Shown: positions 1 through 64,000 of the stretch, in pieces
How positions within the stretch are numbered: position 1 is the first letter of the stretch
Layout: each line of letters starts with the position of its first letter
Source: Bradyrhizobium sp. CB82
GTDB taxonomy: Bacteria; Pseudomonadota; Alphaproteobacteria; Rhizobiales; Xanthobacteraceae
Direction of reading: 5' to 3'
DNA length: 64,000 bases
Assembly (NCBI RefSeq): GCF_029714405.1
Contig: NZ_CP121650.1
Coordinates: forward strand, 4,903,001-4,967,000
Translations under genes and position numbers: made by a program
The notes under the pieces: model-generated
Database searches by the model: none
Told to the model about the DNA's origin: nothing
The model's input: only the letters and a program-made list of their open reading frames with translations

Positions 1-1250
1 ACGGTCAGGCGGATGTCGCCGTCGCCGAGATCCTGCGCGATCTTGCCGATGCCGCGCATCTGCTCACAGGTGAGCTTGCCGACCGGCAGCGCGACGCCGA
101 CCCAGTTGAGCCCGGCCTGCTTCTGCCTGTGGGCGCCGATATGAGCCATGCGATCGAAGCTTGGGCGCGGTGCAATCGCGTCCGCCGGCACGCGCGCGAA
201 CGGCTTCTTGAGCCGCTCCTCGACGAGCTTGAGAAACTGGTCGTGCCCCATGTTGTCGAGCACGTACTTCAGCCGCGCCTTGGTGCGATTGGTACGGTCA
301 CCATGCTCGATGAAGACGCGCACGATCGCGTCAGCAACTGCAGTGGCGTCCTCGGGACGAACGACGATGTCCGAATACTTTGCAAAATCTCTGTGGCCGG
401 TGATGCCGCCGATGCCGAGCCTGAACCAGACGCCGGCGTCGACGCCGAAGCCGTCCTTCACTTCCACCGCTGAGAACGCGATGTCGTTGGTCTCCTCCAG
501 CACGGCGACGCGACCCGCGCCGTCGAAGGCGACGTTGAACTTGCGCGGCAGGCCATAGAGCGAGCGGTCGTTGAGGATGTGGTAGTGCCACTCGCGCGCG
601 TAGGGGCGCGTGTCGAGCAGCTCCTGCGGATCGATGCCGGCGGTCGGCGTGCCCGTGACGTTGCGGATGTTGTCCGCACCGGAGCCGCGCGAGCACAGGC
701 CGATGTCCTGGATGCCTTCAATCAACGCGACCGCGTTCTTCGGCTCGATCTCGCGGATCTGGAAGTTGGCGCGCGTGGTCACATGGGTGTAGCCGCCGCC
801 GTAAGCCTCAGCCAGATCGGCAAGACCCGACATCTGCCAGTGCTTCAGGATGCCGTTCGGAATGCGCAGGCGCGCCATGTAGGAGGTCTGCGCCGGCGCG
901 ACCCAGAAGATACCGTAATAGCGCCAGCGGAAATTGTCTGCCGGCGTCGGGTTCGCGTTGTTGCGGGCCTGGTCCTTCAGCCGCTCGTAGCCGTCGAAGG
1001 GATGCAGCTCGCGCTTGAACTTCTCCTGGTCGGCAAGCTTCTTGCCCGACGCCGTGACCTTGTCCTGCGCCTTGAGCGCCGCGGCATCGGGACCGGTCGG
1101 CTCCGACGGCGCGCTGGCCGCCGCGGCGGGAGCGCCGCCGGCGGCAAAGGCGCGGCCCACACGTCCGACCTGGAGGCCGGACATGAAGCCTTCGAGATAG
1201 CGCTTCTGCTCGTCGGAGAAGTCGGCCGTGGGTGCTGTGTCGAGTTTCAT
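1..1250 (-). CDS. nirA: NirA-family nitrite/sulfite reductase, C-terminus outside window
   Basis: I translated this frame from the ATG at 1248-1250; it stays open to the left edge, giving about 416 residues. It looks like the N-terminal part of the siroheme/4Fe-4S ferredoxin-dependent nitrite reductase family, which reduces nitrite to ammonium in the cytoplasm. Visible family-like stretches include FRWRYYGIFWVAPAQTSYM, GGYTHVTTRANFQIREI and the GLCSRGSGADNIRNVTG region that binds siroheme. The Cys residues that ligate the cluster would lie beyond the window. The gene starts 13 bases after the formate/nitrite-type channel gene, so the two are likely co-transcribed. The nearby nasS-nasT genes suggest nitrate-responsive control. 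A sulfite reductase cannot be fully excluded, but the context favours nitrite. Confidence 0.85.
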   Translation of the reverse strand, partial: MKLDTAPTADFSDEQKRYLEGFMSGLQVGRVGRAFAAGGAPAAAASAPSEPTGPDAAALKAQDKVTASGKKLADQEKFKRELHPFDGYERLKDQARNNANPTPADNFRWRYYGIFWVAPAQTSYMARLRIPNGILKHWQMSGLADLAEAYGGGYTHVTTRANFQIREIEPKNAVALIEGIQDIGLCSRGSGADNIRNVTGTPTAGIDPQELLDTRPYAREWHYHILNDRSLYGLPRKFNVAFDGAGRVAVLEETNDIAFSAVEVKDGFGVDAGVWFRLGIGGITGHRDFAKYSDIVVRPEDATAVADAIVRVFIEHGDRTNRTKARLKYVLDNMGHDQFLKLVEERLKKPFARVPADAIAPRPSFDRMAHIGAHRQKQAGLNWVGVALPVGKLTCEQMRGIGKIAQDLGDGDIRLT

Positions 1251-1263
1251 GGGGTAACCGGAC

Positions 1264-2094
1264 CTACTCTGCTGGCTGAACCGCGACCTGCGCCACTTCG
1301 GCCGCCGGCTTGGCGGGCTTGTAGGTGACGTAGAGCGCAAGGCCGGTGAAGACGAAGCCGCCGACGAGGTTGCCGAGCGTCACAGGGATCTGATTCCACA
1401 GCCACCAGTCGGACACGCTGACCTTGGCGCCGAGCAGCATGCCAGTCGGAATGACGAACATGTTGACGACGGCGTGCTCGAAGCCGAGCGCAAAGAACAG
1501 GAAGATCGGCAACCACGTCGCGGTGATCTTGCCGACCGTGGATGTCGAGGTCATCGCCATGACGACGCCGAGGCAGACCAGCCAGTTGCAGAGGATCGCC
1601 TTGACGAAGACGGAGACCATGCCGGCGGTGCCGATCGCGGCGTTGCCGATCGTCTTCGCTTCGGCCACAGCAACGATACGTGCAGCGACGCCGGCGATCT
1701 CGATCTTGCCCATATTGGTGAGCGAGATCGCGATCAGCACGCCAAAGGCGAGGCTGCCGAGCAGGTTAGCAACGAAGACCCAGGACCAGTTGGCAATTAC
1801 GGCATTCCAGGTGGCTTTGCCCTCGAGGCGCGCAAGCGGCACGATGGCGAAGCTGCCGGTCACTAACTCGAGGCCGAGCAGCACGATCATCACGAGGCTG
1901 ACGGGAAAGATCAGCGCCCCGACAATGGGCTGGCCGGTGGTCACTGCGCCAGTGAAGGCGAGCGTCGTGGCCGCGCCCAGGAGCGCGCCGGAAATCGCGC
2001 CGCGGATCAGGAGGTCGCGCGGACCGAGCGCCAGCTTCTTCAGGCTGGCATCGACCATCGAGGCTAAGACGTCGGAGGGTTTTGCGTAATCCAT
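1264..2094 (-). CDS. Formate/nitrite transporter (FNT) family channel
   Basis: This is a 276-residue integral membrane protein of the FocA/NirC family, pentameric channels that pass formate or nitrite across the inner membrane. Several hydrophobic segments are evident, including an N-terminal block RGAISGALLGAATTLAF, and the helix-loop VLCLG-like and NMFVIPTGMLLG regions fit the family. I chose the ATG at 2094 (MDYAKPSDVLASM) because a GGAG lies just upstream and the length then matches the family; an upstream in-frame ATG at 2160 would add an unlikely Arg/Cys-rich tail. Lying directly before nirA, it probably imports nitrite or exports excess nitrite during nitrate assimilation. Confidence 0.85.
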   Translation of the reverse strand: MDYAKPSDVLASMVDASLKKLALGPRDLLIRGAISGALLGAATTLAFTGAVTTGQPIVGALIFPVSLVMIVLLGLELVTGSFAIVPLARLEGKATWNAVIANWSWVFVANLLGSLAFGVLIAISLTNMGKIEIAGVAARIVAVAEAKTIGNAAIGTAGMVSVFVKAILCNWLVCLGVVMAMTSTSTVGKITATWLPIFLFFALGFEHAVVNMFVIPTGMLLGAKVSVSDWWLWNQIPVTLGNLVGGFVFTGLALYVTYKPAKPAAEVAQVAVQPAE

Positions 2095-2279
2095 ATCGAA
2101 GCTCCAGCGCCGCGCGTGGCGGCCACAACGGGTTGAAACGACGTTGATCGCTGGGAGCACGATTTCAGGCGCACGTGGCCTGGCCGGAACCCGGGGCGAT
2201 CCGATCAGCCTCGTTGCTGCGGAAATCCATCATGGATTTGGGCCACCAGCTTCCACGCCGGTCGGCTCGTCACCTCCTA
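2095..2279 (-). promoter_or_regulatory. Long 5' leader of the FNT channel-nirA operon
   Basis: About 185 bases separate the putative sigma-54 promoter from the channel start. The leader contains a perfect inverted repeat, AAATCCA-TCA-TGGATTT at 2223-2239, and a 22-codon upstream ORF at 2233-2165 (MMDFRSNEAD...) with no good ribosome site. NasT-type ANTAR proteins elsewhere act on leaders by antitermination, so this is the logical NasT target. I could not identify the paired hexaloop hairpins or a U-tailed terminator by eye, so this role is inference. Confidence 0.4.
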
Positions 2280-2296
2280 TTCAAGGAGTGTGCCAA
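2280..2296 (-). promoter_or_regulatory. Sigma-54-like promoter (-24/-12)
   Basis: Reading leftward the sequence is TTGGCACACTCCTTGAA. It matches the RpoN consensus TGGCAC-N5-TTGC at the -24 element with exact spacing, and the -12 element is TTGA instead of TTGC. Its place upstream of the nitrite channel and nirA fits nitrogen (NtrC/RpoN) control. No NtrC site was identified. Confidence 0.55.
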
Positions 2297-2440
2297 CGCA
2301 GCACAAATCCGGAAATTGTTTTAAATCAGAGACTTAGAAGAATGTGCGGTGCATGAAATGGATCAGAATTCATGCCGCATCGGGCAGCAATAGCCCAAAG
2401 TTTAGCCTTCGAATCGATGCGCTTATTTTTTGAGCAAGAC

Positions 2441-3610
2441 CTAACGAGTGCGATGCCCGACCTCGAAGGAGGCGAGATAGCCGGCCAGATCCTGGGGGTC
2501 GAAAGCCGGCCCGGCGAAGGCCACGAACGGCCCGCCGGCGGCGTCCGCGCCACCCCCGCTTTGCCCCACTGCGGCGTCGTAGAGGTCGGGCCGGAAAACG
2601 CCCATGGCGGTCCTCAGTGCGGTCTCGCTGAGTGCCGTCTGCCCCCAGCGCACCATCTGCGCATAGAGCCAAGCGGCCTGGACGGGCTCCGGCCGCCCTG
2701 CCCCCTCGCGTCCGACCAGCAGATAGCGGTCGCTCTCGCGCAGCGTGCCGTCGGGCGAGATCTTCAGGCGGCCACCCAGGGTGCGCCGGATCACTTCGGC
2801 ATCGACGCCAATGCGCTCCGGCTGGGCCAGGATGCGCGCGGTCTCGTCACGGTTGTCCGGATACTCGATGAACTCCGCAGCCTTCACCGCGGCGCGCACC
2901 AGCGCGGCGACCAATTCGGGATTCTTGTCGGCCCACGTTTGGCGCACCGCCAAAACCTTCTCCGCCGCGCGAACCAAAATGTCCGAGACGAAATGCAGGA
3001 TATGGCCGATGCCGAGGTCGACCGCGACCGAATTCCAGGGCGCGCCGACGCAGAACGCGTCGACATGGCCGTTGGCGAGGCTGTCGACCATGTAGGGTGG
3101 CGGCAGCACCACGAGGCGCACGTCCTCGTCGGGATCGACGCCGGCCGCCGCCATCCAGAACCGGAGCTGGTAGTTGTGGGTCGAGAACGGGAAGGTCATG
3201 CCGAAGGTCAGCGGCTCGGCCCCCGCGTTGCGACGCTTCGCCACCACGCGCGAGAGCGCTTTGGCGGTCGCCATCGGATCGAAGCGGTTGCCGTCGATCT
3301 CCTCCATCAGTGCAGCGTGGAGCAGCGGCGAGACCGTGATGGCATTGCCGTTGATGCCGAGGTTGAAGGGTGCTGCGATCGGAACCTTGACGTGGCCGAG
3401 GCCGAGCGAGGACGCGATCGCGACGGGCGCGAGCAGATGCGCCGCATCGAACAGGCCGATATTGAGCTTGTCGCGGACGTTGGACCAGGAGACCTCGCGC
3501 ACCAGCTCGACCTCGAGCCCTTCGGCCGCGGTAAAGCCCTTGTCGACGGCGACGATCAGCGCGGCGGCATCGACCAGCGGGATGAACCCTATGCGGAGCG
3601 GTCCGGTCAT
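2441..3610 (-). CDS. nasS: NasS-type nitrate/nitrite-sensing periplasmic-binding-like protein
   Basis: This 389-residue protein resembles the NrtA/CmpA nitrate-binding fold but has no signal peptide (it begins MTGPLRIGFIPLVDAAALI), as expected for cytoplasmic NasS. In the known NasS-NasT system, NasS holds NasT inactive and releases it when nitrate or nitrite binds. The segment FGMTFPFSTHNYQLRFWMAA is typical of nitrate-binding family members. Its ATG overlaps the stop of the upstream nasT gene by four bases (ATGA), so translation is coupled. The adjacent nirA and channel genes are the likely regulated targets. Confidence 0.85.
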   Translation of the reverse strand: MTGPLRIGFIPLVDAAALIVAVDKGFTAAEGLEVELVREVSWSNVRDKLNIGLFDAAHLLAPVAIASSLGLGHVKVPIAAPFNLGINGNAITVSPLLHAALMEEIDGNRFDPMATAKALSRVVAKRRNAGAEPLTFGMTFPFSTHNYQLRFWMAAAGVDPDEDVRLVVLPPPYMVDSLANGHVDAFCVGAPWNSVAVDLGIGHILHFVSDILVRAAEKVLAVRQTWADKNPELVAALVRAAVKAAEFIEYPDNRDETARILAQPERIGVDAEVIRRTLGGRLKISPDGTLRESDRYLLVGREGAGRPEPVQAAWLYAQMVRWGQTALSETALRTAMGVFRPDLYDAAVGQSGGGADAAGGPFVAFAGPAFDPQDLAGYLASFEVGHRTR

Positions 3611-4197
3611 TTCAGCATCTCCGACGCGGTGATGATCGACTGGGCGATCTCGCCGATCTTCTTCTTTTCGCGCATCGCGGTGGAGCGCATCAGCACATAG
3701 GCCTCGTCTTCGGTCAGACCCTTCACTCGCATCAATATGCCCTTGGCGCGCTCGATGATCTTGCGGTCCTCGAGCTGCGATTTGGTGCGCTCCAGCTCCT
3801 CCTGGAGTTTCGCGAAGGCGTTGAAGCGGGACACGCAGAGGTCGAGGATCGGCTTGATGCGCTCTTTCTTCAGCCCGTCGACGATGTAGGCGGATACCCC
3901 CGCCTCCACGGAGGCCTGGATCGAGGCCGAATCACTCTGGTCGACGAACATCGCGATCGGCCGGCGCACGGCGCGGCTGACCTGGAACATCTGTTCCAGG
4001 ACGTCGCGGCTGGGGTTCTCCAGATCGATCAGGATGATATCGGGGTCGACGGCATAGATGCGGGCGAGCAGGCTCTGCATTTCGCTGATATGCACGACCT
4101 CGGTGAAGCCCGCCTCCCGCAACCCCTCCTCGAGGATCGCGGCCCGGATCGGGCTTTCGTCGACAATCACAATTTTAGGCGACTGTTCGGCGCTCAT
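3607..4197 (-). CDS. nasT: NasT-type ANTAR response regulator (antiterminator)
   Basis: This 196-residue protein has an N-terminal receiver domain with the phospho-acceptor-like Asp near residue 58 (ILIDLE). A coiled linker follows, then a C-terminal ANTAR RNA-binding domain (IIERAKGILMRVKGLTEDEA, ending IGEIAQSII). ANTAR proteins bind paired hairpins in nascent leaders and prevent termination. Lying immediately before nasS with overlapping codons, this is the effector of the NasS-NasT pair and is expected to control the nitrite channel-nirA transcript. The intergenic region to the divergent rimO gene (4198-4310) must hold both promoters. Confidence 0.88.
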   Translation of the reverse strand: MSAEQSPKIVIVDESPIRAAILEEGLREAGFTEVVHISEMQSLLARIYAVDPDIILIDLENPSRDVLEQMFQVSRAVRRPIAMFVDQSDSASIQASVEAGVSAYIVDGLKKERIKPILDLCVSRFNAFAKLQEELERTKSQLEDRKIIERAKGILMRVKGLTEDEAYVLMRSTAMREKKKIGEIAQSIITASEMLK

Positions 4198-4310
4198 CGC
4201 TCAACTCATCCCCGGGCGACGCATCCATAGCATGCCGGAGCCGCATGCAAAGGGTTGTAATTGTGGGCAATTAGGACTAGCTGCAAGCGGTCAATCAGGC
4301 AGATTTAGGT

Positions 4311-5636
4311 ATGGATCAGACGGCTGCGCCCAAGGTCAGCTTCGTTTCGCTCGGGTGTCCCAAGGCATTGGTGGATTCCGAGCGCATCATCACGCGCCTG
4401 CGCGCCGAGGGCTACGAGCTCGCCCGCAAGCATGACGGGGCCGATATCGTCATCGTTAACACGTGTGGCTTCCTCGACAGCGCCAAGCAGGAATCGCTCT
4501 CGGCGATCGGCGAGGCCATGGCCGAGAACGGCAAGGTGATCGTGACCGGCTGCATGGGCGCCGAGCCTGAGCAGATCGAGCAGGCCTATCCCGGCGTTCT
4601 CTCGATTTCGGGGCCGCAGCAATACGAGTCCGTGCTCGATGCCGTGCACCGGGCGCTGCCGCCGGCGCACAGTCCGCATCTCGACCTGGTGCCGCCGCAG
4701 GGCATCAAGCTGACGCCGCGGCACTACGCCTATGTGAAGATCTCCGAGGGCTGCAACAACCGCTGCACTTTCTGCATCATCCCGAAGCTGCGCGGCGACC
4801 TGGTGTCGCGTCCCGCCAACGATGTGTTGCGCGAGGCCGAGCGGCTGGTCGGCGCCGGCGTCAAGGAGCTGCTGGTCATCTCGCAGGACACGTCGGCCTA
4901 TGGCGTCGACGTCAAATATGCCGAGAGCCCGTGGAAGGACCGCCAAGTCCGCGCCAGATTCCTCGACCTTGCGCGCGAGCTCGGCGAGTTGGGGGCCTGG
5001 GTCCGGCTGCAATATGTCTACCCCTACCCGCATGTCGACGAGGTCATCGCGCTGATGACCGCGGGCAAGGTGCTGCCCTATCTCGACATCCCCTTCCAGC
5101 ACGCGAGCCCCGAAGTCCTCAAAGCGATGAAGCGGCCGGCGGCGCAGGACAAGACGCTGGCGCGGATCAAGCGCTGGCGCGAGGAATGTCCCGATCTCAC
5201 CTTGCGCTCGACCTTCATCGTCGGCTTTCCCGGCGAGACCGATGCGGACTTCGCCTATCTGCTCGACTGGCTTGATGAAGCCGAGATCGATCGCGTCGGC
5301 TGCTTCAAATACGAGGCGGTGGCGGGCGCCACCTCCAACGCGCTGCCCGGCGCTGTCCCGGATGAGGTGAAGCAGGAGCGCTACAACGCGCTGATGGCGC
5401 GCCAGCAGAAGATTTCGGCGCGGAGGCTCAAGCGCAAGATCGGCACCCGCCAGCAGGTCATCATCGACGAAATCGGCCCGACCGTTGCGAAAGGCCGCTC
5501 CAAGGCGGATGCGCCGGAGATCGACGGCGCCGTTTATCTGTCGAGCCGCCGGCCCTTGCGCGTCGGCGAGATCGTCACCGCCAAAATCGAACGCGCCGAT
5601 GCCTACGATCTGCACGGCTCCGTCGCGGGATTCTAG
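4311..5636 (+). CDS. rimO: Ribosomal protein S12 methylthiotransferase RimO
   Basis: RimO is a radical-SAM enzyme that adds a methylthio group to a conserved Asp of ribosomal protein S12. The 441-residue protein has the three parts of the family. The N-terminal UPF0004 domain carries cluster Cys at about 16, 52 and 81. The radical-SAM motif CNNRCTFC places Cys at about 148, 152 and 155. The C-terminal TRAM-like segment ends [10 protein letters not shown]. Conserved stretches include [12 protein letters not shown] and [10 protein letters not shown], and the length is normal. The gene is divergent from nasT and appears monocistronic. Confidence 0.93.
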
Positions 5637-5649
5637 GTCAGCGCTCCAC

Positions 5650-6594
5650 TCAGGCGAGCCAGGTCGGCACCCAGCGCTCCGGCCGCGGCGCACGGGCAAG
5701 ATCCGCCTTCGCCTCGGATAGCTCCGCAGGCACGTCCTCGATCGTCGGGCGCTCGTCATAGTCGAAGCGCGGCATGACGCGGCCGTCGGCGTAGAGGCCA
5801 AAAACCATCGAGTACCAAAGCCCGAGCTCCGGCTGCGCGCGGCGCATGTCGTCGCGCAATTCACGCAGCAACGGCTCGATCGCCTTGGCCTCCTTCAGCG
5901 GTCGCGGTCCTGGCCAGTTGAGGCGCGCCTGATATTGCGCACCGACGATCGCGACCTCGAATGACGTCTTATCCCAGGGGTTCTTGCCCTTCGGTAAGTG
6001 CGCGGCAAGCCGCCAGCCGAGCTCGGCCATCATCGGATGATTTGACCAATACTCCTCGCGATCCCTGCTCCACTTCGCCATGAAGCCACGGAAATCCGGC
6101 AGGCGCGACGATGCCTGCTCGAGCGGCGTCAGCCCCACATCGGCGAGCCGCTGTTTCAGCCACAACGCAAGTTCGACCATCTGGCATTCGACATCGTCGT
6201 GCGGCGCCAGATCGTGCCACGAGTGCTCGAATTCCTGGGCCGCGAGCTTGGCGATAAGCCAGGGCAGCGACGGCGCGAGGATGTCGTATTCGCCCTCCGA
6301 TCCAAGTCCGACGATCGGCGGATCGGCGCTGTCGAGACCCTCGCCATACCAGGCGCCGACGGCGGAGCCATCCGGCAGGCGCATGAACAGGGCAAACTTG
6401 TCGCGCAATGGGCTGCTGTCGAACAGTGGCGCGGTATCGGCGAACTGCCCGCGCAGATCGAAGCAGCCGACGCTGCCCCAGGGTCGGCCCTCGAGCCAGC
6501 CTGCAAAATCGAGCAGCAGGGGCGGCGCCTCTGTGCCGGGCGGAAAGGCTCGGCGGATGCTGTCGACGTCGATGCAATAGATGGGATCGGACAA
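5650..6594 (-). CDS. Conserved hypothetical protein, possible two-domain cytosolic protein
   Basis: I do not recognise this 314-residue protein with certainty. The N-terminal half (about 1-130) contains LLLDFAGWLEGRPWGSVGCF and SEGEYDILAPSLPWLI, which look like a SUKH/SMI1-style module. The C-terminal third, with LWYSMVFGLYADGRVMPRF then DYDERP, recalls DUF600/YezG-like immunity folds. No signal peptide or membrane segment is seen. It is convergent with rimO, 13 bases apart. If it is related to immunity modules, a partner toxin is not nearby. Treat the domain suggestions as weak resemblance. Confidence 0.6.
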   Translation of the reverse strand: MSDPIYCIDVDSIRRAFPPGTEAPPLLLDFAGWLEGRPWGSVGCFDLRGQFADTAPLFDSSPLRDKFALFMRLPDGSAVGAWYGEGLDSADPPIVGLGSEGEYDILAPSLPWLIAKLAAQEFEHSWHDLAPHDDVECQMVELALWLKQRLADVGLTPLEQASSRLPDFRGFMAKWSRDREEYWSNHPMMAELGWRLAAHLPKGKNPWDKTSFEVAIVGAQYQARLNWPGPRPLKEAKAIEPLLRELRDDMRRAQPELGLWYSMVFGLYADGRVMPRFDYDERPTIEDVPAELSEAKADLARAPRPERWVPTWLA

Positions 6595-6778
6595 GGGGCG
6601 CGCCTGCAGGGATGGAGTTGTCTACTTGGTCGCGCAGGTCGCCGGCCCGGTTCGAACCAAACGGCGCCTGAATGGTACAAACACGCGGGCGTGAAAATAG
6701 TTCGGCGCTGGCGCAATTGATGCAAGGCGATCTGGGGCGTCGCGTAATCACCGCGCCTTACTCCCGTCGCGGAGCGGC

Positions 6779-6806
6779 TTGACAAGCGTTGCCCTTCGGC
6801 TGTATG
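6779..6806 (+). promoter_or_regulatory. Probable sigma-70 promoter of the arginine-leader operon
   Basis: A perfect -35 TTGACA (6779-6784) is followed after 16 bases by TGTATG (6801-6806) as a weak -10. Transcription would then begin near 6813, a few bases before the leader-peptide ATG, so the leader mRNA would be almost leaderless, as known for trpL in rhizobia. Confidence 0.5.
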
Positions 6807-6816
6807 GCGGCGCCCC

Positions 6817-6906
6817 ATGATCTCGTCTCGGACCCACCGCCGCGCAGCTTTCCGTCGTCGCACCCGCGACGATGATGGGTTGCGCCATGTCCGACGACGC
6901 CGCTGA
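6817..6906 (+). CDS. Arginine-rich leader peptide (putative attenuator)
   Basis: This 29-codon ORF starts at ATG 6817 and stops at TGA 6904-6906. Twelve of its 29 codons encode Arg (positions 5, 8, 9, 13-15, 17, 23 and 26-29), including a terminal run of four. It lies between a TTGACA promoter and a perfect terminator hairpin, 110 bases before an acetylornithine-transaminase-like gene. This is the layout of ribosome-mediated attenuation, where stalling at Arg codons under arginine or charged tRNA-Arg limitation would prevent termination. Segment 6853-6861 can pair with 6866-6874 or, alternatively, with 6892-6899, offering mutually exclusive structures. The role is inferred from architecture. 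Confidence 0.7.
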   Translation: MISSRTHRRAAFRRRTRDDDGLRHVRRRR

Positions 6907-6929
6907 AGCACTGACATCAGCAGAGTTTT

Positions 6930-6970
6930 CGAGAAGGCCGCACCCGCAAAGTGCGGCCTTCTCGCTTTTT
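6930..6970 (+). terminator. Perfect 14-bp terminator hairpin (attenuator)
   Basis: The arms CGAGAAGGCCGCAC (6930-6943) and GTGCGGCCTTCTCG (6951-6964) pair without mismatch around a seven-base loop, followed by CTTTTT (6965-6970). It begins 23 bases after the leader-peptide stop and 46 bases before the downstream start codon, so it would block the aminotransferase gene unless relieved. Confidence 0.85.
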
Positions 6971-7016
6971 CGTGCGCATCTTCCCCGAACTTTCCCTGCC
7001 CCAAGAGGAGTCTGAC

Positions 7017-8213
7017 ATGACCAACGCTACCCATCCGTACGATGCGCTGATGGACATCACGGCTCGGCCGAAGGCCGTGTTCGTCCGCGGCGCGGGCTCC
7101 TACCTCTGGGACGACAGCCGCAAGCGCTATCTCGATTTCGTGCAGGGATGGGCGGTCAACTGCCTCGGCCATTCGCCGCCGGCGGTTGCCGATGCGCTGT
7201 CCGCGCAGTCCAGGCGGCTTTTGACGCCGAGCCCGGCCTTCTACAACGAGCCGAGCCTGAAACTCGCGCAGGCGCTGGTCGAGACCAGTTGCTTCGACCG
7301 GGTGTTCTTCGCCAATTCCGGCGCGGAGGCCAACGAGGGCGCGATCAAGTTGGCGCGCAAGTTTGGTAGCGTGCACAAAGGCGGTGCGTTCGAGATCATC
7401 ACCTTCGCAGGCGGCTTTCACGGCCGCACGCTCGCCACCATGTCGGCGTCGGGCAAGAAGGCCTTTGAGCCGCTGTTCGAGCCGAAAGTCTCGGGCTTCA
7501 AGAGGGCGACGCTGAACGACATCGCCTCCGTCGAGGCGCTCGTCACCGCCAACACCGTGGCCGTGATGCTCGAACCGATCCAGGGCGAGGCCGGCGTATG
7601 GCCGGCGACCGACAAGTTTTTGCAGGAGCTGCGCGCACTCACCAAGGCGCATGGCCTCTTGCTGGTCTTTGACGAGATCCAGACCGGCATGGGCCGGACG
7701 GGAAAGCTCTTCCACTACGAGCATGCCGGGGTTGCGCCCGACATCATGACGCTCGGCAAGGGCATCGGCGGCGGTGTGCCGCTCGCCGCTTTGCTTGCGA
7801 CCGAGCACGCCTCATGCTTCGAGCATGGCGACCAGGGCGGTACGTTCAACGGCAATCCCGTGATGTGCGCGGCCGGGCTCGCGGTGCTTGAGGAAGTCGG
7901 CAAGCCGGAATTTCTGAAGGCCGTCACCGACGCCGGTCTGTTGCTCGAGAGCGAGTTGCAGAAGGTCTCGGCACGGCACGGGCTCGGCGAGGTGCGCGGC
8001 CGCGGCCTGCTCCTGGCGCTCGACCTGAAACTGCCGATCGCACCGGCGATTGTCGCGCAGGCATTCCAAGAAGGTGTCCTGCTCAATGCGCCACAGGTCG
8101 ACACGCTGCGCTTCATGCCGGCGCTCAACGTCACGCGCGAGGAGATCGCCGAGATGATCGATTGCCTCGATGCGATCCTGACCAAAGCGGGCGCGGCACG
8201 GAGGGTCGCGTAG
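7017..8213 (+). CDS. Class III PLP aminotransferase, acetylornithine-transaminase (ArgD)-like
   Basis: This 398-residue fold-type I, class III PLP enzyme shows [19 protein letters not shown], the glycine-rich FAGGFHGRT and the PLP-binding [11 protein letters not shown]; the catalytic Lys lies in [17 protein letters not shown]. ArgD interconverts N-acetylornithine and N-acetylglutamate semialdehyde in arginine synthesis. Related family members use GABA or other omega-amino acids, so the substrate is not certain. The ATG at 7017 has AAGAGGAG just upstream; a longer frame to 6951 would start inside the terminator. The upstream arginine-rich leader and hairpin make an arginine-linked role more likely. 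The gene is monocistronic as far as seen. Confidence 0.82.
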
Positions 8214-8220
8214 TCCGATG

Positions 8221-8697
8221 TCACACGCTGGCCGGCGTCATGCCGGTCAGCGCAAGGATCCGGGCGAGGTCGTCCGGCCAGACTTGCTCTGTCCTCGCGC
8301 GCAACTCGGACTCCGACCACCAATGGTAATCCGTCATCATCTGGCGCTCCAGCTCGGTCCAGCGATCTCTGGATATCGCGGCTTCTTCGATGCGGATAAG
8401 GAAGAAGCGCTCATCTCCCGTCACCGTCTCGCCATCGGGCAACTGGAGAACCACGGTTTGCTGGAATACTTGTGGACCCGGACTGAGGACTGCGATGCCG
8501 GTCTCTTCAAGCAACTCCCGGATGGCGGCGTCCTCGTAGCTTTCGCCAGGTTCGAGTCCACCTCCCGGGGTGCCCCAGAAGCACTGTCCTGCGAGCGGCC
8601 CCTGCTTGTGGTCGAACTTGAACAGCAGCAACCTGTTGTCGCGATTGACGATCAGCAGCCGCGAAGATGGGCGATCGCGCATCGGGGCACAGTTCAA
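8221..8697 (-). CDS. Nudix hydrolase
   Basis: This 158-residue protein has a complete Nudix box at about residues 45-67 (GGGLEPGESYEDAAIRELLE then ETG), fitting GX5EX7REUXEEXGU. Such enzymes cleave nucleoside diphosphates linked to another moiety using Mg2+ or Mn2+ bound by the RE..EE residues. The substrate cannot be told from sequence. It ends 7 bases from the convergent aminotransferase and starts 19 bases after the quinone oxidoreductase gene, so it may be the last gene of a leftward run. A second in-frame ATG at codon 6 is an alternative start. Confidence 0.82.
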   Translation of the reverse strand: MNCAPMRDRPSSRLLIVNRDNRLLLFKFDHKQGPLAGQCFWGTPGGGLEPGESYEDAAIRELLEETGIAVLSPGPQVFQQTVVLQLPDGETVTGDERFFLIRIEEAAISRDRWTELERQMMTDYHWWSESELRARTEQVWPDDLARILALTGMTPASV

Positions 8698-8716
8698 CGA
8701 AGTCCTCTGCGACGCG

Positions 8717-9691
8717 TTACGGCTTCAAGATCGACGCGCCCGTGGTGGCGCGGCTCTCCAGATCGATATGCGCTTTCGCTGCGTCCTTCAGCGCATAGGC
8801 GTGGTTGATCGGCACGTGCAGCTTGCCGCTGATCACCGCGGCGAACAGCGTGTCGGCGCCTTCCAGCAATTCCGAACGCCTGCCGATATAGTCGTTGAGT
8901 TTCGGCCGGGTCGCAAACAGCGAGCCGTGATTGTTGAGCTCGGCGATAGCGAACGGCGGCACGGGTCCCGAGGCATTGCCGAAGGAGACAAACATGCCGC
9001 GCGGCTTCAGGCAGGAGAGCGAGCCGGGGAAAGTCGCCTTGCCGACGCCGTCATAGACCACGTCGCAGCCCTCGTTGCGGCTGATCTGCTTCACACGCGC
9101 GACGAAATCCTCCTCGTTGTAAAGGATGACGTGGTCGCAGCCATTGGCTTCGGCAAGCTCGGCCTTGGCGCGCGAGCCGACGGTGCCGATGACGTGCGCC
9201 CCGAGCGCCCTCGCCCATTGGCAGGCGAGCAGGCCGATGCCGCCGGCGGCGGCATGGATCAGCACGCGATGATGCGGCTCGACCTTGAAGGTCTTGTGCA
9301 GGAGATACCAGACGGTGAGCCCCTTTAGCATCAGCACGGCGCCCTGCTCGTAGGTGATGTGATCGGGCAGCTTGACCAGCCGCTCCCAGGGCATGTTGCG
9401 CTCGCCGGTGTAGGCGCCGAGATTGTGGTAGTAGGCGACGCGGTCGCCGGGGTGGAAATTCGTCACGCCGGGCCCGACGGAAACGACCTCGCCCGCCGCC
9501 TCGTTGCCGGCGATGAAGGGAAGTCCCGGGGCCTTGTAGAGGCCGGTGCGGAAATAGACGTCGATGAAGTTCAACCCAACCGCGTGCTGGCGGATGCGCA
9601 CCTCGCCCGGTCCCGGCGCCGGCACCTCGACGCTCTCATAGACCAGGGCTTCGGGACCCCCGACCTTGTGCACGCGGACGGCTTTGGTCAT
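8717..9691 (-). CDS. qor: NADPH:quinone oxidoreductase (zeta-crystallin type)
   Basis: This is a 324-residue zinc-independent member of the medium-chain dehydrogenase superfamily, which reduces quinones or enones with NADPH. It begins MTKAVRVHKVGGPEALVYE and carries the substrate-domain motif GLNFIDVYFRTGLY, the EAAGEV block and the Rossmann segment HAAAGGIGLLACQWARALGA. I chose the ATG at 9691 because GAGGAGG stands 8-10 bases upstream; the open frame extends farther but lacks a ribosome site. It follows terC by about 90 bases in the leftward gene run. The physiological substrate is unknown. Confidence 0.88.
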   Translation of the reverse strand: MTKAVRVHKVGGPEALVYESVEVPAPGPGEVRIRQHAVGLNFIDVYFRTGLYKAPGLPFIAGNEAAGEVVSVGPGVTNFHPGDRVAYYHNLGAYTGERNMPWERLVKLPDHITYEQGAVLMLKGLTVWYLLHKTFKVEPHHRVLIHAAAGGIGLLACQWARALGAHVIGTVGSRAKAELAEANGCDHVILYNEEDFVARVKQISRNEGCDVVYDGVGKATFPGSLSCLKPRGMFVSFGNASGPVPPFAIAELNNHGSLFATRPKLNDYIGRRSELLEGADTLFAAVISGKLHVPINHAYALKDAAKAHIDLESRATTGASILKP

Positions 9692-9781
9692 CACCTGACC
9701 TCCTCGTTTTTGTTGAGTGCAAGCGAAAGCCATCGCGCCTGCCTTGTCAACTTCCGGTAGGAGCGGACCGGACAAACCGGG

Positions 9782-10504
9782 CTATTTGCCGGTCTTCTTG
9801 CGGTTACGCTTGGCCAGCACGTTGAAGAATTCGACCGCCGCCGAGAACGCAATTGCGAAGTAGATGTAGCCGCGCGGAATGTGAAACTTGAATCCATCCG
9901 CGACCAGCGCAACGCCGATCAGCACCAAAAATGCCAGTGCCAGCATCTTGGTGGTGGGATGCTCGGCGACGAATCGCGCCACCGGTCCCGAGGAAATGTA
10001 CATCACCAGGCACGCGATCACGACAGCCGCGATCATGATCTCGAGGTCCTGCGCCATGCCGATCGCGGTGATGATGGAATCCAGCGAGAACACGATGTCG
10101 ATGACGACGATCTGGGCGATCACCCAGAAGAAGGCGCGGCGGCCGGAATCGTCCTCGCCCTCCTCGTCATCCGCATCGACCTCGGCATGGATCTCGTGGG
10201 TCGCTTTCGCGATCAGGAACAGGCCGCCGCCGATCAGGATGAGGTCGCGCCAGGAGAAATCATAGCCCCCGAACGAGAACACCGGCTGGGTCAGACCGAT
10301 CAGCCAGACCAGGACGCTGAGCAGGATGATGCGGAACACCAGGGCCAGCGCCAGCCCGATCTGGCGGGCGCGGTGCGCCTGCCTGTCGGGGATGCGCGAG
10401 ACGATCACCGACAGGAAGATGACGTTGTCGATGCCGAGCACGATCTCGAGCGAGGTCAAGGTGAGAAGCGCGGCCCAGGCTTCCGGGCTGGTGATGAGAT
10501 GCAT
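9782..10504 (-). CDS. TerC-family integral membrane protein
   Basis: This 240-residue polytopic protein has the paired Asp-containing segments of the TerC family, EIVLGIDNVIFLSVIVSRIP near the start and DIVFSLDSIITAIGMA in the middle, separated by an acidic cytoplasmic loop (EVDADDEEGEDD). TerC proteins are implicated in metal export, including manganese, and in metalation of exported proteins; the exact role here is unknown. Its ATG overlaps the stop of the upstream phosphatidylcholine synthase gene (TGATG), so translation is coupled. Confidence 0.85.
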   Translation of the reverse strand: MHLITSPEAWAALLTLTSLEIVLGIDNVIFLSVIVSRIPDRQAHRARQIGLALALVFRIILLSVLVWLIGLTQPVFSFGGYDFSWRDLILIGGGLFLIAKATHEIHAEVDADDEEGEDDSGRRAFFWVIAQIVVIDIVFSLDSIITAIGMAQDLEIMIAAVVIACLVMYISSGPVARFVAEHPTTKMLALAFLVLIGVALVADGFKFHIPRGYIYFAIAFSAAVEFFNVLAKRNRKKTGK

Positions 10505-11229
10505 CATGCGAAGAATCTTGCCATCCTGATCACGGCGTCGCTGCCGACAATCCAGAGCGCGATCGCGCACAGCGCGACCTTCGCGGCCGTGCCGACCTGG
10601 AAATCCATCTCCAGCGCATAGAGGCCGAGCACGGCCCAGATCACGATCAGCGACATCGTGAGCCAGCGCAGGCGCACCACGCGGACCGGATGCAGCACAT
10701 GGAAGGGAACGAAGGTCAGGATGACCAGCGCCGCAACCAGCAGCGTCGACCATAGCGGCGGCCAATGCAGCAGGAACAGATAGAACGCCGCAGCGTTCCA
10801 CAGTGCCGGAAAGCCGCGGAAGTGATTGTCCTCGGCCTTCATGCGCAGGTCGGCGAAATACAGCGCGCTGGTGACGATGATGGCGACGCCCAGCAGCGGC
10901 GCTGCGACCGGCAGCAACAGGCCGCTCGCCACGATCGCGTAGGCCGGCACGAACACATAGGTGACGAAATCGACCACGAGATCGAGCACGTCGCCCGACC
11001 AGTTCGGCTGCACGTGCTTGACATTCAGCCTGCGTGCGATCGGCCCGTCGATCGCGTCGATGATGAGAGCGACGCCGAGCCATTGAAACATCGCCGCCCA
11101 ATGCTCGCGCACGGCCTCCAGCATCGCCAGCAGCGCCACCGCACCGCCGAACGCCGTGAAGATATGCACGGAGAAAGCCGCGGCGCGGGCGACCGGCGTG
11201 GGGTTGAGAGAATCCTGCTGGGTATCCAT
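10504..11229 (-). CDS. pcs: Phosphatidylcholine synthase (CDP-alcohol phosphatidyltransferase)
   Basis: Pcs condenses CDP-diacylglycerol with choline to make phosphatidylcholine in the inner membrane, a lipid important for rhizobial hosts. The 241-residue protein has about eight hydrophobic segments and the signature DGPIAR at residues 61-66, then G79, D83 and D87; the 12-residue spacer is longer than in most CDP-alcohol transferases and suits Pcs. The start MDTQQD at 11229 was preferred over an upstream ATG at 11346, which adds a Cys/Arg-rich tail. It is the first gene of a leftward pair with terC. Confidence 0.85.
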   Translation of the reverse strand: MDTQQDSLNPTPVARAAAFSVHIFTAFGGAVALLAMLEAVREHWAAMFQWLGVALIIDAIDGPIARRLNVKHVQPNWSGDVLDLVVDFVTYVFVPAYAIVASGLLLPVAAPLLGVAIIVTSALYFADLRMKAEDNHFRGFPALWNAAAFYLFLLHWPPLWSTLLVAALVILTFVPFHVLHPVRVVRLRWLTMSLIVIWAVLGLYALEMDFQVGTAAKVALCAIALWIVGSDAVIRMARFFA

Positions 11230-11363
11230 GGCTGGCGCAGTGCTATCAGAATGAGAACGATTTGCACATAAGCGGGGGCAACCTCCGGCCGCGCAATTCG
11301 CGACAAATTCGCGCGAAACAAGCGGCTTGAATTTGCCGCCGGCCATGTCAAATGTCCGGGGTC

Positions 11364-12548
11364 ATGACAGACCTAGCAGCACCTTTTGACGTGGCCGTGA
11401 TCGGCGGTGGACCGGCGGGCCTCGCCGCGGCCATCGCGCTGGCGGAGACCGGCGCACGCACGGCGCTGGTGGCGCGGCGCGCGCCCTATTCCGACAACCG
11501 CACCACCGCGCTGCTCGGCGGCTCCGTTGAATTCCTGGACGGGCTCGGGGTCTGGTCGCGCTGCAGCGACAAGGCCGCGCCGCTGGAGGCGATGCGGCTC
11601 GTCGACGACACCGGCCGCCTGATCCGCGCGCCGGAGGTACGGTTCTCCTGCCATGAGATCGGGCTCGATGCGTTCGGCTACAACATCGACAACCGTTCGC
11701 TAATGCTCGCGCTCGAGGCGCGCGCCACCGAACTTGCCAATCTTCTTCGCTTCGATGACGAGGCCGACAGCGTCCTCACGGAGGCCGAGGACGTCGCGAT
11801 CCACACCGCCGCAGGGCAGTACCTGACGGCGCACCTCGTGGTCGGCGCCGACGGCCGGCATTCGCTGTGCCGCGAGGCCGCCGGCATCGACGTCACGCGG
11901 CTCGATCTGGAGCAGACGGCGTTGACCTTCAACGTCAGCCATTCCCGGCCGCATCGCAACGTCTCGACCGAGTTCCACACGCCGCACGGGCCTTGCGTGT
12001 TCGTGCCGCTGCCGGGCGATCGTTGCAGCGTCGTGTGGGTCGCCTCGCCTGCTGACGCCGAGCGGCTCAGGGCCCTGAGCGATGAGGAACTCTCGACGGC
12101 GATCGAGAAGCAATCGCATTCCATCCTGGGTCGCATGAGCGTGGAACCGGGCCGCAACCTGTTTCCGCTCGCTATCGAGCGGCCGAAATCCTTTGGCCGC
12201 GAACGCATCGCACTCGTTGGCGAAGCGGCCCATGTGGTTCCCCCGATCGGCGCGCAGGGCCTCAATCTGGGCCTGCGGGATGCCGCCGATATCGCCAAGC
12301 TCGCTGGAGAGGGGATCGCGGCCGGCCGCGATCCCGGCGCGGATGAGGTGCTCAAGCGCTACGACCGGGCCCGTCGTCCAGACATTCTGAGCCGCACGTT
12401 CATGATCGATATGGCGAACCGTTCGCTGCTGAACGATTTTCTGCCGCTGCAGCCGGTCCGCGCCATCGGCATGCACCTGCTCGGCGCCATCGGCCCGCTG
12501 CGGCGCTTTGCGATGCGTGAAGGACTGGCGCCGACGTGGCGACGGTAA
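11364..12548 (+). CDS. UbiH/UbiF/COQ6-family FAD-dependent hydroxylase
   Basis: This flavoprotein monooxygenase of about 394 residues begins with the FAD-binding motif VAVIGGGPAGLAAAIALAE. It contains the DG motif VVGADGRHSLCREAAGI and the second FAD motif ALVGEAAHVVPPIGAQGLNL. Such proteins hydroxylate the aromatic ring of ubiquinone precursors, acting at the inner membrane. Which ring position it modifies is not clear. The ATG at 11364 (MTDLAAPFD) with GGGG upstream or the ATG at 11352 could start it. It is divergent from pcs. Confidence 0.85.
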   Translation: MTDLAAPFDVAVIGGGPAGLAAAIALAETGARTALVARRAPYSDNRTTALLGGSVEFLDGLGVWSRCSDKAAPLEAMRLVDDTGRLIRAPEVRFSCHEIGLDAFGYNIDNRSLMLALEARATELANLLRFDDEADSVLTEAEDVAIHTAAGQYLTAHLVVGADGRHSLCREAAGIDVTRLDLEQTALTFNVSHSRPHRNVSTEFHTPHGPCVFVPLPGDRCSVVWVASPADAERLRALSDEELSTAIEKQSHSILGRMSVEPGRNLFPLAIERPKSFGRERIALVGEAAHVVPPIGAQGLNLGLRDAADIAKLAGEGIAAGRDPGADEVLKRYDRARRPDILSRTFMIDMANRSLLNDFLPLQPVRAIGMHLLGAIGPLRRFAMREGLAPTWRR

Positions 12549-12585
12549 CCGTAATAGATTTCGTTTGATGCGAGCCGTGGACCTC

Positions 12586-12616
12586 TTTCACCTCTCCCCG
12601 CTGGGGAGAGGTGAAA
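12586..12616. repeat. 14-bp perfect palindrome with 3-base loop
   Basis: The arms TTTCACCTCTCCCC and GGGGAGAGGTGAAA flank GCT. It lies 38 bases after the hydroxylase stop and just beyond a truncated transporter remnant. Similar CTCTCCCC/GGGGAGAG palindromes are dispersed in Bradyrhizobium genomes. There is no T-run, so intrinsic termination is uncertain. Confidence 0.6.
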
Positions 12617-12630
12617 TGCCCAGCCGCGTC

Positions 12631-12762
12631 TCACGGAAACGCCAGCCGTCCGAAGTTCATCCAGGCGAGGCCCGATTCAGGCAGGGATTTGGCCTTGCCG
12701 CAGACGAAACCGACGAAGATCAGCCCAAAATAAGGTAGGGCCAGATTGAGGATATCGACCAT
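12631..12762 (-). pseudogene. N-terminal remnant of an AEC-family transporter
   Basis: The ATG at 12762 opens a 43-codon frame, MVDILNLALPYFGLIFVGFV then CGKAKSLPESGLAWMNF, before a TGA at 12631-12633. This closely resembles the first transmembrane helix of auxin-efflux-carrier/malate-permease transporters, which are normally over 300 residues long. The rest is missing, and the palindrome at 12586 sits at the break. It is probably a decayed gene rather than a functional peptide. Confidence 0.6.
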
Positions 12763-12867
12763 TTGTGAAGTGATTTCTGAGGTATTCGGGGCTATCCACC
12801 CGCCCGCCGCAGGTTAATTCCAAGCTGGGCACTAGCATCGGCCACAATCCTGGTCTATCGACGAAGC

Positions 12868-13200
12868 ATGATTAAAGCGCGGACCGCCAAATTCCAGATC
12901 GGACAGGTCGTGCGCCACCGGATCTTCTCGTTCCGGGGCGTGATCTTCGACATCGATCCGGAATTCAACAACACCGAGGAATGGTGGCTGTCGATCCCCG
13001 AGGACGTCCGGCCCCACAAGGATCAGCCGTTCTACCATCTGCTGGCGGAAAACGCGGAGTCCGAATACGTCGCCTACGTCTCCGAGCAGAACCTGTTGCC
13101 CGACGATTCCGGCGAGCCGATCCGGCATTCGCAGGTCGCCGAGATCTTCGTGAAGGACAAGTCGGGCGGCTATCGCCCGCGCAATCCGTCGCTCAACTGA
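12868..13200 (+). CDS. hspQ: Heat shock protein HspQ (YccV-like)
   Basis: This 110-residue protein matches the YccV/HspQ hemimethylated-DNA-binding family: FQIGQVVRHRIFSFRGVIFD, then EWWLSIPEDVRPHKDQPFYH and YVAYVSEQNLL. In enterobacteria HspQ is a Lon protease specificity-enhancing factor and affects DnaA stability. The start at ATG 12868 fits family length. A bidirectional terminator separates it from the convergent ialB gene. Confidence 0.9.
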   Translation: MIKARTAKFQIGQVVRHRIFSFRGVIFDIDPEFNNTEEWWLSIPEDVRPHKDQPFYHLLAENAESEYVAYVSEQNLLPDDSGEPIRHSQVAEIFVKDKSGGYRPRNPSLN

Positions 13201-13230
13201 TCCCTTTCGAATCCGGCCAATCAAGCCAAT

Positions 13231-13259
13231 AAAAAAAGGCGCTCATTCGAGCGCCTTTT
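13231..13259. terminator. Bidirectional intrinsic terminator
   Basis: AAAAGGCGCT and AGCGCCTTTT pair around CATTCG, with an A-run on one side and a T-run on the other. It lies between the convergent hspQ and ialB-like genes and can serve both. Confidence 0.85.
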
Positions 13260-13279
13260 CGTGTTCTGCGTCGGCACGA

Positions 13280-14092
13280 TTACTTCTGGGCCGAAGGCGC
13301 CGCCTGACCGCTTTGCTCGAGCTTCTTGCGCTGCTCGTCGGCCTTCTTCTGAAGTTCTTCCTGAAGCTTCTTCTGGTTCTCTTCGAACACCTTCGGATCG
13401 GTTGGCGGACCGTCATAGGCCTTGGCGAATTCGCCGGCCAGCGGCAACGGCAGCGTCAGCGGCGCGCCATTGGCGTTGATCGCCTGAACCACCAGGTTCT
13501 GGCCCTTCTTCAGGTTGTTGATGAGGTCGGCGGTCGCCTCATAGTCCGACATGCAGCCGTTGGCGAAGCAGATCACGTAGGGGCTCTGCAGCGGCGGATT
13601 GTTGTCGACGATGATGCGGGTGCCGTGCACGAGCTGCATGCCGAGCGGCAGCGTGACCCGAAGAATCTTCTTCGGCTCGCCTTCCGGCTCGATGATTACG
13701 GCGGCGATCACCGGCTGGCCGGACTCGATGCGGCCGTCCTTGCCGGTGAAGCAGACCTGCTTGGCGTTGGCGTCCTGGCCCTTCAGGCAGAACTTGGTCC
13801 AGGGCGCGTAGATCAGCTGGATCTGCTGCTGTTGCTGGTCGGCAGGCGGTGCGCCGGCCGGCGGAGCGCCGGCGGCGGGCGCCTGGCCCTGGGCCTGGGG
13901 CGCCGGTGCGGCGGGCGCAGGCGCCTTGGGAGCCGCCTTCGGCGCGGCTTTCGGAGCAGCCTTTGGCGCCGCCGGAGCAGGCGTTGCGGTCTGAGCCTGG
14001 GCGGCGAACGGAACAGCCAGTGCCGAGGCCGTCAGCAGGGCGAGAAGGCGCCCGCGCGGCCGGACCGACGCGGCCAAAATACGGAAATTCAT
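13280..14092 (-). CDS. Invasion-associated locus B (IalB) family periplasmic protein
   Basis: This 270-residue exported protein has a signal peptide ending near AVPFAAQA (residues 25-33). An Ala/Pro/Lys linker with four APK-A repeats and a Gln run follows (about 35-95). The IalB domain comes next, with paired Cys (KFCLKG, KQVCFTG and VICFANGCMSDYEA). A charged, coiled-coil-like C-terminus rich in KLQEELQKKADEQ closes the protein. IalB proteins are linked to host-cell invasion in Bartonella but are widespread in Rhizobiales with unclear function. The Cys pairs suggest disulfides. It is convergent with hspQ. Confidence 0.82.
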   Translation of the reverse strand: MNFRILAASVRPRGRLLALLTASALAVPFAAQAQTATPAPAAPKAAPKAAPKAAPKAPAPAAPAPQAQGQAPAAGAPPAGAPPADQQQQQIQLIYAPWTKFCLKGQDANAKQVCFTGKDGRIESGQPVIAAVIIEPEGEPKKILRVTLPLGMQLVHGTRIIVDNNPPLQSPYVICFANGCMSDYEATADLINNLKKGQNLVVQAINANGAPLTLPLPLAGEFAKAYDGPPTDPKVFEENQKKLQEELQKKADEQRKKLEQSGQAAPSAQK

Positions 14093-14358
14093 TGCGGAAA
14101 ACCCTTTCTGAACGGGAAGTGCCCGAACCGCTGATAAGCACCGAAACCGAGCCGCCTTGGCGCGGCTGTCTCCCCATCAATAGAGGCGGAAACGTGACAA
14201 GTTCGACGCTCCTGCGCGATTGCCCGCCTTCTTAACGTGGCGGACGAAAAGATCAATGCCGACAAGCATGTTTGAAGTGGGCAGAGAGGCTTAAGACGAA
14301 GGCCTATGCTAGGGTTTGGGCGTGACCGGTCCCCGAATCAATCCGCGCGCCGTTGTTC

Positions 14359-16182
14359 ATGTCTAGGTGCCTGCGCTTAGCCGTTGCGGCCTGCGTGGCG
14401 CTTGCTCTTGCAGTGGCCGGGCCCATGTCCGTTTCGGCCAAGGCGGCCGAGAGCTACGCCATTGCCATGCATGGCGCGCCGGCCCTGCCGCCCGATTTCA
14501 CCCACATGCCCTATGCCAACCCCGATGCGCCCAAGGGCGGGCGGCTGATTTGGTCGGTGCTCGGCACCTTCGACAGCCTCAATCCGTTCATCGTCAGGGG
14601 CATCGCGGTCCAACAGGTCCGCAGCTATGTCATCGAAAGCCTGCTGGCACGCGGCAATGACGAGGCCTTCACGCTGTATGGCCTGCTCGCGAAGACGGTC
14701 GATACCGACAAGGACCGGACCTACGTGACATTCCACCTCGATCCGCGCGCGCGGTTCTCCGACGGAGCACCGGTGCTGGCCGATGACGTGCTGTTCTCCT
14801 GGCAGCTCCTGCGCGACCATGGCCGCCCCAACCACCGGCAATATTACGCCAAGGTCGCCAGGGCAGAGGCACCCGATCCCCTCACCGTCCGCTTCGATCT
14901 CGCCGGGGCCAATGACCGGGAACTACCGCTGATCCTGGGGCTGATGCCGATCCTGCCCAGGCATTCCGTCGATGTCGCGACCTTCGAGGAGACGACGATG
15001 ACCGCCCCGATCGGCTCGGGACCCTATCGCATCACCAACGTCAAACCCGGCACCAGCGTGACGCTGACCCGCAATCCCGACTATTGGGGCCGCGACCTGC
15101 CGGTCAACCGCGGCCTCTACAATTTCGACGAGATCAGGCTCGATTATTATCGCGAAGCCAACGGCCAGTTCGAAGCCTTCAAGCGCGGCCTCTATGACTT
15201 CCGCGTCGAGACCGAGCCGCTGCGCTGGCATGACGCCTACGACTTTCCCGCTGTCAAGACCGGCGAAGTGATCCGCGACACCATCAAGCCGGGCGTGCCG
15301 CAGCCCTCGGAGTTTCTGGTGTTCAATACCCGCCGCCCGATGTTCGCCGACATCCGCGTGCGCCAGGCGCTGACGCTGCTGTTCGACTTCGAGCTGGTCA
15401 ACCGCAGCTACTTCTTCAACCTCTATTCGCGCGTGGCCGGCTACTTCGCGGGCTCGGAGCTCTCCGCCTATGGCCGCCCCGCCGACGCCCGCGAGCAGCA
15501 ACTCCTGAAGCCGTACGTGGCGCAGATCCGGCCGGACATCATGGACGGCAGCTATCGCCTGCCGGTGACGGACGGCTCGGGCCGCGACCGCACCACGCTG
15601 CGCGCGGCGCTGAAGCTGCTGTCGGAGGCGGGCTACGATCTCGACGGCACCGTGCTGCGCAACCGCGCGACGAAAGCGCCCTTCACCTTCGAGATCCTGG
15701 TGACGACACGCGACCAGGAGCGCATTGCGCTCGCCTTCGCGCGTGACCTCAAGCGCGCCGGCATCGAGCCGACCGTGCGTTCGGTCGATCCGGTGCAGTT
15801 CGATCAGCGCCGGCTCGGCTACGAGTTCGACATGATCCAGAACCGCTGGGACCAGTCGCTTTCGCCGGGCAACGAGCAGTCGTTCTACTGGGGCAGCGCC
15901 GCCGCCGACAATCCCGGCACCCGCAACTACATGGGCGCAAAGGACCCGGCGGTCGACGCGATGATCGCAGCCCTGCTGGAGGCCCGTGACCACACGGATT
16001 TCGTCTCCGCCGTCCGTGCCCTCGACCGCGCCCTGATCGCAGGCTTCTACACGATCCCTCTGTTTAACGTATCGGAGCAATGGATCGCGCGCTGGAATCG
16101 GATAGAACGGCCATCGGCTACCGCGTCGTCCGGTTATCTGCCGGAGACCTGGTGGCAGAAGGCGGATGACCCGAGCAAGTAA
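14359..16182 (+). CDS. Extracellular solute-binding protein family 5 (YejA-like peptide binding)
   Basis: This 607-residue periplasmic protein has a signal peptide (MSRCLRLAVAACVALALAVA, cleaved near SAKAAE). The SBP_5 fold is recognisable by PDAPKGGRLIWSVLGTFDSL, the FSDGAPVLADDVLFSWQLL block and a C-terminal AKDPAVDAMI stretch. Close relatives such as YejA bind oligopeptides for an ABC importer. No permease genes adjoin it, so it is an orphan or works with a distant transporter. A TTG at 14353 would add two residues; ATG 14359 is preferred. Confidence 0.87.
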   Translation: MSRCLRLAVAACVALALAVAGPMSVSAKAAESYAIAMHGAPALPPDFTHMPYANPDAPKGGRLIWSVLGTFDSLNPFIVRGIAVQQVRSYVIESLLARGNDEAFTLYGLLAKTVDTDKDRTYVTFHLDPRARFSDGAPVLADDVLFSWQLLRDHGRPNHRQYYAKVARAEAPDPLTVRFDLAGANDRELPLILGLMPILPRHSVDVATFEETTMTAPIGSGPYRITNVKPGTSVTLTRNPDYWGRDLPVNRGLYNFDEIRLDYYREANGQFEAFKRGLYDFRVETEPLRWHDAYDFPAVKTGEVIRDTIKPGVPQPSEFLVFNTRRPMFADIRVRQALTLLFDFELVNRSYFFNLYSRVAGYFAGSELSAYGRPADAREQQLLKPYVAQIRPDIMDGSYRLPVTDGSGRDRTTLRAALKLLSEAGYDLDGTVLRNRATKAPFTFEILVTTRDQERIALAFARDLKRAGIEPTVRSVDPVQFDQRRLGYEFDMIQNRWDQSLSPGNEQSFYWGSAAADNPGTRNYMGAKDPAVDAMIAALLEARDHTDFVSAVRALDRALIAGFYTIPLFNVSEQWIARWNRIERPSATASSGYLPETWWQKADDPSK

Positions 16183-16209
16183 CAGGCCACTAGCAAGCGA
16201 CGTGACGCC

Positions 16210-17712
16210 GTGAACCAGCCAGCCGTATCGCCAACGCTCGACACGCTGTTCCAGCGGACGCTGGCCCGCCAGCCACATGCGCCGGCACTGTATGATCCCC
16301 TCAACAAGGTTCGCATCACCGGGCATCTGCCCAGGCGCTTGACCTATGCCGAAGCCGATCGGGCGATCGAGGCGCTGTCGGCCCATTTCGTCGAGTCGGG
16401 CCTGCCTGCCAACTCCGTCATTGCCGTGCAATTGCCTGATACCGTCGAGTTCGTGCTCACGGTGCTCGGCGCCCACCGCGCCGGCCTCGTCGTTGCCGTG
16501 CTGCCGCTCTTGTGGCGTCACGCCGAACTGACCGCGGCGCTCAACCGCACCGCGGCGCGTGCGATCGTCACCATGAGCAAGGTCGACGGAGTCATCCACG
16601 CCGATCTCGCCATGCATGCCGCGGCGGAAGCCTTCTCAATCCGTCACGTCTGCGGCTTCGGCACCGACCTGCCGGAAGGCATGGCGTCGCTCGACGATGT
16701 TCTTTCGCGCGCGCCCGGCACGACCCGCAGCGTCATCCAAGACGGCCGCAAGGCGGCGATGATCTCCTTCGACGTCACTGCGGAAGGCTTTCGTCCGGTG
16801 CCGCGGCCGCATTTCAGCATCATCGCGGGCGGGCTTGCGATGTCGCTTGAGGCCGACATTCCGCAGGGCGCGACCATCATGTCGGCGTTCACACCGATGT
16901 CGTTCGCCGGCCTCGCCTCCTCGCTTGCGATCTGGCTGCTCTCCGGCGGAACGCTGGCGCTGCATCATCCCTTCGACAGCGAGGTGCTGGAGCAGCAAGT
17001 CAATGAACAGGGCTGCGAGGTGCTGATCGCGCCTGCCCCGCTCGCCTTGCGGCTCGGCGAAGCCGATCTCGCGGCGCGGATGCCGGGTTTGCGCAACGTC
17101 GTCGGCCTGTGGCGCGCACCGGAGCAGGTGGCTGCGAGCGATGCCTGGATCGCGCCGCATGCGCCGCTGACGGACGTCTATTTGTTCGGGGAGGCCGGCC
17201 TGTTCGGGGCGCGGCGCGGCGAGGACGGCATGCCCGTGCCGGTGATGCCAGGTCCGCACGGCGCCCCGCGGGAGCAGTCCGGCTCCTCGGTTGCCGGCGA
17301 GATCCTGTTGACACCGAAAGGCACTCTCGGCCTGCGTGGACCGATGGTGCCGATCGCAGCCTATGCCCCGCCGCACCCGGTCGGCGACACGCTGACGGCG
17401 CAGCCGCCGCGCGACTATGTCGACACCGGCTATGCCGCGCGGCTCGATCGCCAGAGCGGCGCGATCTGCATCACGGCGCCCCCCTCCGGAATCATGGCCG
17501 TCGGCGGCTACCGCTTCCTGTCCAACGACTTGCAGGAATGGGCACGCCGGCTCGGCCAGGGCGCCCTGCTCACGGCGCTGCCCGACCGACTCTCTGGACA
17601 CCGCCTGGCCGGTCGCGCCCAGGACAATGCAAGGGCGCGCGAGGCGCTTGGCGAACTCGGGCTTAACCCCCTGATGGTCGAGGCTTTTCGCGATCGCACC
17701 GGGACCGGTTGA
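16210..17712 (+). CDS. Class I adenylate-forming-like protein lacking catalytic motifs
   Basis: This 500-residue GTG-started protein has the overall layout of acyl-CoA synthetases, with LTYAEADRAIEALSAHFVES near residue 40 and an A5-like VYLFGEAGLFG. The key motifs are changed. The nucleotide-binding TSGTTGxPKG loop is replaced by ISFDVTAEGFRPVPRPH, the TGD motif reads VDTGYAARLD, and the C-terminal catalytic Lys motif is absent. It may be a pseudoenzyme or use different chemistry. It starts 27 bases after the peptide-binding gene and precedes a degenerate GGDEF protein by 83 bases, suggesting one transcription unit. Confidence 0.7.
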   Translation: MNQPAVSPTLDTLFQRTLARQPHAPALYDPLNKVRITGHLPRRLTYAEADRAIEALSAHFVESGLPANSVIAVQLPDTVEFVLTVLGAHRAGLVVAVLPLLWRHAELTAALNRTAARAIVTMSKVDGVIHADLAMHAAAEAFSIRHVCGFGTDLPEGMASLDDVLSRAPGTTRSVIQDGRKAAMISFDVTAEGFRPVPRPHFSIIAGGLAMSLEADIPQGATIMSAFTPMSFAGLASSLAIWLLSGGTLALHHPFDSEVLEQQVNEQGCEVLIAPAPLALRLGEADLAARMPGLRNVVGLWRAPEQVAASDAWIAPHAPLTDVYLFGEAGLFGARRGEDGMPVPVMPGPHGAPREQSGSSVAGEILLTPKGTLGLRGPMVPIAAYAPPHPVGDTLTAQPPRDYVDTGYAARLDRQSGAICITAPPSGIMAVGGYRFLSNDLQEWARRLGQGALLTALPDRLSGHRLAGRAQDNARAREALGELGLNPLMVEAFRDRTGTG

Positions 17713-17795
17713 AGGCATTTTCACCGCGTCCGTTGACCGGGCATTAAGGCGGCCGGACTAGATTGCGCGGCATTCGCGCGTAATCAGAGCTTGAG

Positions 17796-19019
17796 ATGTC
17801 CCAGGCGGGCCCGATCCTGTTTGTATCCGATGCCCAGCGGCCGGCCTTCATTTCGGCGCTCGACGAGGCCCGGCTTTTTCCTGTCATCGACAGCGATTGG
17901 GCGAGCGCCGGACGCGCCGTCGAAGAGGTCCAGCCGGCCACCGTCGTCGCGGCGCTTGGCAGTGGACATGAGCTGCATCTTGTTGCGGTCGCAAGTGCGA
18001 TCGCGGCGCAGGCGCTCTACCTGCCGCTGATCGTCGTCGATCCCCAGACCTCCCTGCCCCACAACGCGCTGCCGTTCACGCTGCGCGGCAACGATTCCGA
18101 GCGGCTCATCGCGCGGCTGCGCGCCGCGATGCGCGTCCGCACGCTGCACGCGACCGTGCTGCGCCGCCTGCCGGAGACAAAGAGCTCGCTGCCCGACATC
18201 GACCCTGCGCGCGATGCGACCGTCCTGCTGATCGGCCGCGGCTCCGCCTATCCGGCTCTCTCTGTCGCGCTCGGCGAGCGCATGGGCGTGATCGGAGCGC
18301 TCTCCATCGAAGCCGCCGCAAAACATCTCAACACCCGCGACATCGACGGCGTGGTGCTTGCCGAAGGCTTTACCGCGCGCGTTGCCGACGCCTTCCTCAC
18401 GGTGCTCGCGGAAGACACCCGCTTCCGCAGCATGCCCGTGATCGTCTGCGCGCATCAGCTCACCCAGACTTACGACCTGCCGAACCTCGAGATCATCTCC
18501 GGCGAGCCGGCCCAGATCGCCGCCAACGCGCTACCGCTGATCCGTCAGCACGCGATGGAGACGCAGTTCGGCCGCACGCTGCGCTCGATCGACGCCGGCG
18601 GCTGGCTCGATCCGCGCAGCGGCCTGCTCACGCCGGAAGCCTTTGCCCGCGATTTTTCCAAGGCTGTCGAGCAGACGCTCGCCCGCGGCGGCAGCCTGTC
18701 GGTGGCGCGTTTCGCTTTCGATGCACGCAATCCACGCGCGCAGCTCGACGCCGCGCGGATCCTGAGCCGGCTGATGCGGCAGATGGACTTCGGCGTCGCA
18801 CAGAAGGACGGTTCCGTCATCGTGGTGTTCGCGGAGACCGATTTCCGCACCGCGCACATGATCGCCCGCCGCCTCTCAGCCGTGATGCGCCATACCTCGA
18901 ACGGCAAGCGCGAACCCCGCAGCGAGCCGGTCGTCAGCGTGGACTCGCTGTCGCCGTCGGATACGGCGAGATCGCTGCTAGCCCGCCTGTCGGCCGAAGC
19001 GCCGCGCGCGGCGTCGTAG
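17796..19019 (+). CDS. Receiver-like and degenerate GGDEF-domain protein
   Basis: This 407-residue protein starts with a response-regulator-like half (MSQAGPILFVSDAQRPAFIS). A middle segment with a second receiver-like fold follows. The C-terminal part (about 270-390) is laid out like a diguanylate cyclase: DPRSGLLTPEAFARDFSKA, SLSVARFAFDARNPRAQLDA, and VIVVFAETDFRTAHMIARRL. The active-site GGDEF is replaced by QKDGSVIVVF, so cyclic-di-GMP synthesis is unlikely. A regulatory or scaffold role is plausible. It follows the adenylate-forming-like gene. Confidence 0.65.
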   Translation: MSQAGPILFVSDAQRPAFISALDEARLFPVIDSDWASAGRAVEEVQPATVVAALGSGHELHLVAVASAIAAQALYLPLIVVDPQTSLPHNALPFTLRGNDSERLIARLRAAMRVRTLHATVLRRLPETKSSLPDIDPARDATVLLIGRGSAYPALSVALGERMGVIGALSIEAAAKHLNTRDIDGVVLAEGFTARVADAFLTVLAEDTRFRSMPVIVCAHQLTQTYDLPNLEIISGEPAQIAANALPLIRQHAMETQFGRTLRSIDAGGWLDPRSGLLTPEAFARDFSKAVEQTLARGGSLSVARFAFDARNPRAQLDAARILSRLMRQMDFGVAQKDGSVIVVFAETDFRTAHMIARRLSAVMRHTSNGKREPRSEPVVSVDSLSPSDTARSLLARLSAEAPRAAS

Positions 19020-19184
19020 GTTTTCGTAAACGCTCGGTGTCCGCTGTCGGAAGCAGACCAGTCGTGCCATTGGCGGACTGAGGCTTCTGCGTTTGCCCCA
19101 AAGGCGACAATCCGGTTGATGGACTCCCCGATCGGGCAGACATAAAATAGCGACTGCTGCGGTCACTGAAAGCAGTACCCGCGC

Positions 19185-20954
19185 ATGACCGAAGAACGCG
19201 CCCAACGCCGTCTTGCCGCCATCCTTGCCGCCGACGTGGTCGGCTACAGCCGCATGATGGGAGTGAATGAGGCCGGCACGTTGAGGGCGCTCAAGGCCTG
19301 GCACAAGAATATCGTTCAACCACTGATGACGAAGCACAACGGCCGTGTCGTCAAGTTGATGGGCGACGGGGTTTTGGCGGAGTTCGGGAGCGCCGTTAAT
19401 GCCGTCGAATGCGCCGTAGGGCTACAGGAAAGCATGAGCGCCGCCAACGAGGGCGCTCCCGAGAAGCGGAAAATAATGCTGCGCGTCGGGATCAATCTCG
19501 GCGACGTGATTGTGGACGGTGGCGACATCTACGGCGACGGTGTCAACGTAGCAGCACGGCTTGAGGCCACAGCCGAGCCAGGCGGAATCTGCGTTTCCGA
19601 TGACGTCTATCGCCAGGTCCGGGACAAGCTCGATATCGGCTTTGAGGACGTCGGCGAACACCAACTCAAAAACATCGCGCGGCCCGTGCGCATCTTTCGT
19701 GTGCGGTCCGTTGCCACATCTCCCCCGCCGCAGCCGAGCCTGGCGCTGCCCGATAAGCCGTCTATTGCGGTTCTGCCCTTCCAGAACATGTCGGGCGATC
19801 CCGAGCAGGAGTATTTCGCCGACGGCATCGTGGAGGACATCACCACCGCTTTGTCGCGGACGGGATGGTTGTTCGTGATCGCGCGCAATTCTTCCTTCGC
19901 CTACAAGGGGCGCGCCGTCGACATCAAACAGTTAGGACGCGAGCTCGGCGTGCGCTACGTCCTGGAGGGGAGTATCCGGCGTGCTGGCGGGCGGGTACGC
20001 ATCACCGGGCAGTTAATCGAGACGGTCACCGGCGGGCATGTCTGGGCTGATCGATTTGACGGCGCGTTCGACGACATTTTCGAGTTGCAGGACCGCATTA
20101 CAAAGAGTGTTGTCGGCGCCCTCGAACCGAGCCTGCGACGCGCGGAAACCGTGCGTGCCTGGACGAAGCCGACCGACAGCTTGGATGCCTATGATCTGTA
20201 CCTTCGCGGTGTCCATCAGATTTATATCGCGACGCACGAGTCGCTCAACGCGGCGATCGGGTTCTTGCGCCGCGCAGTGGCAATTGATCCGCAGTACAAG
20301 CTCGCAAAGGCCTTTTTGGCAATCGCCTATGCCATCCGCGATACCCCCGGCTGGGCGGAATCCGGGGACCGCGAAACGGCGATCGCATTAGCGCGCGAAG
20401 CCATTGATGCAGCCGGCGACGATCCGACCACGCTTCGGGCCGCAGGGTACGCTCTCGCCTATTACGCAGAAAAAGTCGACGCGCCGGGAGGTGATTTCGC
20501 AACCGCGTCCGCCGCTCTCAACCGTGCACTGCGATTGAATCCCGACTCGGCTCAGACGCTCCACACCCTCGGTTTTGTTCACATGTGGTCAGGTGAGACC
20601 GAGCGGGCCATCGACTGCTTTCTTCGCGCCACGAGGATCAGTCCACGAGATCAGGAAATGGGCTACATGCTGCATGGTCTTGGGACGACCTATCTGATGT
20701 GCGACAGGAACCTTGAAGCCCTTGAAGCCGGGCGTCGTGCGGTGGAGGAAATGCCGAAGCATGGCCCCAGCCATCGTGTTTTGATCGTGGCACTGGTGCG
20801 TCTCGGCCGGAGGGAAGAAGCTTCGGAGGCCACCGCCCGGCTCTTGAAGATCGTCCCGGATAGTCGCCTCGCGAACATCAGGCCGCCATCGCGGATCCCC
20901 GGGTTTGCGGAGAGGTTCCGTGCCGATTTGCGGCTCGCTGGCTATCCCGAATGA
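19185..20954 (+). CDS. Class III adenylate/guanylate cyclase with TolB-like and TPR regions
   Basis: This 589-residue protein begins with a complete cyclase homology domain. LAADVVGYSRMMG supplies the first metal Asp, VKLMGDGVLAEF the second, and GDGVNVAARLEATAEPGGI the transition-state Asn/Arg region. A middle segment, VLPFQNMSGDPEQEYFADGI, is the FlgO/TolB-like module seen in rhizobial cyclases. The rest is built of tetratricopeptide repeats. It should make cyclic nucleotide in the cytoplasm under protein-interaction control. Such multi-paralog cyclases are typical of Bradyrhizobium. The start at 19185 precedes MTEERAQRRLAAILAAD, the usual N-terminus. Confidence 0.88.
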   Translation: MTEERAQRRLAAILAADVVGYSRMMGVNEAGTLRALKAWHKNIVQPLMTKHNGRVVKLMGDGVLAEFGSAVNAVECAVGLQESMSAANEGAPEKRKIMLRVGINLGDVIVDGGDIYGDGVNVAARLEATAEPGGICVSDDVYRQVRDKLDIGFEDVGEHQLKNIARPVRIFRVRSVATSPPPQPSLALPDKPSIAVLPFQNMSGDPEQEYFADGIVEDITTALSRTGWLFVIARNSSFAYKGRAVDIKQLGRELGVRYVLEGSIRRAGGRVRITGQLIETVTGGHVWADRFDGAFDDIFELQDRITKSVVGALEPSLRRAETVRAWTKPTDSLDAYDLYLRGVHQIYIATHESLNAAIGFLRRAVAIDPQYKLAKAFLAIAYAIRDTPGWAESGDRETAIALAREAIDAAGDDPTTLRAAGYALAYYAEKVDAPGGDFATASAALNRALRLNPDSAQTLHTLGFVHMWSGETERAIDCFLRATRISPRDQEMGYMLHGLGTTYLMCDRNLEALEAGRRAVEEMPKHGPSHRVLIVALVRLGRREEASEATARLLKIVPDSRLANIRPPSRIPGFAERFRADLRLAGYPE

Positions 20955-21020
20955 ACCAACTCGCCGCCATGGTTCGCTAACGACGGAGGAGCAAGAAACG
21001 ACGCGACCGTCATTTCATAT

Positions 21021-21641
21021 CTACGCAACCTTCATGATATCCAGCGCTCCGCGAAAGAGCATCTCGACTGCCACGTACAGAATCACGGCTAGGCCGACAT
21101 AAGCAATCCATCGATGATTTTGCAGTAGGCGCGCAATGAACGAGGCGGCCACGCCCATCATCGCAATGGAAAGCCCCAGGCCGAAAATCATGACCACTGG
21201 ATGCTCGCGTGCCGCGCCTGCGACGGCTAGGACATTGTCTAGCGACATGGAAACGTCGGCCACGATAATCTGCCAACTCGCTTGAAACAGTGTTTTGCGG
21301 GGCTTGCTTCCCGCGCTTGTTCCAGCCTCCTTCGCACGTGCCGGTCCCATGGAGGAGGCGCGCAGCTCTCGCCACATTTTCCAACATACCCACAGCAACA
21401 GGATTCCGCCAGCGAGCAGGAGGCCGACGATCTGAAGGATTTGCGTTGCTAACCCAGCGAACAGCATGCGCAGCATTGTCGCGACGACGATGCCGATCAA
21501 AATCGCCTTGACTCGTTGCGCCTGAGGAAGTCCCGCGGCGGCAAGACCGATGACGATGGCGTTGTCTCCCGCGAGCACGAGGTCGATCAGAATGACCTGC
21601 AAGAGTACGTTCAGGACATCTGTGATGAGAAATTCAATCAC
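21021..21641 (-). CDS. TerC-family membrane protein, YjbE type
   Basis: This 206-residue polytopic protein contains LIDLVLAGDNAIVIGLAAAG and IIVADVSMSLDNVLAVAGAA, the paired Asp-bearing motifs of the TerC family. The YjbE branch is implicated in Mn2+ efflux, often under riboswitch control. No such riboswitch was seen here. It overlaps the upstream small membrane gene by eight bases and is the third gene of a leftward run of three membrane proteins. It is not closely similar to the TerC protein at 9782-10504. Confidence 0.85.
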   Translation of the reverse strand: MIEFLITDVLNVLLQVILIDLVLAGDNAIVIGLAAAGLPQAQRVKAILIGIVVATMLRMLFAGLATQILQIVGLLLAGGILLLWVCWKMWRELRASSMGPARAKEAGTSAGSKPRKTLFQASWQIIVADVSMSLDNVLAVAGAAREHPVVMIFGLGLSIAMMGVAASFIARLLQNHRWIAYVGLAVILYVAVEMLFRGALDIMKVA

Positions 21642-21969
21642 GGGTCGGCGGCTCGAAAAACAGTGCCACTTGATCCGGCTCGCTGAAAATCGCCGCGGCG
21701 CAACCCATCATGGTGAATGCACCGGCGATATCCCATAGCGTTACTTTTTCGAGCGTTACATTTTCCGACTCCGCTCGGGCAAAAAGGGCGGCGATCATTG
21801 CGCCTGAGAAAAGCAGAATGCTGAGCGCAGGCAGGACGAGTGAGGGCTCCAGCACGCAGATCGTCAACAATGCGGAAGTTGCGATCAGCATGCTCAACAG
21901 CGCGAGCATGCCGAATGTGTCCCGCCAGGGAGCATTCCTGTTTGTCCAGCTTGCACGAGGGGCAATCAC
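21634..21969 (-). CDS. Small membrane protein, TerC operon partner
   Basis: I read a GTG start at 21969 with AGAGGAC six bases upstream, giving 111 residues. The N-terminus is basic/aromatic (IAPRASWTNRNAPWRDTF). Two or three hydrophobic segments follow (MLALLSMLIATSALLTICVL, SLVLPALSILLFSGAMIAAL, and a third near FTMMGCAAAIF), then a short acidic tail. An ATG at 21909 is an alternative start. The stop overlaps the TerC start, so translation is probably coupled. I do not recognise the family. Confidence 0.6.
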   Translation of the reverse strand: MIAPRASWTNRNAPWRDTFGMLALLSMLIATSALLTICVLEPSLVLPALSILLFSGAMIAALFARAESENVTLEKVTLWDIAGAFTMMGCAAAIFSEPDQVALFFEPPTRD

Positions 21970-22066
21970 CTTGTCCTCTTGCGCAGGGAGTCTTAACCGA
22001 GCCGGAGCGGCTAATTGAACGAACCACTTCTGGTCTGGACCACCGACTTGCCGCCGCCTTTCCAGA

Positions 22067-22201
22067 TCAATGTCTTGTCGGATGCCGCCGACCGTCCACG
22101 AGCGTGATAACGCCAGCAGCCACCACGGCAATTACGACGACAGTGGCAAGCGCCTCGACCGAGGCCAAGGTCTCGTACCACTTGTTCCAAAGCTCAAGCA
22201 T
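22067..22201 (-). CDS. 44-residue single-span membrane protein
   Basis: The ATG at 22201 is preceded by AGGGGGCAACGC, a strong ribosome site. The peptide MLELWNKWYETLASVEALA leads into one hydrophobic helix (TVVVIAVVAAGVITLV) and ends DGRRHPTRH, giving a positive-inside C-terminus. It lies 97 bases before the next leftward membrane gene and may belong to the TerC transcription unit. It is too short for most gene callers. Confidence 0.5.
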   Translation of the reverse strand: MLELWNKWYETLASVEALATVVVIAVVAAGVITLVDGRRHPTRH

Positions 22202-22443
22202 GCGTTGCCCCCTATCGAGAGCCCCACCCACGACCGATAAATCCACCGTCTGAAGGACGTGCCTTTGCGGCCAGAAAAACAATGCTACCTATCGTCGCGC
22301 GGGTTTTGACCGCGCGGCAACATGCCTTATGCGGCACCGATACGCAGGCCGCGACCTCGTGCATCGCCAACAACCTTCATCTAAAGGCGAACTGCCACGG
22401 CTGCATAACCAATCGGCCCTGTGACTATGCACCGTAATCGAAA

Positions 22444-25400
22444 CTAAGCCGCCTTCTTGCTCGCGGCGAGTTGCGCGAGCTGGCGCAGGATCTCGGTCGT
22501 GCCCGCGAGGCGTTCTTCCGGCGTCTCCCAATCCTGGAAGAACACCACCTTCATGTCGGGCCGCACCTTCGCAGCGTCGCCGTGGCTGCGGATGAACGAC
22601 ACCAGGCGGTCTGGATGGGCAAAGGAGTTGTCGCGGAAGACGATGACCGCGCCCTTCGGGCCGGCATCGACCTTCTCGACATTGGCGCGCCGGCAATAGG
22701 CCTTGATCGCCGCGATCTTGAAGAGATAGCGCACCTCGTCGGGCAGCACGCCGAAACGGTCGCGCATTTCGGCGGCAAAGTTCTCGATCTCCTCCTCGGT
22801 GTCGAGATCGGCCAGCCGCCGGTAGAGCGACAGCCGCACCGAGAGGTCGCCGACGTAATCTTCCGGGATGAGCACGGGCATGCCGATCGTGATCGACGGC
22901 GACCAGCGGTCGGCGGCGGGCTCGGAGACACCGGCCTTGAGATTGACGATCGCCTCTTCAAGCATCGATTGGTAGAGCTCGAATCCGACCTCCTTGATAT
23001 GGCCCGACTGCTCCTCGCCGAGCAGATTGCCGGCGCCGCGGATGTCGAGGTCGTGCGAGGCGAGCTGGAAGCCGGCGCCGAGCGTCTCCAGCGATTGCAG
23101 CACGGTGAGCCGACGCTCGGCCTGCGCGGTGATCTTCAGCTGCGCCGGCAGCGTGAACAGCGCATAGGCGCGCAGCTTCGAGCGGCCGACGCGCCCGCGG
23201 AGCTGGTAGAGCTGGGCAAGGCCGAACATATCGGCGCGGTGCACGATCAGCGTGTTGGCATTGGGGATGTCGAGGCCGGACTCGACGATCGTGGTCGAGA
23301 GCAGGATGTCGAACTTGCCGTCATAGAACGCCGTCATGATGTCCTCGATCACGGCGGGCGGCATCTGCCCGTGCGCGACCGCGACCTTCATCTCCGGCAC
23401 GTTCTTGTCGAGGAAGTCCTTGATCTCCGCCAAGTCGTCGATCCGCGGCACCACGTAGAACGCCTGCCCGCCGCGATAGCGTTCGCGCAGCAGCGCCTCG
23501 CGGATCATGAGGGGATCATGCGGGGCGACGAAGGTGCGGACCGCGAGTCGGTCGACCGGGGGCGAGGCGATGATCGAGAGCTCACGCACGCCGGTGAGTG
23601 CCAATTGCAGCGTGCGCGGGATTGGCGTCGCCGACAGCGTCAGCACGTGCACCTCGGCGCGCAGCTGTTTCAGCCGCTCCTTGTGGCTGACGCCAAAGTG
23701 CTGCTCCTCGTCGACGATCAGAAGACCGAGGTCGCGGAACTTGATCGCCCTGCCGAGCAGCGCGTGGGTGCCGACAACGATGTCGACCGAGCCGTCGGTG
23801 ATGCCCTTCTTGACCTGGTTGAGCTGCTTGGTCGCAACTAGGCGCGAAGCCTGCGCGACCTGCACGGGGAAACCGCGGAATCGCTCGGTGAAGGTCTTGT
23901 GGTGCTGACGCGCCAGCAGCGTGGTCGGCACCACCACGGCTACCTGCTTGCCATCGAGCGCGACCGCAAAGGCCGCGCGCAACGCGACCTCCGTCTTGCC
24001 AAAGCCGACGTCGCCGCAGATCAGCCGGTCCATGGGACGGCCGCGATCGAGATCCCTAAGCGTGGACTCGATCGCCCCGAGCTGGTCCTCAGTCTCGTCA
24101 TAGGGAAAGCGCGCGCAGAATTCGTCATAGAGGCCGGGCTGCACCGGCAGCTTTGGCGCCTCGTGCAATTGGCGTTCCGCAGCAATCTTGATCAGTTCGC
24201 CCGCGATTTCGCGGATGCGATTCTTCAGCTTGGCCTTGCGCGTCTGCCAGCCGGAACCCCCGAGCCTGTCGAGCTCGACCGTGGTCTGGTCGGAGCCGTA
24301 GCGCGAGAGCAGTTCGATGTTCTCGACCGGCAGGAACAGCTTTGTCTCGGCGGCATAATGCAGCTCGAGACAGTCATGCGGCGCGCCGCCGACCTCCAGC
24401 GTCTGCAAGCCGACGAAGCGGCCGATGCCATGATCGACGTGGACGACGATGTCGCCGGCCGCAAGGCTCGTCACCTCCGAGATGAAATTGTCGAGCTTGC
24501 GGCTCGCTTTGCGCGGGCGCACCAGGCGGTCGCCGAGGATGTCCTGCTCGCTGATGAGCGCGATCTCGTCAGTCTCGAACCCGCTCTCCAGGCCCAGCAC
24601 GGCGAGCATGGTCTCGTTGCGCGGGGTCGCCTGCACGGTGCGCCAGTTATTGACGCTGGTCGTATGCGTCAGCTTGTGGTCGCGCAGCATCGAGGTCATG
24701 CGGTCGCGAGAGCCTTCGGTCCAGAGTGCGACGACGACTTTTTTGCGCTGGGCCTGCAAGGCCATCACATGCGCCACCACGGCCTCGAAGACGTTGACGG
24801 CACTGTCATTGCGCTCGGGGGCAAAGTCTCGGCCCTTCCGCGCGCCGGCATCGACGACGCTGGTGCCGTCGGCGGGCACCGAGAACTGCGTCAGCCGCAC
24901 CAGCGGGATCGCGGCTTCCCGCTTCGTCCACTCCTCTTCGGTCAGATACAGCCGATCAGGCGGCAGCGGCTTGTAGACGGCACCACCGGTCGGATGCTCC
25001 AGCGCATCGCGGCGCGCCTGATAGTAATCCAGGATCTGCTTGAAGCGTTCGCGGATCGCGTCCTCGGCCTGTGGCTCGATCGCGACGGCCGCGCCTTGCA
25101 GATAGTCGAACAGCGTGTCCATCCGCTCCTGGAACAGCGGCAGCCAATGCTCCATGCCGGGATGGCGGCGGCCTTCGCTGACGGCCTCGTAGAGCGCATC
25201 GTCGCGCTCGGGCGCACCGAACTCGGCGACATAGCCCATGCGAAAGCGGCGGATGGTCTCGGTGACGAGCTGAAATTCCGAGATCGGCACCAGGTCGAGC
25301 GAGCGCATGTCCAAGAGCGTGCGCTGGGTCTCGGCATCGAAGGAGCGGATCGATTCCAGGCTGTCGCCGAAGAAGTCGAATCGGACGGGCTGGTCGAGGC

Positions 25401-25962
25401 CGGCCGGGAACAGGTCGAGGATGCCACCGCGTACGGCATATTCGCCGGGCTCGCGCACTGTCGAGGAGCGGCCGTAGCCATTGTGCTCGAGCCAGGCGAC
25501 GATGGTGTCCATCGGCACGACATTGCCCGGCGCGAGCGAGAGCGCCTGCGCCGCGACCAGATCGCGCGACGGCACGCGCTGCGCGATGGCGTTCACGGTG
25601 GTCAGCACAATCAGCGGCTTGTCGCTGCCGGTGAGCGAGGCAAGCCGCGCGAGCGTGGTCAGGCGCTGGGCCAGGATCCCGCCATGCGGCGAGACACGGT
25701 CATAGGGCTGGCAGTCCCAGGCCGGAAACTGGAGCACCGGCAAGTCGGGCGCAAAGAATTGCAGCGCGCGCTCGAGCTGCTGCATGCGCGGCCCGTCGCG
25801 GCAGATCACTGCGAGGCTGACGGCGGATTTCTTCGGCCGCGCTGCGATCGCGCGTGCGAGATCGGAGACGACGAGGCCCTCGGCGCCCTCGGCGACATTG
25901 GCAAGCGTCAGCGAGCGGCCGGGCACGAGGAACTCGGCCGGCGATTTCAACGCCTGTTTCAT
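22444..25962 (-). CDS. mfd: Transcription-repair coupling factor Mfd
   Basis: Mfd removes RNA polymerase stalled at DNA lesions and recruits UvrA. The 1172-residue protein shows the UvrB-like N-terminal domain (QFPAWDCQPYDRVSPHGGIL) and the RNA-polymerase-interacting RID region (AAGDIVVHVDHGIGRFVGL). Superfamily-2 helicase motifs follow: Walker A LICGDVGFGKTEVALRAAFA, DEEQ box LLIVDEEQHFGV, LSATPIPRTL and the TRG/motif VI QLRGRVGRSKLRAYA. The C-terminal TRCF domain ends QLAQLAASKKAA. Its ATG overlaps the sdhE stop by four bases, so the two are coupled, as in many alphaproteobacteria. Confidence 0.96.
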   Translation of the reverse strand: MKQALKSPAEFLVPGRSLTLANVAEGAEGLVVSDLARAIAARPKKSAVSLAVICRDGPRMQQLERALQFFAPDLPVLQFPAWDCQPYDRVSPHGGILAQRLTTLARLASLTGSDKPLIVLTTVNAIAQRVPSRDLVAAQALSLAPGNVVPMDTIVAWLEHNGYGRSSTVREPGEYAVRGGILDLFPAGLDQPVRFDFFGDSLESIRSFDAETQRTLLDMRSLDLVPISEFQLVTETIRRFRMGYVAEFGAPERDDALYEAVSEGRRHPGMEHWLPLFQERMDTLFDYLQGAAVAIEPQAEDAIRERFKQILDYYQARRDALEHPTGGAVYKPLPPDRLYLTEEEWTKREAAIPLVRLTQFSVPADGTSVVDAGARKGRDFAPERNDSAVNVFEAVVAHVMALQAQRKKVVVALWTEGSRDRMTSMLRDHKLTHTTSVNNWRTVQATPRNETMLAVLGLESGFETDEIALISEQDILGDRLVRPRKASRKLDNFISEVTSLAAGDIVVHVDHGIGRFVGLQTLEVGGAPHDCLELHYAAETKLFLPVENIELLSRYGSDQTTVELDRLGGSGWQTRKAKLKNRIREIAGELIKIAAERQLHEAPKLPVQPGLYDEFCARFPYDETEDQLGAIESTLRDLDRGRPMDRLICGDVGFGKTEVALRAAFAVALDGKQVAVVVPTTLLARQHHKTFTERFRGFPVQVAQASRLVATKQLNQVKKGITDGSVDIVVGTHALLGRAIKFRDLGLLIVDEEQHFGVSHKERLKQLRAEVHVLTLSATPIPRTLQLALTGVRELSIIASPPVDRLAVRTFVAPHDPLMIREALLRERYRGGQAFYVVPRIDDLAEIKDFLDKNVPEMKVAVAHGQMPPAVIEDIMTAFYDGKFDILLSTTIVESGLDIPNANTLIVHRADMFGLAQLYQLRGRVGRSKLRAYALFTLPAQLKITAQAERRLTVLQSLETLGAGFQLASHDLDIRGAGNLLGEEQSGHIKEVGFELYQSMLEEAIVNLKAGVSEPAADRWSPSITIGMPVLIPEDYVGDLSVRLSLYRRLADLDTEEEIENFAAEMRDRFGVLPDEVRYLFKIAAIKAYCRRANVEKVDAGPKGAVIVFRDNSFAHPDRLVSFIRSHGDAAKVRPDMKVVFFQDWETPEERLAGTTEILRQLAQLAASKKAA

Positions 25963-26249
25963 GCGTTGCCATCCGCAACGGGAAATGCCTTGACGCGGGC
26001 AAACAGTGCGCCGGCGACATCGGCCGGCAGCACCTTGTCGCCGGTGATGGCGGCATAGAGATCGGGATCGTTGACCTCGAGCAATCGCTCGAGCTCGGTC
26101 AACTCACCCTCGGAGAGGTTGCCGATCTCGGCGTCGGCAAAGCGGCCAAGGATGAGGTCCATTTCGCGCGTGCCGCGGTGCCAGCAGCGGAACAGAAGCC
26201 GCTTGCGGCGCTCGTCCAGGCCACCGCTCGATCGTATCGTTCCCGTCAT
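25959..26249 (-). CDS. sdhE: FAD assembly factor SdhE (succinate dehydrogenase assembly factor 2)
   Basis: This 96-residue protein starts MTGTIRSSGGLDERRKRLLF and contains the family core FRCWHRGTREMDLILGRFAD, including the RGxxE motif essential for covalent FAD attachment to SdhA. A C-terminal helical part with LLEVNDPDLYAAITG follows. The open frame extends far upstream, but 26249 is chosen because it matches family length. It overlaps mfd (ATGA) and is divergent from recG, which starts 187 bases away. Confidence 0.92.
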   Translation of the reverse strand: MTGTIRSSGGLDERRKRLLFRCWHRGTREMDLILGRFADAEIGNLSEGELTELERLLEVNDPDLYAAITGDKVLPADVAGALFARVKAFPVADGNA

Positions 26250-26435
26250 TTTCGTAAGATCCAGTCCAACGCCGAAAGCCCGGACGTGCCGGGCGGGGGT
26301 GATATAGCGGCTCGGACCAACGATGTCAGCCCTTTGTTGTACCGATCCGAGGTCCGCCTCCGCCCGACGAAAAAAGCCGTGGATGCCTGGCATAAAGCCG
26401 GGCATGACGGGCTGGAACGATCCTAGATTCGCCTC

Positions 26436-28544
26436 ATGCGCCCGAGCCTGCTCAATCCGCTGTTTGCTGCCGTGACCAGCCTGCCCGGCGTCGGGCCGAA
26501 GCAGGACAAGCTGTTGCGCTATCTGCTCGGCCGCGATGAGACGCCGCGACTGGTCGACCTCCTGCTGCATCTGCCGAGTCAGGTCGTCGACCGACGGGCA
26601 CGGCCAAAGATCCGCGACGCCATCCCCGGCTCCGTGGTGACGCTGGAGGTGACGATCGATCGCCACCGTCCGCCTCCGCCGCGCAATGCGCGCGCGCCGT
26701 ATCTGGTCTTCGCCAGCGACGACACCGGCGACGTCGTGCTGACCTTCTTCCGCGCCAAGCCCGGCTATGTCGAAAAACTGCTGCCGATAGGCGAGAAGCG
26801 CTACGTCTCCGGCACGCTCCAGATGTACGACGGCATTCCGCAGATCGTACATCCCGACCGGGTGCTGGACGAGGAGGCCATCGCAAAACTTTCGGGAATT
26901 GATCCCGTTTATCCGCTCACCGAGGGTCTGGCGCTCGGCTCGCTTCGCCGCGCGATCGCGCAGGCGCTGCAAAAGCTGCCGGCCTTGCCGGAATGGATCA
27001 GCCCGCAGATCATCCGCCGCTGCCATTTCCCACCCATCGTGGAAGCGCTCACGCGTGTGCATCAGCCGATCGAGCTCACGGACGTGCTGCCAGACCGACC
27101 GTTCTGGTCACGGCTTGCTTTCGACGAATTGCTCGCCGGCCAGCTCGCGCTGGCGCTGATCCGCGCGCAATTGCGCAGGCCTGCGGGCGTGCGCAATGCA
27201 GGCGATGGCCATCTACGCAACAAGATCATCGACGCCCTGCCCTATGCGCTGACTCCCTCCCAGCGCAACGCCGCGGCCGCGATCGCCGACGATCTGAAAC
27301 TACCCGTGCGCATGCTGCGCCTGCTTCAGGGCGACGTCGGCTCCGGCAAGACCGTGGTGGCGCTGTTAGCTGCCGCCGCCGTCGCGGAAGTCGGCAAGCA
27401 GGCCGCGCTGATGGCGCCGACCGAAATTCTGGCGCGCCAGCACATCAAGACCATTGCGCCGCTCGCCGAGCGCGCCGGCTTGCGGGTTGCGATCCTCACC
27501 GGGCGCGAAAAGGGCAAGGAGCGGCGCGACATCCTCGCGCGGCTTGCCAAGGGCGAGATCGATCTTCTGGTCGGAACCCACGCGCTGATCCAGGACGACG
27601 TGATCTTCAGTGCGCTCGCCCTTGCGGTCGTCGACGAGCAGCATCGCTTTGGCGTGCGCGAGCGCCTGGCGCTGACCTCGAAGGGCGAGGCCGTCGACGT
27701 GCTGGTGCTGAGCGCCACGCCCATCCCGCGCACGCTGGTGCTGACCTATTTCGGCGACATGGACGTCTCGGAGCTGCGCGAGAAGCCGGCCGGCCGGCAG
27801 CCGATCGACACCCGCGCCGTGCCGATGAGCCGGCTTTCCGAGGTCATGGATGGCGTCGCCCGTGCGCTGCAATCCGGCAAGCTGGTCTATTGGATCTGCC
27901 CGTTGGTCGAGGAATCCGAGGCGGAGGGTACCGAGCACCTGACCAATGCGACCGAACGCTTCGAGAGCCTGCAAAAGCGTTTTGGCGATCGTGTCGGCCT
28001 GGTCCACGGCCAGATGAAGGGCACCGAGAAGGACCGCGTGATGGCGCAGTTCGCCGCCCACGAGATCGGACTTCTGGTCGCCACCACCGTCGTCGAGGTC
28101 GGCGTCGATGTCCCGGCGGCCACCATCATGGTGATCGAGAACGCCGAGCGCTTTGGCCTGGCCCAGCTCCACCAGTTGCGCGGCCGCATCGGACGCGGCT
28201 CGGAAGCCTCCACCTGCCTCCTGCTCTACTCAGAGCCGCTCGGCGAGATGTCGAAAGCACGGCTGAAGGTGATCCGCGAGACCACGGACGGCTTTACGAT
28301 CGCCGAGGAGGATCTGAAATTGCGCGGCGAAGGCGACGTGTTGGGCGTGCGCCAGAGCGGCCTGCCCGGCTACCGCATTGCGCGCTCCGAGGTGCACAGC
28401 CAACTCGTCACGCAGGCCCGCGACGAGGCGCTGCGCATCATGAAGGACGACCCGAAGCTGAAGGGCGAGCGCGGCGAAGCGCTGCGCTGCCTGCTGTATC
28501 TGTACGAGCGGGACGAAGCCATTCCGCTGATCGGTGCGGGCTGA
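26436..28544 (+). CDS. recG: ATP-dependent DNA helicase RecG
   Basis: RecG remodels stalled replication forks and Holliday junctions. The 702-residue protein has the N-terminal wedge/OB domain (SLPGVGPKQDKLLRYLLGRD, then SVVTLEVTIDRHRPPPPRNA). Helicase motifs follow: Walker A LLQGDVGSGKTVVALLAAA, DExH-type VVDEQHRFGVRERLAL, LSATPIPRTLVLTYFGD, and motif VI QLHQLRGRIGRGSEAS. The C-terminus ends YLYERDEAIPLIGAG. Length and start are usual. It sits divergently beside sdhE-mfd, a common alphaproteobacterial arrangement of repair genes. Confidence 0.96.
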   Translation: MRPSLLNPLFAAVTSLPGVGPKQDKLLRYLLGRDETPRLVDLLLHLPSQVVDRRARPKIRDAIPGSVVTLEVTIDRHRPPPPRNARAPYLVFASDDTGDVVLTFFRAKPGYVEKLLPIGEKRYVSGTLQMYDGIPQIVHPDRVLDEEAIAKLSGIDPVYPLTEGLALGSLRRAIAQALQKLPALPEWISPQIIRRCHFPPIVEALTRVHQPIELTDVLPDRPFWSRLAFDELLAGQLALALIRAQLRRPAGVRNAGDGHLRNKIIDALPYALTPSQRNAAAAIADDLKLPVRMLRLLQGDVGSGKTVVALLAAAAVAEVGKQAALMAPTEILARQHIKTIAPLAERAGLRVAILTGREKGKERRDILARLAKGEIDLLVGTHALIQDDVIFSALALAVVDEQHRFGVRERLALTSKGEAVDVLVLSATPIPRTLVLTYFGDMDVSELREKPAGRQPIDTRAVPMSRLSEVMDGVARALQSGKLVYWICPLVEESEAEGTEHLTNATERFESLQKRFGDRVGLVHGQMKGTEKDRVMAQFAAHEIGLLVATTVVEVGVDVPAATIMVIENAERFGLAQLHQLRGRIGRGSEASTCLLLYSEPLGEMSKARLKVIRETTDGFTIAEEDLKLRGEGDVLGVRQSGLPGYRIARSEVHSQLVTQARDEALRIMKDDPKLKGERGEALRCLLYLYERDEAIPLIGAG

Positions 28545-28897
28545 AGACGACGCCATCATCACAGCACCGAACGCTGTTGCCCGCGCCATCGTCCCGTCGG
28601 TTCACGACGACTTCTATCCGAACGTATCGATCCGCTGCTGTATGTCAGGGGGTATGACTTAGTTGACCCGCTCATTCGCTGATGTCTTGCCGAGCAATTT
28701 CCGCCGGGCTCGGCTATGAATTCAATTTCGTTACGTTGATGCGAGCTGGTTCACATTCAGGGATGGATCACTCGTGCTATAGTTGGATGGCGGAGATCAG
28801 CGAGGCACAGCGGGAACTGCTTCGGAGAGACGAAATTCTACTGATCGCCGACCGGCGTACATCGGAACTATCCCTGCATCACTGCTGGAGGTAGATC
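28545..28897. other. Intergenic stretch without a convincing gene
   Basis: After recG there is a GC-rich start, then an AT-richer stretch. A frame at 28682-28894 (MSCRAISAGLGYEF...) has no ribosome site and an unlikely composition. I see no terminator with a T-run. The end carries CTGGAGGTAGATC, the ribosome site of the next gene. Confidence 0.5.
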
Positions 28898-29104
28898 ATG
28901 CAGTTCATCTCCACCGAATGGCAGCCCACTTCGACAGCTCCATCAGATCGAGATCTGGAAATCTGCGCGCTGGACTTCGATGGGATAGTCCATGCGGTTC
29001 CTTTTCCTTGTCACACGGATGGATCCAATTGGGTCGACGGTTGGGGCAAAATGCACGCCGACATACAGCCGACCCACTGGCGCAAATGGCACGACGCACG
29101 CTAG
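28898..29104 (+). CDS. Small conserved hypothetical protein (68 aa)
   Basis: The start has a clear GGAGG seven bases upstream. The peptide MQFISTEWQPTSTAPSDRDL, followed by EICALDFDGIVHAVPFPC and ending PTHWRKWHDAR, is of a type common in Bradyrhizobium. The Trp/His-rich C-terminus and EWQPTSTAP opening recall short proteins of phage and island origin. No membrane segment or signal is seen. Function unknown. Confidence 0.6.
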   Translation: MQFISTEWQPTSTAPSDRDLEICALDFDGIVHAVPFPCHTDGSNWVDGWGKMHADIQPTHWRKWHDAR

Positions 29105-29170
29105 TCTCGTCCACGGACCCGCGTGATCCGTTTACGTGCCGGATGCATAGGATTGGCGGGCACGCACGCA

Positions 29171-30025
29171 CTACACGGTTTTGGCGACACTCGCTGCGAA
29201 CGCCTTCAATCGCGCCGCATCCGCGCCCTCGCCTTTCGCATCTTCGGCAAGATGCTCGAACCAGCGCGCAAAACCCTCGTAGATCTGGCTCGCGGGATGA
29301 TCGGGCCCCAGAAAACCCGCGATCTCGTGCATCTCCGCGACCCAACGATGGGCCTTCGTGATCATGTCCGGCAGCGCGATGGACAGCCGCGCCAAAATCG
29401 CGGGCTGGCTCAGCGCGAGCTCGTCGCGGAGCGCATCGGCTGCGCCGGCGTTGGTCGCCGCGAGCACCATGGCCGAGCCGATGCCGGCGAGACCCTTGAC
29501 GATGCCGGCATAGGACATCTTCAGCGCGGACGCTGCGCCGACCGGGCCTTCGACGATCCGCAAATCGAGCCCAAGCTCTTTCAGCACGGCCAGATCTTTC
29601 GCGTGCTCGCCGGCCACGTAGAACGCCGGCCCCTTGCTGCCAGGCTGCGGCGGAAAGCCGATGATGCCTGCATCGACGAACGGCGCCTGCGCTGAGCCGA
29701 TGATCTCCCCGATTCGCAGCACGGTATCGACGTTGACGGCGTTGCAGTCGACGACGAGCGGCTTCTTCTCCCGCCTCGCGATCAATGCAGCCAGCCGTTC
29801 GGCGAGCGCGACGGCCTCGCCCGGCGGCACGATCGACAGGATGATGTCGCAACCTGCGATATCGGCATCCTCGGCGGCGATCATGCCCGCTTCCGCGGCG
29901 CGCTTTGCGGTTTGCTCGCTGCGGCCCTTCAGCGAGGTCAGCACGGGCGCCCCGTTCTCATTCAGGCGGCGAGCGACCGCGCTACCCATGGCGCCAGGTG
30001 CGAGTATCGCGATGGTTGGGGACAT
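29171..30025 (-). CDS. NAD(P)-dependent beta-hydroxyacid-dehydrogenase-like protein (DUF1932)
   Basis: This 284-residue protein has an N-terminal Rossmann fold (IAILAPGAMGSAVARRLNEN, a variant GxGxMG) and the segment DIILSIVPPGEAVALAER. The helical C-terminal domain has LKMSYAGIVKGLAGIGSAM, where the catalytic Lys of the 6-phosphogluconate dehydrogenase-like family would sit, followed by a DUF1932-type end. It probably reduces or oxidises a small hydroxyacid or imine; the substrate is unknown. No operon partners are within range except the leftward DUF502 gene 113 bases upstream. Confidence 0.82.
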   Translation of the reverse strand: MSPTIAILAPGAMGSAVARRLNENGAPVLTSLKGRSEQTAKRAAEAGMIAAEDADIAGCDIILSIVPPGEAVALAERLAALIARREKKPLVVDCNAVNVDTVLRIGEIIGSAQAPFVDAGIIGFPPQPGSKGPAFYVAGEHAKDLAVLKELGLDLRIVEGPVGAASALKMSYAGIVKGLAGIGSAMVLAATNAGAADALRDELALSQPAILARLSIALPDMITKAHRWVAEMHEIAGFLGPDHPASQIYEGFARWFEHLAEDAKGEGADAARLKAFAASVAKTV

Positions 30026-30137
30026 GGCTCACTCCAGTTCGAACGCGAGCGCGACCTGCGCTTCGCCATCTGGAACGATAGCAGAGTGAGGGAGCGCAAG
30101 GCGAATGCCGGCCATCCCGCGAAGGAATGACGGACGC

Positions 30138-30917
30138 TCACTCCACCTTGGCGGGCTCGGGGTGCACGGCGGCGGCATTGGCAATGCGGGCTGCGTTCGC
30201 CACGCCCGCAAGAGCTGCGACCTTCTTCGGATCGGGGCTCGATCCCGGCTGCACCACGCCTGCCGACATGATCAGCGTCGCCGCATCTTCCGCGCTCATC
30301 TCGACCTCGATGATCTTGCTCTTAGGGACGTAGAAGAAGAAGCCCGTGGTCGGGTTGGGCGAGCACGGCAGAAACACCGAGACATGCTCCTCCTGTCCCG
30401 GCAGGCTGCGCGCGATGTCCTCACTCGGCGATTGCGAGATCAGCACGATCGACCACATGCCCGGCGAGGGAAACTCGACCAGGCCGACCTTCCGGAAGCT
30501 CGAGCCCTTGCCCGAGAACAGCGTCTCGAACACCTGCTTCAGGCCGCGGTAGATCGCGCGCACCGCCGGGATCCGGCCGAGGAAGGTCTCGCCGACGTCG
30601 ACCAGCGTCCGGCCGATCAGGTTCGCAGCGAGGAAGCCGACCAGCGTCAGCGTGAAAAATGCGACAATCAGTCCCCAGCCCGGAACGCCGTACGGCAAAT
30701 AGGTTTCCGGCCGATAGGCCAGCGGCACGAACGGCCGCACCACCCCGTCGACCCATGTGACGAACCACCAGACCAGATAGAGAGTGATCGCGATTGGTCC
30801 CGTAACGACGAGGCCGGTGAGGAAATAGTTACGGAATCGGCCCATCAGGCCGGTATGCGGCTCCGGCGGCAGGTCTTCGGCGGGCACGGGCGGGGACGCG
30901 TCATCACGGGCGGTCAT
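30138..30917 (-). CDS. DUF502 family membrane protein
   Basis: This 259-residue protein has a cytoplasmic N-terminus rich in Pro/Glu and two transmembrane segments (about 32-52, YFLTGLVVTGPIAITLYLVW; and 78-102, GWGLIVAFFTLTLVGFLAAN). The conserved core has GRIPAVRAIYRGLKQVFETL, FPSPGMWSIVLIS, and FLPCSPNPTTGFFFYVPKSK. DUF502 proteins are widespread and of unknown function. A Pro/Ala C-terminal tail is probably disordered. It lies upstream of the oxidoreductase gene in the same direction. Confidence 0.87.
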   Translation of the reverse strand: MTARDDASPPVPAEDLPPEPHTGLMGRFRNYFLTGLVVTGPIAITLYLVWWFVTWVDGVVRPFVPLAYRPETYLPYGVPGWGLIVAFFTLTLVGFLAANLIGRTLVDVGETFLGRIPAVRAIYRGLKQVFETLFSGKGSSFRKVGLVEFPSPGMWSIVLISQSPSEDIARSLPGQEEHVSVFLPCSPNPTTGFFFYVPKSKIIEVEMSAEDAATLIMSAGVVQPGSSPDPKKVAALAGVANAARIANAAAVHPEPAKVE

Positions 30918-31017
30918 TCGGGTTCCAAGTCGGTCGCAGCACTCTAGCTAGGCTCTTCTAGCAGATTTTTGAAGGTGCAAGGCGACCGCGCCTGCTCTCC
31001 TTCTGCGCCCTCCCTGC

Positions 31018-32844
31018 CTATTCGACGGTCACTGATTTCGCGAGGTTACGCGGCTGGTCGACATCGGTGCCCATCACCACCGCTGTGTGGTAGGCCAAAA
31101 GTTGCACCGGGACGGCATACACCATCGGCGTGAAGGCAGCCGCCATGTCGGGCATGACGATGGTGACGAGCGAATCCACCGTCGCCTCCGCCGCGCCCTT
31201 GGCGTCCGTCATCAGGATGATGTTGCCGCCGCGGGCGGCGACTTCCTGCATGTTGGAGACCGTCTTCTCGAACACGCGATCGTACGGAGCAATGACGACA
31301 ACCGGCATGGTCTCGTCGATCAGCGCGATCGGCCCGTGCTTGAGCTCGCCGGCGGCATAGCCCTCGGCGTGGATGTAGGAGATTTCCTTCAGCTTGAGCG
31401 CGCCTTCGAGCGCGAGCGGGAAGCTGGTGCCACGGCCGAGATAAAGCACATCGCTCGACTTGGCGATCCTGTGCGCGAGCTTCTCGATCTGCAGCTCGGT
31501 GCTGAGCGCGTCCGCCATCAGGCGCGGGATCTCGACCAGGCCATGCACGAGCTTGGTCTCGTCCTCCTCGGACAACTCGCCGCGCGCCTTGCCGGCCGCG
31601 ATCGCGAGCGAGGCGAGCACCATCAGCTGGCAGGTGAAGGCTTTTGTGGACGCGACGCCGATCTCGGGACCGGCAAGCGTCTGGAGCACCGTCTCGCTCT
31701 CGCGCGCGATCGTCGAGGTCGGCACGTTGACGACGGCGAGCGTGTGCACACCTTCAGCCTTGGCGTAGCGGAGCGCGGCGAGCGTATCGGCGGTCTCGCC
31801 CGATTGCGAAATGAAGATCGCCAGATCGCCCTTGCGCAAGGGAGATTCGCGGTAGCGGAACTCGGAGGCGACGTCGACCTCGACCGGCAGGCGCGCCATG
31901 CGCTCGAACCAGTATTTTGCGACATAGCCCGCGTAGCTCGCCGTGCCGCAGGCCGTGATGGTAATGCGCTGGATATCCTTGAAGTCGAACGGCAGCTTCA
32001 CCGGCAGCAACACGCGCTCGGAGCCCATGTCAATGTAACGCGCCAGCGTGTGACCGACGACCTCGGGCTGCTCGTGGATCTCCTTCGCCATGAAGTGGCG
32101 GTAGTTGCCCTTGTCGACCAGCGAGGTCGAGGCCGCATGCTTGATCTTGTCACGCTGGACGGCGTGGCCGTCCTTGTCGAAGATGGCAACGCTGCTCCGG
32201 GTCAGCACGACCCAGTCGCCATCCTCGAGATAGCTGATCGTATCGGTGAACGGGCCGAGCGCGATCGCGTCCGAGCCGAGGAACATCTCGCCATCGCCGT
32301 AGCCGACCGCGAGCGGCGGACCGTTGCGGGCGCCGATCATCAGGTCGCCTTCCCCCGCGAAGATGAAGCCGAGCGCGAACGCGCCGCGCAGCCGGCTCAA
32401 GGCGAGCTTCACCGCCTCGACCGGCTTGTTGCCCCGCGTGAGCAGATCGTCGACCAGATGCAGCACGATCTCGGTGTCGGTCTCGGTGCGGAACACCGTG
32501 CCCTTCGCTTCGAGCTCCTCGCGTAGCTCGCGGAAATTCTCGATGATGCCGTTATGGACCACCGCGACGCGCTCGGTGGCGTGCGGATGGGCATTGTGCT
32601 CGGTCGGCTTGCCGTGGGTGGCCCAGCGTGTGTGACCGATGCCGGTCGTCCCCTTCAGCGGCTTGTCACGCAACCGCGCCTCGAGGTTCTTCAGCTTGCC
32701 TTCGGCGCGGCGGCGCTCCAGGTGATCGCCTTCGAGCGTGGCGACGCCCGCGGAATCGTAGCCGCGATATTCAAGCCGCTTGAGCGAATCCACCAATTGC
32801 TCTGCAACCGGTTCGCGCCCGAGAATGCCGACAATCCCGCACAT
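31018..32844 (-). CDS. glmS: Glutamine--fructose-6-phosphate aminotransferase GlmS
   Basis: GlmS makes glucosamine-6-phosphate from fructose-6-phosphate and glutamine, the first step to UDP-GlcNAc. The 608-residue protein starts MCGIVGILGREPVAEQ, where Cys2 becomes the N-terminal nucleophile of the Ntn glutaminase. HTRWATHGKPTEHNAHPH follows, then two SIS domains (ISQSGETADTLAALRYAK and SDVLYLGRGTSFPLALEGAL). It ends DQPRNLAKSVTVE, as the family does. A frame extension to 32931 is rejected because it would bury the catalytic Cys. glmU lies about 680 bases upstream in the same direction. Confidence 0.96.
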   Translation of the reverse strand: MCGIVGILGREPVAEQLVDSLKRLEYRGYDSAGVATLEGDHLERRRAEGKLKNLEARLRDKPLKGTTGIGHTRWATHGKPTEHNAHPHATERVAVVHNGIIENFRELREELEAKGTVFRTETDTEIVLHLVDDLLTRGNKPVEAVKLALSRLRGAFALGFIFAGEGDLMIGARNGPPLAVGYGDGEMFLGSDAIALGPFTDTISYLEDGDWVVLTRSSVAIFDKDGHAVQRDKIKHAASTSLVDKGNYRHFMAKEIHEQPEVVGHTLARYIDMGSERVLLPVKLPFDFKDIQRITITACGTASYAGYVAKYWFERMARLPVEVDVASEFRYRESPLRKGDLAIFISQSGETADTLAALRYAKAEGVHTLAVVNVPTSTIARESETVLQTLAGPEIGVASTKAFTCQLMVLASLAIAAGKARGELSEEDETKLVHGLVEIPRLMADALSTELQIEKLAHRIAKSSDVLYLGRGTSFPLALEGALKLKEISYIHAEGYAAGELKHGPIALIDETMPVVVIAPYDRVFEKTVSNMQEVAARGGNIILMTDAKGAAEATVDSLVTIVMPDMAAAFTPMVYAVPVQLLAYHTAVVMGTDVDQPRNLAKSVTVE

Positions 32845-33063
32845 GCGGATCAATATCCCCCAATTCGTCGAAAAATCATCAAAACGACGCGGTCGGTTTT
32901 TATCGAAACTCGCAAGGAACGAGATACTCAATAATTATTGCGGATTGCGACAGCACCAAATGGCGGTAGCCCTAACGCGCGTCGATTTGGCCGGCCTTTA
33001 ACCTTGCGCATTAACTCACTGTCAACAAGTTTGACCAACGATTCCCGCCCAGGAGATCCGGCC

Positions 33064-33282
33064 ATGAGAGGCTCATCCGACCGCAAAGGTCTTTCCTCGA
33101 CGTATGTGCATGCCAGCGAGACCACTGGCACGCACCTGGCGCATTGGCCGCCGCCCCAACGCGGCAAGGAGAGCAAGCCCGTATTCGTCAAGCACCGGGC
33201 TGGCGAGCCCGTGAAGCGCGCCAAGCCGCGCGGCTGGAGACTGACGCGCGCGATCTTCTCCGAATTTGCCGACGATGAGTAA
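33064..33282 (+). CDS. Small basic hypothetical protein between glmS and glmU
   Basis: The ATG at 33064 has CAGGAG nine bases upstream and opens 72 codons: MRGSSDRKGLSSTYVHASET, then a Pro/Lys-rich middle and KRAKPRGWRLTRAIFSEFAD. The protein is strongly basic and likely disordered. It runs opposite to glmS and glmU. I do not recognise a family; the strong ribosome site is the main support. Confidence 0.4.
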   Translation: MRGSSDRKGLSSTYVHASETTGTHLAHWPPPQRGKESKPVFVKHRAGEPVKRAKPRGWRLTRAIFSEFADDE

Positions 33283-33522
33283 GGTCCGCAATCGTTGCCG
33301 CTTCACCTTTGAAGGGCAAAAGCGAGCATGACAACGAGCCCCCAAACACCAGTTCCGTAAAAAGGGAACGCCGAAGTTGCGGGTCGCCCACACCGAACAG
33401 CTTCAGCACCCTCCCGTCGCCACGACGAGAAGCTCAACGGGGCGCATTGATCAAACCAGCAAGGAAGTCGACCATGAGCGCGCGAGCCTAATGACACTCG
33501 GGAGAACCTGGTACTCGGCCGC

Positions 33523-34884
33523 TCACTTCTCCGGCTTCTTGCCGCCCGTCTTCATCTCGCGATAGCGCGCAGCACCGCCTTCCCGAATGGTCTGCTGATT
33601 GCGCTCAAGCGCCATGGCGTCATCAGGCACGTCGCGCGTGATCACCGAGCCTGAGCCGATGTAAGCGCCGTTGCCGATCTTGACGGGGGCGACCAGCGAG
33701 GAGTTGGTGCCGACGAAGGCGCCCTTCCCGATCAGCGTCTTGTGCTTCTTGAAGCCGTCGTAGTTGCAGGTGATGGTGCCGGCGCCGATGTTGGAATTGG
33801 CGCCGACGGTCGCATCCCCGATGTAGGAGAGATGGTTGACCTTGACACCGGCTTCCAGCGTTGCGGCCTTGGTTTCCACGAAATTGCCGATGCGGGCGCC
33901 GTCGCCGAGCGAGGTGCCGGGCCGCAGGCGCGCATAGGGGCCGATGGAGACGTTCCTGCCGAGCGAAGTCTCGACGATATGCGAGAAGGAGTGGATCACC
34001 GCCCCGTCGGCGATCGACACGCCTGGACCGATCACCACGAAGGGCTCGATCGTCACGTCCTTGCCGAACGTCGTGTCCGCGGCGAGATAGACGGTTTCCG
34101 GCGCGATCAGCGTCACGCCGGCGTCCATCGCCGCTTTTCGCAGCCGCGCCTGCATCACGCTCTCTGCTTCCGCAAGCTGCGCCTTGGTGTTGATGCCGCG
34201 CACCTCGTCTTCGCTGGTCTCGATCACCACGGCCTCCCATCCCTGTTCGCGGACGATCCCGACCGCGTCCGTCAGATAATATTCGCCCTTGGAGTTCGCA
34301 TTGCCGATCTTGTCGAGGATCGCCAGTGCGCGGCGCCCGTCCAGCGCCATCACGCCGGCATTGCACAGCGTGATCCTGCGCTCTTCAGGGCTCGCATCCG
34401 CCTGCTCGCGGATCGCAACCAGACGATCGCCTTCGACAATGAACCGGCCGTAGCCCGTCGGATCGGCAGCACGAAAGCCGAGCGCGGCAAGCGCCGCGCC
34501 GCGCGCGAGCGGCGCGCGCAGCCGGTCAAAGGTCGCAGCCGAAATCAGCGGCGTGTCGCCGAACGCGATCAGGAGATCGTCTGCACCGCGGGCGATCGCC
34601 TCGCGCGCCGCCAGCACCGCATGCGCGGTGCCGAGCCGCTCGGCCTGCACGAAGATGAGCGTGTCAGGCCGGATGCGCCGCGCTTCATCCGTCACGGCTC
34701 CATGGTCGGGCCCGATCACCACCGCAAGCGATGTATCGGTTCCCTTCCCCTTGGGCGCGGCGGCGAGCACATGGGCGAGCAGCGACTGCCCTGCCACCGG
34801 ATGCAGCACTTTTGGCAGGCTCGATCGCATGCGCGTGCCTTCGCCGGCGGCGAGCACGATCGTAAGGCTGGAGCGGGCGGTCAT
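33523..34884 (-). CDS. glmU: Bifunctional UDP-GlcNAc pyrophosphorylase/GlcN-1-P acetyltransferase GlmU
   Basis: GlmU completes UDP-GlcNAc synthesis: it acetylates glucosamine-1-phosphate, then transfers UMP. The 453-residue protein has the nucleotidyltransferase signature [20 protein letters not shown] at the N-terminus and the uridyl-binding FGDTPLI. A left-handed beta-helix of hexapeptide repeats follows (from about residue 250; [20 protein letters not shown]), ending in a short charged tail. Length is normal. Its presence near glmS links the pathway's first and last steps, as in other Bradyrhizobium. Confidence 0.95.
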
Positions 34885-35066
34885 CGATATCCCTGGTAAG
34901 CCAGTGTCGGCCGAATCGCTTCCGATCGGCGCGAGCTCCCTTACACGTCGTCATAGAGGCGTTTTGCTATCCCCGCAAACGTCCGGAATTCAAGTGCATC
35001 CCGCTTTTCCTGTTAATGTTCCCTGATTGATTCGGGGAAGCTCGACGGGCTGGGCGCTTAACAATC

Positions 35067-36404
35067 ATGGCAAAGGATTCCGACCCGCTGGCCGGCGTCT
35101 TCGAGACCAAGGAATCCGGCGGCCTTCTCGCCGGACTCCTGGCCGAGGAGAACGAGTTCGATCGCCGCATGATGTGGCGGCTCGGCTCATGGGGCGTCGG
35201 GGCCGTCGGGGCCGTGGCGATCGCCGTGATGGCCAGTCAGGCGCAGCTCGGGTGGCGGCGCGACCAGGTCGCAGCCGCCGACCTGGCGCGCCAGGCCGAC
35301 CGGCTCCAGATGCTGACCCGGGAGAGCCAGAGCGAGGCTCGGAGGCTGGCGTCCGCGATCGAGACGCTCAACACCGATCGTGACCGGCTCTATTCGCGCG
35401 TCACGCTTTTGGAGCAAGGGCTCGATTCCGTCACCGGCGCAATCGCAAAGCAGAATGCCACGCCGCCGCAGACGCCCGCCGTGAAAGCGCAGGAGACGCA
35501 GGCGGCCACGGCGCAGCCCACGGCCTTGCCTTCGCCCGTAGCGCCCAGCGTCGCGCCGGTCGCCTCGACGCCTGCATCAAGCGATAAGCCGCGCACGGAC
35601 GCCGCCAAAGAGCAAACAAAGGAACAGGCAAAGGAGCAAGCCGCTCCGCCGCCGCAGACCGCTGCGGCGGCGTCGCTCGTTCCGCAGTCGTCAGCAGCGC
35701 CGACGGGGCTGCCGAAGGTCGCGCTGGTCGCATCCAAGTCGATCATGGCGCCGCCCGATCCAGCCGCATCGAAACTGGTCCAGCCGGAGAAGACGGAGAA
35801 AGCCGAGAAGACGGACACGGCTGAGACGCCGATTGCGGATGCCGCCCCGGCCACCGAGGTAGCGGCAGCGACACCCAAGGAACCCGAAGCCGCCGAGAGC
35901 GAAGCGCCGGCCCCGGCTATTCCCGTTCAACAGACCCGGTTTGCCGTGGACCTCGGCAGCGCCAGCTCGATCGGCGGCCTGCGCGCATTGTGGCAGGGCC
36001 TGATCAAGTCCAATCCTGAGGTCGCCAACCTCCGCCCCATCATCATGATCAGGGAGAGCAAGGCCGGTGCCGGCATGCAACTTCGCCTCGGCGCCGGACC
36101 GCTGGTGAATGCGGCCGCCGCTGCCAAGATCTGCGCCGGCCTTATCGAGAACGATCGGGCCTGCGAGACCACCGTGTTCGATGGACAGCGGTTGTCGATG
36201 CACGGCCAGGAGGCGCCCCAGCAAGCCGAGACGCCGCCGTCCACAGCCAAGCCGGAGAAGCCGCAGCACCGGCGGAGCTACTCTTCCAAGCGCACCAAAC
36301 GCGAGGAACCGCCTCCGCCCCCGCCGGCGCCGACCGCGCCACCCAAGCAGGAAACGACGGCCACCTCGACCATCTCCTCGTTCTTCAACCGAAACAAGAA
36401 CTGA
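35067..36404 (+). CDS. Membrane-anchored SPOR-like domain protein
   Basis: This 445-residue protein has a short cytoplasmic N-terminus, one transmembrane helix (about 50-70; GSWGVGAVGAVAIAVMASQA) and a coiled-coil segment (ARQADRLQMLTRESQSEARR). A long Ala/Pro/Lys-rich disordered stretch follows. A SPOR-like domain comes last (about 290-370; FAVDLGSASSIGGLRALWQG and CAGLIENDRACETTVFDGQR), then a Pro-rich tail. SPOR domains bind denuded septal glycan, so a role in cell division or envelope is likely. Assignment of the SPOR-like domain rests on pattern rather than alignment. Confidence 0.7.
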   Translation: MAKDSDPLAGVFETKESGGLLAGLLAEENEFDRRMMWRLGSWGVGAVGAVAIAVMASQAQLGWRRDQVAAADLARQADRLQMLTRESQSEARRLASAIETLNTDRDRLYSRVTLLEQGLDSVTGAIAKQNATPPQTPAVKAQETQAATAQPTALPSPVAPSVAPVASTPASSDKPRTDAAKEQTKEQAKEQAAPPPQTAAAASLVPQSSAAPTGLPKVALVASKSIMAPPDPAASKLVQPEKTEKAEKTDTAETPIADAAPATEVAAATPKEPEAAESEAPAPAIPVQQTRFAVDLGSASSIGGLRALWQGLIKSNPEVANLRPIIMIRESKAGAGMQLRLGAGPLVNAAAAAKICAGLIENDRACETTVFDGQRLSMHGQEAPQQAETPPSTAKPEKPQHRRSYSSKRTKREEPPPPPPAPTAPPKQETTATSTISSFFNRNKN

Positions 36405-36501
36405 AGTCAGATCAGCCAATTACCGCGAGACTCTGAGGCTAATTCACAAGGCCCGCGCCTTGCCTGTTGCCCCCATCCGCCTTCCCGACCATATTGGCCC
36501 C

Positions 36502-36882
36502 ATGAAGAAGAAACCGTTCCGCCTCACACCCTACCAGGTGCAGTTCCTGCTCGTGGTCGGCTTCGTTACTGTCGGTTATGCCCTCTACCTGCGCTATTTC
36601 GCCATCGAGTTCTCGCAAGTCTCGCTCGCTTGCGACGCCGGCCTGCAGACCGTGATGTGCAAGGCGCGCGCAACCGCGACCGTGCTGTTCAAGAACTCGG
36701 TGTTCGGCATCGTCGCGCTTGTGATCGCGACGCTCAACCTGATGCGGCCCTCGATCGTGCTGTTGACGCTGGGCGTGATCGCCGCAGGCCTCGGCATCGT
36801 GCTCTACAACATCGTGCTGGCCGGGATCGCGATCGGGCTGCTTATTCTGGGCTTTGCGCGGCCCGCGCCCGCCACAGCGTAA
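36502..36882 (+). CDS. Small polytopic membrane protein
   Basis: The ATG at 36502 (MKKKPFRLTPYQVQFLLVVG) opens 126 codons. Three to four hydrophobic helices are separated by a loop with two Cys (SLACDAGLQTVMCKARA). The 3' end overlaps the convergent ndvC gene by 41 bases, so the last residues of each are encoded on opposite strands of the same DNA. I do not recognise a family; its place beside the glucan genes may be coincidental. Confidence 0.68.
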   Translation: MKKKPFRLTPYQVQFLLVVGFVTVGYALYLRYFAIEFSQVSLACDAGLQTVMCKARATATVLFKNSVFGIVALVIATLNLMRPSIVLLTLGVIAAGLGIVLYNIVLAGIAIGLLILGFARPAPATA

Positions 36883-38428
36883 GCGCGAACAGCAGGTACA
36901 TCGCGCAGGTCCACAGCGACTGCCAATTGTCGCGCCCCTCGTTGATCAGCACGTAGGCCGCCGACAGCGCCAACAGGCCGGCAAAGACCGACTCCGCGAT
37001 CGGGCGCGTGCCGGTCTGCGGGCGGTTCAGCATCAGAAGCGCAAACGGCACCACCGCCATGGTCAGCGAGGCGAACGGAAAATCGCGGTAGCGCGGATCG
37101 AACACGAAACCGAGCGCGGTCTCGGCCGCGATCACGGCGGTCACCGCAAGCGTCAGCCCCAGCGCTGCGGTGAGCTTCGACCATTTGCGCTCCTCCCGCG
37201 GACCCAGGATATCGAGGAAGGTGGGCAGTCCCCGTCCCGATACCAGCGCCTGCGCACAGAAGATCGGCGACAGGATGCCGGCGGCAAGCAGCGCACCCCA
37301 TTGCAGCCAGCCGCCCCAGCCGTAGCTCTCGTAGTACATCTTGTCGGCCGCGATCCCGAACAGGATGCCCGCCGTCGTCGCCGAAATGCCGACGCCGAGC
37401 CATGCCGAGAAGCGCGGCGTCCAAGGACGCCGGCGCAGCGTCAGGCCCGCGACCGCGAACACCAGCACGCTGACGGCCATGCCGGCGCCCATGTACCATT
37501 TCCAGTACGGGAAATTGCTGATCGCTACGCCCGGCGGATATTTGAGCTGACGGCGGACGGAATCGATGAAGCCCCAATAGCCGCCGACGGTGCCTTCGAG
37601 CTGGCGCTTCCAGGGCTGGTCATAGGCTTCGATCAGGTTGACGCGAAAGCCCTGCGCCTTGGCGAGGGTCAGGATGTCCGACACCACGCGCGCCTGGTTG
37701 GTGCGCGAGGGCAGCGCGCCTTCGCGCATCCGCCCCTCGCTCGGCCAGCCGGTTTCGCCGATCAGGATCTCCTTGCCAGGAAAGGCGACGGCCATGCGCT
37801 GGCGGATCTGCTCGACATGGGCGGCTGCGAACTTGGCGCGGATCGGGAAATCCTCCCAATAGGGAAGGATGTGGATCGTGACGAAGTCGACGGCGTCGTA
37901 GACCTCGCGATTCTTCAGCCAGTATTCCCAGACATCGGCGTAAGTGACGGGAACGGCGACCTGGGCCTTCACCGAACGGATGATGGCCACGAGATCGGCC
38001 GTGGTCATCTCGCCGCGCAGCAGCACCTCGTTGCCGACCACGAGCGAGGTGATGGTGTCGGGGAATTCCTTGCTCAGGCGGACCGCGGTCAAGACCTGGG
38101 AGAAGTTCTTGGATCGGTTGCTGCCGAGCCAGATGCCCTGGATCACCTTCAAGCCAACCTTGTTGGCGATCCCGGGCACGAGGACGAGACCGTTCTCGAC
38201 CGAATAGGTTCGGACGCAGTCGGTGATCTCTTTCAGTTGCCTGAGATCGCGCTCGATCTGCTCGGCCTCGATCTGGGTGCTCTCGAGCAGCGGCGTCTGG
38301 TCTCCTTGGAACGGCGCATAGGAGACACATTGCAGCTTGGAGCTGGGATCGATGGGCGCGCGCGCGAGCGTGATCGGCGTGGCCAGCCACCACCACACGG
38401 CAGCAATCGCACCCAACGATATGAGCAA
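36842..38428 (-). CDS. ndvC: NdvC, beta-(1,6)-glucan synthesis glycosyltransferase/GH17-like membrane protein
   Basis: This 528-residue protein has an N-terminal signal anchor. A GH17-like beta-glucanase fold follows (CVSYAPFQGDQTPLLEST, SLVVGNEVLLRGE, ILIGETGWPSEGRMREGALP, with Glu residues at the usual acid/nucleophile positions). About eight transmembrane helices complete it (from residue 300). In Bradyrhizobium japonicum NdvC is required for the beta-(1,6) linkages of cyclic beta-(1,3)(1,6)-glucans, which matter for osmotic adaptation and nodulation. It is divergent from ndvD and ndvB, and its N-terminal half resembles that of NdvB. Confidence 0.85.
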   Translation of the reverse strand: MLISLGAIAAVWWWLATPITLARAPIDPSSKLQCVSYAPFQGDQTPLLESTQIEAEQIERDLRQLKEITDCVRTYSVENGLVLVPGIANKVGLKVIQGIWLGSNRSKNFSQVLTAVRLSKEFPDTITSLVVGNEVLLRGEMTTADLVAIIRSVKAQVAVPVTYADVWEYWLKNREVYDAVDFVTIHILPYWEDFPIRAKFAAAHVEQIRQRMAVAFPGKEILIGETGWPSEGRMREGALPSRTNQARVVSDILTLAKAQGFRVNLIEAYDQPWKRQLEGTVGGYWGFIDSVRRQLKYPPGVAISNFPYWKWYMGAGMAVSVLVFAVAGLTLRRRPWTPRFSAWLGVGISATTAGILFGIAADKMYYESYGWGGWLQWGALLAAGILSPIFCAQALVSGRGLPTFLDILGPREERKWSKLTAALGLTLAVTAVIAAETALGFVFDPRYRDFPFASLTMAVVPFALLMLNRPQTGTRPIAESVFAGLLALSAAYVLINEGRDNWQSLWTCAMYLLFALTLWRARAAQSPE

Positions 38429-38591
38429 TAGCGCCAGTGGCGTACGAAGAGTAATCGGTTCCGTCCTCCGCGAAGGGTCCGTCGATTACCTGCTTGCGGG
38501 CCGTCTGCCAAGGGGGGCCAATACGGCCAGGCGGCAATTGCACCCGCCATCCCGGCCCTTTTCGCCTGCGGCTCTTCGACCGGCGCACAGC

Positions 38592-39320
38592 ATGGTGACT
38601 TTGCTGGACAAAATTCGAAATACCAGTCATGGGATTCAACGGGACTTTTCCGCCGCATTGGAGACCCATTTGGACGGCATCACACCGCGCGTCCGTGGAG
38701 TTCTCGCGCGGGCGGCCAGAGAGATCGGGGAATTTATGCGGCGACGGGTGCTTGAGTTAACGAATGCGGTCCTGCGGCATGTTGCCGTCCCTTCCCTTGT
38801 CGTTCTGCTCGGCCTGTCAAGCGCACTCGCCCAGAGTGGCGGTCCCGCCGCCCAGGACCAGGGCAAGCCGTCCGCAAACGCGGCTGCCGACGCCGCCAAG
38901 GACGCCAGCCAGAACCAGCGTCGGACCGACGAGTTCGCTGAGGCGGCGCAAGCCATTAACGGCCCGGCCGGAAATCCCGAATGCGTCTGGCTCGGCCGCC
39001 GTGTGGTGCGGCTGATGTGGCGAGATGACCTCGATACCGCCTTTCGCCATCTCGATCTCTACGACCGCTTCGGCTGCCCCGGCGGCCATATCCAGGCGGC
39101 GTTTCGCTGCCTGACCCGCTTTGGCGGTCAGATCGATCCCAAGGTCGCAGAGACCCTGGACAGCCGCGTGCACGCCTGCTGGATCAATCCGGCGGCGCAG
39201 CCCCAGCAGGCCGCCGCCGCGGCGTCCCAGCCGCCGGCGCCGACGACCGGCACCTCGCCGCAGCCGGCTGCAAGCCCTGCGCCCGCCGCAAGCCCCTCGC
39301 CCGCCGCCCCCCCAAAATAG
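38592..39320 (+). CDS. ndvD: NdvD-like cyclic-glucan accessory membrane protein
   Basis: The ATG at 38592 (MVTLLDKIRNTSHGIQRDFS) gives 242 residues, about 26 kDa, the size reported for NdvD, which lies between ndvC and ndvB in B. japonicum. A hydrophobic segment (VLRHVAVPSLVVLLGLSSAL) precedes a periplasmic part with conserved ECVWLGRRVVRLMWRDDLDT and paired Cys, then a long Ala/Pro repeat tail. It is needed for cyclic glucan synthesis by unknown means. The open frame extends 85 codons upstream; the size match argues for 38592. Confidence 0.78.
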   Translation: MVTLLDKIRNTSHGIQRDFSAALETHLDGITPRVRGVLARAAREIGEFMRRRVLELTNAVLRHVAVPSLVVLLGLSSALAQSGGPAAQDQGKPSANAAADAAKDASQNQRRTDEFAEAAQAINGPAGNPECVWLGRRVVRLMWRDDLDTAFRHLDLYDRFGCPGGHIQAAFRCLTRFGGQIDPKVAETLDSRVHACWINPAAQPQQAAAAASQPPAPTTGTSPQPAASPAPAASPSPAAPPK

Positions 39321-39550
39321 CCGCGATCACTTCACCCGCCGTTCAGGAACGATGGGCGATAACGACTATTGGCACTGCTCGTGCTTTTCAGATCGTCGGT
39401 GCCCTCAAAAGGCCATGCCGCTAAACGAGACGGCGTCATGACAGTTGTGAAAAGGCGTGGCAGAGGTATGTTCCGTTTGCCGCGGACTCGGTCGGATCTC
39501 GGGGTCGGATCCGCTTCCCTGCCATCTCAGCCCCAATTGGTTTAGCCGCG

Positions 39551-42220
39551 ATGCGTGCCATCGTCGCCGTTCTGTTGCTCGTGTCCGCGCTTCACGCCGG
39601 GTTGTGGGGAGTCCTGCGCGACAAGGAGCCCGCGCCGGATTTCAAGGGCCTTTTGCCGAGCGTGTCCTATGCGCCGTTCGAGGGGTCGGCGCACCCCGAC
39701 ATCGACAACATTCCGACCATCGAGAAAATCCGCGCCGATCTGAAGACGCTGTCGACGATGACGCGCGCCATCCGCCTCTATTCGTCGACCGGCGGCGTGG
39801 AGCTGGTGCCGCCGATCGCAGCCGAGTTCGGCCTTAAGGTCATGGTCGGCGCCTGGATCGACAAGAACGACGAGCGCAACCAGCGCGAGATCGAGGCCGC
39901 CATCAACCTCGCCCGCAAGAACAGCAACGTGATCGGCGTCGTCGTCGGCAACGAGGTGATCTATCGCGGCGAGCAGAAGGTCGAAGACTTGATCGACATG
40001 ATCAAGAAGGTCAGAAGCGCGGTCCGCGTGCCCGTCACGACTGGCGAGATCTGGAACATCTGGCGCGACAATCCGGACCTTGCCTCCAACGTCGACTTCA
40101 TCGCCGCCCACGTGCTGCCCTATTGGGAAAATTTCCGCTCGGACCAGGCGGTGGATCAGGCCGTCGACCGCTACAACCTGCTGCGCAACCTGTTTCCCGG
40201 CAAGCGCATCGTGATCGCCGAATTCGGCTGGCCGGGCGCGGGCTACAATTTACGCAACGCCGACCCCGGTCCGTTCCAGCAGGCGCTGACGCTGCGCAAC
40301 TTCGTCAGCCGCGCCGAAGCCCTCGGCATGGAATACAACATCGTCGAGGCGATCGATCAGCCCTGGAAATTCTTCGAAGGCGGCGTCGGTCCTTATTGGG
40401 GCATCCTCAACGCCAACCGCGAGCCGAAGTTTTCATGGACCGGCCCGGTCGAGAACCCCGACTACTGGAAGCTGATGACGATCGCGCTGCTCGTCGGCAT
40501 CCTGTTGTCCCTGCCGATCCTGCGGCTCGAACGGCCCACCGCCAAGCAAGCGTTCCTGCTGTCGGCGACGGCGAACGGCGTCGGCGCCTGGGTCGCGACG
40601 GTGTTCGCCTATTGGAACGGGCACTATTTCCTGTTCGGCTCGGCCTTCGCACTGACGCTCGGCATGATCCTCCTCGTCCCGCTCGTCCTCATCGCGATGG
40701 CGCGTATCGAGGAGATCGCCGCGGTCGCCTTCGGCCGGCCGCCGCGCCGGCTGCTCGCCAAGAACAAGCCGGTCGAAGGCGTGCCAGAGAACTATTTCCC
40801 GAAGGTCTCGATCCACATCCCCGCCTATTACGAGCCGGTCGACATGCTCAAGCAGACGCTTGATGCGCTGGCGCGGCTGAACTACCCGAACTACGAGTGC
40901 GTGGTCATCATCAACAACACGCCCGATCCCGCCTTCTGGCAGCCGATCCAGGATCATTGCCGTGCGCTCGGCGAGCGTTTCAAGTTCATCAACGCCGAGA
41001 AGGTGCAGGGCTTCAAGGCCGGCGCGCTGCGCATCGCCATGGACCGCACCGCCGCGGATGCGGAGATCATCGGCATCCTCGATGCCGACTATGTCGTCGA
41101 TCCCGACTGGTTGAAGGATCTGGTGCCGGCCTTCGCCGATCCGCGCGTCGGCCTCGTGCAGGCGCCGCAGGATCACCGCGACGAAGACCTGTCGATCATG
41201 CACTACATCATGAACGGCGAATATGCAGGGTTCTTCGACATCGGCATGGTCCAGCGCAACGAGTTCAACGCCGTCATCGTGCACGGCACGATGTGCCTGA
41301 TCCGCCGCGCCGCGATGGACATGGCGGGCGGCTGGTCGAGCGACACGATCTGCGAGGACAGCGATCTCGGCCTTGCGATCCAGGAGCTCGGCTGGACCAC
41401 GCACTACACCCGCTACCGCTACGGCCAGGGCCTGTTGCCCGACACCTACGAGGCCTTCAAGAAGCAGCGTCACCGCTGGGCCTATGGCGGCTTCCAGATC
41501 GTGAAGAAGCACTGGCGGCGCTTCCTGCCCGGCGCGAGCCGGCTGACGCAGGACCAGAAGCGCGAATATGGCCTCGGCTGGCTGAACTGGCTGGGTGCGG
41601 AAAGCCTCGGCGTCGTCGTGGCCCTCCTCAACCTCGTCTGGGTGCCGATCGTCGCCTTCGCCGACATCGCAATCCCCGACAGGATTTTGACGCTGCCGAT
41701 CATCGCCGCCTTCGTCGTCTCGCTCGCGCACTTCCTGTCGATGTACCGCCTGCGCGTCGCTGTGAAGCCCGGCCAGATGCTCGGCGCCATGATCGCGGCA
41801 ATGAGCGTGCAGTGGACGGTGTCGCGCGCGGTCGCCCAAGGCCTGATCACCGAGCACCTCGCCTTTGCCCGCACCTCCAAGGGTGGCCTGTCGCGGATGT
41901 CGATCGAGTTCCAGGCGTTCTGGGAAGCGGTGATCGGCGCGCTGCTGCTGATCGGCGCCGGCGTGCTGGTTGCCTCCAACAGCTTCCGCCAGATCACCGA
42001 GATCTACATCTTCGCCGGCGTCCTGGTCCTGCAAAGCCTACCGTTCCTGGCAGCGGTGGCGATCGCGATCCTCGAGCTCAGCCGCATCAACTCGTTCCAG
42101 TTCTGGCGCGACAGCGCCGTGCGCGCCGCCGAGCTGATCGGGCTGCGCCCGGTCGCGCTGCCAAGCCCCGCCGGTTCCTCGCAGCCGGTCGCAAGCGAGG
42201 TCCGTCGCGAGGCCAACTGA
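39551..42220 (+). CDS. ndvB: NdvB, beta-(1,3)-glucosyltransferase (GH17-like plus GT2)
   Basis: This 889-residue inner-membrane protein joins an N-terminal GH17-like domain with a GT2 synthase domain. The GH17 part shows VSYAPFEGSAHPDIDNIP, GVVVGNEVIYRGEQKVEDLI and IVIAEFGWPGAGYNL. The GT2 part shows ASP motifs in ILDADYVVDPDW and CEDSDLGLAI and the QxxRW-type KKQRHRWAYGG, flanked by multiple transmembrane helices. In B. japonicum NdvB makes the beta-(1,3) backbone of cyclic glucans from UDP-glucose; it may also perform cyclisation through the GH17-like part, which is inference. It follows ndvD by 230 bases in the same direction. Confidence 0.9.
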   Translation: MRAIVAVLLLVSALHAGLWGVLRDKEPAPDFKGLLPSVSYAPFEGSAHPDIDNIPTIEKIRADLKTLSTMTRAIRLYSSTGGVELVPPIAAEFGLKVMVGAWIDKNDERNQREIEAAINLARKNSNVIGVVVGNEVIYRGEQKVEDLIDMIKKVRSAVRVPVTTGEIWNIWRDNPDLASNVDFIAAHVLPYWENFRSDQAVDQAVDRYNLLRNLFPGKRIVIAEFGWPGAGYNLRNADPGPFQQALTLRNFVSRAEALGMEYNIVEAIDQPWKFFEGGVGPYWGILNANREPKFSWTGPVENPDYWKLMTIALLVGILLSLPILRLERPTAKQAFLLSATANGVGAWVATVFAYWNGHYFLFGSAFALTLGMILLVPLVLIAMARIEEIAAVAFGRPPRRLLAKNKPVEGVPENYFPKVSIHIPAYYEPVDMLKQTLDALARLNYPNYECVVIINNTPDPAFWQPIQDHCRALGERFKFINAEKVQGFKAGALRIAMDRTAADAEIIGILDADYVVDPDWLKDLVPAFADPRVGLVQAPQDHRDEDLSIMHYIMNGEYAGFFDIGMVQRNEFNAVIVHGTMCLIRRAAMDMAGGWSSDTICEDSDLGLAIQELGWTTHYTRYRYGQGLLPDTYEAFKKQRHRWAYGGFQIVKKHWRRFLPGASRLTQDQKREYGLGWLNWLGAESLGVVVALLNLVWVPIVAFADIAIPDRILTLPIIAAFVVSLAHFLSMYRLRVAVKPGQMLGAMIAAMSVQWTVSRAVAQGLITEHLAFARTSKGGLSRMSIEFQAFWEAVIGALLLIGAGVLVASNSFRQITEIYIFAGVLVLQSLPFLAAVAIAILELSRINSFQFWRDSAVRAAELIGLRPVALPSPAGSSQPVASEVRREAN

Positions 42221-42561
42221 CCACGCCGGCCCGGCGGGAAGCGCGGGTCGAGGGCCCGTCGCGAACCGGCTCGTTGCGAACCGGCTCGTTGTTCGGCGTG
42301 GACGATGGACAGCCGGCTGGATGAAATTTTCGCCCTAAATCCGGAAACGTCGCACGAATCCCAGTCCCTGCCGCGATCTTCGGCAACTGCGCGCGCTATT
42401 GACCTCCGCGGCCGCTCCCCCTACACAGCGCGGGCCGAAAGCATGATCCGGAAACTACTCACCGGTTTTCCCCGCAACGCGCGTTACGTTGCGGCAAGAC
42501 ATGCTTCTCGAATGTCCGAACGCGATGGCGACCGATACGCGAAGCCATCAAGCGGCCATGG
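42221..42561. other. Spacer between ndvB and tRNA-Lys, with a 15-bp tandem repeat
   Basis: No gene is visible. GCGAACCGGCTCGTT occurs twice in tandem at 42261-42275 and 42276-42290. The tRNA promoter should lie near its end, but no clear box was assigned. Confidence 0.5.
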
Positions 42562-42637
42562 GAGCGCGTAGCTCAGCCGGTAGAGCACGTGACTTTTAAT
42601 CACGGGGTCCTGGGTTCGAGCCCCAGCGCGCTCACCA
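42562..42637 (+). tRNA. tRNA-Lys (anticodon TTT)
   Basis: The acceptor GAGCGCG (42562-42568) pairs with CGCGCTC (42627-42633). The D arm TAGCTCAGCCGGTAGAGC, an anticodon stem-loop GTGACTTTTAATCAC with TTT at 42595-42597, and the T arm CTGGGTTCGAGCCCCAG are all canonical. The CCA is encoded. tRNA 3' ends are common integration sites, and the sequence to the right changes from core genes to small orphan genes. Confidence 0.95.
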
Positions 42638-43158
42638 AGAAATTACAGTATATCAAGAAGTTGGCGCGCCACCCAAGGGTCACCTCCGTCCCACGGAGTG
42701 CCAGATGGGACGGAGACGGGACGGAGCCACAAATCGCCTTCTTCGGACTCGCCCTTGGAAAACCGCGGAGAAGCGGAAAAAGCACCAGCGGCGCTCGAGC
42801 CACGATCTGCTCAATCTCCTGCACGAGGCCATGGGGCGCGATATTCAAGAGCTTGGCCGACGCCAACTTCGGCGAACCAAAAAACACTCTTTCACGGTGG
42901 AGAGAGCGGTTCGATTCCGCTAGGGAGCGCCAACAAAATCAACAAAATCAATCACTTACCGGTTGTCTCCTCCAATGTGTCCAACAATTGTCCAATATAC
43001 GGGCATGGACTCGCGCGCGTGATCAGGTCGTCGAGGCCGAGTCTCCGAGCCATGGAGTGCCTGGAGCTAGCCGACGACAGCACGATGCCGGAGGAGCGCG
43101 CCGGCTTGCTGATCATGGCGAACAACTACCGGGCCGAAATCGCCCGCCGCATGCAGCC
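42638..43158 (+). other. Degenerate DNA after tRNA-Lys
   Basis: No convincing full gene is visible. A short frame ends at 43162 (from ATG 43052: MECLELADDSTMPEERAGLL) and resembles small Bradyrhizobium proteins of the type xCLxxAxx-P-ERA-L; it may be a remnant. The stretch also holds the tRNA-Glu 3' fragment listed separately. Confidence 0.4.
42885..42932 (+). other. 3' half of a tRNA-Glu gene (probable attachment-site scar)
   Basis: The sequence matches the 3' half of tRNA-Glu(TTC). The anticodon loop and 3' stem CTTTCACGGTGG are followed by a short variable region. The T arm AGCGGTTCGATTCCGCT follows, then the acceptor 3' strand AGGGAGC, G and CCA. No 5' half precedes it. Integrases of many islands recombine at tRNA 3' ends and leave just such fragments. 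Confidence 0.75.
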
Positions 43159-43476
43159 CTAGAAGTAGGGCCAGAGCACCGAGCGGCCTGTTTTGGTGTC
43201 GAGCACCTTCACACAATCATAGGCGCTCCCGGTGTCATCGCAGACCCATCTGAAGCGTCCAGGAGGGTACTTCGACATTTTTGATAGCCCGCCCTCGTAG
43301 GGGAGCCCATGGACTTCATATGCCTGTTCGGCGAGCTCCATTGCACGATAGATTCCGCCGCTATCGATCGTGTTGGTTCTCCCCGTGATCCAAGGAGCAT
43401 CATGTACGGCCCTGTTACATGCCTCCACGTAGAGCTTGGCCTTTGCCCGCGCGATCTCCGGCTCATGCTTGACCAT
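43159..43476 (-). CDS. Hypothetical protein (105 aa)
   Basis: I start it at ATG 43476 (MVKHEPEIARAKAKLYVEAC). It continues RAVHDAPWITGRTNTID and ends KTGRSVLWPYF. It is soluble with mixed charge, has no signal peptide, and does not match a family known to me. The longer frame to 43551 would add an unlikely N-terminus. It lies alone in a decayed region. Confidence 0.5.
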   Translation of the reverse strand: MVKHEPEIARAKAKLYVEACNRAVHDAPWITGRTNTIDSGGIYRAMELAEQAYEVHGLPYEGGLSKMSKYPPGRFRWVCDDTGSAYDCVKVLDTKTGRSVLWPYF

Positions 43477-43563
43477 ATGGGTGCGACTCCTTGAGCGGAG
43501 CCTATCAAAGAAAGCGCCGGACCGAAGCCCCGCGGCAGCCAGAATGGGCATCTAGCGGGAGGG

Positions 43564-43792
43564 CTAGTTCAGCTTCCGGCGGAGCTTCCTGATGATCTCC
43601 CGCAGATCCTCCGCATACTTCAAGAACCGCGCCTCGGCGACCCAGCCTCAGCAGAAAGTACCGGGACCGCCGCCATCCCGCGATGGAGCGTGAGGCCTGA
43701 CGCCGCCGCGAAAAACAGCCTGGCAAGGACAGGCCGAGCCGGGCCAAGTTACAAACCGGAGACTCGTCGATGATGTGCTGATCCCGCCCCAT
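43564..43792 (-). pseudogene. Frameshifted remnant of a small gene
   Basis: The end of one frame reads VAEARFLKYAEDLREIIRKL then RRKLN and a stop at 43564-43566, which looks like real helical coding sequence. A TGA stands immediately upstream in that frame, and the adjoining frame carries the upstream part (SIAGWRRSRYFLL). A frameshift near 43640-43660 would join them. Function unknown. Confidence 0.4.
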
Positions 43793-43813
43793 GACCGCGG
43801 ATCAGAACTCCGG
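43763..43813. repeat. 51-bp repeat, copy 1
   Basis: The segment CTCGTCGATGATGTGCTGAT through AACTCCGG recurs at 45324-45374 with a single mismatch (A/G). On the reverse strand it opens MGRDQHIIDE in one frame. The flanks diverge on both sides, so it is a short duplicated block rather than a duplicated gene. Confidence 0.8.
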
Positions 43814-43979
43814 GCAGATTCGCACGTCAAGGCTGTTGATCCGTAGCTTTCCCGTCTTAAGGCGGGCCGTTGCCGCGCGGCAATCAGGGTGACAGTGCTT
43901 CCCACCCAGATTGTCGCGCTATAGGCCGTCAAATCGTGCGATCATGCAAGTGATCCGCGAGCACGGTTAGCGAGCTTCC

Positions 43980-44180
43980 ATGTCTCATTTCATGATGGAT
44001 TGTTATTTCCCCGACGTGACGAAGCCTGGCGGGCTCGCATGCGATTCCCTGCCGATTAAGGCCCTTAATGAGGATGATGCGATCGAGGAAGCTAAAAGGA
44101 TTGCGATCTGGAAAAAGCCTGTCCGGTTCGATGTGCGATCCGTCAGCCGGGGCGGAGACAAAATGATATTCGCTTCATAG
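43980..44180 (+). CDS. Small conserved hypothetical protein (66 aa)
   Basis: MSHFMMDCYFPDVTKPGGLA opens a compact acidic/basic protein with ALNEDDAIEEAKRIAIWKKP and the ending SRGGDKMIFAS. The pattern (short soluble protein with a central helix EDAIEEAKRIA) is typical of small Bradyrhizobium island genes. No ribosome site is strong. Function unknown. Confidence 0.55.
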   Translation: MSHFMMDCYFPDVTKPGGLACDSLPIKALNEDDAIEEAKRIAIWKKPVRFDVRSVSRGGDKMIFAS

Positions 44181-44250
44181 TTGGAGTTAGCCGGCGTGAG
44201 CGCGGGACCGAAGTCCCGCGCGCCCGGTGACCAGCCGGGACACGGCGACG

Positions 44251-44291
44251 ATCTGACCGCCAACCCGTGAGACCTTCACGCGGTCGATTTT
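44251..44291. repeat. Dispersed intergenic repeat (ATCTGACC...CCCGTGAGACCTT), copy 1
   Basis: ATCTGACCGCCAACCCGTGA, GACCTT and GCGGTCGATTTT recur at 54225-54270 in the same order, and partly inverted at 48727-48782. All lie just before or between small genes of the accessory region. The first copy runs directly into the truncated ligase-like gene. Confidence 0.65.
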
Positions 44292-44635
44292 ATGGCCGTG
44301 GATGGCATCCCCGATTTTAACGCGCTTCACTCCCGCAGGCACGATCACGAAGTCCAGCTCGACATTCTCGTGGTGGGCGGCGATGATCTGCGATCCCTCC
44401 CCCTGCACATGCGCAAGGCCAATCTGGAGCAGCTGCTAGCGCGCCGGCCGGACGGCATCCCCGCGGCGCCTTTCGAGCGCGGCGAGATCGGGCCCGATCA
44501 ATTCCGCGCCGCGTGCCGCATGGGCCTGGAGGGGTTTCTCAAAGCATCGAGATCGGCCTTACCGGGCGGCCGGCAGAAGTTTTGGATCAAGGTGAAGAAC
44601 CGCAGTCACCCGGCAATGGAGAGCGCGAGCTATAG
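44292..44635 (+). pseudogene. Truncated, frameshifted minimal DNA-ligase-like gene (copy 1)
   Basis: The frame begins MAVDGIPDFNALHSRRHDHE, which corresponds to the middle of the other two ligase-like genes; motif I with the adenylated Lys is missing. Motif IV has been lost by frameshifts (MGLEGFLKASRSALPGGRQ where copy 3 has a SKQRDRPYRGGRQ block). A two-base insertion near 44620 removes the original stop, so the frame runs into the next gene. The ending FWIKVKNRSHPAME remains. It is a decayed paralog of the genes at 49169 and 56291. Confidence 0.75.
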
Positions 44636-44708
44636 AGCTGGCCTCGGCTATTGTCTCCTGGTGCAGACTCAGTTAGTTTTTATTCGCATTTTTTTAGGAA
44701 TTCTTGTC

Positions 44709-45017
44709 GTGAACGGCGAAGCCGGATGCACGCTATGCAGTCAAGCTCGGGTGCTCAAAGCACTCATTCCCGTAGCCAGGGGCTACGTTCTGAAAGTTTA
44801 TGAGTGCGCCGGCTGCAGTAGCAATCTAAGGCTCGTTACCAGACTAAGGATGCCCAACAAGACGCGGGTCAAATTTTCTCGCAGGAAAAAGTTCAAGGCC
44901 ATCGACGCAGCGCTGAAGCGAGCGGCCGCTCTAAATAAACCGGCGCGCAAATCGAACAATTCCAAACGCGCAGATCGCTTGTCCACCCGGTCACCACTCG
45001 TGGTGACAATGCGGTGA
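44709..45017 (+). CDS. Small CxxC protein, copy A (ligase-linked)
   Basis: A GTG at 44709 preceded by TAGGAATT opens 102 codons. NGEAGCTLCSQARVLKALIP is followed by VYECAGCSSNLRLV, giving two CxxC pairs that could bind one zinc, then a very basic tail (KFSRRKKFKAIDAALKRAAA). The last residues are encoded by a GGTCACC palindrome. A near-identical gene follows the third ligase-like gene at 56949. A role with nucleic acid is plausible, but only by inference from charge and neighbours. Confidence 0.65.
   Translation: MNGEAGCTLCSQARVLKALIPVARGYVLKVYECAGCSSNLRLVTRLRMPNKTRVKFSRRKKFKAIDAALKRAAALNKPARKSNNSKRADRLSTRSPLVVTMR
44989..45008. repeat. GGTCACC-N6-GGTGACC palindrome, diverged copy
   Basis: Reads GGTCACCACTCGTGGTGACA, at the 3' end of the CxxC gene copy A. 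Related copies occur at 48669-48688 and 57205-57224. Confidence 0.6.
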
Positions 45018-45387
45018 CCGCGCTCAAAAACCATAGACTTCTGACTGTTCGATTCCGGATATAGGAGCCGGCGCAGCTAACAACGAAAACCCGCCGGCAT
45101 GGCGCCGACGGGCTTTCATGTCCGGTCACGGGTCAGAAGGGAGGCGAGGAATCCACCCGCGACCCCTTAAGCATGCCCGTCAATTGTTGATGAACTATTG
45201 CTGGAATTGCACGAGCACAGAACGCCTGGTTGCGGATGCACCAAAGGGCTTTGGGCGGCCTAAGGCGCAGGAGTTTCGAGCGCGTCTAGAAACTCCAGGC
45301 AAAGCCGCTCGAAGTGCCTGAGGCTCGTCGATGATGTGCTGATCCCGCCCCATGGCCGCGGATCAGAACTCCGGACGGAGTCGGCCG
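45018..45387. other. Intergenic stretch with imperfect hairpin and 51-bp repeat
   Basis: Near 45090-45112 CCCG and CGGG flank a GC-rich loop before CTTTC, a possible weak terminator for the CxxC gene. The second copy of the 51-bp repeat follows. No gene is convincing. Confidence 0.4.
45324..45374. repeat. 51-bp repeat, copy 2
   Basis: Direct repeat of 43763-43813 with one base difference. It lies just outside the 3' end of the next leftward gene. Confidence 0.8.
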
Positions 45388-45660
45388 TCAAGAGTCGGCA
45401 ACGTGGCGGGCTATCCGCCGCAGTGGATGCTTGAAACAGGCGGTGTTGTTGTCCATCCATCGCCGGGTGACCTCGTCGGTCCAGCCCGGGACGGCAAAGC
45501 CGGGGGTCGCCACGCCATGACCGGGAGCAATGAGTTGAGTGGGGGGAACGAATACATGCTGGCGCGTGCGCAATGGTGGTGTTGAGCGATGCACCGTGGC
45601 GGCGTTCCCCGCAGCACTCAGAGCAATCAATAGGCCCAGGGCCAAAACGGAGCGCATCAT
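45388..45660 (-). CDS. Small exported hypothetical protein (90 aa)
   Basis: MMRSVLALGLLIALSAAGNA is a clear signal peptide, likely cleaved after AGNAA. The mature part is basic and Pro-rich (VPPTQLIAPGHGVATPGFAV) and ends RRIARHVADS, with one Cys. No family is recognised. The double ATG at 45660/45657 leaves one residue of uncertainty. Confidence 0.55.
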   Translation of the reverse strand: MMRSVLALGLLIALSAAGNAATVHRSTPPLRTRQHVFVPPTQLIAPGHGVATPGFAVPGWTDEVTRRWMDNNTACFKHPLRRIARHVADS

Positions 45661-45872
45661 CGCTGTTTCCAATCGAGCGTTACCACCCAGGCATGTGGTT
45701 CGGCCGTCTATCACAGACTCCGGCGGGGCGTCGCTCGGTGTTGTCGTACCGCATATTTCCCGTCCACGGTGGCCTGGTCTTCTGGTACCGTCCCACGGTG
45801 CCCTAGTTCGTTTCCTTGCGAATGTGGCACGTTTGCCACCATCGCATTCCAGCCCGTGTCCATACTGCCGGG

Positions 45873-46097
45873 ATGGCCAAAAGGTTTGCGTACGGCGTTC
45901 ACATCGTTGCCGTAAACCACAATGGAAAGCTGGAGTATTGGGCGGCCGCTACTCATAGGTGGGAAGCCGTCGAAGCTGTGCGTAAGCGGTTGCCGGCCGG
46001 TGCGACAGCAAAGTTATCCAAGCGTTTTCTGACGCGAGAACAGCTTGCCGAATTAAAGCTGCGCCCCAATGAGGTTCGCCTCTGGAAGGATAGATAA
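45873..46097 (+). CDS. Small hypothetical protein (74 aa)
   Basis: MAKRFAYGVHIVAVNHNGKL starts a compact basic protein with EYWAAATHRWEAVEAVRKRL and the ending LRPNEVRLWKDR. The frame extends to 45816 but the ATG at 45873 fits better. A terminator follows directly. No signal or membrane segment. Function unknown. Confidence 0.55.
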   Translation: MAKRFAYGVHIVAVNHNGKLEYWAAATHRWEAVEAVRKRLPAGATAKLSKRFLTREQLAELKLRPNEVRLWKDR

Positions 46098-46125
46098 GAG
46101 GCCTCCTCAGTTGGCCGCCTCTTTT
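46096..46125 (+). terminator. Intrinsic terminator
   Basis: AAGAGGC (46096-46102) pairs with GCCTCTT (46117-46123) with a T-run of four. It overlaps the stop of the preceding small gene. Confidence 0.6.
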
Positions 46126-46216
46126 CCAAACCACAACCGGCGGTAGCTCGGCGCCGTCTCGGGCCACCACGAATCGAAAATTTGCGAGGTGTCGCGGCGA
46201 CTGCTTTGATGGTGGC

Positions 46217-46501
46217 ATGCGCAAGCCTAACCACGAGAACCGGACACCGGCCGGTCACCGCCCGATCAAGATCACCTTCGGCGACATGCGCGATATGGGC
46301 GTCCGCGGCGTCCTTGTCTACTGCGCCGACTATCGTTGCAGTCACCTTGTTGCCCTCAGCGCCGATCGCTGGTCCGACGACGTGCGGCTATCCGACGTCG
46401 AGCCGAGGTTCGTCTGCCGCGCCTGCGGCCGGCGTGGAGCGGATGTCCGGCCCGACTTCAATTGGAATAAGCCTATCGTCCCGGCTATGGGATATCGATG
46501 A
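46217..46501 (+). CDS. Small conserved protein with possible zinc ribbon (94 aa)
   Basis: MRKPNHENRTPAGHRPIKIT begins a protein of a type common in Bradyrhizobium islands. It contains DMRDMGVRGVLVYCADYRC and later VEPRFVCRACGRRGADVRP, giving two Cys pairs (CxxxxC and CxxC) that could bind zinc. Its stop overlaps the next start (ATGA). Function unknown; nucleic-acid contact is possible. Confidence 0.65.
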   Translation: MRKPNHENRTPAGHRPIKITFGDMRDMGVRGVLVYCADYRCSHLVALSADRWSDDVRLSDVEPRFVCRACGRRGADVRPDFNWNKPIVPAMGYR

Positions 46502-46560
46502 AGTTCACCGCCGAACGTCCCTTCGCCAACCGGAAAGCCGCCGCGCGCAAGCGTAGCGAC
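46498..46560 (+). pseudogene. 5' remnant of a small gene
   Basis: MKFTAERPFANRKAAARK matches, from memory, the start of a widespread small Bradyrhizobium protein that normally continues about 60-80 residues. Here the similarity stops after about 20 codons and the frame runs into DNA that encodes a convergent gene on the other strand. The ATGA overlap with the previous gene suggests a former operon. Confidence 0.4.
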
Positions 46561-46566
46561 TTCCTG

Positions 46567-46769
46567 TCATTTGGCCCAGTCGCCCCCGTAGAGACGTGTC
46601 ATCACGCCGTAGGCCCGACGGATGAACAGGCGTTCGACAACCATGCCGGAAACATAGGCTGCCACGAGCGCCAATCCGCAGGCGAGTTTAGCAAGTCAAA
46701 GTAAATGTTGATGGCGGCTCCGGTCAGCATGACGACCACCATGACGGCATTACGGACAATTTGAAACAT
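46567..46769 (-). pseudogene. Frameshifted small membrane protein gene
   Basis: The ATG at 46769 has GGGAGGGAAA directly upstream. The frame reads MFQIVRNAVMVVVMLTGAAI then NIYFDL, after which the coding sense continues one frame away as AKLACGLALVAAYVSGMVVE and ends LYGGDWAK before TGA 46567-46569. The whole is 203 bases, one short of 68 codons, so a one-base deletion near the codons for DL-AK explains it. Intact, it would be a two-helix membrane protein of 67 residues. Confidence 0.65.
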
Positions 46770-46970
46770 TTTCCCTCCCAGCCCGGGAGGAACCTACCAA
46801 AACAAACCCCAAGGCGACAAGTCGAGCCACGCTTTACCTGCACTACCTGGGGGCGGGCTGTCACAAACCTGTGGCATAGGCATTGCACGATCAAAATCGA
46901 CTGAGATTTCAGTGCTCAGTTAGAAAAGAGCGGTGCCGGGTCAGAAAAGCTTATCTGCGGAGCCCACCCC

Positions 46971-47207
46971 ATGCCATCGACGACCATTGAATTGATCGTT
47001 TCTGCTTATGTACGTTTGAAGAACCGGCGAGCGCTGGATGATATGCGTGAACTTCGGCATCGGCTGCTCAAAGATCTGCAGGCCGCGTCCGGCTTCGATT
47101 CGCGTCAGGCCTTGGAGCAGGTTCAGAAGGACCTGCGAATAATCGAGGAAGGGCTAGCCCAGCTCCGATCGCCACAAGCGATGCTACCCGAGAGCGAGTG
47201 GCACTGA
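46971..47207 (+). CDS. Small helical hypothetical protein (78 aa)
   Basis: MPSTTIELIVSAYVRLKNRR is followed by a strongly helical stretch (ALDDMRELRHRLLKDLQAAS and ALEQVQKDLRIIEEGLAQLR), probably a coiled coil or helical hairpin. GGAG stands nine bases before the ATG. An AT-rich region with possible promoter precedes it. Function unknown. Confidence 0.6.
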   Translation: MPSTTIELIVSAYVRLKNRRALDDMRELRHRLLKDLQAASGFDSRQALEQVQKDLRIIEEGLAQLRSPQAMLPESEWH

Positions 47208-47276
47208 ACCGGCGTGCACAAAAAAAACGACCCCGCCAGCGCGAACGAAAATGAAAGAGGCCTCAGTTGGGCGGCC

Positions 47277-47441
47277 CTACTCTCGCTGTCTGTCCGCTTG
47301 CTGACGCGCTTCCAGCCAATCAGCAATGGCCTTGTACTCGCGCTCCATTTTTTCGAGTTCTTCTCTGGTCTCTTTGTGCCCTGTAATTGCAGCCTGCAAA
47401 TGACACTCGCGCTCCAATGCGCGGTACTTTCGGTGTGGCAT
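47277..47441 (-). CDS. 54-residue coiled-coil protein
   Basis: The ATG at 47441 has GGGAGG seven bases upstream and opens MPHRKYRALERECHLQAAIT, followed by GHKETREELEKMEREYKAIA and DWLEARQQADRQRE. The heptad-like charged pattern indicates a single long helix or coiled coil. Its good ribosome site and protein-like composition support it despite its small size. Confidence 0.6.
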   Translation of the reverse strand: MPHRKYRALERECHLQAAITGHKETREELEKMEREYKAIADWLEARQQADRQRE

Positions 47442-47494
47442 CGATGCCTCCCTCAAGTGAGGCCCTTTTTAGCCGACGCTCTATGGACGAGAAC

Positions 47495-47680
47495 TTAACT
47501 AGGATAATCGCTGGCGATTTCCCCAGTTGGTTGGACCTCATTAGGGAAGGGCTCCTGAGTCTTTCGACCCAAGAATATGTCAGCCCTAGTTGTCCTAAGA
47601 AGTTCGGAAGAGCGCGCGCACACCTCGCGTGCTTGCTTGGCAAGTTTCTCAAACCAAGTGTCGATTGAAGGTTCGTCCAT
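47495..47680 (-). CDS. Small hypothetical protein (61 aa)
   Basis: The ATG at 47680 has AAAGGGAC immediately upstream. MDEPSIDTWFEKLAKQAREV begins an amphipathic helix, followed by a basic middle and the ending PTGEIASDYPS. The frame continues to 47725 upstream, but the inner ATG has the better site. Function unknown. Confidence 0.45.
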   Translation of the reverse strand: MDEPSIDTWFEKLAKQAREVCARSSELLRTTRADIFLGRKTQEPFPNEVQPTGEIASDYPS

Positions 47681-47786
47681 GTCCCTTTCCCATGTAGGCG
47701 GGAGCGCAATCGGCCTCTCAGCCACCGACGCCTACGGACACAGCCTTGGCCGGTGATACGAGTAAACTACCACAAATCGCATTAGT

Positions 47787-48048
47787 TCAAAGGCCCTTTT
47801 CTTCCGGTGGTTCGGGACGCCAAACCTTGGGGACCTCGATCCTGAGCAGCGCTTCCGATCTGGCAATCTGCTCGTACGAGCGGCGTAGCCTTTCCTGCAC
47901 ATGATGTTCGTTGGCAGCGCTGGCGCGCTCTAAATGCGCGGCAACGTAGCGCTGCAACCATTCCCGGTCCTCTGACGACTTGGGCCACTCCCCCGGCTTA
48001 CAGCACGGGATATTAACCCATGTTACGCCGGCTGGTTCCGGCAGCCGC
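47787..48048 (-). pseudogene. Start-less reading frame, probable remnant
   Basis: The frame reads AGVTWVNIPCCKPGEWPKSS, then DREWLQRYVAAHLERASAAN and RSEALLRIEVPKVWRPEPPE before TGA 47787-47789. It looks like real protein, but no ATG, GTG or TTG with a ribosome site is in frame before an upstream TAG. It overlaps the open frame of the rightward DUF6894 gene only in the latter's unlikely extension. Probably a 5'-truncated gene. Confidence 0.4.
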
Positions 48049-48139
48049 CCTGACCTTGCCGGCTAGAAGCGGCTCTCGGGGGGCACTAGGAACAGGTGAA
48101 GGGGTGCTGGGTTGGCTCGCGGCGCGTGGAGACGTTGCT

Positions 48140-48376
48140 GTGATCCGCTACTTTTTCGACATCAGGGACGGTGCCGAGCTTTACCCGGACGAAGAAGGTC
48201 TAGAACTGCCGAATGAACGGGCCGCCGAAATCGAGGCCGCGCATACCTTGGCCGCCATGGCGAGAGATGCGACTGATTTGGGCGATCGCCATGACACCGC
48301 CATCGAGGTCCGCACGGAAGCCGGTCCGGTCTTTCAACTTGCCCTCGTGTTTGAAGTCAACCGGTTGAAGAATTAG
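48140..48376 (+). CDS. DUF6894-type small protein
   Basis: A GTG at 48140 with GGAG upstream opens 78 codons: IRYFFDIRDGAELYPDEEGL, then ELPNERAAEIEAAHTLAAMA, and a strand-rich end (IEVRTEAGPVFQLALVFEV). This pattern is the DUF6894 family, short proteins abundant in Bradyrhizobium and of unknown function. A longer frame from 48020 has poor composition. A diverged, broken relative lies at 53930. Confidence 0.72.
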   Translation: MIRYFFDIRDGAELYPDEEGLELPNERAAEIEAAHTLAAMARDATDLGDRHDTAIEVRTEAGPVFQLALVFEVNRLKN

Positions 48377-48413
48377 GCCGCTGACGGTCACCGAGATTTT
48401 CAAGGAGTTTTCC

Positions 48414-48620
48414 ATGGCCCATTGTCTGGTTGTGCGAGCCGCTGGAAGCCAACTAGATAGGTTGCGCGAAGAGGCATCTCGTATTTCACGAGGAAATCAA
48501 ATCGACTGGTGGGTTGAACGCGGTGACAGTGGGACGCGGTTTTGCTTTGAGACCGCGGAAGCGAAACAAACGTTTGCCTCAATCTGCGAAAACTTCGCCA
48601 TTCCGTGCCTTGACGCCTAG
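48414..48620 (+). CDS. Small hypothetical protein (68 aa)
   Basis: AAGGAG seven bases before the ATG is a near-ideal ribosome site. MAHCLVVRAAGSQLDRLREE continues IDWWVERGDSGTRFCFETAE and ends FAIPCLDA. It is soluble and probably alpha/beta. It follows the DUF6894 gene by 37 bases and may be co-transcribed. Function unknown. Confidence 0.6.
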   Translation: MAHCLVVRAAGSQLDRLREEASRISRGNQIDWWVERGDSGTRFCFETAEAKQTFASICENFAIPCLDA

Positions 48621-48668
48621 CGAAACGAAGTCCGCCAGCGGACGGTCGGGGCTATGGATCGCCCGCCC

Positions 48669-48688
48669 GGTCACCGCCCGTGGTGACC
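48669..48688. repeat. GGTCACC-N6-GGTGACC palindrome
   Basis: Perfect seven-base arms around GCCCGT. It matches the end of the CxxC protein genes and may be the remnant of a third copy of that gene's 3' end. Confidence 0.65.
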
Positions 48689-48726
48689 ACCCGCCAAGCA
48701 AGCACGCGAGGTGTCCGCGCGCGCGA

Positions 48727-48782
48727 AGGGTCTCACGGGTGGTGGTCAGATTGGTGAGCGGCGCGCGGTGGATTTTTTGTTT
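48727..48782. repeat. Dispersed intergenic repeat, partly inverted copy
   Basis: GGGTCTCACGGGTGGTGGTC is the reverse complement of the core found at 54225 and 44251, while the following GCGGTGGATTTT is in direct orientation, so this copy has been rearranged. Confidence 0.55.
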
Positions 48783-49077
48783 CTGATCAGCCACCACAGC
48801 CCAGGCGCGCCTCACTAATCCAAATTGGATAGTGACTTTCTGATCGGCGATCGAAAAAGACCCGGCCTCAGGCAGGGGAAGAAGCCCGAAGCCAGGTGAA
48901 GTTCACTACCTTAGCTCCGAACGAGTACGCGAGCGCCCATCCGAAGCACGGACGAAACAACGATCGGGACAGGGTGTTCCAAGCGGCCCTTGCGGCATTT
49001 AGGAACGAAGGCTTCGGAAGCAGGTTGCCAGTTCGGTGCTTGATCTTGAACCGTCAGGTACCATCTCTGCGTGACAT

Positions 49078-49107
49078 GGCCCCAGCTTTCCCCCCTGAGC
49101 TGGGGCC
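49078..49107 (+). terminator. Strong hairpin, possible terminator
   Basis: GGCCCCAGCT (49078-49087) pairs perfectly with AGCTGGGGCC (49098-49107), followed by TCTTCATT, a poor T-run. It lies about 60 bases before the ligase-like gene; it may end upstream transcription or fold in the leader. Confidence 0.45.
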
Positions 49108-49168
49108 TCTTCATTGGGCCGCCAAGCGAGATTCGCATTCCCGAAGGGCGAAGCCTATCTTCTGCCCC

Positions 49169-49765
49169 ATGCGCTTCGAGTTTTGCCTACCGATGCTTGG
49201 CAAGGCTGTTCCAGCCGGCGCCGAGTGGTTTCATGAAGTAAAATACGACGGATATCGCCTTCGTGTTGAGCGCGATGGCGACCGCGTGCGGCTGATCACC
49301 AAGGGCGGGTATGACTGGACGCGACGCTTCCCATGGATCGTGGAAGCCGCGCTGAAGAACCGCGAGCAGCACTTCGTTATCGATGGCGAGGCCGTCATTC
49401 TAGGTGTGGATGGGATCTCGGACTTCGACGCGCTGCACTCCGGCAAACACAATACCGAGGTGCAGTTGTGCGCCTTCGACGTGCTCGCGACTGGCGGCGA
49501 TGATCTCCGCGCGCTACCACTCTCAATGCGCAAGGCCAACCTGGAACGGTTGCTCCGCGGCAGGCCGGATGGGATCTTCATCAACCCGTTCGAGACCGGC
49601 GCCATTGGTCCCGATCTCTTCCGCGCCGCCTGCAGCATGGGGCTCGAGGAATTGGTTTCGAAGCGTAGTGACCGACCCTACCGAGGCGGCCGGTCCAAGA
49701 ATTGGCTCAAGGTGAAGAACCGTAGCCATCCCGCCATAGTGCGCGTCAAGGAAGCCTTCGCGTGA
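49169..49765 (+). CDS. Minimal ATP-dependent DNA-ligase-like adenylation protein (copy 2, intact)
   Basis: This 198-residue protein consists of a nucleotidyltransferase domain only. Motif I is KYDGYR with the adenylated Lys at 25. Motif III is FVIDGEAVILGVDGISDF, motif IV LEELVSKRSDRPYRGGRSKN, and motif V WLKVKNRSHP. The OB-fold domain of true ligases is missing, so it may adenylate itself or an end but needs a partner to seal DNA, or may be a shorter functional ligase. Small genes of this type occur in several copies in Bradyrhizobium. The start at 49169 matches the family N-terminus. The next gene overlaps its stop. Confidence 0.75.
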   Translation: MRFEFCLPMLGKAVPAGAEWFHEVKYDGYRLRVERDGDRVRLITKGGYDWTRRFPWIVEAALKNREQHFVIDGEAVILGVDGISDFDALHSGKHNTEVQLCAFDVLATGGDDLRALPLSMRKANLERLLRGRPDGIFINPFETGAIGPDLFRAACSMGLEELVSKRSDRPYRGGRSKNWLKVKNRSHPAIVRVKEAFA

Positions 49766-49950
49766 ACCGCATCCGCATCATCAAGCACGAGGCCGTCCCC
49801 GACTGCGGAAGGTTCGAGGTGCGCTTCCCGGACGGGCGGCCATCCAAATATTTTTACTGGGATGACCTCCCAAGCCGCCGCACGACGCCCCGAGCTACCA
49901 GAGCCGAAATCGCGGTCGCTGTGCTCCTTCGAATTGCTCAAACAGGTTGA
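49762..49950 (+). CDS. Small conserved protein overlapping the ligase-like gene
   Basis: A GTG at 49762 overlaps the ligase stop (GTGA) and opens NRIRIIKHEAVPDCGRFEVR then FPDGRPSKYFYWDDLPSRR, a compact beta-rich protein type seen in Bradyrhizobium. The last 25 residues look out of frame with the usual ending, so a late frameshift is possible. The overlap implies translational coupling with the ligase-like gene. Function unknown. Confidence 0.55.
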   Translation: MNRIRIIKHEAVPDCGRFEVRFPDGRPSKYFYWDDLPSRRTTPRATRAEIAVAVLLRIAQTG

Positions 49951-50093
49951 TGGGAAAGGCGCCAGAACAGACAAACCTAGTGAGGTCGCCCATACTAAGT
50001 TGACGCAGAATGAAGTACGCAATCGCCCAGCTCGAAAGGGCGATCGCTTTGCCGCTGTTTCCCTGCAGCAGCCCGCGCGAAGATTGGAAATTC

Positions 50094-50444
50094 TTATGGC
50101 TTACTCAATGTTTCTGCAATCGCGGCCCTCGCCCATTTGACGCTGGCGGCGAAAACCTCGGCCTCGCGCATAGTCCGAACCATCACTACCGGCTTGTCGG
50201 CATCCATGATCGCAAGGCATGTGATCATTTTCTTCGTCCGATTGCCGTGCTTGAACCGGCCCACCCAGCGGCCGGCGACCTTGATCTGGTTTTTGCTGCG
50301 GTGGTCGACATTGTCCTTGCCCACCGTGGCCTTGATCGCGTCGATCATGACCGGGATGACCGGCACGAATTTCGCGACGTGCGGCTTGCCGCGGGCAGCG
50401 CGGGCTTTCAGGTATGCAACATCGACTGGCTTGATCTTTCTCAT
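50094..50444 (-). CDS. Basic hypothetical protein (116 aa)
   Basis: The ATG at 50444, with GAAGG upstream, starts MRKIKPVDVAYLKARAARGK, followed by PVIPVMIDAIKATVGKDNVD and VKWARAAIAETLSKP. The central region HRSKNQIKVAGRWVGRFKHG is strongly basic. Upstream extension of the frame is rejected for composition. No family recognised; nucleic-acid binding is possible from charge only. Confidence 0.55.
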   Translation of the reverse strand: MRKIKPVDVAYLKARAARGKPHVAKFVPVIPVMIDAIKATVGKDNVDHRSKNQIKVAGRWVGRFKHGNRTKKMITCLAIMDADKPVVMVRTMREAEVFAASVKWARAAIAETLSKP

Positions 50445-50936
50445 ATCATCACCTTCAATAAATCGAACTTTCGACAACCTTGCAGAACAAACATAGCACG
50501 GGCGAGTTGGCGCGTGCGCTTTTTGGTGCTCATGCCCACTAATTGAGCCTGGGCTGCCGCAAATGTTGTTGCTAGACTTAGGACGGGGATACCCTGGGTT
50601 TGTGCACGTCCCCAAATGACCAAGGCTGATCGCGTGTTTATCACGCCACCCACAAGCTCGTCCGCAGTTTCCGAAACTAGTTTCGCTTCCTTGGCCGAGG
50701 CCGAGGAGGCGCTCGAGCGGCAGGCTTCCGGCGCGTCCCGGATACCTGCGACTGGACGAACGCAGCCGGCGACGATGCCGGAATTTATGCGATCGAGGGG
50801 CGTTACGGTGCCGTGAAATCATGGCGCCTCGAGATTAGCCGGCGCCAGCGCGATCTCGACAAGAAGACCAGCACGCCAACCGTCACAGGCCTTCACAGGC
50901 GCGCGTTCTGACAGGGCTTGCCGCAGTCGCCCCGGC
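50445..50936. other. Decayed stretch with small remnants
   Basis: A frame at 50616-50816 starts MTKADRVFITPPTSSSAVSE, an opening seen in small Bradyrhizobium exported proteins, but no continuation fits. Another frame near 50755-50910 (DDAGIYAIEGRYGAVKSWRL) also looks like a coding relic. No intact gene can be supported. Confidence 0.4.
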
Positions 50937-51674
50937 TTGCAGCAATCGCGTCAGCGCCCGCCCTGGCTGGCGTCAGATAGTGAGGCGTCATCTCTCTGGC
51001 ACGAGCGTCAGCTCCACGTCGAGAAGCAGCGTCGGTTCGTCGCCGCTTACCGGGAGGCGGACAAAAAATTGCCGGATTGGGCCAAGGCCGGCCCGCGCCT
51101 GATCGACCATGAGGGGTTATGCGGGGAGGAATCAGCTTGGCCGCTTGATCCGGAAGTCTTGCCGCCCGATCACCCCGGAGTGTGGCGCCTTGTGCGACCC
51201 TCGATTTACGAGGTGAAGGAGCAATTCGAGAGCTTCGTCAGAACCACCCGGCCCGAGTTCGCCGGCTATGAATCTCTTCGCGCCAAGGCGCGCGCCACGA
51301 TGCGCAAGCGTATCCGAAAGATTGTTGCCCGACTGCGGGAGCGCGATCGGCTCTACGACGAGTCGGGTCTGCACTCGCTCGATGGGCAAATCACTGCTGA
51401 GTGCGATTGCATCTTTGACATAGAGCAGACGCTGGAAAGTCTCGATCCGTCGCCGGCTAAATTTGCGGCGCAGCTGCTGGCCCAGGTCGACTCCGAGTGT
51501 AGCCGAGACGCGTTCGCATGGGGCGACGGCTATTGCTCCATCATGGCAGTGGCCACCACAGCACTCGAGGCGTTGCTTCCGAGCTTGTCCACCGGCTTGA
51601 TCCGCGACCACGCAGCCTTCTTCGTCGCCAATCCCTATACGCCGCTCGCGGAGATGCCGTTTACCTCATACTAG
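50937..51674 (+). CDS. Hypothetical protein (about 245 aa)
   Basis: The frame opens with a TTG at 50937; the true start is unsure. Content from SLWHERQLHVEKQRRFVAAY through a helical basic middle (SLRAKARATMRKRIRKIVAR) to MAVATTALEALLPSLSTGLI is protein-like, with an acidic Cys pair (ECDCIFDIEQTLESL). It may be soluble and helical. No family is recognised. A strong hairpin follows it. Confidence 0.55.
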   Translation: MQQSRQRPPWLASDSEASSLWHERQLHVEKQRRFVAAYREADKKLPDWAKAGPRLIDHEGLCGEESAWPLDPEVLPPDHPGVWRLVRPSIYEVKEQFESFVRTTRPEFAGYESLRAKARATMRKRIRKIVARLRERDRLYDESGLHSLDGQITAECDCIFDIEQTLESLDPSPAKFAAQLLAQVDSECSRDAFAWGDGYCSIMAVATTALEALLPSLSTGLIRDHAAFFVANPYTPLAEMPFTSY

Positions 51675-51694
51675 GCCGCCAGATCGGAACGACT

Positions 51695-51724
51695 GAGGCC
51701 CGCCGGTTCATGCTGGCGGGCCTC
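51695..51724. terminator. Hairpin between convergent genes
   Basis: GAGGCCCGCC (51695-51704) pairs perfectly with GGCGGGCCTC (51715-51724). It lies between the convergent ends of the 245-residue gene and the DUF3037 gene. There is no T-run, so it is a probable but not certain terminator. Confidence 0.55.
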
Positions 51725-51741
51725 TGCCAAGCACGCCAACC

Positions 51742-52638
51742 TTAGTCGGGCTTTTTCAATTCAACAGTCACTTGGACCGTATTGCGCCCTGGGAGGTGCC
51801 CGTGCGCCCTCACCTCGTCTTCGATTCGGTGCACGAAATCGTCAAGCTGATCTTCTTCAAATACTTCCGGTTCGTTTGGCGCTTGGCGAAGGATCTTCTT
51901 TGCCACTTCATAGGCATCCTTCAGGCGGTCATCAGTCGGCGCCCCAACAAAGAAGTGCGGTTTGAAGGGTTCGCTCCGACCATCTGCGACGACCGCCGCC
52001 AAATGCCCCAACCACTCTCTTGCTTTCCCCTTGATGCTATCTGCTTCGGCAAGATCGAAAGATACGGGCTCATAGACATGCCACTGCCCATTCTTCCACG
52101 CGTGCTTGAAGGTCACGTCGTCAAGAGCGCCGCTAATGACTTTCTCTTGTAGAATGTCTGCTAAATTTAGTTCCTCTAACTTCGCAACAACTGGTCGCCA
52201 AATTTCTTCGTCCGATCGGCGGTGTGTGGATCTTTGATCGTAGCGAGCCACGAATTGACTATAGAGCCTATCGAAAGTTTCTTGGACGTTCGCGGAAAAA
52301 CCGCCACCAATAGACGACCACTGGAGAGAGCTGTCGTCATGAGGAACAGCTTCTCTGGCAACGGACTCTATGGATTCTTGACGGAAAAGCTCCGAAGTTT
52401 TTTTGCGCCTTGCAATTCTTCTAAAGCCGTACCGCACGTTAGCCATCGTCGCGACGAAGGCCTCCCGGTCCAGGTCTGGAAAGACGCCGCGGAGTCGCCC
52501 CATCGTGCTTCTCGTTCGCGCCAACACGCGCCCTTCTTCGGGCACGTACAAGACGACGCCGACGTTAATAAATTCTTCGGTGAGCACATCGTGCACGTAG
52601 CGAAGGATGACAAAGCTGTATCGTTGCTTGTCCTTCAT
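51742..52638 (-). CDS. DUF3037 domain protein
   Basis: This 298-residue protein starts MKDKQRYSFVILRYVHDVLT and continues EFINVGVVLYVPEEGRVLAR, the DUF3037 signature (a short conserved N-terminal domain of about 120 residues). A longer C-terminal part follows, with LNLADILQEKVISGALDDVT and HFFVGAPTDDRLKDAYEVAK, ending in a basic strand. DUF3037 has no known function and frequently adjoins a HipA-like kinase gene. Its ATG overlaps the kinase stop by four bases, so the two are translated together. Confidence 0.85.
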   Translation of the reverse strand: MKDKQRYSFVILRYVHDVLTEEFINVGVVLYVPEEGRVLARTRSTMGRLRGVFPDLDREAFVATMANVRYGFRRIARRKKTSELFRQESIESVAREAVPHDDSSLQWSSIGGGFSANVQETFDRLYSQFVARYDQRSTHRRSDEEIWRPVVAKLEELNLADILQEKVISGALDDVTFKHAWKNGQWHVYEPVSFDLAEADSIKGKAREWLGHLAAVVADGRSEPFKPHFFVGAPTDDRLKDAYEVAKKILRQAPNEPEVFEEDQLDDFVHRIEDEVRAHGHLPGRNTVQVTVELKKPD

Positions 52639-53429
52639 GAGAGCACCCGTTTAATTTCATCCAAGCAGCCGGCGATATTGTCTCGAGCATCGCGAATAAG
52701 CGTTAACGCCGTATCTACGTCAGCATCAACCATTGGTCTCCACTCCGCTGGAATCGCATCTCTGTAATCGGCAAGACGAAGATCTGAGATTGCACTCCAG
52801 ACCAGACCGACGGGTCGAAGATCCACCCCTCGACGTCTCAGATCTTTTCGAAATATATGCTTTCCAGCCTGTTCTAGCCACGATAGGCCACCGACCCGCC
52901 AGGGTGGGTTCCATCCTAATATCAGACGAGCCGCAAAAGCCAACTCGTGATCGATGATCCTGATGTGCTCGCCGCGAACGAGGCAGTTAGGATTTTCGGA
53001 ACGCCTATCAACGTTCTGGATAATCGCATCGAAGGCGAAGATACCGAGGGCCGTATCGACACTAGCCTCTTGCACATGGGTGTCCGGTGTCCAAGCCGCG
53101 AAGCCACCGGTCACGAGGACTGATCCAAATGCAATTTGATTGCTATTCCTCACGCGGGCCCGATGAGCTCCATCTGAAATCACGTCCGACCACGAGGACG
53201 GAATTTCGATTAGAACCGGCTCTGGTACTGGGAGGCGGAGATCCGCCGCGAGACACGCGGCGATCACTTCTCGCGCCAAACTGACCTCTTTTTCGTCGCA
53301 CGAGGCGGAAAACTTCGCGACAACGTAGATCGTGCTGCCATTCCCTCTTTCGCAAGCGAGCAGAAGAGGCGCAGTGCGGCCCGAGCTCATCGGACGTACG
53401 TATTCGACTGCCGTTACCCTCTCAAGCAT
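52635..53429 (-). CDS. HipA-like Ser/Thr kinase domain protein
   Basis: This 264-residue protein has a HipA/PI3K-type kinase core. A Lys-bearing strand IYVVAKFSA lies near residue 38. The catalytic loop is QNVDRRSENPNCLV (Asp and Asn pair, residues about 139-150), followed by the metal-binding RIIDHELAFAARLIL. The HipA N-terminal and HipB-binding parts are absent, so it is a compact single-domain variant. It precedes and overlaps the DUF3037 gene. Substrate unknown; related kinases in toxin systems phosphorylate aminoacyl-tRNA synthetases, but that is not shown for this branch. Confidence 0.78.
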   Translation of the reverse strand: MLERVTAVEYVRPMSSGRTAPLLLACERGNGSTIYVVAKFSASCDEKEVSLAREVIAACLAADLRLPVPEPVLIEIPSSWSDVISDGAHRARVRNSNQIAFGSVLVTGGFAAWTPDTHVQEASVDTALGIFAFDAIIQNVDRRSENPNCLVRGEHIRIIDHELAFAARLILGWNPPWRVGGLSWLEQAGKHIFRKDLRRRGVDLRPVGLVWSAISDLRLADYRDAIPAEWRPMVDADVDTALTLIRDARDNIAGCLDEIKRVLS

Positions 53430-53659
53430 ATGCCCCCCTCAACAAAGCATCTTGGACTATGCCGCTTGAGGAAGTCCACGCTCTCGCAACCCTGGCTTGC
53501 CGGATGCTGGTCGCGCCTACACCGATCAGTATCCGAACGGGAAGCCGCTAGGCTTTGTACGTTTATTTGTGCGCTGAATGCCCATATTCGAGCTAAATAC
53601 TTGATTTTTATGGTAATTTGGCGGAAGGGGTGTCCCGTCAACCGCCTTGATATTCCAAA
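53430..53659. other. Upstream region of the HipA-like gene
   Basis: AT-richer than its surroundings, so it is a likely promoter location for the leftward HipA-like/DUF3037 pair. No operator or box could be assigned. Confidence 0.35.
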
Positions 53660-53929
53660 GCTTTTCTAGCATCTGCTGCAGGCAATCTACGGTCGGAGCT
53701 ACGGCGAGCCGGACGACCTTGCAGCCGTAGCTTTGGGCCAACGGTTAGCTCGAACAGCCAAGCCTTCCCCGCTGACCAGCAATACGACGCGATCCGGTTT
53801 CTGTCCGGCGTCGCCATCGGCATCAATCCGCACACGGTGATGAGCTACGACGAGAACTGCGTCCCGTTTTGGCCGATCCTCACGCGGCACGCGATGGCAG
53901 ACGAGCACCTAGTGCACTCGTTCGCATAA
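53660..53929 (+). pseudogene. Broken remnants of hypothetical genes
   Basis: One frame reads LLQAIYGRSYGEPDDLAAVA; a second, directly after, reads QAFPADQQYDAIRFLSGVAI then NPHTVMSYDENCVPFWPILT and stops at 53927-53929. Both look like genuine coding sequence but neither has a start, so they are truncated pieces, joined or frameshifted near 53740. Confidence 0.45.
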
Positions 53930-54153
53930 GAGCTTGACGTCGGGCTGGAGCTTCCGGATATCGAAGCTGCGGAAGCGGCGGCGATCGAATTGAGCGGCCA
54001 AATTCTCAACGATGAACCAAACGGTCCGTTGTGGCGGACAACAAATGGCGCGTCGAGGTTAGTGACGGCCCCGGGATCCTCGGGCAGACTTTCCTCGTCG
54101 TTCAGTTTTCAGTCACGCGCCCGGCGCGCCAGCGGTTGCTCTTGTCGGATTGA
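53930..54153 (+). pseudogene. Frameshifted DUF6894-like remnant
   Basis: ELDVGLELPDIEAAEAAAIE corresponds to the middle of the DUF6894 gene at 48140, but the N-terminus with the RYFFDI motif is missing. After GPLWR the coding sense shifts frame to WRVEVSDGPGILGQTFLVVQ, matching the strand-rich end of that family. It is a 5'-truncated, frameshifted relic. Confidence 0.5.
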
Positions 54154-54224
54154 TGGATGATGGCCCGCCAGCGTGAACCGGCGGCCGGCCGGTCACCGGG
54201 TGGTCACCGGCCGGACAGGGCGCC

Positions 54225-54270
54225 GATCTGACCACCACCCGTGAGACCTTTGCGCGGTGGATTTTGTGTT
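54225..54270. repeat. Dispersed intergenic repeat, copy 3
   Basis: ATCTGACCACCACCCGTGAG, ACC and GCGGTGGATTTT match 44251-44291 and the rearranged copy at 48727. Upstream, GGTCACCGGGTGGTCACCGG is a direct-repeat variant of the GGTCACC element. Confidence 0.6.
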
Positions 54271-54360
54271 TCTCTAATCAGCGCTTTTCCACACCCACGA
54301 CGCACAGGGCCTCGCGCTCGGCGTGAAGCCCCGATAGTCCTTACGGAGGGCTGCCGTGGC

Positions 54361-54687
54361 TCATTGTATCGCGCGGTGCCATCTCCTGGGCTCCGTTGGC
54401 GCTACTCGTTCTTGTTGCGGATTTTTTGGAGCTGCATCGTCGATTTCCTCTTCCCCTCGGTAGACGACGAAGATCGAAAGAACATACGCAAGCTGCGCGA
54501 CAACAAGGCAGGCGACAATCAGGGACGTCCCCGCAAGAAAGCCAAATCCGTCGGAATGAAGAACGAGCGCGGCAGCCAACGCGATTGCCAGTGACACCGG
54601 AACCAGCGCCTGCGCGCGGAACCTCAGAGAAGCGGTCGCCGCTCCCATTCCTGCGCTCAGCACCAAGAGGCTCAGGATAAGCGCCAC
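54361..54687 (-). CDS. Small membrane protein (108 aa)
   Basis: A GTG at 54687 with GAAGG upstream gives ALILSLLVLSAGMGAATASL followed by FRAQALVPVSLAIALAAALV and GTSLIVACLVVAQLAYVLSI, three hydrophobic helices, then a charged cytoplasmic tail (YRGEEEIDDAAPKNP). Hydrophobic moment and positive charges suggest an inner-membrane protein. Function unknown. An ATG two bases upstream lies in another frame. Confidence 0.6.
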   Translation of the reverse strand: MALILSLLVLSAGMGAATASLRFRAQALVPVSLAIALAAALVLHSDGFGFLAGTSLIVACLVVAQLAYVLSIFVVYRGEEEIDDAAPKNPQQERVAPTEPRRWHRAIQ

Positions 54688-54689
54688 AT

Positions 54690-55291
54690 TTAGCCCTTCT
54701 ATGGCAATCCAAGGTTAGAGCAATCACAAAATGCAACCTGCTTAAAGCGCACTCCGGGTGCTCAAACAAGACCGTATTGTTACGAGCACAGCGGGCGCGG
54801 TTAACTGCGATGGCCCGACGAGCTCCGTGAGCTGTCCATCCCCCTGGGAGGGGACTCGCCGGCCACGGTTAGCTTGCATAGGGGCACTGACACGGACCTT
54901 ACAACATCAATCGACGGGCCGCCCCGTAGCGGCCCTTTTTGCGTTTATCCGGATGGCCATCAGCCTCGGGCGCCAACGTCATCGCTGGCCGACGATCAAC
55001 ACCGCGAGGACGACGATCCCCATGGCGTCAACTACGAGTGCGTAGGTCTCATATGGCAATAGCCGTTCCTATGTATGGCCAAGCGCCGGTAGCCTAATCG
55101 AGTCTCGATTTCCGCTCGGTTCGCTTTGCGACACTGGGCGGCGCTTCGCCTTGCCGGCAGCCTTCGGGCGGACCGTTTGCATTCCAGGACCGCTGGCGCG
55201 CGCCGTCTGTGCGTTGGCGCGCTTCTAGTGACAGGAACCTTGGGGACCGCAGACAGTTGATCAGCAGTCCCCGACAAGCGGAGTTTTTCCC
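54690..55291. other. Intergenic stretch with one terminator
   Basis: Apart from the terminator at 54916 I see only a possible 26-codon frame on the reverse strand near 54965-55045 (PYETYALVVDAMGIVVLAVL) with a TTG start, too weak to call. The rest is GC-rich without gene-like content. Confidence 0.4.
54916..54940 (+). terminator. Intrinsic terminator
   Basis: GGGCCGC (54916-54922) pairs with GCGGCCC (54929-54935) around CCCGTA, followed by TTTTT. No annotated gene ends just upstream, so it may terminate an unseen small RNA or a decayed gene. Confidence 0.7.
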
Positions 55292-55528
55292 ATGCGCGAG
55301 AAGCGCAGGCTGGTAGCGCCAGCGGCGTCCGCCCGCACCACCAAGGCATCGATTGAACCCCTGCGGACCGGTTATGCATTAATCGTCGACGGTCATGTCA
55401 AGGCGACCTTTGCGGCGAAAGCGAGCGCCCTGGAAGCTGGCACACAGCTGAAGAACCGATTCCCTCGGGTCAAGATCTACGACGCCGAAAACAAGCTCAG
55501 CGAGGTTGTTGAGATCGCCCTCGCTTGA
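55292..55528 (+). CDS. Small conserved hypothetical protein (78 aa)
   Basis: GGAG stands ten bases before the ATG. MREKRRLVAPAASARTTKAS is basic; the rest is compact alpha/beta (GYALIVDGHVKATFAAKASA and NRFPRVKIYDAENKLSEVVE). No membrane segment. It is followed 34 bases later by another small gene in the same direction. Function unknown. Confidence 0.62.
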   Translation: MREKRRLVAPAASARTTKASIEPLRTGYALIVDGHVKATFAAKASALEAGTQLKNRFPRVKIYDAENKLSEVVEIALA

Positions 55529-55562
55529 CGCGCCGATCGGCGGCCCGTTTGGAGTTGGCACC

Positions 55563-55781
55563 ATGAGCGTCGCGAGCACAGGCGACAAACGAGCCATGAC
55601 CATCTTGCGCGAATTGCAAGAGGCCGAGAAAGAGTTAGTCGGCAAGGCCGTCGTCTTGACTGACGGCAAGGCTGGCACAATCGATGGCGTCTTCCTCGAT
55701 GATGAGCATGGGCTCCGCATCTCGATCGCGGGGCATGAGGGTCGATGGCCGATCTCGACGGTGAAGCAAATCGAGAGCTGA
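55563..55781 (+). CDS. Small PRC-barrel-like protein (72 aa)
   Basis: The ATG at 55563 with TGGAG upstream gives a helical start (MTILRELQEAEKELVGKAVV) and a beta-rich end (LTDGKAGTIDGVFLDDEHGL, ISIAGHEGRWPISTVKQIES). The strand-turn pattern with GKAVVLTDGKAGTI resembles a minimal PRC barrel. It likely forms a pair with the preceding gene. The fold is suggested by pattern only. Confidence 0.58.
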   Translation: MSVASTGDKRAMTILRELQEAEKELVGKAVVLTDGKAGTIDGVFLDDEHGLRISIAGHEGRWPISTVKQIES

Positions 55782-55970
55782 ATCGCCCACGGCCTTGCAG
55801 CCTCAATCGATGACGGGAGGGTCGTCGGGCCGAATTAGACGCGGTTGCCGAGTGGGCCGTGTTATCGATTTAATCGGCCCACCGGAAGGCCGCCGACACG
55901 CTCGCCTGGCCTGATCCGGAGATCATCCTCTGTCGTCCAGTCTTTGCGGTCACCGCGGCGAGCGGCAGGA

Positions 55971-56156
55971 TCACCTACCCGGTGATATGAGCCACTCGAC
56001 TATGTCGGACGCAACCTTGGTCTGTCGGGACTTCCTAAGCAGACTGTCTCGTTTGTGCCCGGGTGGGAAGGTCTCGGCTTCGTCGCTCAACTGCCGGGCT
56101 TCTATAGCAAGCCGTACCTTCAGCGAGGACTTTGGTTTGAATCGGAGGCGCTTCAT
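55971..56156 (-). CDS. Small basic conserved protein (61 aa)
   Basis: MKRLRFKPKSSLKVRLAIEA then RQLSDEAETFPPGHKRDSLL and a helical end VASDIVEWLISPGR. Near-identical small proteins are scattered through Bradyrhizobium genomes, often in islands. It is helical and basic, with no membrane segment. Function unknown. Confidence 0.65.
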   Translation of the reverse strand: MKRLRFKPKSSLKVRLAIEARQLSDEAETFPPGHKRDSLLRKSRQTKVASDIVEWLISPGR

Positions 56157-56290
56157 TGATCGATCCCCATCCGTGAACCTGACTCATCGATAAGAACTCG
56201 CCGCAGCTGATAAAGGTTCATGAACGCCCGGTGAACGTTCATTGAACTTTAGCGATTCGACCCCGCCCGCGAAATTCTTATCTTCGGCGC

Positions 56291-56857
56291 ATGCGTATGG
56301 CGTACGAGCTTTGCCTGGCGACCGCCGGCAAGCAGGTCCCCGCCGGACCGGACTGGATCCATGAGGTGAAGCACGACGGCTACCAGATGCTGGTCATCCG
56401 GGAAGACAAGCGCGTGCGCCTCCTATCCCGCAACGGCAGCGACTGGACCCAGCGCTATCCCTGGATTGCCGAGGCCGCGCTGAAGAACCGGCAGAAGCAT
56501 TTCGTCATTGATGGCGAGGCCGTGATCCTCGGCGTCGACGGCATCTCCGATTTCAACGCGGTGCAGCTCTACGCCTTCGACATTCTCGCGATGGGCGGCG
56601 ACGATCTGCGAGCCCTGCCATTGCACATGCGCAAAGCAGACCTCGAGCAGTTGCTCGCGCGTCGGCCGGACGGCATCACCGTGGCGCCTTTCGAGCGCGG
56701 CGAGATCGGGCCAGACTTGTTTCGGGCCGCCTGCCGCATGGGGCTCGAGGGCGGCCTGGTGTCAAAGCAACGCGATCGGCCGTACCGCGGCGGCAGGCAA
56801 AAGTTCTGGATCAAGGTGAAGAACCGAAGCCATCCAGCGATGGAGCGGGAGCTCTAG
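56291..56857 (+). CDS. Minimal ATP-dependent DNA-ligase-like protein (copy 3)
   Basis: This 188-residue adenylation-domain protein carries motif I KHDGYQ (Lys near 27; the usual final Arg is Gln), motif III FVIDGEAVILGVDGISDF, motif IV GGLVSKQRDRPYRGGRQK, and motif V FWIKVKNRSHP. Compared with copy 2 it lacks about ten residues after DFN, where copy 2 has ALHSGKHNTE. The OB domain is absent. Whether it still adenylates is uncertain because of the Arg-to-Gln change. It precedes copy B of the CxxC gene by 91 bases. Confidence 0.7.
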   Translation: MRMAYELCLATAGKQVPAGPDWIHEVKHDGYQMLVIREDKRVRLLSRNGSDWTQRYPWIAEAALKNRQKHFVIDGEAVILGVDGISDFNAVQLYAFDILAMGGDDLRALPLHMRKADLEQLLARRPDGITVAPFERGEIGPDLFRAACRMGLEGGLVSKQRDRPYRGGRQKFWIKVKNRSHPAMEREL

Positions 56858-56948
56858 AGCTGGCCCCCTAGGCCATTGCCTTCCGGCGCAGACTCAGTTT
56901 TCATCGTATCCATTGCCGTCAGACTGCTTTTTTCAAGGAATTTTTATC

Positions 56949-57233
56949 ATGAACGGCGAAGCCGGATGCACGCTTTGCTGTCGAGCTCGGGTGCTCAAAA
57001 AGCTCATTCCCGTGGCTAGGGGCTACAGTCTGAAAATTTATGAGTGCGCCGGCTGCAGCAGCATTTTGTTGCTCGTTACCAGATTGAAGATGCCCAACAA
57101 GACGCGGGCGAAACCTTCGCGCAGGAGAAAGTTCAAGGCCATCGACGCAGCGCTGAAGCAAGCGGCCGCTCTAAATGTCAAACACGCAGATCGATTGTTC
57201 GCCCGATCACCGCCCGTGGTGACCACCCGGTGA
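56949..57233 (+). CDS. Small CxxC protein, copy B (ligase-linked)
   Basis: Its ATG is preceded by CAAGGAATT. It encodes 94 residues, MNGEAGCTLCCRARVLKKLI and YECAGCSSILLLVTRLKMPN, the same two CxxC pairs as copy A, then the basic tail RAKPSRRRKFKAIDAALKQA. It differs from copy A by substitutions and a shorter tail. Both copies follow a ligase-like gene in the same spacing and orientation, so the pair duplicated as a unit. Confidence 0.68.
   Translation: MNGEAGCTLCCRARVLKKLIPVARGYSLKIYECAGCSSILLLVTRLKMPNKTRAKPSRRRKFKAIDAALKQAAALNVKHADRLFARSPPVVTTR
57205..57224. repeat. GGTCACC-type palindrome at the CxxC gene 3' end
   Basis: GATCACC-GCCCGT-GGTGACC encodes the last codons (SPPVVTTR) of copy B and matches 48669-48688 with one base difference. 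Confidence 0.6.
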
Positions 57234-57285
57234 CCGCGCCGAAGCCGGCCTAAGAGAACGGACTGGAGACAAAAGGAGGATGTTG

Positions 57286-57563
57286 ATGAGGACGCCGCTG
57301 ATTCTCGCCGCCGCTATGTTTGGCTTTTCGGCGTCTGCCTTCGCGCAAACGGCAGCCCCCAAGGCGAACGCAGTACCCAAGGCTATAGGCAAGCCGCACA
57401 AACAGCCGGCCGCCCCAACCGGGTGTGTGACCTCGTAGGTACAGTCAAGGAGACCAAGCTTTGGGCCGGCGATTGTGCGGCATCGTCAGAGCTCAGGGGC
57501 AGCACACCCGCCGCCGAACCCGCAGCGCCAGCGGCACCTGCCGAAGAGCCTGCTAAACAATAG
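57286..57563 (+). pseudogene. Small exported protein gene with a two-base insertion
   Basis: AGGAGG precedes the ATG at 57286. MRTPLILAAAMFGFSASAFA is a signal peptide, followed by a Lys/Pro stretch. The frame stops at a TAG after PTGCVTS, but one frame over the sense resumes as DLVGTVKETKLWAGDCAASS and runs to TAG 57561-57563. A duplicated GT in TGTGTGACC explains the break; without it the protein would have about 91 residues with two Cys. It may be a recent loss or a sequencing error. Confidence 0.6.
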
Positions 57564-57781
57564 TGGCTTTCAGTTGCGCCCGCCCTCCTGTTGCTGGAAA
57601 CATCAGTCGCCTCGTCGATCGTGCCGAAGGCGATGAGGAACGGAGATCGCTGCACCGATCGTGCGGAACGGTAGCAGCGCAGGCCGAAGGACACCGCTTC
57701 AACGTGGTGCCTGCGGCCGTTTGACGTGAGGCTCCTGGAACAAGTGTCGGCGTAGCCCTCATCGCTACCACGTTAGCTTCC
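57564..57781. other. Intergenic stretch without a convincing gene
   Basis: Only poorly composed frames are present. No hairpin with T-run was seen. Confidence 0.4.
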
Positions 57782-58267
57782 TCAGCCGATGATCAAGACT
57801 ATCCAGGATACGGATGCGGCAAAGAGTGCTTGCGAGCTGATGCCGAGCGGCCAACTAAGCCTCCGCTTCGTGTGGGCCCATCTATGAAAGCGTTGTAAGG
57901 TCGTCAGGGGCTGCTTCGGAAGCACCCTGTGCACGACCCGTAAGGGGTCGGGCGTCATCCCTGCAAGGGCGCCGAGCACAATCACTCCAATCGTTGCGGG
58001 TGTCGCGAAAAGCCAAATTGCTATCAACAGACCCGCGCAAGCATCGAAGCCGATAAGGGCCAAATCGAGAAAAAACCTCGGATCCACTCGCAGCGGGGAA
58101 TTGTTGGCGCCGGGCTTTAACCTGATCGCTCGAAGTGGATAATCCCAATGCGGGATCGCATCGATCGCAAAGTGGCTTGCGAAGGCCGCAACCGCAACGA
58201 GGACTGGGTGCGACGGGAACAGACTAGCGACGGCGCCTCCGACAACTGCGTGAGTGCTTAAGATCAT
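57782..58267 (-). CDS. Membrane protein, YdjM/DUF457-like
   Basis: This 161-residue protein starts MILSTHAVVGGAVASLFPSH with GAGGCGAT upstream. It has hydrophobic helices and the HxxxD-type motif ASHFAIDAIPHWDYPLRAIR. A second cluster GALAGMTPDPLRVVHRVLPK precedes a final helix. The His/Asp spacing resembles the DUF457 membrane metal-hydrolase-like family. The assignment is by pattern, with an unknown substrate. It is unlike neighbours in being of normal length and undamaged. Confidence 0.6.
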   Translation of the reverse strand: MILSTHAVVGGAVASLFPSHPVLVAVAAFASHFAIDAIPHWDYPLRAIRLKPGANNSPLRVDPRFFLDLALIGFDACAGLLIAIWLFATPATIGVIVLGALAGMTPDPLRVVHRVLPKQPLTTLQRFHRWAHTKRRLSWPLGISSQALFAASVSWIVLIIG

Positions 58268-58362
58268 ATCGCCTCAGGCCAGCAACTGACGCGACTTGTC
58301 AACCGATCCGCAGATTTTCCGCGGACATGTAGCTAATCCGCCTTAGCGCCCAATGAAAGTCG

Positions 58363-58821
58363 TTAGCCCGCTGCTTCGACAAGGCCCGCAAAGCCACGCT
58401 CGCCCGGAGCAAAAGACCTGCGTTTGAACTTGTTGACGGCGCGGATTGCGAAACCGAGCCCGATCGGAGTGGTATGGCGCAAGAAGGCGATCTTCTTCAC
58501 ATAGCGCTCTACATGCCATTTGGCGTGCGCACCGTTGCGGAACAAGATCACGTCGCCGACGCCGTAGCGTTTCGGGGGCATGCCCTCGCTCTCGAGCACG
58601 ATCGATCCTTCAAGGATCATGATGGTCTCATCCAAATCATAGTACCAGTTGAACTTGCCCTCGGTGCAGGACCAGATGAAGGTCGAGGCAGTGCCGCACG
58701 CACTGGTGGACAGCAGGTACGAGCGGGCTTCCGGATTACCTTCGATAATCCAGGACGGCTCGATCGGCGATGGCTTGAGATCCACGTTGCAATGGCCGGT
58801 TTCAATAGGCGCAAGCGGCAT
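58363..58821 (-). CDS. Cupin-domain protein (DUF861-like)
   Basis: This 152-residue protein has a clean ribosome site (AGAGGTG). The single cupin barrel shows FNWYYDLDETIMILEGSIVL and KRYGVGDVILFRNGAHAKWH, giving E in the first motif and H in the second as possible metal ligands. The conserved Trp-rich region is typical of DUF861 proteins. It may act on or bind a small metabolite; the reaction is unknown. The end is a basic tail (VNKFKRRSFAPGERGF). Confidence 0.75.
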   Translation of the reverse strand: MPLAPIETGHCNVDLKPSPIEPSWIIEGNPEARSYLLSTSACGTASTFIWSCTEGKFNWYYDLDETIMILEGSIVLESEGMPPKRYGVGDVILFRNGAHAKWHVERYVKKIAFLRHTTPIGLGFAIRAVNKFKRRSFAPGERGFAGLVEAAG

Positions 58822-59051
58822 CGGTCACCTCTAAAGGATTGAATAAGGTTGCACGCTTTAAATGCATCCCGGTGAGGCAAAACTGAAGATTGTTCGCATC
58901 ATCGTACGTTCCGCGAGCAAGTATGAAGATGCCACTTTGCCGCATATCCGACTGGTGTACCCCCAATTTCCAAGCCAGCCCCCTCTGCACAAGCGGGCTG
59001 AAGCAGTGTAACCGTCCTAGCCTTCGATTTCCGCGGCGGGAGTTTTTTGGT

Positions 59052-59369
59052 ATGCCTCGCCAGCCATCCATCGTGCCGCAAGATGCAGACCAGGACACCT
59101 ACATCGTGCTGGACACCTCCGGCATTTGGGTAGGGCGCGCCTGGTGCGACGATGAGGATGACCACGAAACGCTGATCCGCGACCTCTTGGACGGCCAGTA
59201 TAGCTACCCCGTGCGCATCGTCTGTTTCAACACCACCGAGGGATGGTCGCGCGTTGTAACAACAGACATCGCTGGTGAGCTGCGGCGGCGCTGGGCCGAA
59301 GGGGAAACTATGCCAGCCTCTTTGCAACATTTGTTAGAAATGGCCATCCCCGCACAGAAGCGCCGCTAA
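59052..59369 (+). CDS. Conserved hypothetical protein (105 aa)
   Basis: GGGAG stands before the ATG at 59052; MPRQPSIVPQDADQDTYIVL opens a protein very common in Bradyrhizobium. The middle IRDLLDGQYSYPVRIVCFNT and TTDIAGELRRRWAEGETMPA are its conserved parts. It is probably cytosolic and alpha/beta. The open frame from 58890 is not used. Function unknown. Confidence 0.7.
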   Translation: MPRQPSIVPQDADQDTYIVLDTSGIWVGRAWCDDEDDHETLIRDLLDGQYSYPVRIVCFNTTEGWSRVVTTDIAGELRRRWAEGETMPASLQHLLEMAIPAQKRR

Positions 59370-59429
59370 TCTGGCAAATTTTTGAATCCGCTTCGACGAT
59401 GCCCGCAAGCGTGAACCGGTGGGCCTCGA

Positions 59430-59699
59430 TCACGCTAAAGGTACGGAGGCGCCCGGTGATGGAACGGGAGCTGTGAGTAAGTTCACAAAGCGCACATGTA
59501 GCGTGATGTAAGTCCTCGATCCGTCGAGGAGTACCCTGACCTGACTTCTCGTCGATCCAGGCCCCAGGACGATGCCGCGCTTTCCTCGAAGCTTGGGGCC
59601 GGCAGCGTCGGCAATGACAATCCGATGTCCCCCCGCCAGTTCATGCTTGACGACAAACAGGTCTGGCAGGTTTGGCAAATCGCGGCTTGTCCGGGTCAT
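59430..59699 (-). CDS. Small KOW-like protein (89 aa)
   Basis: After a short start (MTRTSRDLPNLPDLFVVKHE) comes a beta-rich region HRIVIADAAGPKLRGKRGIV then LGPGSTRSQVRVLLDGSRTY, with the GxxGxV-type pattern of KOW/SH3-like barrels found in NusG and ribosomal proteins. No clear ribosome site. An RNA-contact role is possible but not shown. Confidence 0.5.
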   Translation of the reverse strand: MTRTSRDLPNLPDLFVVKHELAGGHRIVIADAAGPKLRGKRGIVLGPGSTRSQVRVLLDGSRTYITLHVRFVNLLTAPVPSPGASVPLA

Positions 59700-59728
59700 G
59701 ATGGCAAGGGCTTACGGCAAAGCCGGAA

Positions 59729-59947
59729 ATGACGATAGAGCTGCCCGGCAACACTCGCGGCAAATGATGCAATGCTCCCCTGGATCGACCCGAAACCGGA
59801 GGGCCGTCATCCCCCCTGTGGCATGGGCATTGCAGATCTGGCATCGACTGGGATTGCAAGGCCCAGTTTGAGACAGGGCGCCGCCGGGACCGGCTGATCA
59901 AGGAGCCTTCCGAATTTCTGCGCGTCGATCGGCCCAAGAAAGCTTGA
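59729..59947 (+). pseudogene. Small gene with internal stop codon
   Basis: MTIELPGNTRGK is followed by TGA, then the same frame continues CNAPLDRPETGGPSSPLWHG, GIDWDCKAQFETGRRRDRLI and ends RVDRPKKA before TGA 59945-59947. The total is 72 codons. The post-stop sequence looks like coding sequence of a small Cys-rich Bradyrhizobium protein, so TGA probably replaced a Cys codon. Confidence 0.45.
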
Positions 59948-60051
59948 TTGCCGTCGGGCGGCCCATCGGGATCCGCGCTAAAAATCAATCCCCCGAGGGA
60001 TTGTTGCGCCCGTTCGCTCGTTGCGGTTGAATTGGTGCGGGAGAAATGCCC

Positions 60052-60357
60052 ATGCCGCTGGCTGCCGACGGGAAAGGCAAGGCTGTAGCTCACAGCGAGC
60101 TGCGGGCAATCGGGTTTTGGATGACGGTCGAGGGAGCCACCCCTGTTATACCCATCCGCGTCTTCGTCAGTTATGAGGCTCTCGCACAACTTGATCCGTT
60201 CGACATTCGAGACCTCGCTGCTGCCTTCGAGCATTTCGACAGGTTTCGAGCCCGCATCGAAGCTGCTGCCAGCGAGAAATTTGATCGCAGCGGTCCTGAT
60301 GGAGAGAAGTACGAGGATATACCTACGATCCGGTTGACCACTAATGATCCGATCTAG
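60052..60357 (+). CDS. DUF1488-like protein (101 aa)
   Basis: I prefer the ATG at 60052, eight bases after GGGAG, over the ATG at 60046, which is too close. MPLAADGKGKAVAHSELRAI continues GFWMTVEGATPVIPIRVFVS and YEALAQLDPFDIRDLAAAFE, then a helix with FDRFRARIEAAASEKFDRSG. This fits the small DUF1488 family. Function unknown. It lies just before the recombinase remnant. Confidence 0.65.
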   Translation: MPLAADGKGKAVAHSELRAIGFWMTVEGATPVIPIRVFVSYEALAQLDPFDIRDLAAAFEHFDRFRARIEAAASEKFDRSGPDGEKYEDIPTIRLTTNDPI

Positions 60358-60552
60358 CGCCTCGAGATCTGGCTGAAGGCGACCACGGTGGCGAAGCTGC
60401 GCGCCGCGCGTCAGCGCAAGCGTGAGGCGGTCGGAAAGGTCGAGGGTCGGAAGAGCTGGGCGGAGCTCAATCCGTAAGCGCTTAGCCGGAACCCTTGCTT
60501 CGGGATCGGAATAGCTGTGCGAAGAAGCCTCCGGGTTGGACGGAGGTTTGAG

Positions 60553-60969
60553 ATGGGATTGGACAGCAAAAAGGACGTCCATTTAGACGGCCCAGGGTCG
60601 GTGAGCCGGTTGGAAGTTCTGGAAGGACCGTCGGGGCGGCGCGTGCGCTCGGAAGCTGAGAGAGCTCGGATCGTCGCGGAGAGTCTGTTGCCCGGTGCCC
60701 AGGTGGCCGAGGTGGCGCGCAAGCACGGAGCGACGCGCTGGCAGATCTACGATTGGCGACGGCGCTTTCGACAGCGAGGCCTGCTGCCGGCGTGCGAAGC
60801 GTCCCAGCCGACATTCGCGCCGCTGGTGGTGGGAGGTGCGTTGGAAGAGCGTCAGGCTCCGGCCATCAAGCTTGAGATCGCGATTGGTGATATCGTGCTG
60901 CGGACGGATACGGCCATTGATGCCGAGCAGCTGTCCCGGGTGATCCGCGTGCTGCGAGCATCACGATGA
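60553..60969 (+). CDS. tnpA: IS66 TnpA (helix-turn-helix)
   Basis: This 138-residue protein begins MGLDSKKDVHLDGPGSVSRL. It contains the HTH EAERARIVAESLLPGAQVAE and ARKHGATRWQIYDWRRRFRQ, typical of IS66 OrfA, whose DNA-binding supports transposition. Its stop overlaps the tnpB start (ATGA), so translation is coupled. It is full length. Confidence 0.9.
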   Translation: MGLDSKKDVHLDGPGSVSRLEVLEGPSGRRVRSEAERARIVAESLLPGAQVAEVARKHGATRWQIYDWRRRFRQRGLLPACEASQPTFAPLVVGGALEERQAPAIKLEIAIGDIVLRTDTAIDAEQLSRVIRVLRASR

Positions 60970-61319
60970 TTGCGGCCGGTGCTGATCTGAAGATTTACGT
61001 TGCAACGCGGCCGATCGACTTCCGCTGTGGCCACGATGGGCTTGCGGCGAAGGTGCAGGAGATGCTTCGTCTTGACCCGTTCAGCGGCGCAGCCTTCGTG
61101 TTCCGATCGAAACGAGCGGACCGAATCAAGATTTTGGTGTGGGACCGAACGGGCCTGGTGTTGGTTCACAAGCGCCTCGAAGGTTGCAAGTTCGTTTGGC
61201 CAACGATCGCGGACGGCGTGATGCGGATGTCGCCGGCGATGTTCGCGGCCTTGTTCGAGGGGCTGGATTGGAGGTTGGTCCGCCCGGAAGAAGCGCGGCG
61301 GCCGCAGGTCGCTGGATAA
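60966..61319 (+). CDS. tnpB: IS66 TnpB (Orf2-like)
   Basis: This 117-residue protein of the IS66 Orf2 family contains KIYVATRPIDFRCGHDGLAA, FVFRSKRADRIKILVWDRTG and ALFEGLDWRLVRPEEARRPQ, all diagnostic. It is required together with TnpA and TnpC, with an unknown biochemical role. It is undamaged and overlaps tnpA by four bases. Confidence 0.93.
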   Translation: MIAAGADLKIYVATRPIDFRCGHDGLAAKVQEMLRLDPFSGAAFVFRSKRADRIKILVWDRTGLVLVHKRLEGCKFVWPTIADGVMRMSPAMFAALFEGLDWRLVRPEEARRPQVAG

Positions 61320-61388
61320 CTGCGGCAGAATGACTCGGCAGCTATTTTGAGCGTGGCACGTGTGGCGCCGATGTGCTCGAAATAGCAC

Positions 61389-62978
61389 ATGAGCATCGCG
61401 GCGCTGCGCGACGAAAACGAACGCCTCAAGGCGCTTTTGGCGCAAACGCAGGCGGCCTTGAGCGAGCATCAGGGGGCGCTGGCGGCGTCGGAGGAAGCGC
61501 GGCGTCGGCTAGAGATCATTCTCGGCGAATTGCGCCGCGAGAAGTTCGGCTCGAAGTCCGAGAAGCTGCGGCCAGATCAGTATCACTTACCGCTGGAAGA
61601 CGTGGAGATCGCGCAAGGCATCCTGGACGCGGCGCAGGAGAGAGCCGAGGCTGTGATCAACGGCCGATCGCGGAACGTGCCGGATCAAGGTCCTCATCGC
61701 AATCGCGGCTGCTTGCCTGCCCATTTGCCGCGGGTGGAACGGATCATCGAGCCTGCAAGCACGCTCTGTCCGTGCGGTTGCGGCGCCATGGCGAAGATCG
61801 GCGAGGACGTCAGCAAACGCCTGGACGTGATACCGGCGCAATGGAGGGTGTTGGTCACGCGCCGCCCGAAATATATCTGTCGCCGCTGCTCGGGCCCCGT
61901 CGTGCAGGCGCACGCACCGGAGCACGTCGTGCCCGGCGGGCTGCCGACCGAAGCGGCCATCGCGCACGTGATCGTCTCCAAATTTGGCGACCACACGCCA
62001 TTTTACCGTCAGGCCGAGATCTATGCGCGCCAGGGGATCCGGCTTGATCGGGCGACACTGGGCAACTGGTCTGGCCGCGCCTGCTTCCATCTTCAGCCCA
62101 TCGCGGACCACATGCGCCACCACCTGGCTATGGCGGATCGGCTGTTCATGGATGAGACCAGGGCGCCGGTACTCGATCCGGGGCGCGGCCAAACGAAGAA
62201 AGGCTACTTCTGGGCGATCGCCTCAGACGACCGCGGCCACAGCGGGCCAAGTCCGCCGATCGTGCTGTTCCGATATGCCCCTGGTCGCAGCGGTGCCTTT
62301 GCTGAGCAGTTCCTCGACGGTTTTGGCGGACGCTACCTGCAATGCGATGCCTATGACGGTTATGACCGGCTGACCGAGGTCGTTCGACCGCAAGGGCCGT
62401 GGACGCTCGTGCATTGCTGGAGCCATTTGCGCCGGCGCTTCGTCAAATTGGTGCGCAACAGCAAGTCTCCGATCGCCGAGGCCGCCGTTCGACACATCGC
62501 GCAGCTTTACGCCATCGAAGCCATGGTGCGCGGCTCGTCGCCGGACGTCCGGTTGGCCACGCGCAAGGAGCACTCGCTGCCCCTCATCGCGGCTTTAAAA
62601 CCGTGGTTTGAGAAGCAGCTTTCTATGATCTCCAGCGGCTCAACGCTCGCCGAGGACATCCGCTATGCGCTCAATCACTGGCAGGGGCTGACCCGCTTCC
62701 TCGAAGACGGGCGTCTCGAACTCGACACCAACCCGGTCGAGAACGCCATCCGGCCGGTCTGCCTAACCAGAAAAAATGCGCTCTTCGCGGGCCATGAAAT
62801 CGGGGCCGAAAACTGGGCCATGCTGGCGTCGATCGTCGCCACCTGCAAGCTCAACAGCGTCAACCCGGTTGCCTACATCGCTGAAACACTCGAGGCGATC
62901 ATCGACGGCAATCCCCACAGCAGGATCGATGACCTCATGCCGTGGCGATTCCGCAAAACGTCAAGCCAGCTTCAATAG
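61389..62978 (+). CDS. tnpC: IS66 transposase TnpC
   Basis: This 529-residue transposase has an N-terminal leucine-rich coiled coil (MSIAALRDENERLKALLAQT). A zinc-binding region follows (STLCPCGCGAMAKIGEDVSK, and CRRCSGPVV). The DDE core comes next: DETRAPVLDPGRGQTKKGYF with the first Asp, LQCDAYDGYDRL with the second, and LDTNPVENAIRPVCLTRKNA with the Glu. The C-terminal IS66 tail ends DDLMPWRFRKTSSQLQ. All catalytic positions are present. Confidence 0.95.
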   Translation: MSIAALRDENERLKALLAQTQAALSEHQGALAASEEARRRLEIILGELRREKFGSKSEKLRPDQYHLPLEDVEIAQGILDAAQERAEAVINGRSRNVPDQGPHRNRGCLPAHLPRVERIIEPASTLCPCGCGAMAKIGEDVSKRLDVIPAQWRVLVTRRPKYICRRCSGPVVQAHAPEHVVPGGLPTEAAIAHVIVSKFGDHTPFYRQAEIYARQGIRLDRATLGNWSGRACFHLQPIADHMRHHLAMADRLFMDETRAPVLDPGRGQTKKGYFWAIASDDRGHSGPSPPIVLFRYAPGRSGAFAEQFLDGFGGRYLQCDAYDGYDRLTEVVRPQGPWTLVHCWSHLRRRFVKLVRNSKSPIAEAAVRHIAQLYAIEAMVRGSSPDVRLATRKEHSLPLIAALKPWFEKQLSMISSGSTLAEDIRYALNHWQGLTRFLEDGRLELDTNPVENAIRPVCLTRKNALFAGHEIGAENWAMLASIVATCKLNSVNPVAYIAETLEAIIDGNPHSRIDDLMPWRFRKTSSQLQ

Positions 62979-63194
62979 GGTCATGGCTAAGCGCTTACCT
63001 CAATCCGGAGCTGGTTGCCACAGCAAAGCGTCTACGCCGGCGATCACCAAAGGGGCACCGGCGCTCATTACGTGAGGTCGCCGACGAGCTCGCAAAACTG
63101 GGCTTTCCAACGAACGCGGAGTGAGATTTTCAGCATCGTCGATTGCTTCTATCGTTTCTGGCTAGGGCGTGTCATTACGCGCCTGGCTGTGACT

Positions 63195-63236
63195 GATGTC
63201 CGCTCAACCCTCAACAGCAGCGGATGAGCGGACATC
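63195..63236. repeat. 12-bp perfect inverted repeat
   Basis: GATGTCCGCTCA (63195-63206) and TGAGCGGACATC (63225-63236) pair perfectly around an 18-base loop. It sits 62 bases past the stop of the leftward TPR gene. There is no T-run on either strand, so its role (processing hairpin, protein site or terminator) is open. Confidence 0.65.
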
Positions 63237-63297
63237 GCTCGAAGTCGCAGAAGGCACAACTGCGGACGTTTCTTACAAACTTCGTGACATGAGCCCA

Positions 63298-64000
63298 TCA
63301 TCGCGACAGCGCGTCGAGTAAGATTTTTGCCTCCTTCAAGTCGGGCGTGCCGAAACCCTCGGTGAACCAGCCGTATATCGGGGCGAGGAGATCGCGGGCT
63401 TCTGCGTTCCTGCCTCGGTCGCTCCAGAGCCGCGCGAGGCTTGTGGCAGCACGCAGCTCCAGCGTCTTTGCACTCTGTCCGCGGCTGACTTCGATTGCGC
63501 ATCGAAAACACGCTTCGCTCTCGTCGTGTTGCCCGCGCGCCGCAAGCAGCCGACCCCTAAGGCTGTGCATTTCGGCCTGCCACCAAACTTCACCGCTCAC
63601 CGCTGTCAGGGCGAGCGCATCCTTCAACAATTCGAGCCCTTCGTCCGGCCTGCCGAGATCTGCTTTAGCGCTTGCCAAAACGGCCAACATGTAGGGTCTG
63701 GTGACTTGGCGGACAGCCGAAAAGAGCGCGAGCCCCTGTTCCATCGAAGCGATTCCGTGCTCGAGTTCGGCGCTATCCGCCGTCGCCCACCCCAAGAAGA
63801 AAGTCCCAGCGCCGCGCATCATGGGAAAGTCGTGCTCTTGCGACAGTTCGATCAGCTCAGATGCAAGATCGCGGCAGGATTGTCTCTGGCGGCCGACCTG
63901 AAGGACGATCGCACAGAACCACATTGCCAGGGCGAGGCTGTACGGATGGGACAAGCTCCGAGCCAACGTGACGGCCTCTCCACCGAGTTTCATTGCCTTT
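63298..64000 (-). CDS. TPR-rich C-terminus of a large regulator (cyclase/ATPase type), 5' end outside window
   Basis: The leftward frame enters at the right edge and ends at 63298. It shows helical repeat patterns (MEQGLALFSAVRQVTRPYML, AKADLGRPDEGLELLKDALA, ETFFR-like CFRCAIEVSRGQSAKTLELR) and finishes APIYGWFTEGFGTPDLKEAK before ILLDALSR. This ending is characteristic of large rhizobial proteins that combine a cyclase or winged-helix domain, an ATPase and TPRs. The N-terminal domains lie beyond the window, so the type cannot be fixed. Confidence 0.7.
   Translation of the reverse strand, partial: KAMKLGGEAVTLARSLSHPYSLALAMWFCAIVLQVGRQRQSCRDLASELIELSQEHDFPMMRGAGTFFLGWATADSAELEHGIASMEQGLALFSAVRQVTRPYMLAVLASAKADLGRPDEGLELLKDALALTAVSGEVWWQAEMHSLRGRLLAARGQHDESEACFRCAIEVSRGQSAKTLELRAATSLARLWSDRGRNAEARDLLAPIYGWFTEGFGTPDLKEAKILLDALSR

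Follow-up and report, generated by a model that had tools for sequence, protein, structure and literature searches.

Leader-peptide attenuators are textbook cases of regulation for Trp, His, Leu, Ile, Thr and Phe, and T-boxes, which work without a leader peptide, sense by binding tRNA. For arginine, a full-text literature search that covered few subscription papers found no attenuator that senses the amino acid by Arg codons and acts through an intrinsic terminator before an arginine-biosynthesis gene. The initial annotation of the locus described below regarded an arginine version of such a system as not commonly described. The attenuator survey by Naville and Gautheret does not use the word arginine in its main text, nor do two B. 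japonicum papers on transcripts and small ORFs. In its accessible text, a survey of Actinobacteria, which mentions arginine T-boxes, describes arginine operons as having no conserved RNA structure in front of them (PMC1262725). In principle, the closest described systems would be the rhizobial trpL attenuator and the leader of Salmonella speF. In Sinorhizobium meliloti and Bradyrhizobium, the trpL leader ORF starts at the transcription start (PMC7298713, PMC10117765). In the speF leader, two consecutive Arg codons of orf34 (SpeFL) lead to arginine-dependent expression, and ribosome pausing changes the folding of the RNA (PMC6386406).

The window analysed here is a stretch of 64,000 nucleotides from Bradyrhizobium sp. 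CB82, to which all positions refer. On its + strand, an argD-type gene is very probably controlled by an arginine-responsive, ribosome-mediated transcription attenuator, a reading drawn from sequence comparison and RNA modelling; from these we infer the response to arginine and its direction, as well as a leaderless start, translation and stalling. The parts listed in the initial annotation can all be read directly and in the order given there: a TTGACA −35 box (6779-6784), a 29-codon ORF with 12 Arg codons, four of them at its end (MISSRTHRRAAFRRRTRDDDGLRHVRRRR and a stop codon, 6817-6906; Arg at positions 5, 8, 9, 13-15, 17, 23 and 26-29), a 14-pair hairpin with CTTTTT, and an aminotransferase gene (ATG at 7017, stop at 8213). 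The hairpin is an intrinsic terminator of 14 perfect pairs with a 7-nt loop (6930-6964), and the U tract CTTTTT (6965-6970) follows it directly. The leader ORF has no Trp codon, tandem Trp codons being a trait of rhizobial trpL.

TATGGC (6803-6808), 18 nt after TTGACA, is a weak candidate for the −10 box, and the CTGTA that begins in front of it and extends into it is conserved; a generic promoter scan listed no sigma-70 site. Since TTGACA lies 36-38 nt before the ATG, transcription would be expected to start at about this codon, and the leader ORF is probably leaderless. Upstream, a 314-codon ORF that matches no NCBIfam model occupies 5650-6594 on the − strand, and the nearest gene-like long + strand ORF ends at 5636. 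Because the intervening ORF lies on the − strand, the terminator, placed between the inferred promoter and argD, serves no upstream gene by ORF reading. An Rfam identity for the element was rejected, as only a tRNA elsewhere in the window reaches its gathering score in Rfam 15. The best sub-threshold match, Thr_leader (6885-6967, + strand; 26.3 bits against a gathering score of 55), probably stems from the terminator hairpin, and 17 distant argD loci gave no Rfam match.

The downstream gene had been called ArgD-like, and its product bears this out, with 647.7 bits against NF002985 (PRK03715, acetylornithine transaminase; cut-off 568), while it barely passes TIGR00707 (argD; 412.5 against 410.05 bits). 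It is one of two argD-type genes in the genome; the product of the other (G000:C1:8804037-8805188; loci L002 and L164) is 42% identical, and no Arg-rich ORF was listed upstream of it by the script.

Folding and the alignment of 86 leaders define three mutually exclusive helices (1:2, 2:3 and 3:4) with the candidate control codons in region 1, the energy control on this arrangement being weak. Region 1 (6829-6861; codons R5-R15), the 5′ strand of hairpin 1:2, comprises CGGAC, GCGC and CGUCGUCGC. Region 2 (6866-6898) supplies both the 3′ strand of this hairpin (6866-6893) and the 5′ strand of the antiterminator (6877-6898), and region 3 (6925-6945), the antiterminator 3′ strand, overlaps the 5′ arm of the terminator, hairpin 3:4. 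When folded alone, the leader ORF of the window forms one long hairpin (−42.0 kcal/mol). In hairpin 1:2, CGGAC (R5) pairs with GUCCG, GCGC with GCGC, and the RRR codons CGUCGUCGC with the Asp codons GCGACGAUG, which explains the otherwise odd Asp run of the peptide. Once the 5′ side is removed, GGGUUGCGCC...UCCGACGAC is predicted to pair with GUUUUCGAGAAGGCCGCACCC, that is, the terminator 5′ arm and the bases preceding it, and this helix is capped by a small stem, GCUGA/UCAGC (6902-6921), that overlaps the leader stop codon. Across the 86 leaders, 92.6% of cells are paired in hairpin 1:2, 94.3% in the antiterminator with its cap (99.1% in the cap stem itself) and 97.0% in the terminator; with the partners slid by one to three columns, the best values are 60.1% (1:2), 43.2% (2:3) and 51.4% (3:4).

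Compensatory changes, which the initial annotation proposed to look for in the hairpin, are few. Of the 86 rows, 81 have G-C and 5 have A-U at pair 6860-6867 (alignment columns 47-54) of hairpin 1:2. A tree built from the first 240 nt of argD shows two changes from G-C to A-U at this pair, each on both sides together and with no one-sided intermediate; the change turns the third Arg of RRR into His. Overall, covariation is sparse: the pairs changed on both sides number two (1:2), one (2:3) and three (3:4), and 251, 480 and 160 of 500 shuffles, respectively, matched or exceeded these counts. When cells changed on both sides are counted instead, the values (9, 9 and 18) are above those of all 500 shuffles in each helix, in a control that leaves relatedness in. 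Additionally, the leaders' own 2:3 duplexes have a slight stability advantage over swapped ones (−14.52 vs −14.22 kcal/mol; none of 2000 permutations was as low, uncorrected for relatedness). Random synonymous recoding of four leaders retained much of their behaviour because Arg and Asp codons pair readily (mean antiterminator probability 0.79, 0.59, 0.70 and 0.70 against a native 0.83 each), and native hairpin 1:2 surpassed just 91%, 92%, 42% and 18% of the recoded versions in stability. After this control, folding energy was rejected as proof of attenuation, and we take the energies only as consistent with the model.

In the proposed mechanism, transcription would start at or beside the leader ATG, and a ribosome would translate the leader behind RNA polymerase. 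With enough Arg-tRNA, the ribosome would reach the stop codon, region 2 would be covered or back in hairpin 1:2, terminator 3:4 would form and transcription would stop at about 6970. When Arg-tRNA is scarce, the ribosome would stall at one of R5, R8, R9, R13-R15 or R17 and block hairpin 1:2; region 2 (6877-6898) would then pair with region 3 (6925-6945), no terminator would form, and argD would be transcribed.

This behaviour was modelled by folding the RNA 3′ of a stalled ribosome as far as region 3 extends, for 137 distinct leaders (L065 dropped, repeats merged), grouped by length into 28, 29 and 30 codons. An A site anywhere from codon 6 to codon 18 gives a modelled antiterminator probability above one half in at least 99% of the leaders in every length group, and an A site at the stop codon does so in none of the 137. 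In this model, the candidate control codons are most likely R8, R9, R13-R15, R17 and, in part, R5, that is, those within R5-R17. The initial annotation had instead stressed the four terminal Arg codons, which are probably not the control codons, as they lie in region 2, which pairs with the terminator arm. The separation between on and off is imperfect: with the A site placed at R23 and at H24, the window retains values of 0.62 and 0.61, and among the modelled 30-codon leaders 62% remain above one half at codon 24 (Arg). In the ribosome-free RNA, the antiterminator probability is 0.35 for the window and averages 0.04, 0.33 and 0.71 in the 28-, 29- and 30-codon groups. Given values such as 0.35 and 0.71, leaders of this kind may be leaky in the absence of translation, unless hairpin 1:2 is the first to form as the RNA is made.

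The DNA at 6770-7100 matches 141 of 146 genomes of Bradyrhizobium, the genus of the window as judged by named records; the five without a match also lack this argD at 1e-100, and three of them are at most 81% complete. An intact leader was read in 138 of the 146 genomes, window included, and six more came from other genera of the family. These 144 were kept from 150 loci first read (L011-L040 and L045-L164), and 86 representatives were aligned (A1); L153, L161 and L163 were left out because no argD N terminus was found, and L160 (a different leader), L162 (upstream region truncated at a contig end) and L164 (the other argD) were excluded. TTGACA is present in all 144 leaders, 38 nt from the ATG in 129, 37 nt in 4 and 36 nt in 11. 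The initial annotation had named a lack of conservation of the ORF and free replacement of its Arg codons as grounds for rejection, and neither is observed: the ORF is conserved across Bradyrhizobium, and the central RRR codons encode Arg in 134, 143 and 139 of the 144 leaders. Three of the terminal Arg codons are kept in 143, 136 and 133 leaders, and the penultimate codon encodes R in 80, Q in 43, H in 17 and another residue in 4. A Val is invariant (144/144), the first Arg codon after it is CGA in 143 leaders, and the middle codon of RRR is CGT in 142, two codons that are uncommon in six ORFs of the window (5 and 13 of 147 Arg codons). At fourfold-degenerate sites, the 86 aligned leaders are 89.3% identical, as against 65.6% in the first 80 codons of argD, which argues for a constraint on the RNA beyond that on the peptide.

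Some loci depart from this picture. L153 (G070:C2:4517739-4518722) is a second, decayed copy of the leader that keeps TTGACA and a terminator-like hairpin and has lost the start codon and several Arg codons, and no argD N terminus was found in the stretch. A leader-like remnant without such an argD downstream lies on an 11783-base contig of a 75% complete genome (L163, L233). The record named Frankia sp. RB7 (L235) carries a typical Bradyrhizobium-type leader and an argD whose protein is 88% identical; its name is probably wrong.

A pattern scan for the 3′ half of the element on named genome contigs, blind to the gene, returned at least 119 stretches, and 80 of these were listed as loci. Among the 80 listed loci, 78 have this argD downstream, and leader and argD were both found in 77, the exceptions being a chance match (L232), the remnant L233 and a stretch that begins inside the leader (L259). 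Among the 80 listed records, 74 are named Bradyrhizobium; the others are metagenome-assembled genomes labelled Acetobacteraceae, Alphaproteobacteria, Rhodoplanes, Hyphomicrobiales and Bryobacteraceae (the chance match), and one record labelled Frankia. An RNA covariance search across the order gave some match at 0.05 or better in 146 of 397 genomes, with at least 135 bits only in 15 genomes of the window's genus and at most 37.2 bits in all others. Fifteen weak matches outside the genus (L184-L198) and seven in the window's own genome (L199-L205) were inspected: L199 is the reverse strand of the window terminator, and a loose Arg filter was passed by an ORF in L191, L197, L202 and L203 and by none in the other inspected loci.

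In a family-wide sample, the gene was found in 14 of 149 genomes at 1e-130, seven of them from the window's genus. The most divergent ArgD of this sample (G181; 63% identical) is preceded by the leader MQYASTNARRRRRARRFSAGAWDMRTR, closed by a stop codon, which begins 36 nt after a TTGACA and stands before another terminator. Relatives of the G181 ArgD were found in 16 of 397 genomes of the order, 8 of 367 of the class and 22 of 249 of the phylum (15, 2 and 6 from the window's genus). A set of 24 distant argD loci (L340-L362 and L168) was read with a rule, written after those leaders had been seen, that asks for a suitably placed ORF of 8-45 codons before argD containing three or more consecutive Arg. 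Such an ORF is present in 10 of the 24 (100 dinucleotide shuffles: mean 0.65, maximum 3), together with a strict terminator in 6 (mean 0.02, maximum 1); as the choice of gene start varied between analyses, the counts are 10 or 9 and 6 or 5. Examples, each ending at a stop codon, are MKKLNTLTNITSLRRRRS, MSPRTRIRVSRRRACV, MLNLANRNRRRRSPAALARAR and MNMIRTLLRRRSPLPLPGKPCA. The remaining 14 distant loci have no Arg run of three, and in nine of them (L347-L354 and L362) no leader was recognised by eye.

In the order of G950, the gene was found in 8 of 15 genomes, all eight loci (L342 and L392-L398) have a run of at least three Arg, and six of these leaders end in LRRRRS or LRRRRT. Folding of the last 75 nt before argD gives a hairpin over its ribosome-binding site in L341-L344, L392, L393, L396 and L397, which are alphaproteobacterial loci with Arg-run leaders. 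For L341, L343 and L344, no terminator passes the strict rule, and folding gives no clear antisequestor helix; in relatives of this type, the modelled structures suggest that the output may be translation rather than termination.

A further family, that of G1163, has the gene in 46 of 92 genomes (47 loci). Among the best 120 of 5627 matches, its ArgD is 95-96% identical to named Collimonas proteins, followed by those of Paraherbaspirillum, Glaciimonas, Herbaspirillum and Herminiimonas; as Collimonas belongs to the Oxalobacteraceae (Betaproteobacteria), we call these loci Oxalobacteraceae-type. A run of at least three Arg is present in 36 of the 47 (mononucleotide shuffles: mean 1.11, maximum 4), a terminator CCACAGG..CCTGTGG in 41, and both in order in 35, where the leader has the form M..LLRRRSPLPQPGKPCA and a stop codon before this other terminator. 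Four of the eleven misses (L366, L380, L403 and L409) still have a similar leader, in which the run is reduced to RR or one R, and L412 has an Arg run in an ORF unlike the other leaders and no terminator. Folding again places the Arg codons within a 1:2 hairpin, and after a stall region 3 is predicted to pair with GCCGUG in four of six folded leaders, in agreement with the conserved Pro-Cys codons CCGTGC; in L372 and L377 its predicted partner is a GCCUGG further upstream. The alignment of 25 such leaders (A2) contains no two-sided changes.

In these loci, the combination is nearly confined to argD. Before other ORFs of at least 150 codons, an Arg-run ORF with a terminator was found in none of 74 cases in the distant set and none of 76 in the G1163 family; in the pattern-scan set it was found in 1 of 810, which is a window-type leader seen from another ORF start. 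Regardless of a terminator, Arg-run ORFs precede 3, 2 and 34 other ORFs in the three sets. The same mechanical rule, with its cruder choice of gene start, finds run and terminator before 5 of 24 argD ORFs in the distant set, 25 of 30 in the G1163 family and 15 of 64 in the 80 listed pattern-scan loci, the last figure being probably an underestimate, since the rule picks the longest ORF start and requires five T within eight bases.

In our view, these dissimilar Arg-run leaders before the same type of argD in other lineages are the strongest support for attenuation. Together with the mutually exclusive helices and the conservation of 144 leaders, they uphold the attenuation geometry described in the initial annotation, and by sequence comparison this type of element is found well beyond Bradyrhizobium, the scope of that annotation. 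The best reading of the comparison is that the attenuator family goes with PRK03715-type argD and spans alpha- and betaproteobacteria. We lean slightly towards a still broader view, in which the window element would be one branch of an old, phylum-wide arginine attenuator family, inherited with PRK03715-type argD in alpha- and betaproteobacteria, that has preserved hardly more than consecutive Arg codons (often CGA CGC CGN) close to a probably leaderless start; in some branches, its output would have shifted from terminating transcription to masking the ribosome-binding site of argD.

Other ways of using an Arg-rich leader have to be weighed against codon-based attenuation. Fungal AAP and SpeFL are leader peptides known for nascent-chain arrest by free arginine or ornithine, and the Bradyrhizobium peptide might likewise stall in the exit tunnel on either compound, instead of its codons sensing Arg-tRNA. 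Conservation of the peptide within the genus, including the Val found in 144/144 leaders and the Asp run, would be in favour of such an arrest. However, the leaders of different lineages share mainly the Arg run, and the conserved non-Arg residues coincide with nucleotides that are paired in the models (the Asp run with the Arg run; CCGTGC in 4/6 folded Oxalobacteraceae-type leaders), and we consider this explanation improbable. The same retention of the Arg codons across lineages, and the presence of this argD behind the element in 78/80 listed loci found blind to the gene, argue against a sensor of general translation trouble, caused by antibiotics or other starvation rather than by a lack of arginine; Arg-Leu-Arg leader peptides have been linked to antibiotic-induced stalling, for instance before hflX (PMC8632094), but we regard such a role as rather less probable still.

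The products of the rhizobial trp attenuator, rnTrpL and peTrpL, act in trans (PMC7298713), and the strong conservation of the window-type leader would also be expected if its terminated RNA or peptide worked mainly in this way. Nevertheless, pairing in cis accounts for most of the conserved stretches, and the second copy without this gene (L153) is decayed, which makes a mainly trans-acting element the least probable of the alternatives, very unlikely as such, although action in trans may coexist with attenuation. An arginine-responsive attenuator acting in cis would explain how bacteria with this argD tune it to arginine supply, with leaders that keep their control codons while the remaining sequence turns over. 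The model gives predictions for single codons, for which Bradyrhizobium and Herbaspirillum-type strains are suitable test beds.

Several described systems share parts of this design. Arginine T-boxes are also a form of RNA control of arginine genes (PMC1262725). Pseudomonas carAB, an operon for arginine and pyrimidine biosynthesis, has a leader peptide (in P. aeruginosa) and suspected attenuation, but this is ascribed to pyrimidines, and arginine acts at the transcriptional level (PMC4997734). In rbfL of Staphylococcus aureus, a leader peptide senses arginine through Arg codons, as the present leader probably does; by contrast, its codons are rare ones, and scarce arginine leads to blocked translation of a biofilm regulator via the ribosome-binding site (PMC13009471). 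The uORFC-8-2 attenuator of cysS in Rhodobacterales, likewise alphaproteobacterial, combines a terminator with a leader ORF whose tandem control codons lie in the first stem, although these are Cys codons and the gene is one for a tRNA synthetase (PMC8632094). SpeFL resembles the window leader in its consecutive Arg codons and in the refolding that follows ribosome pausing, modelled in our case; it differs in controlling an ornithine decarboxylase via Rho, RNase G and masking of the ribosome-binding site, with no intrinsic terminator before argD (PMC6386406). The SpeFL (DUF2618) core HIRRT*HIMM, as quoted in PMC6386406, is absent from the window leader. Finally, rhizobial trpL (rnTrpL) has in common with the element described here a leader ORF with tandem control codons, a terminator and a biosynthetic gene downstream; the ORF is leaderless in trpL and probably so in the window, where the promoter spacing fits (PMC7298713, PMC10117765). 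Unlike trpL, the present leader has Arg instead of Trp codons, precedes argD instead of trpE, and lies with nearly the whole of its 29-codon ORF inside hairpin 1:2.
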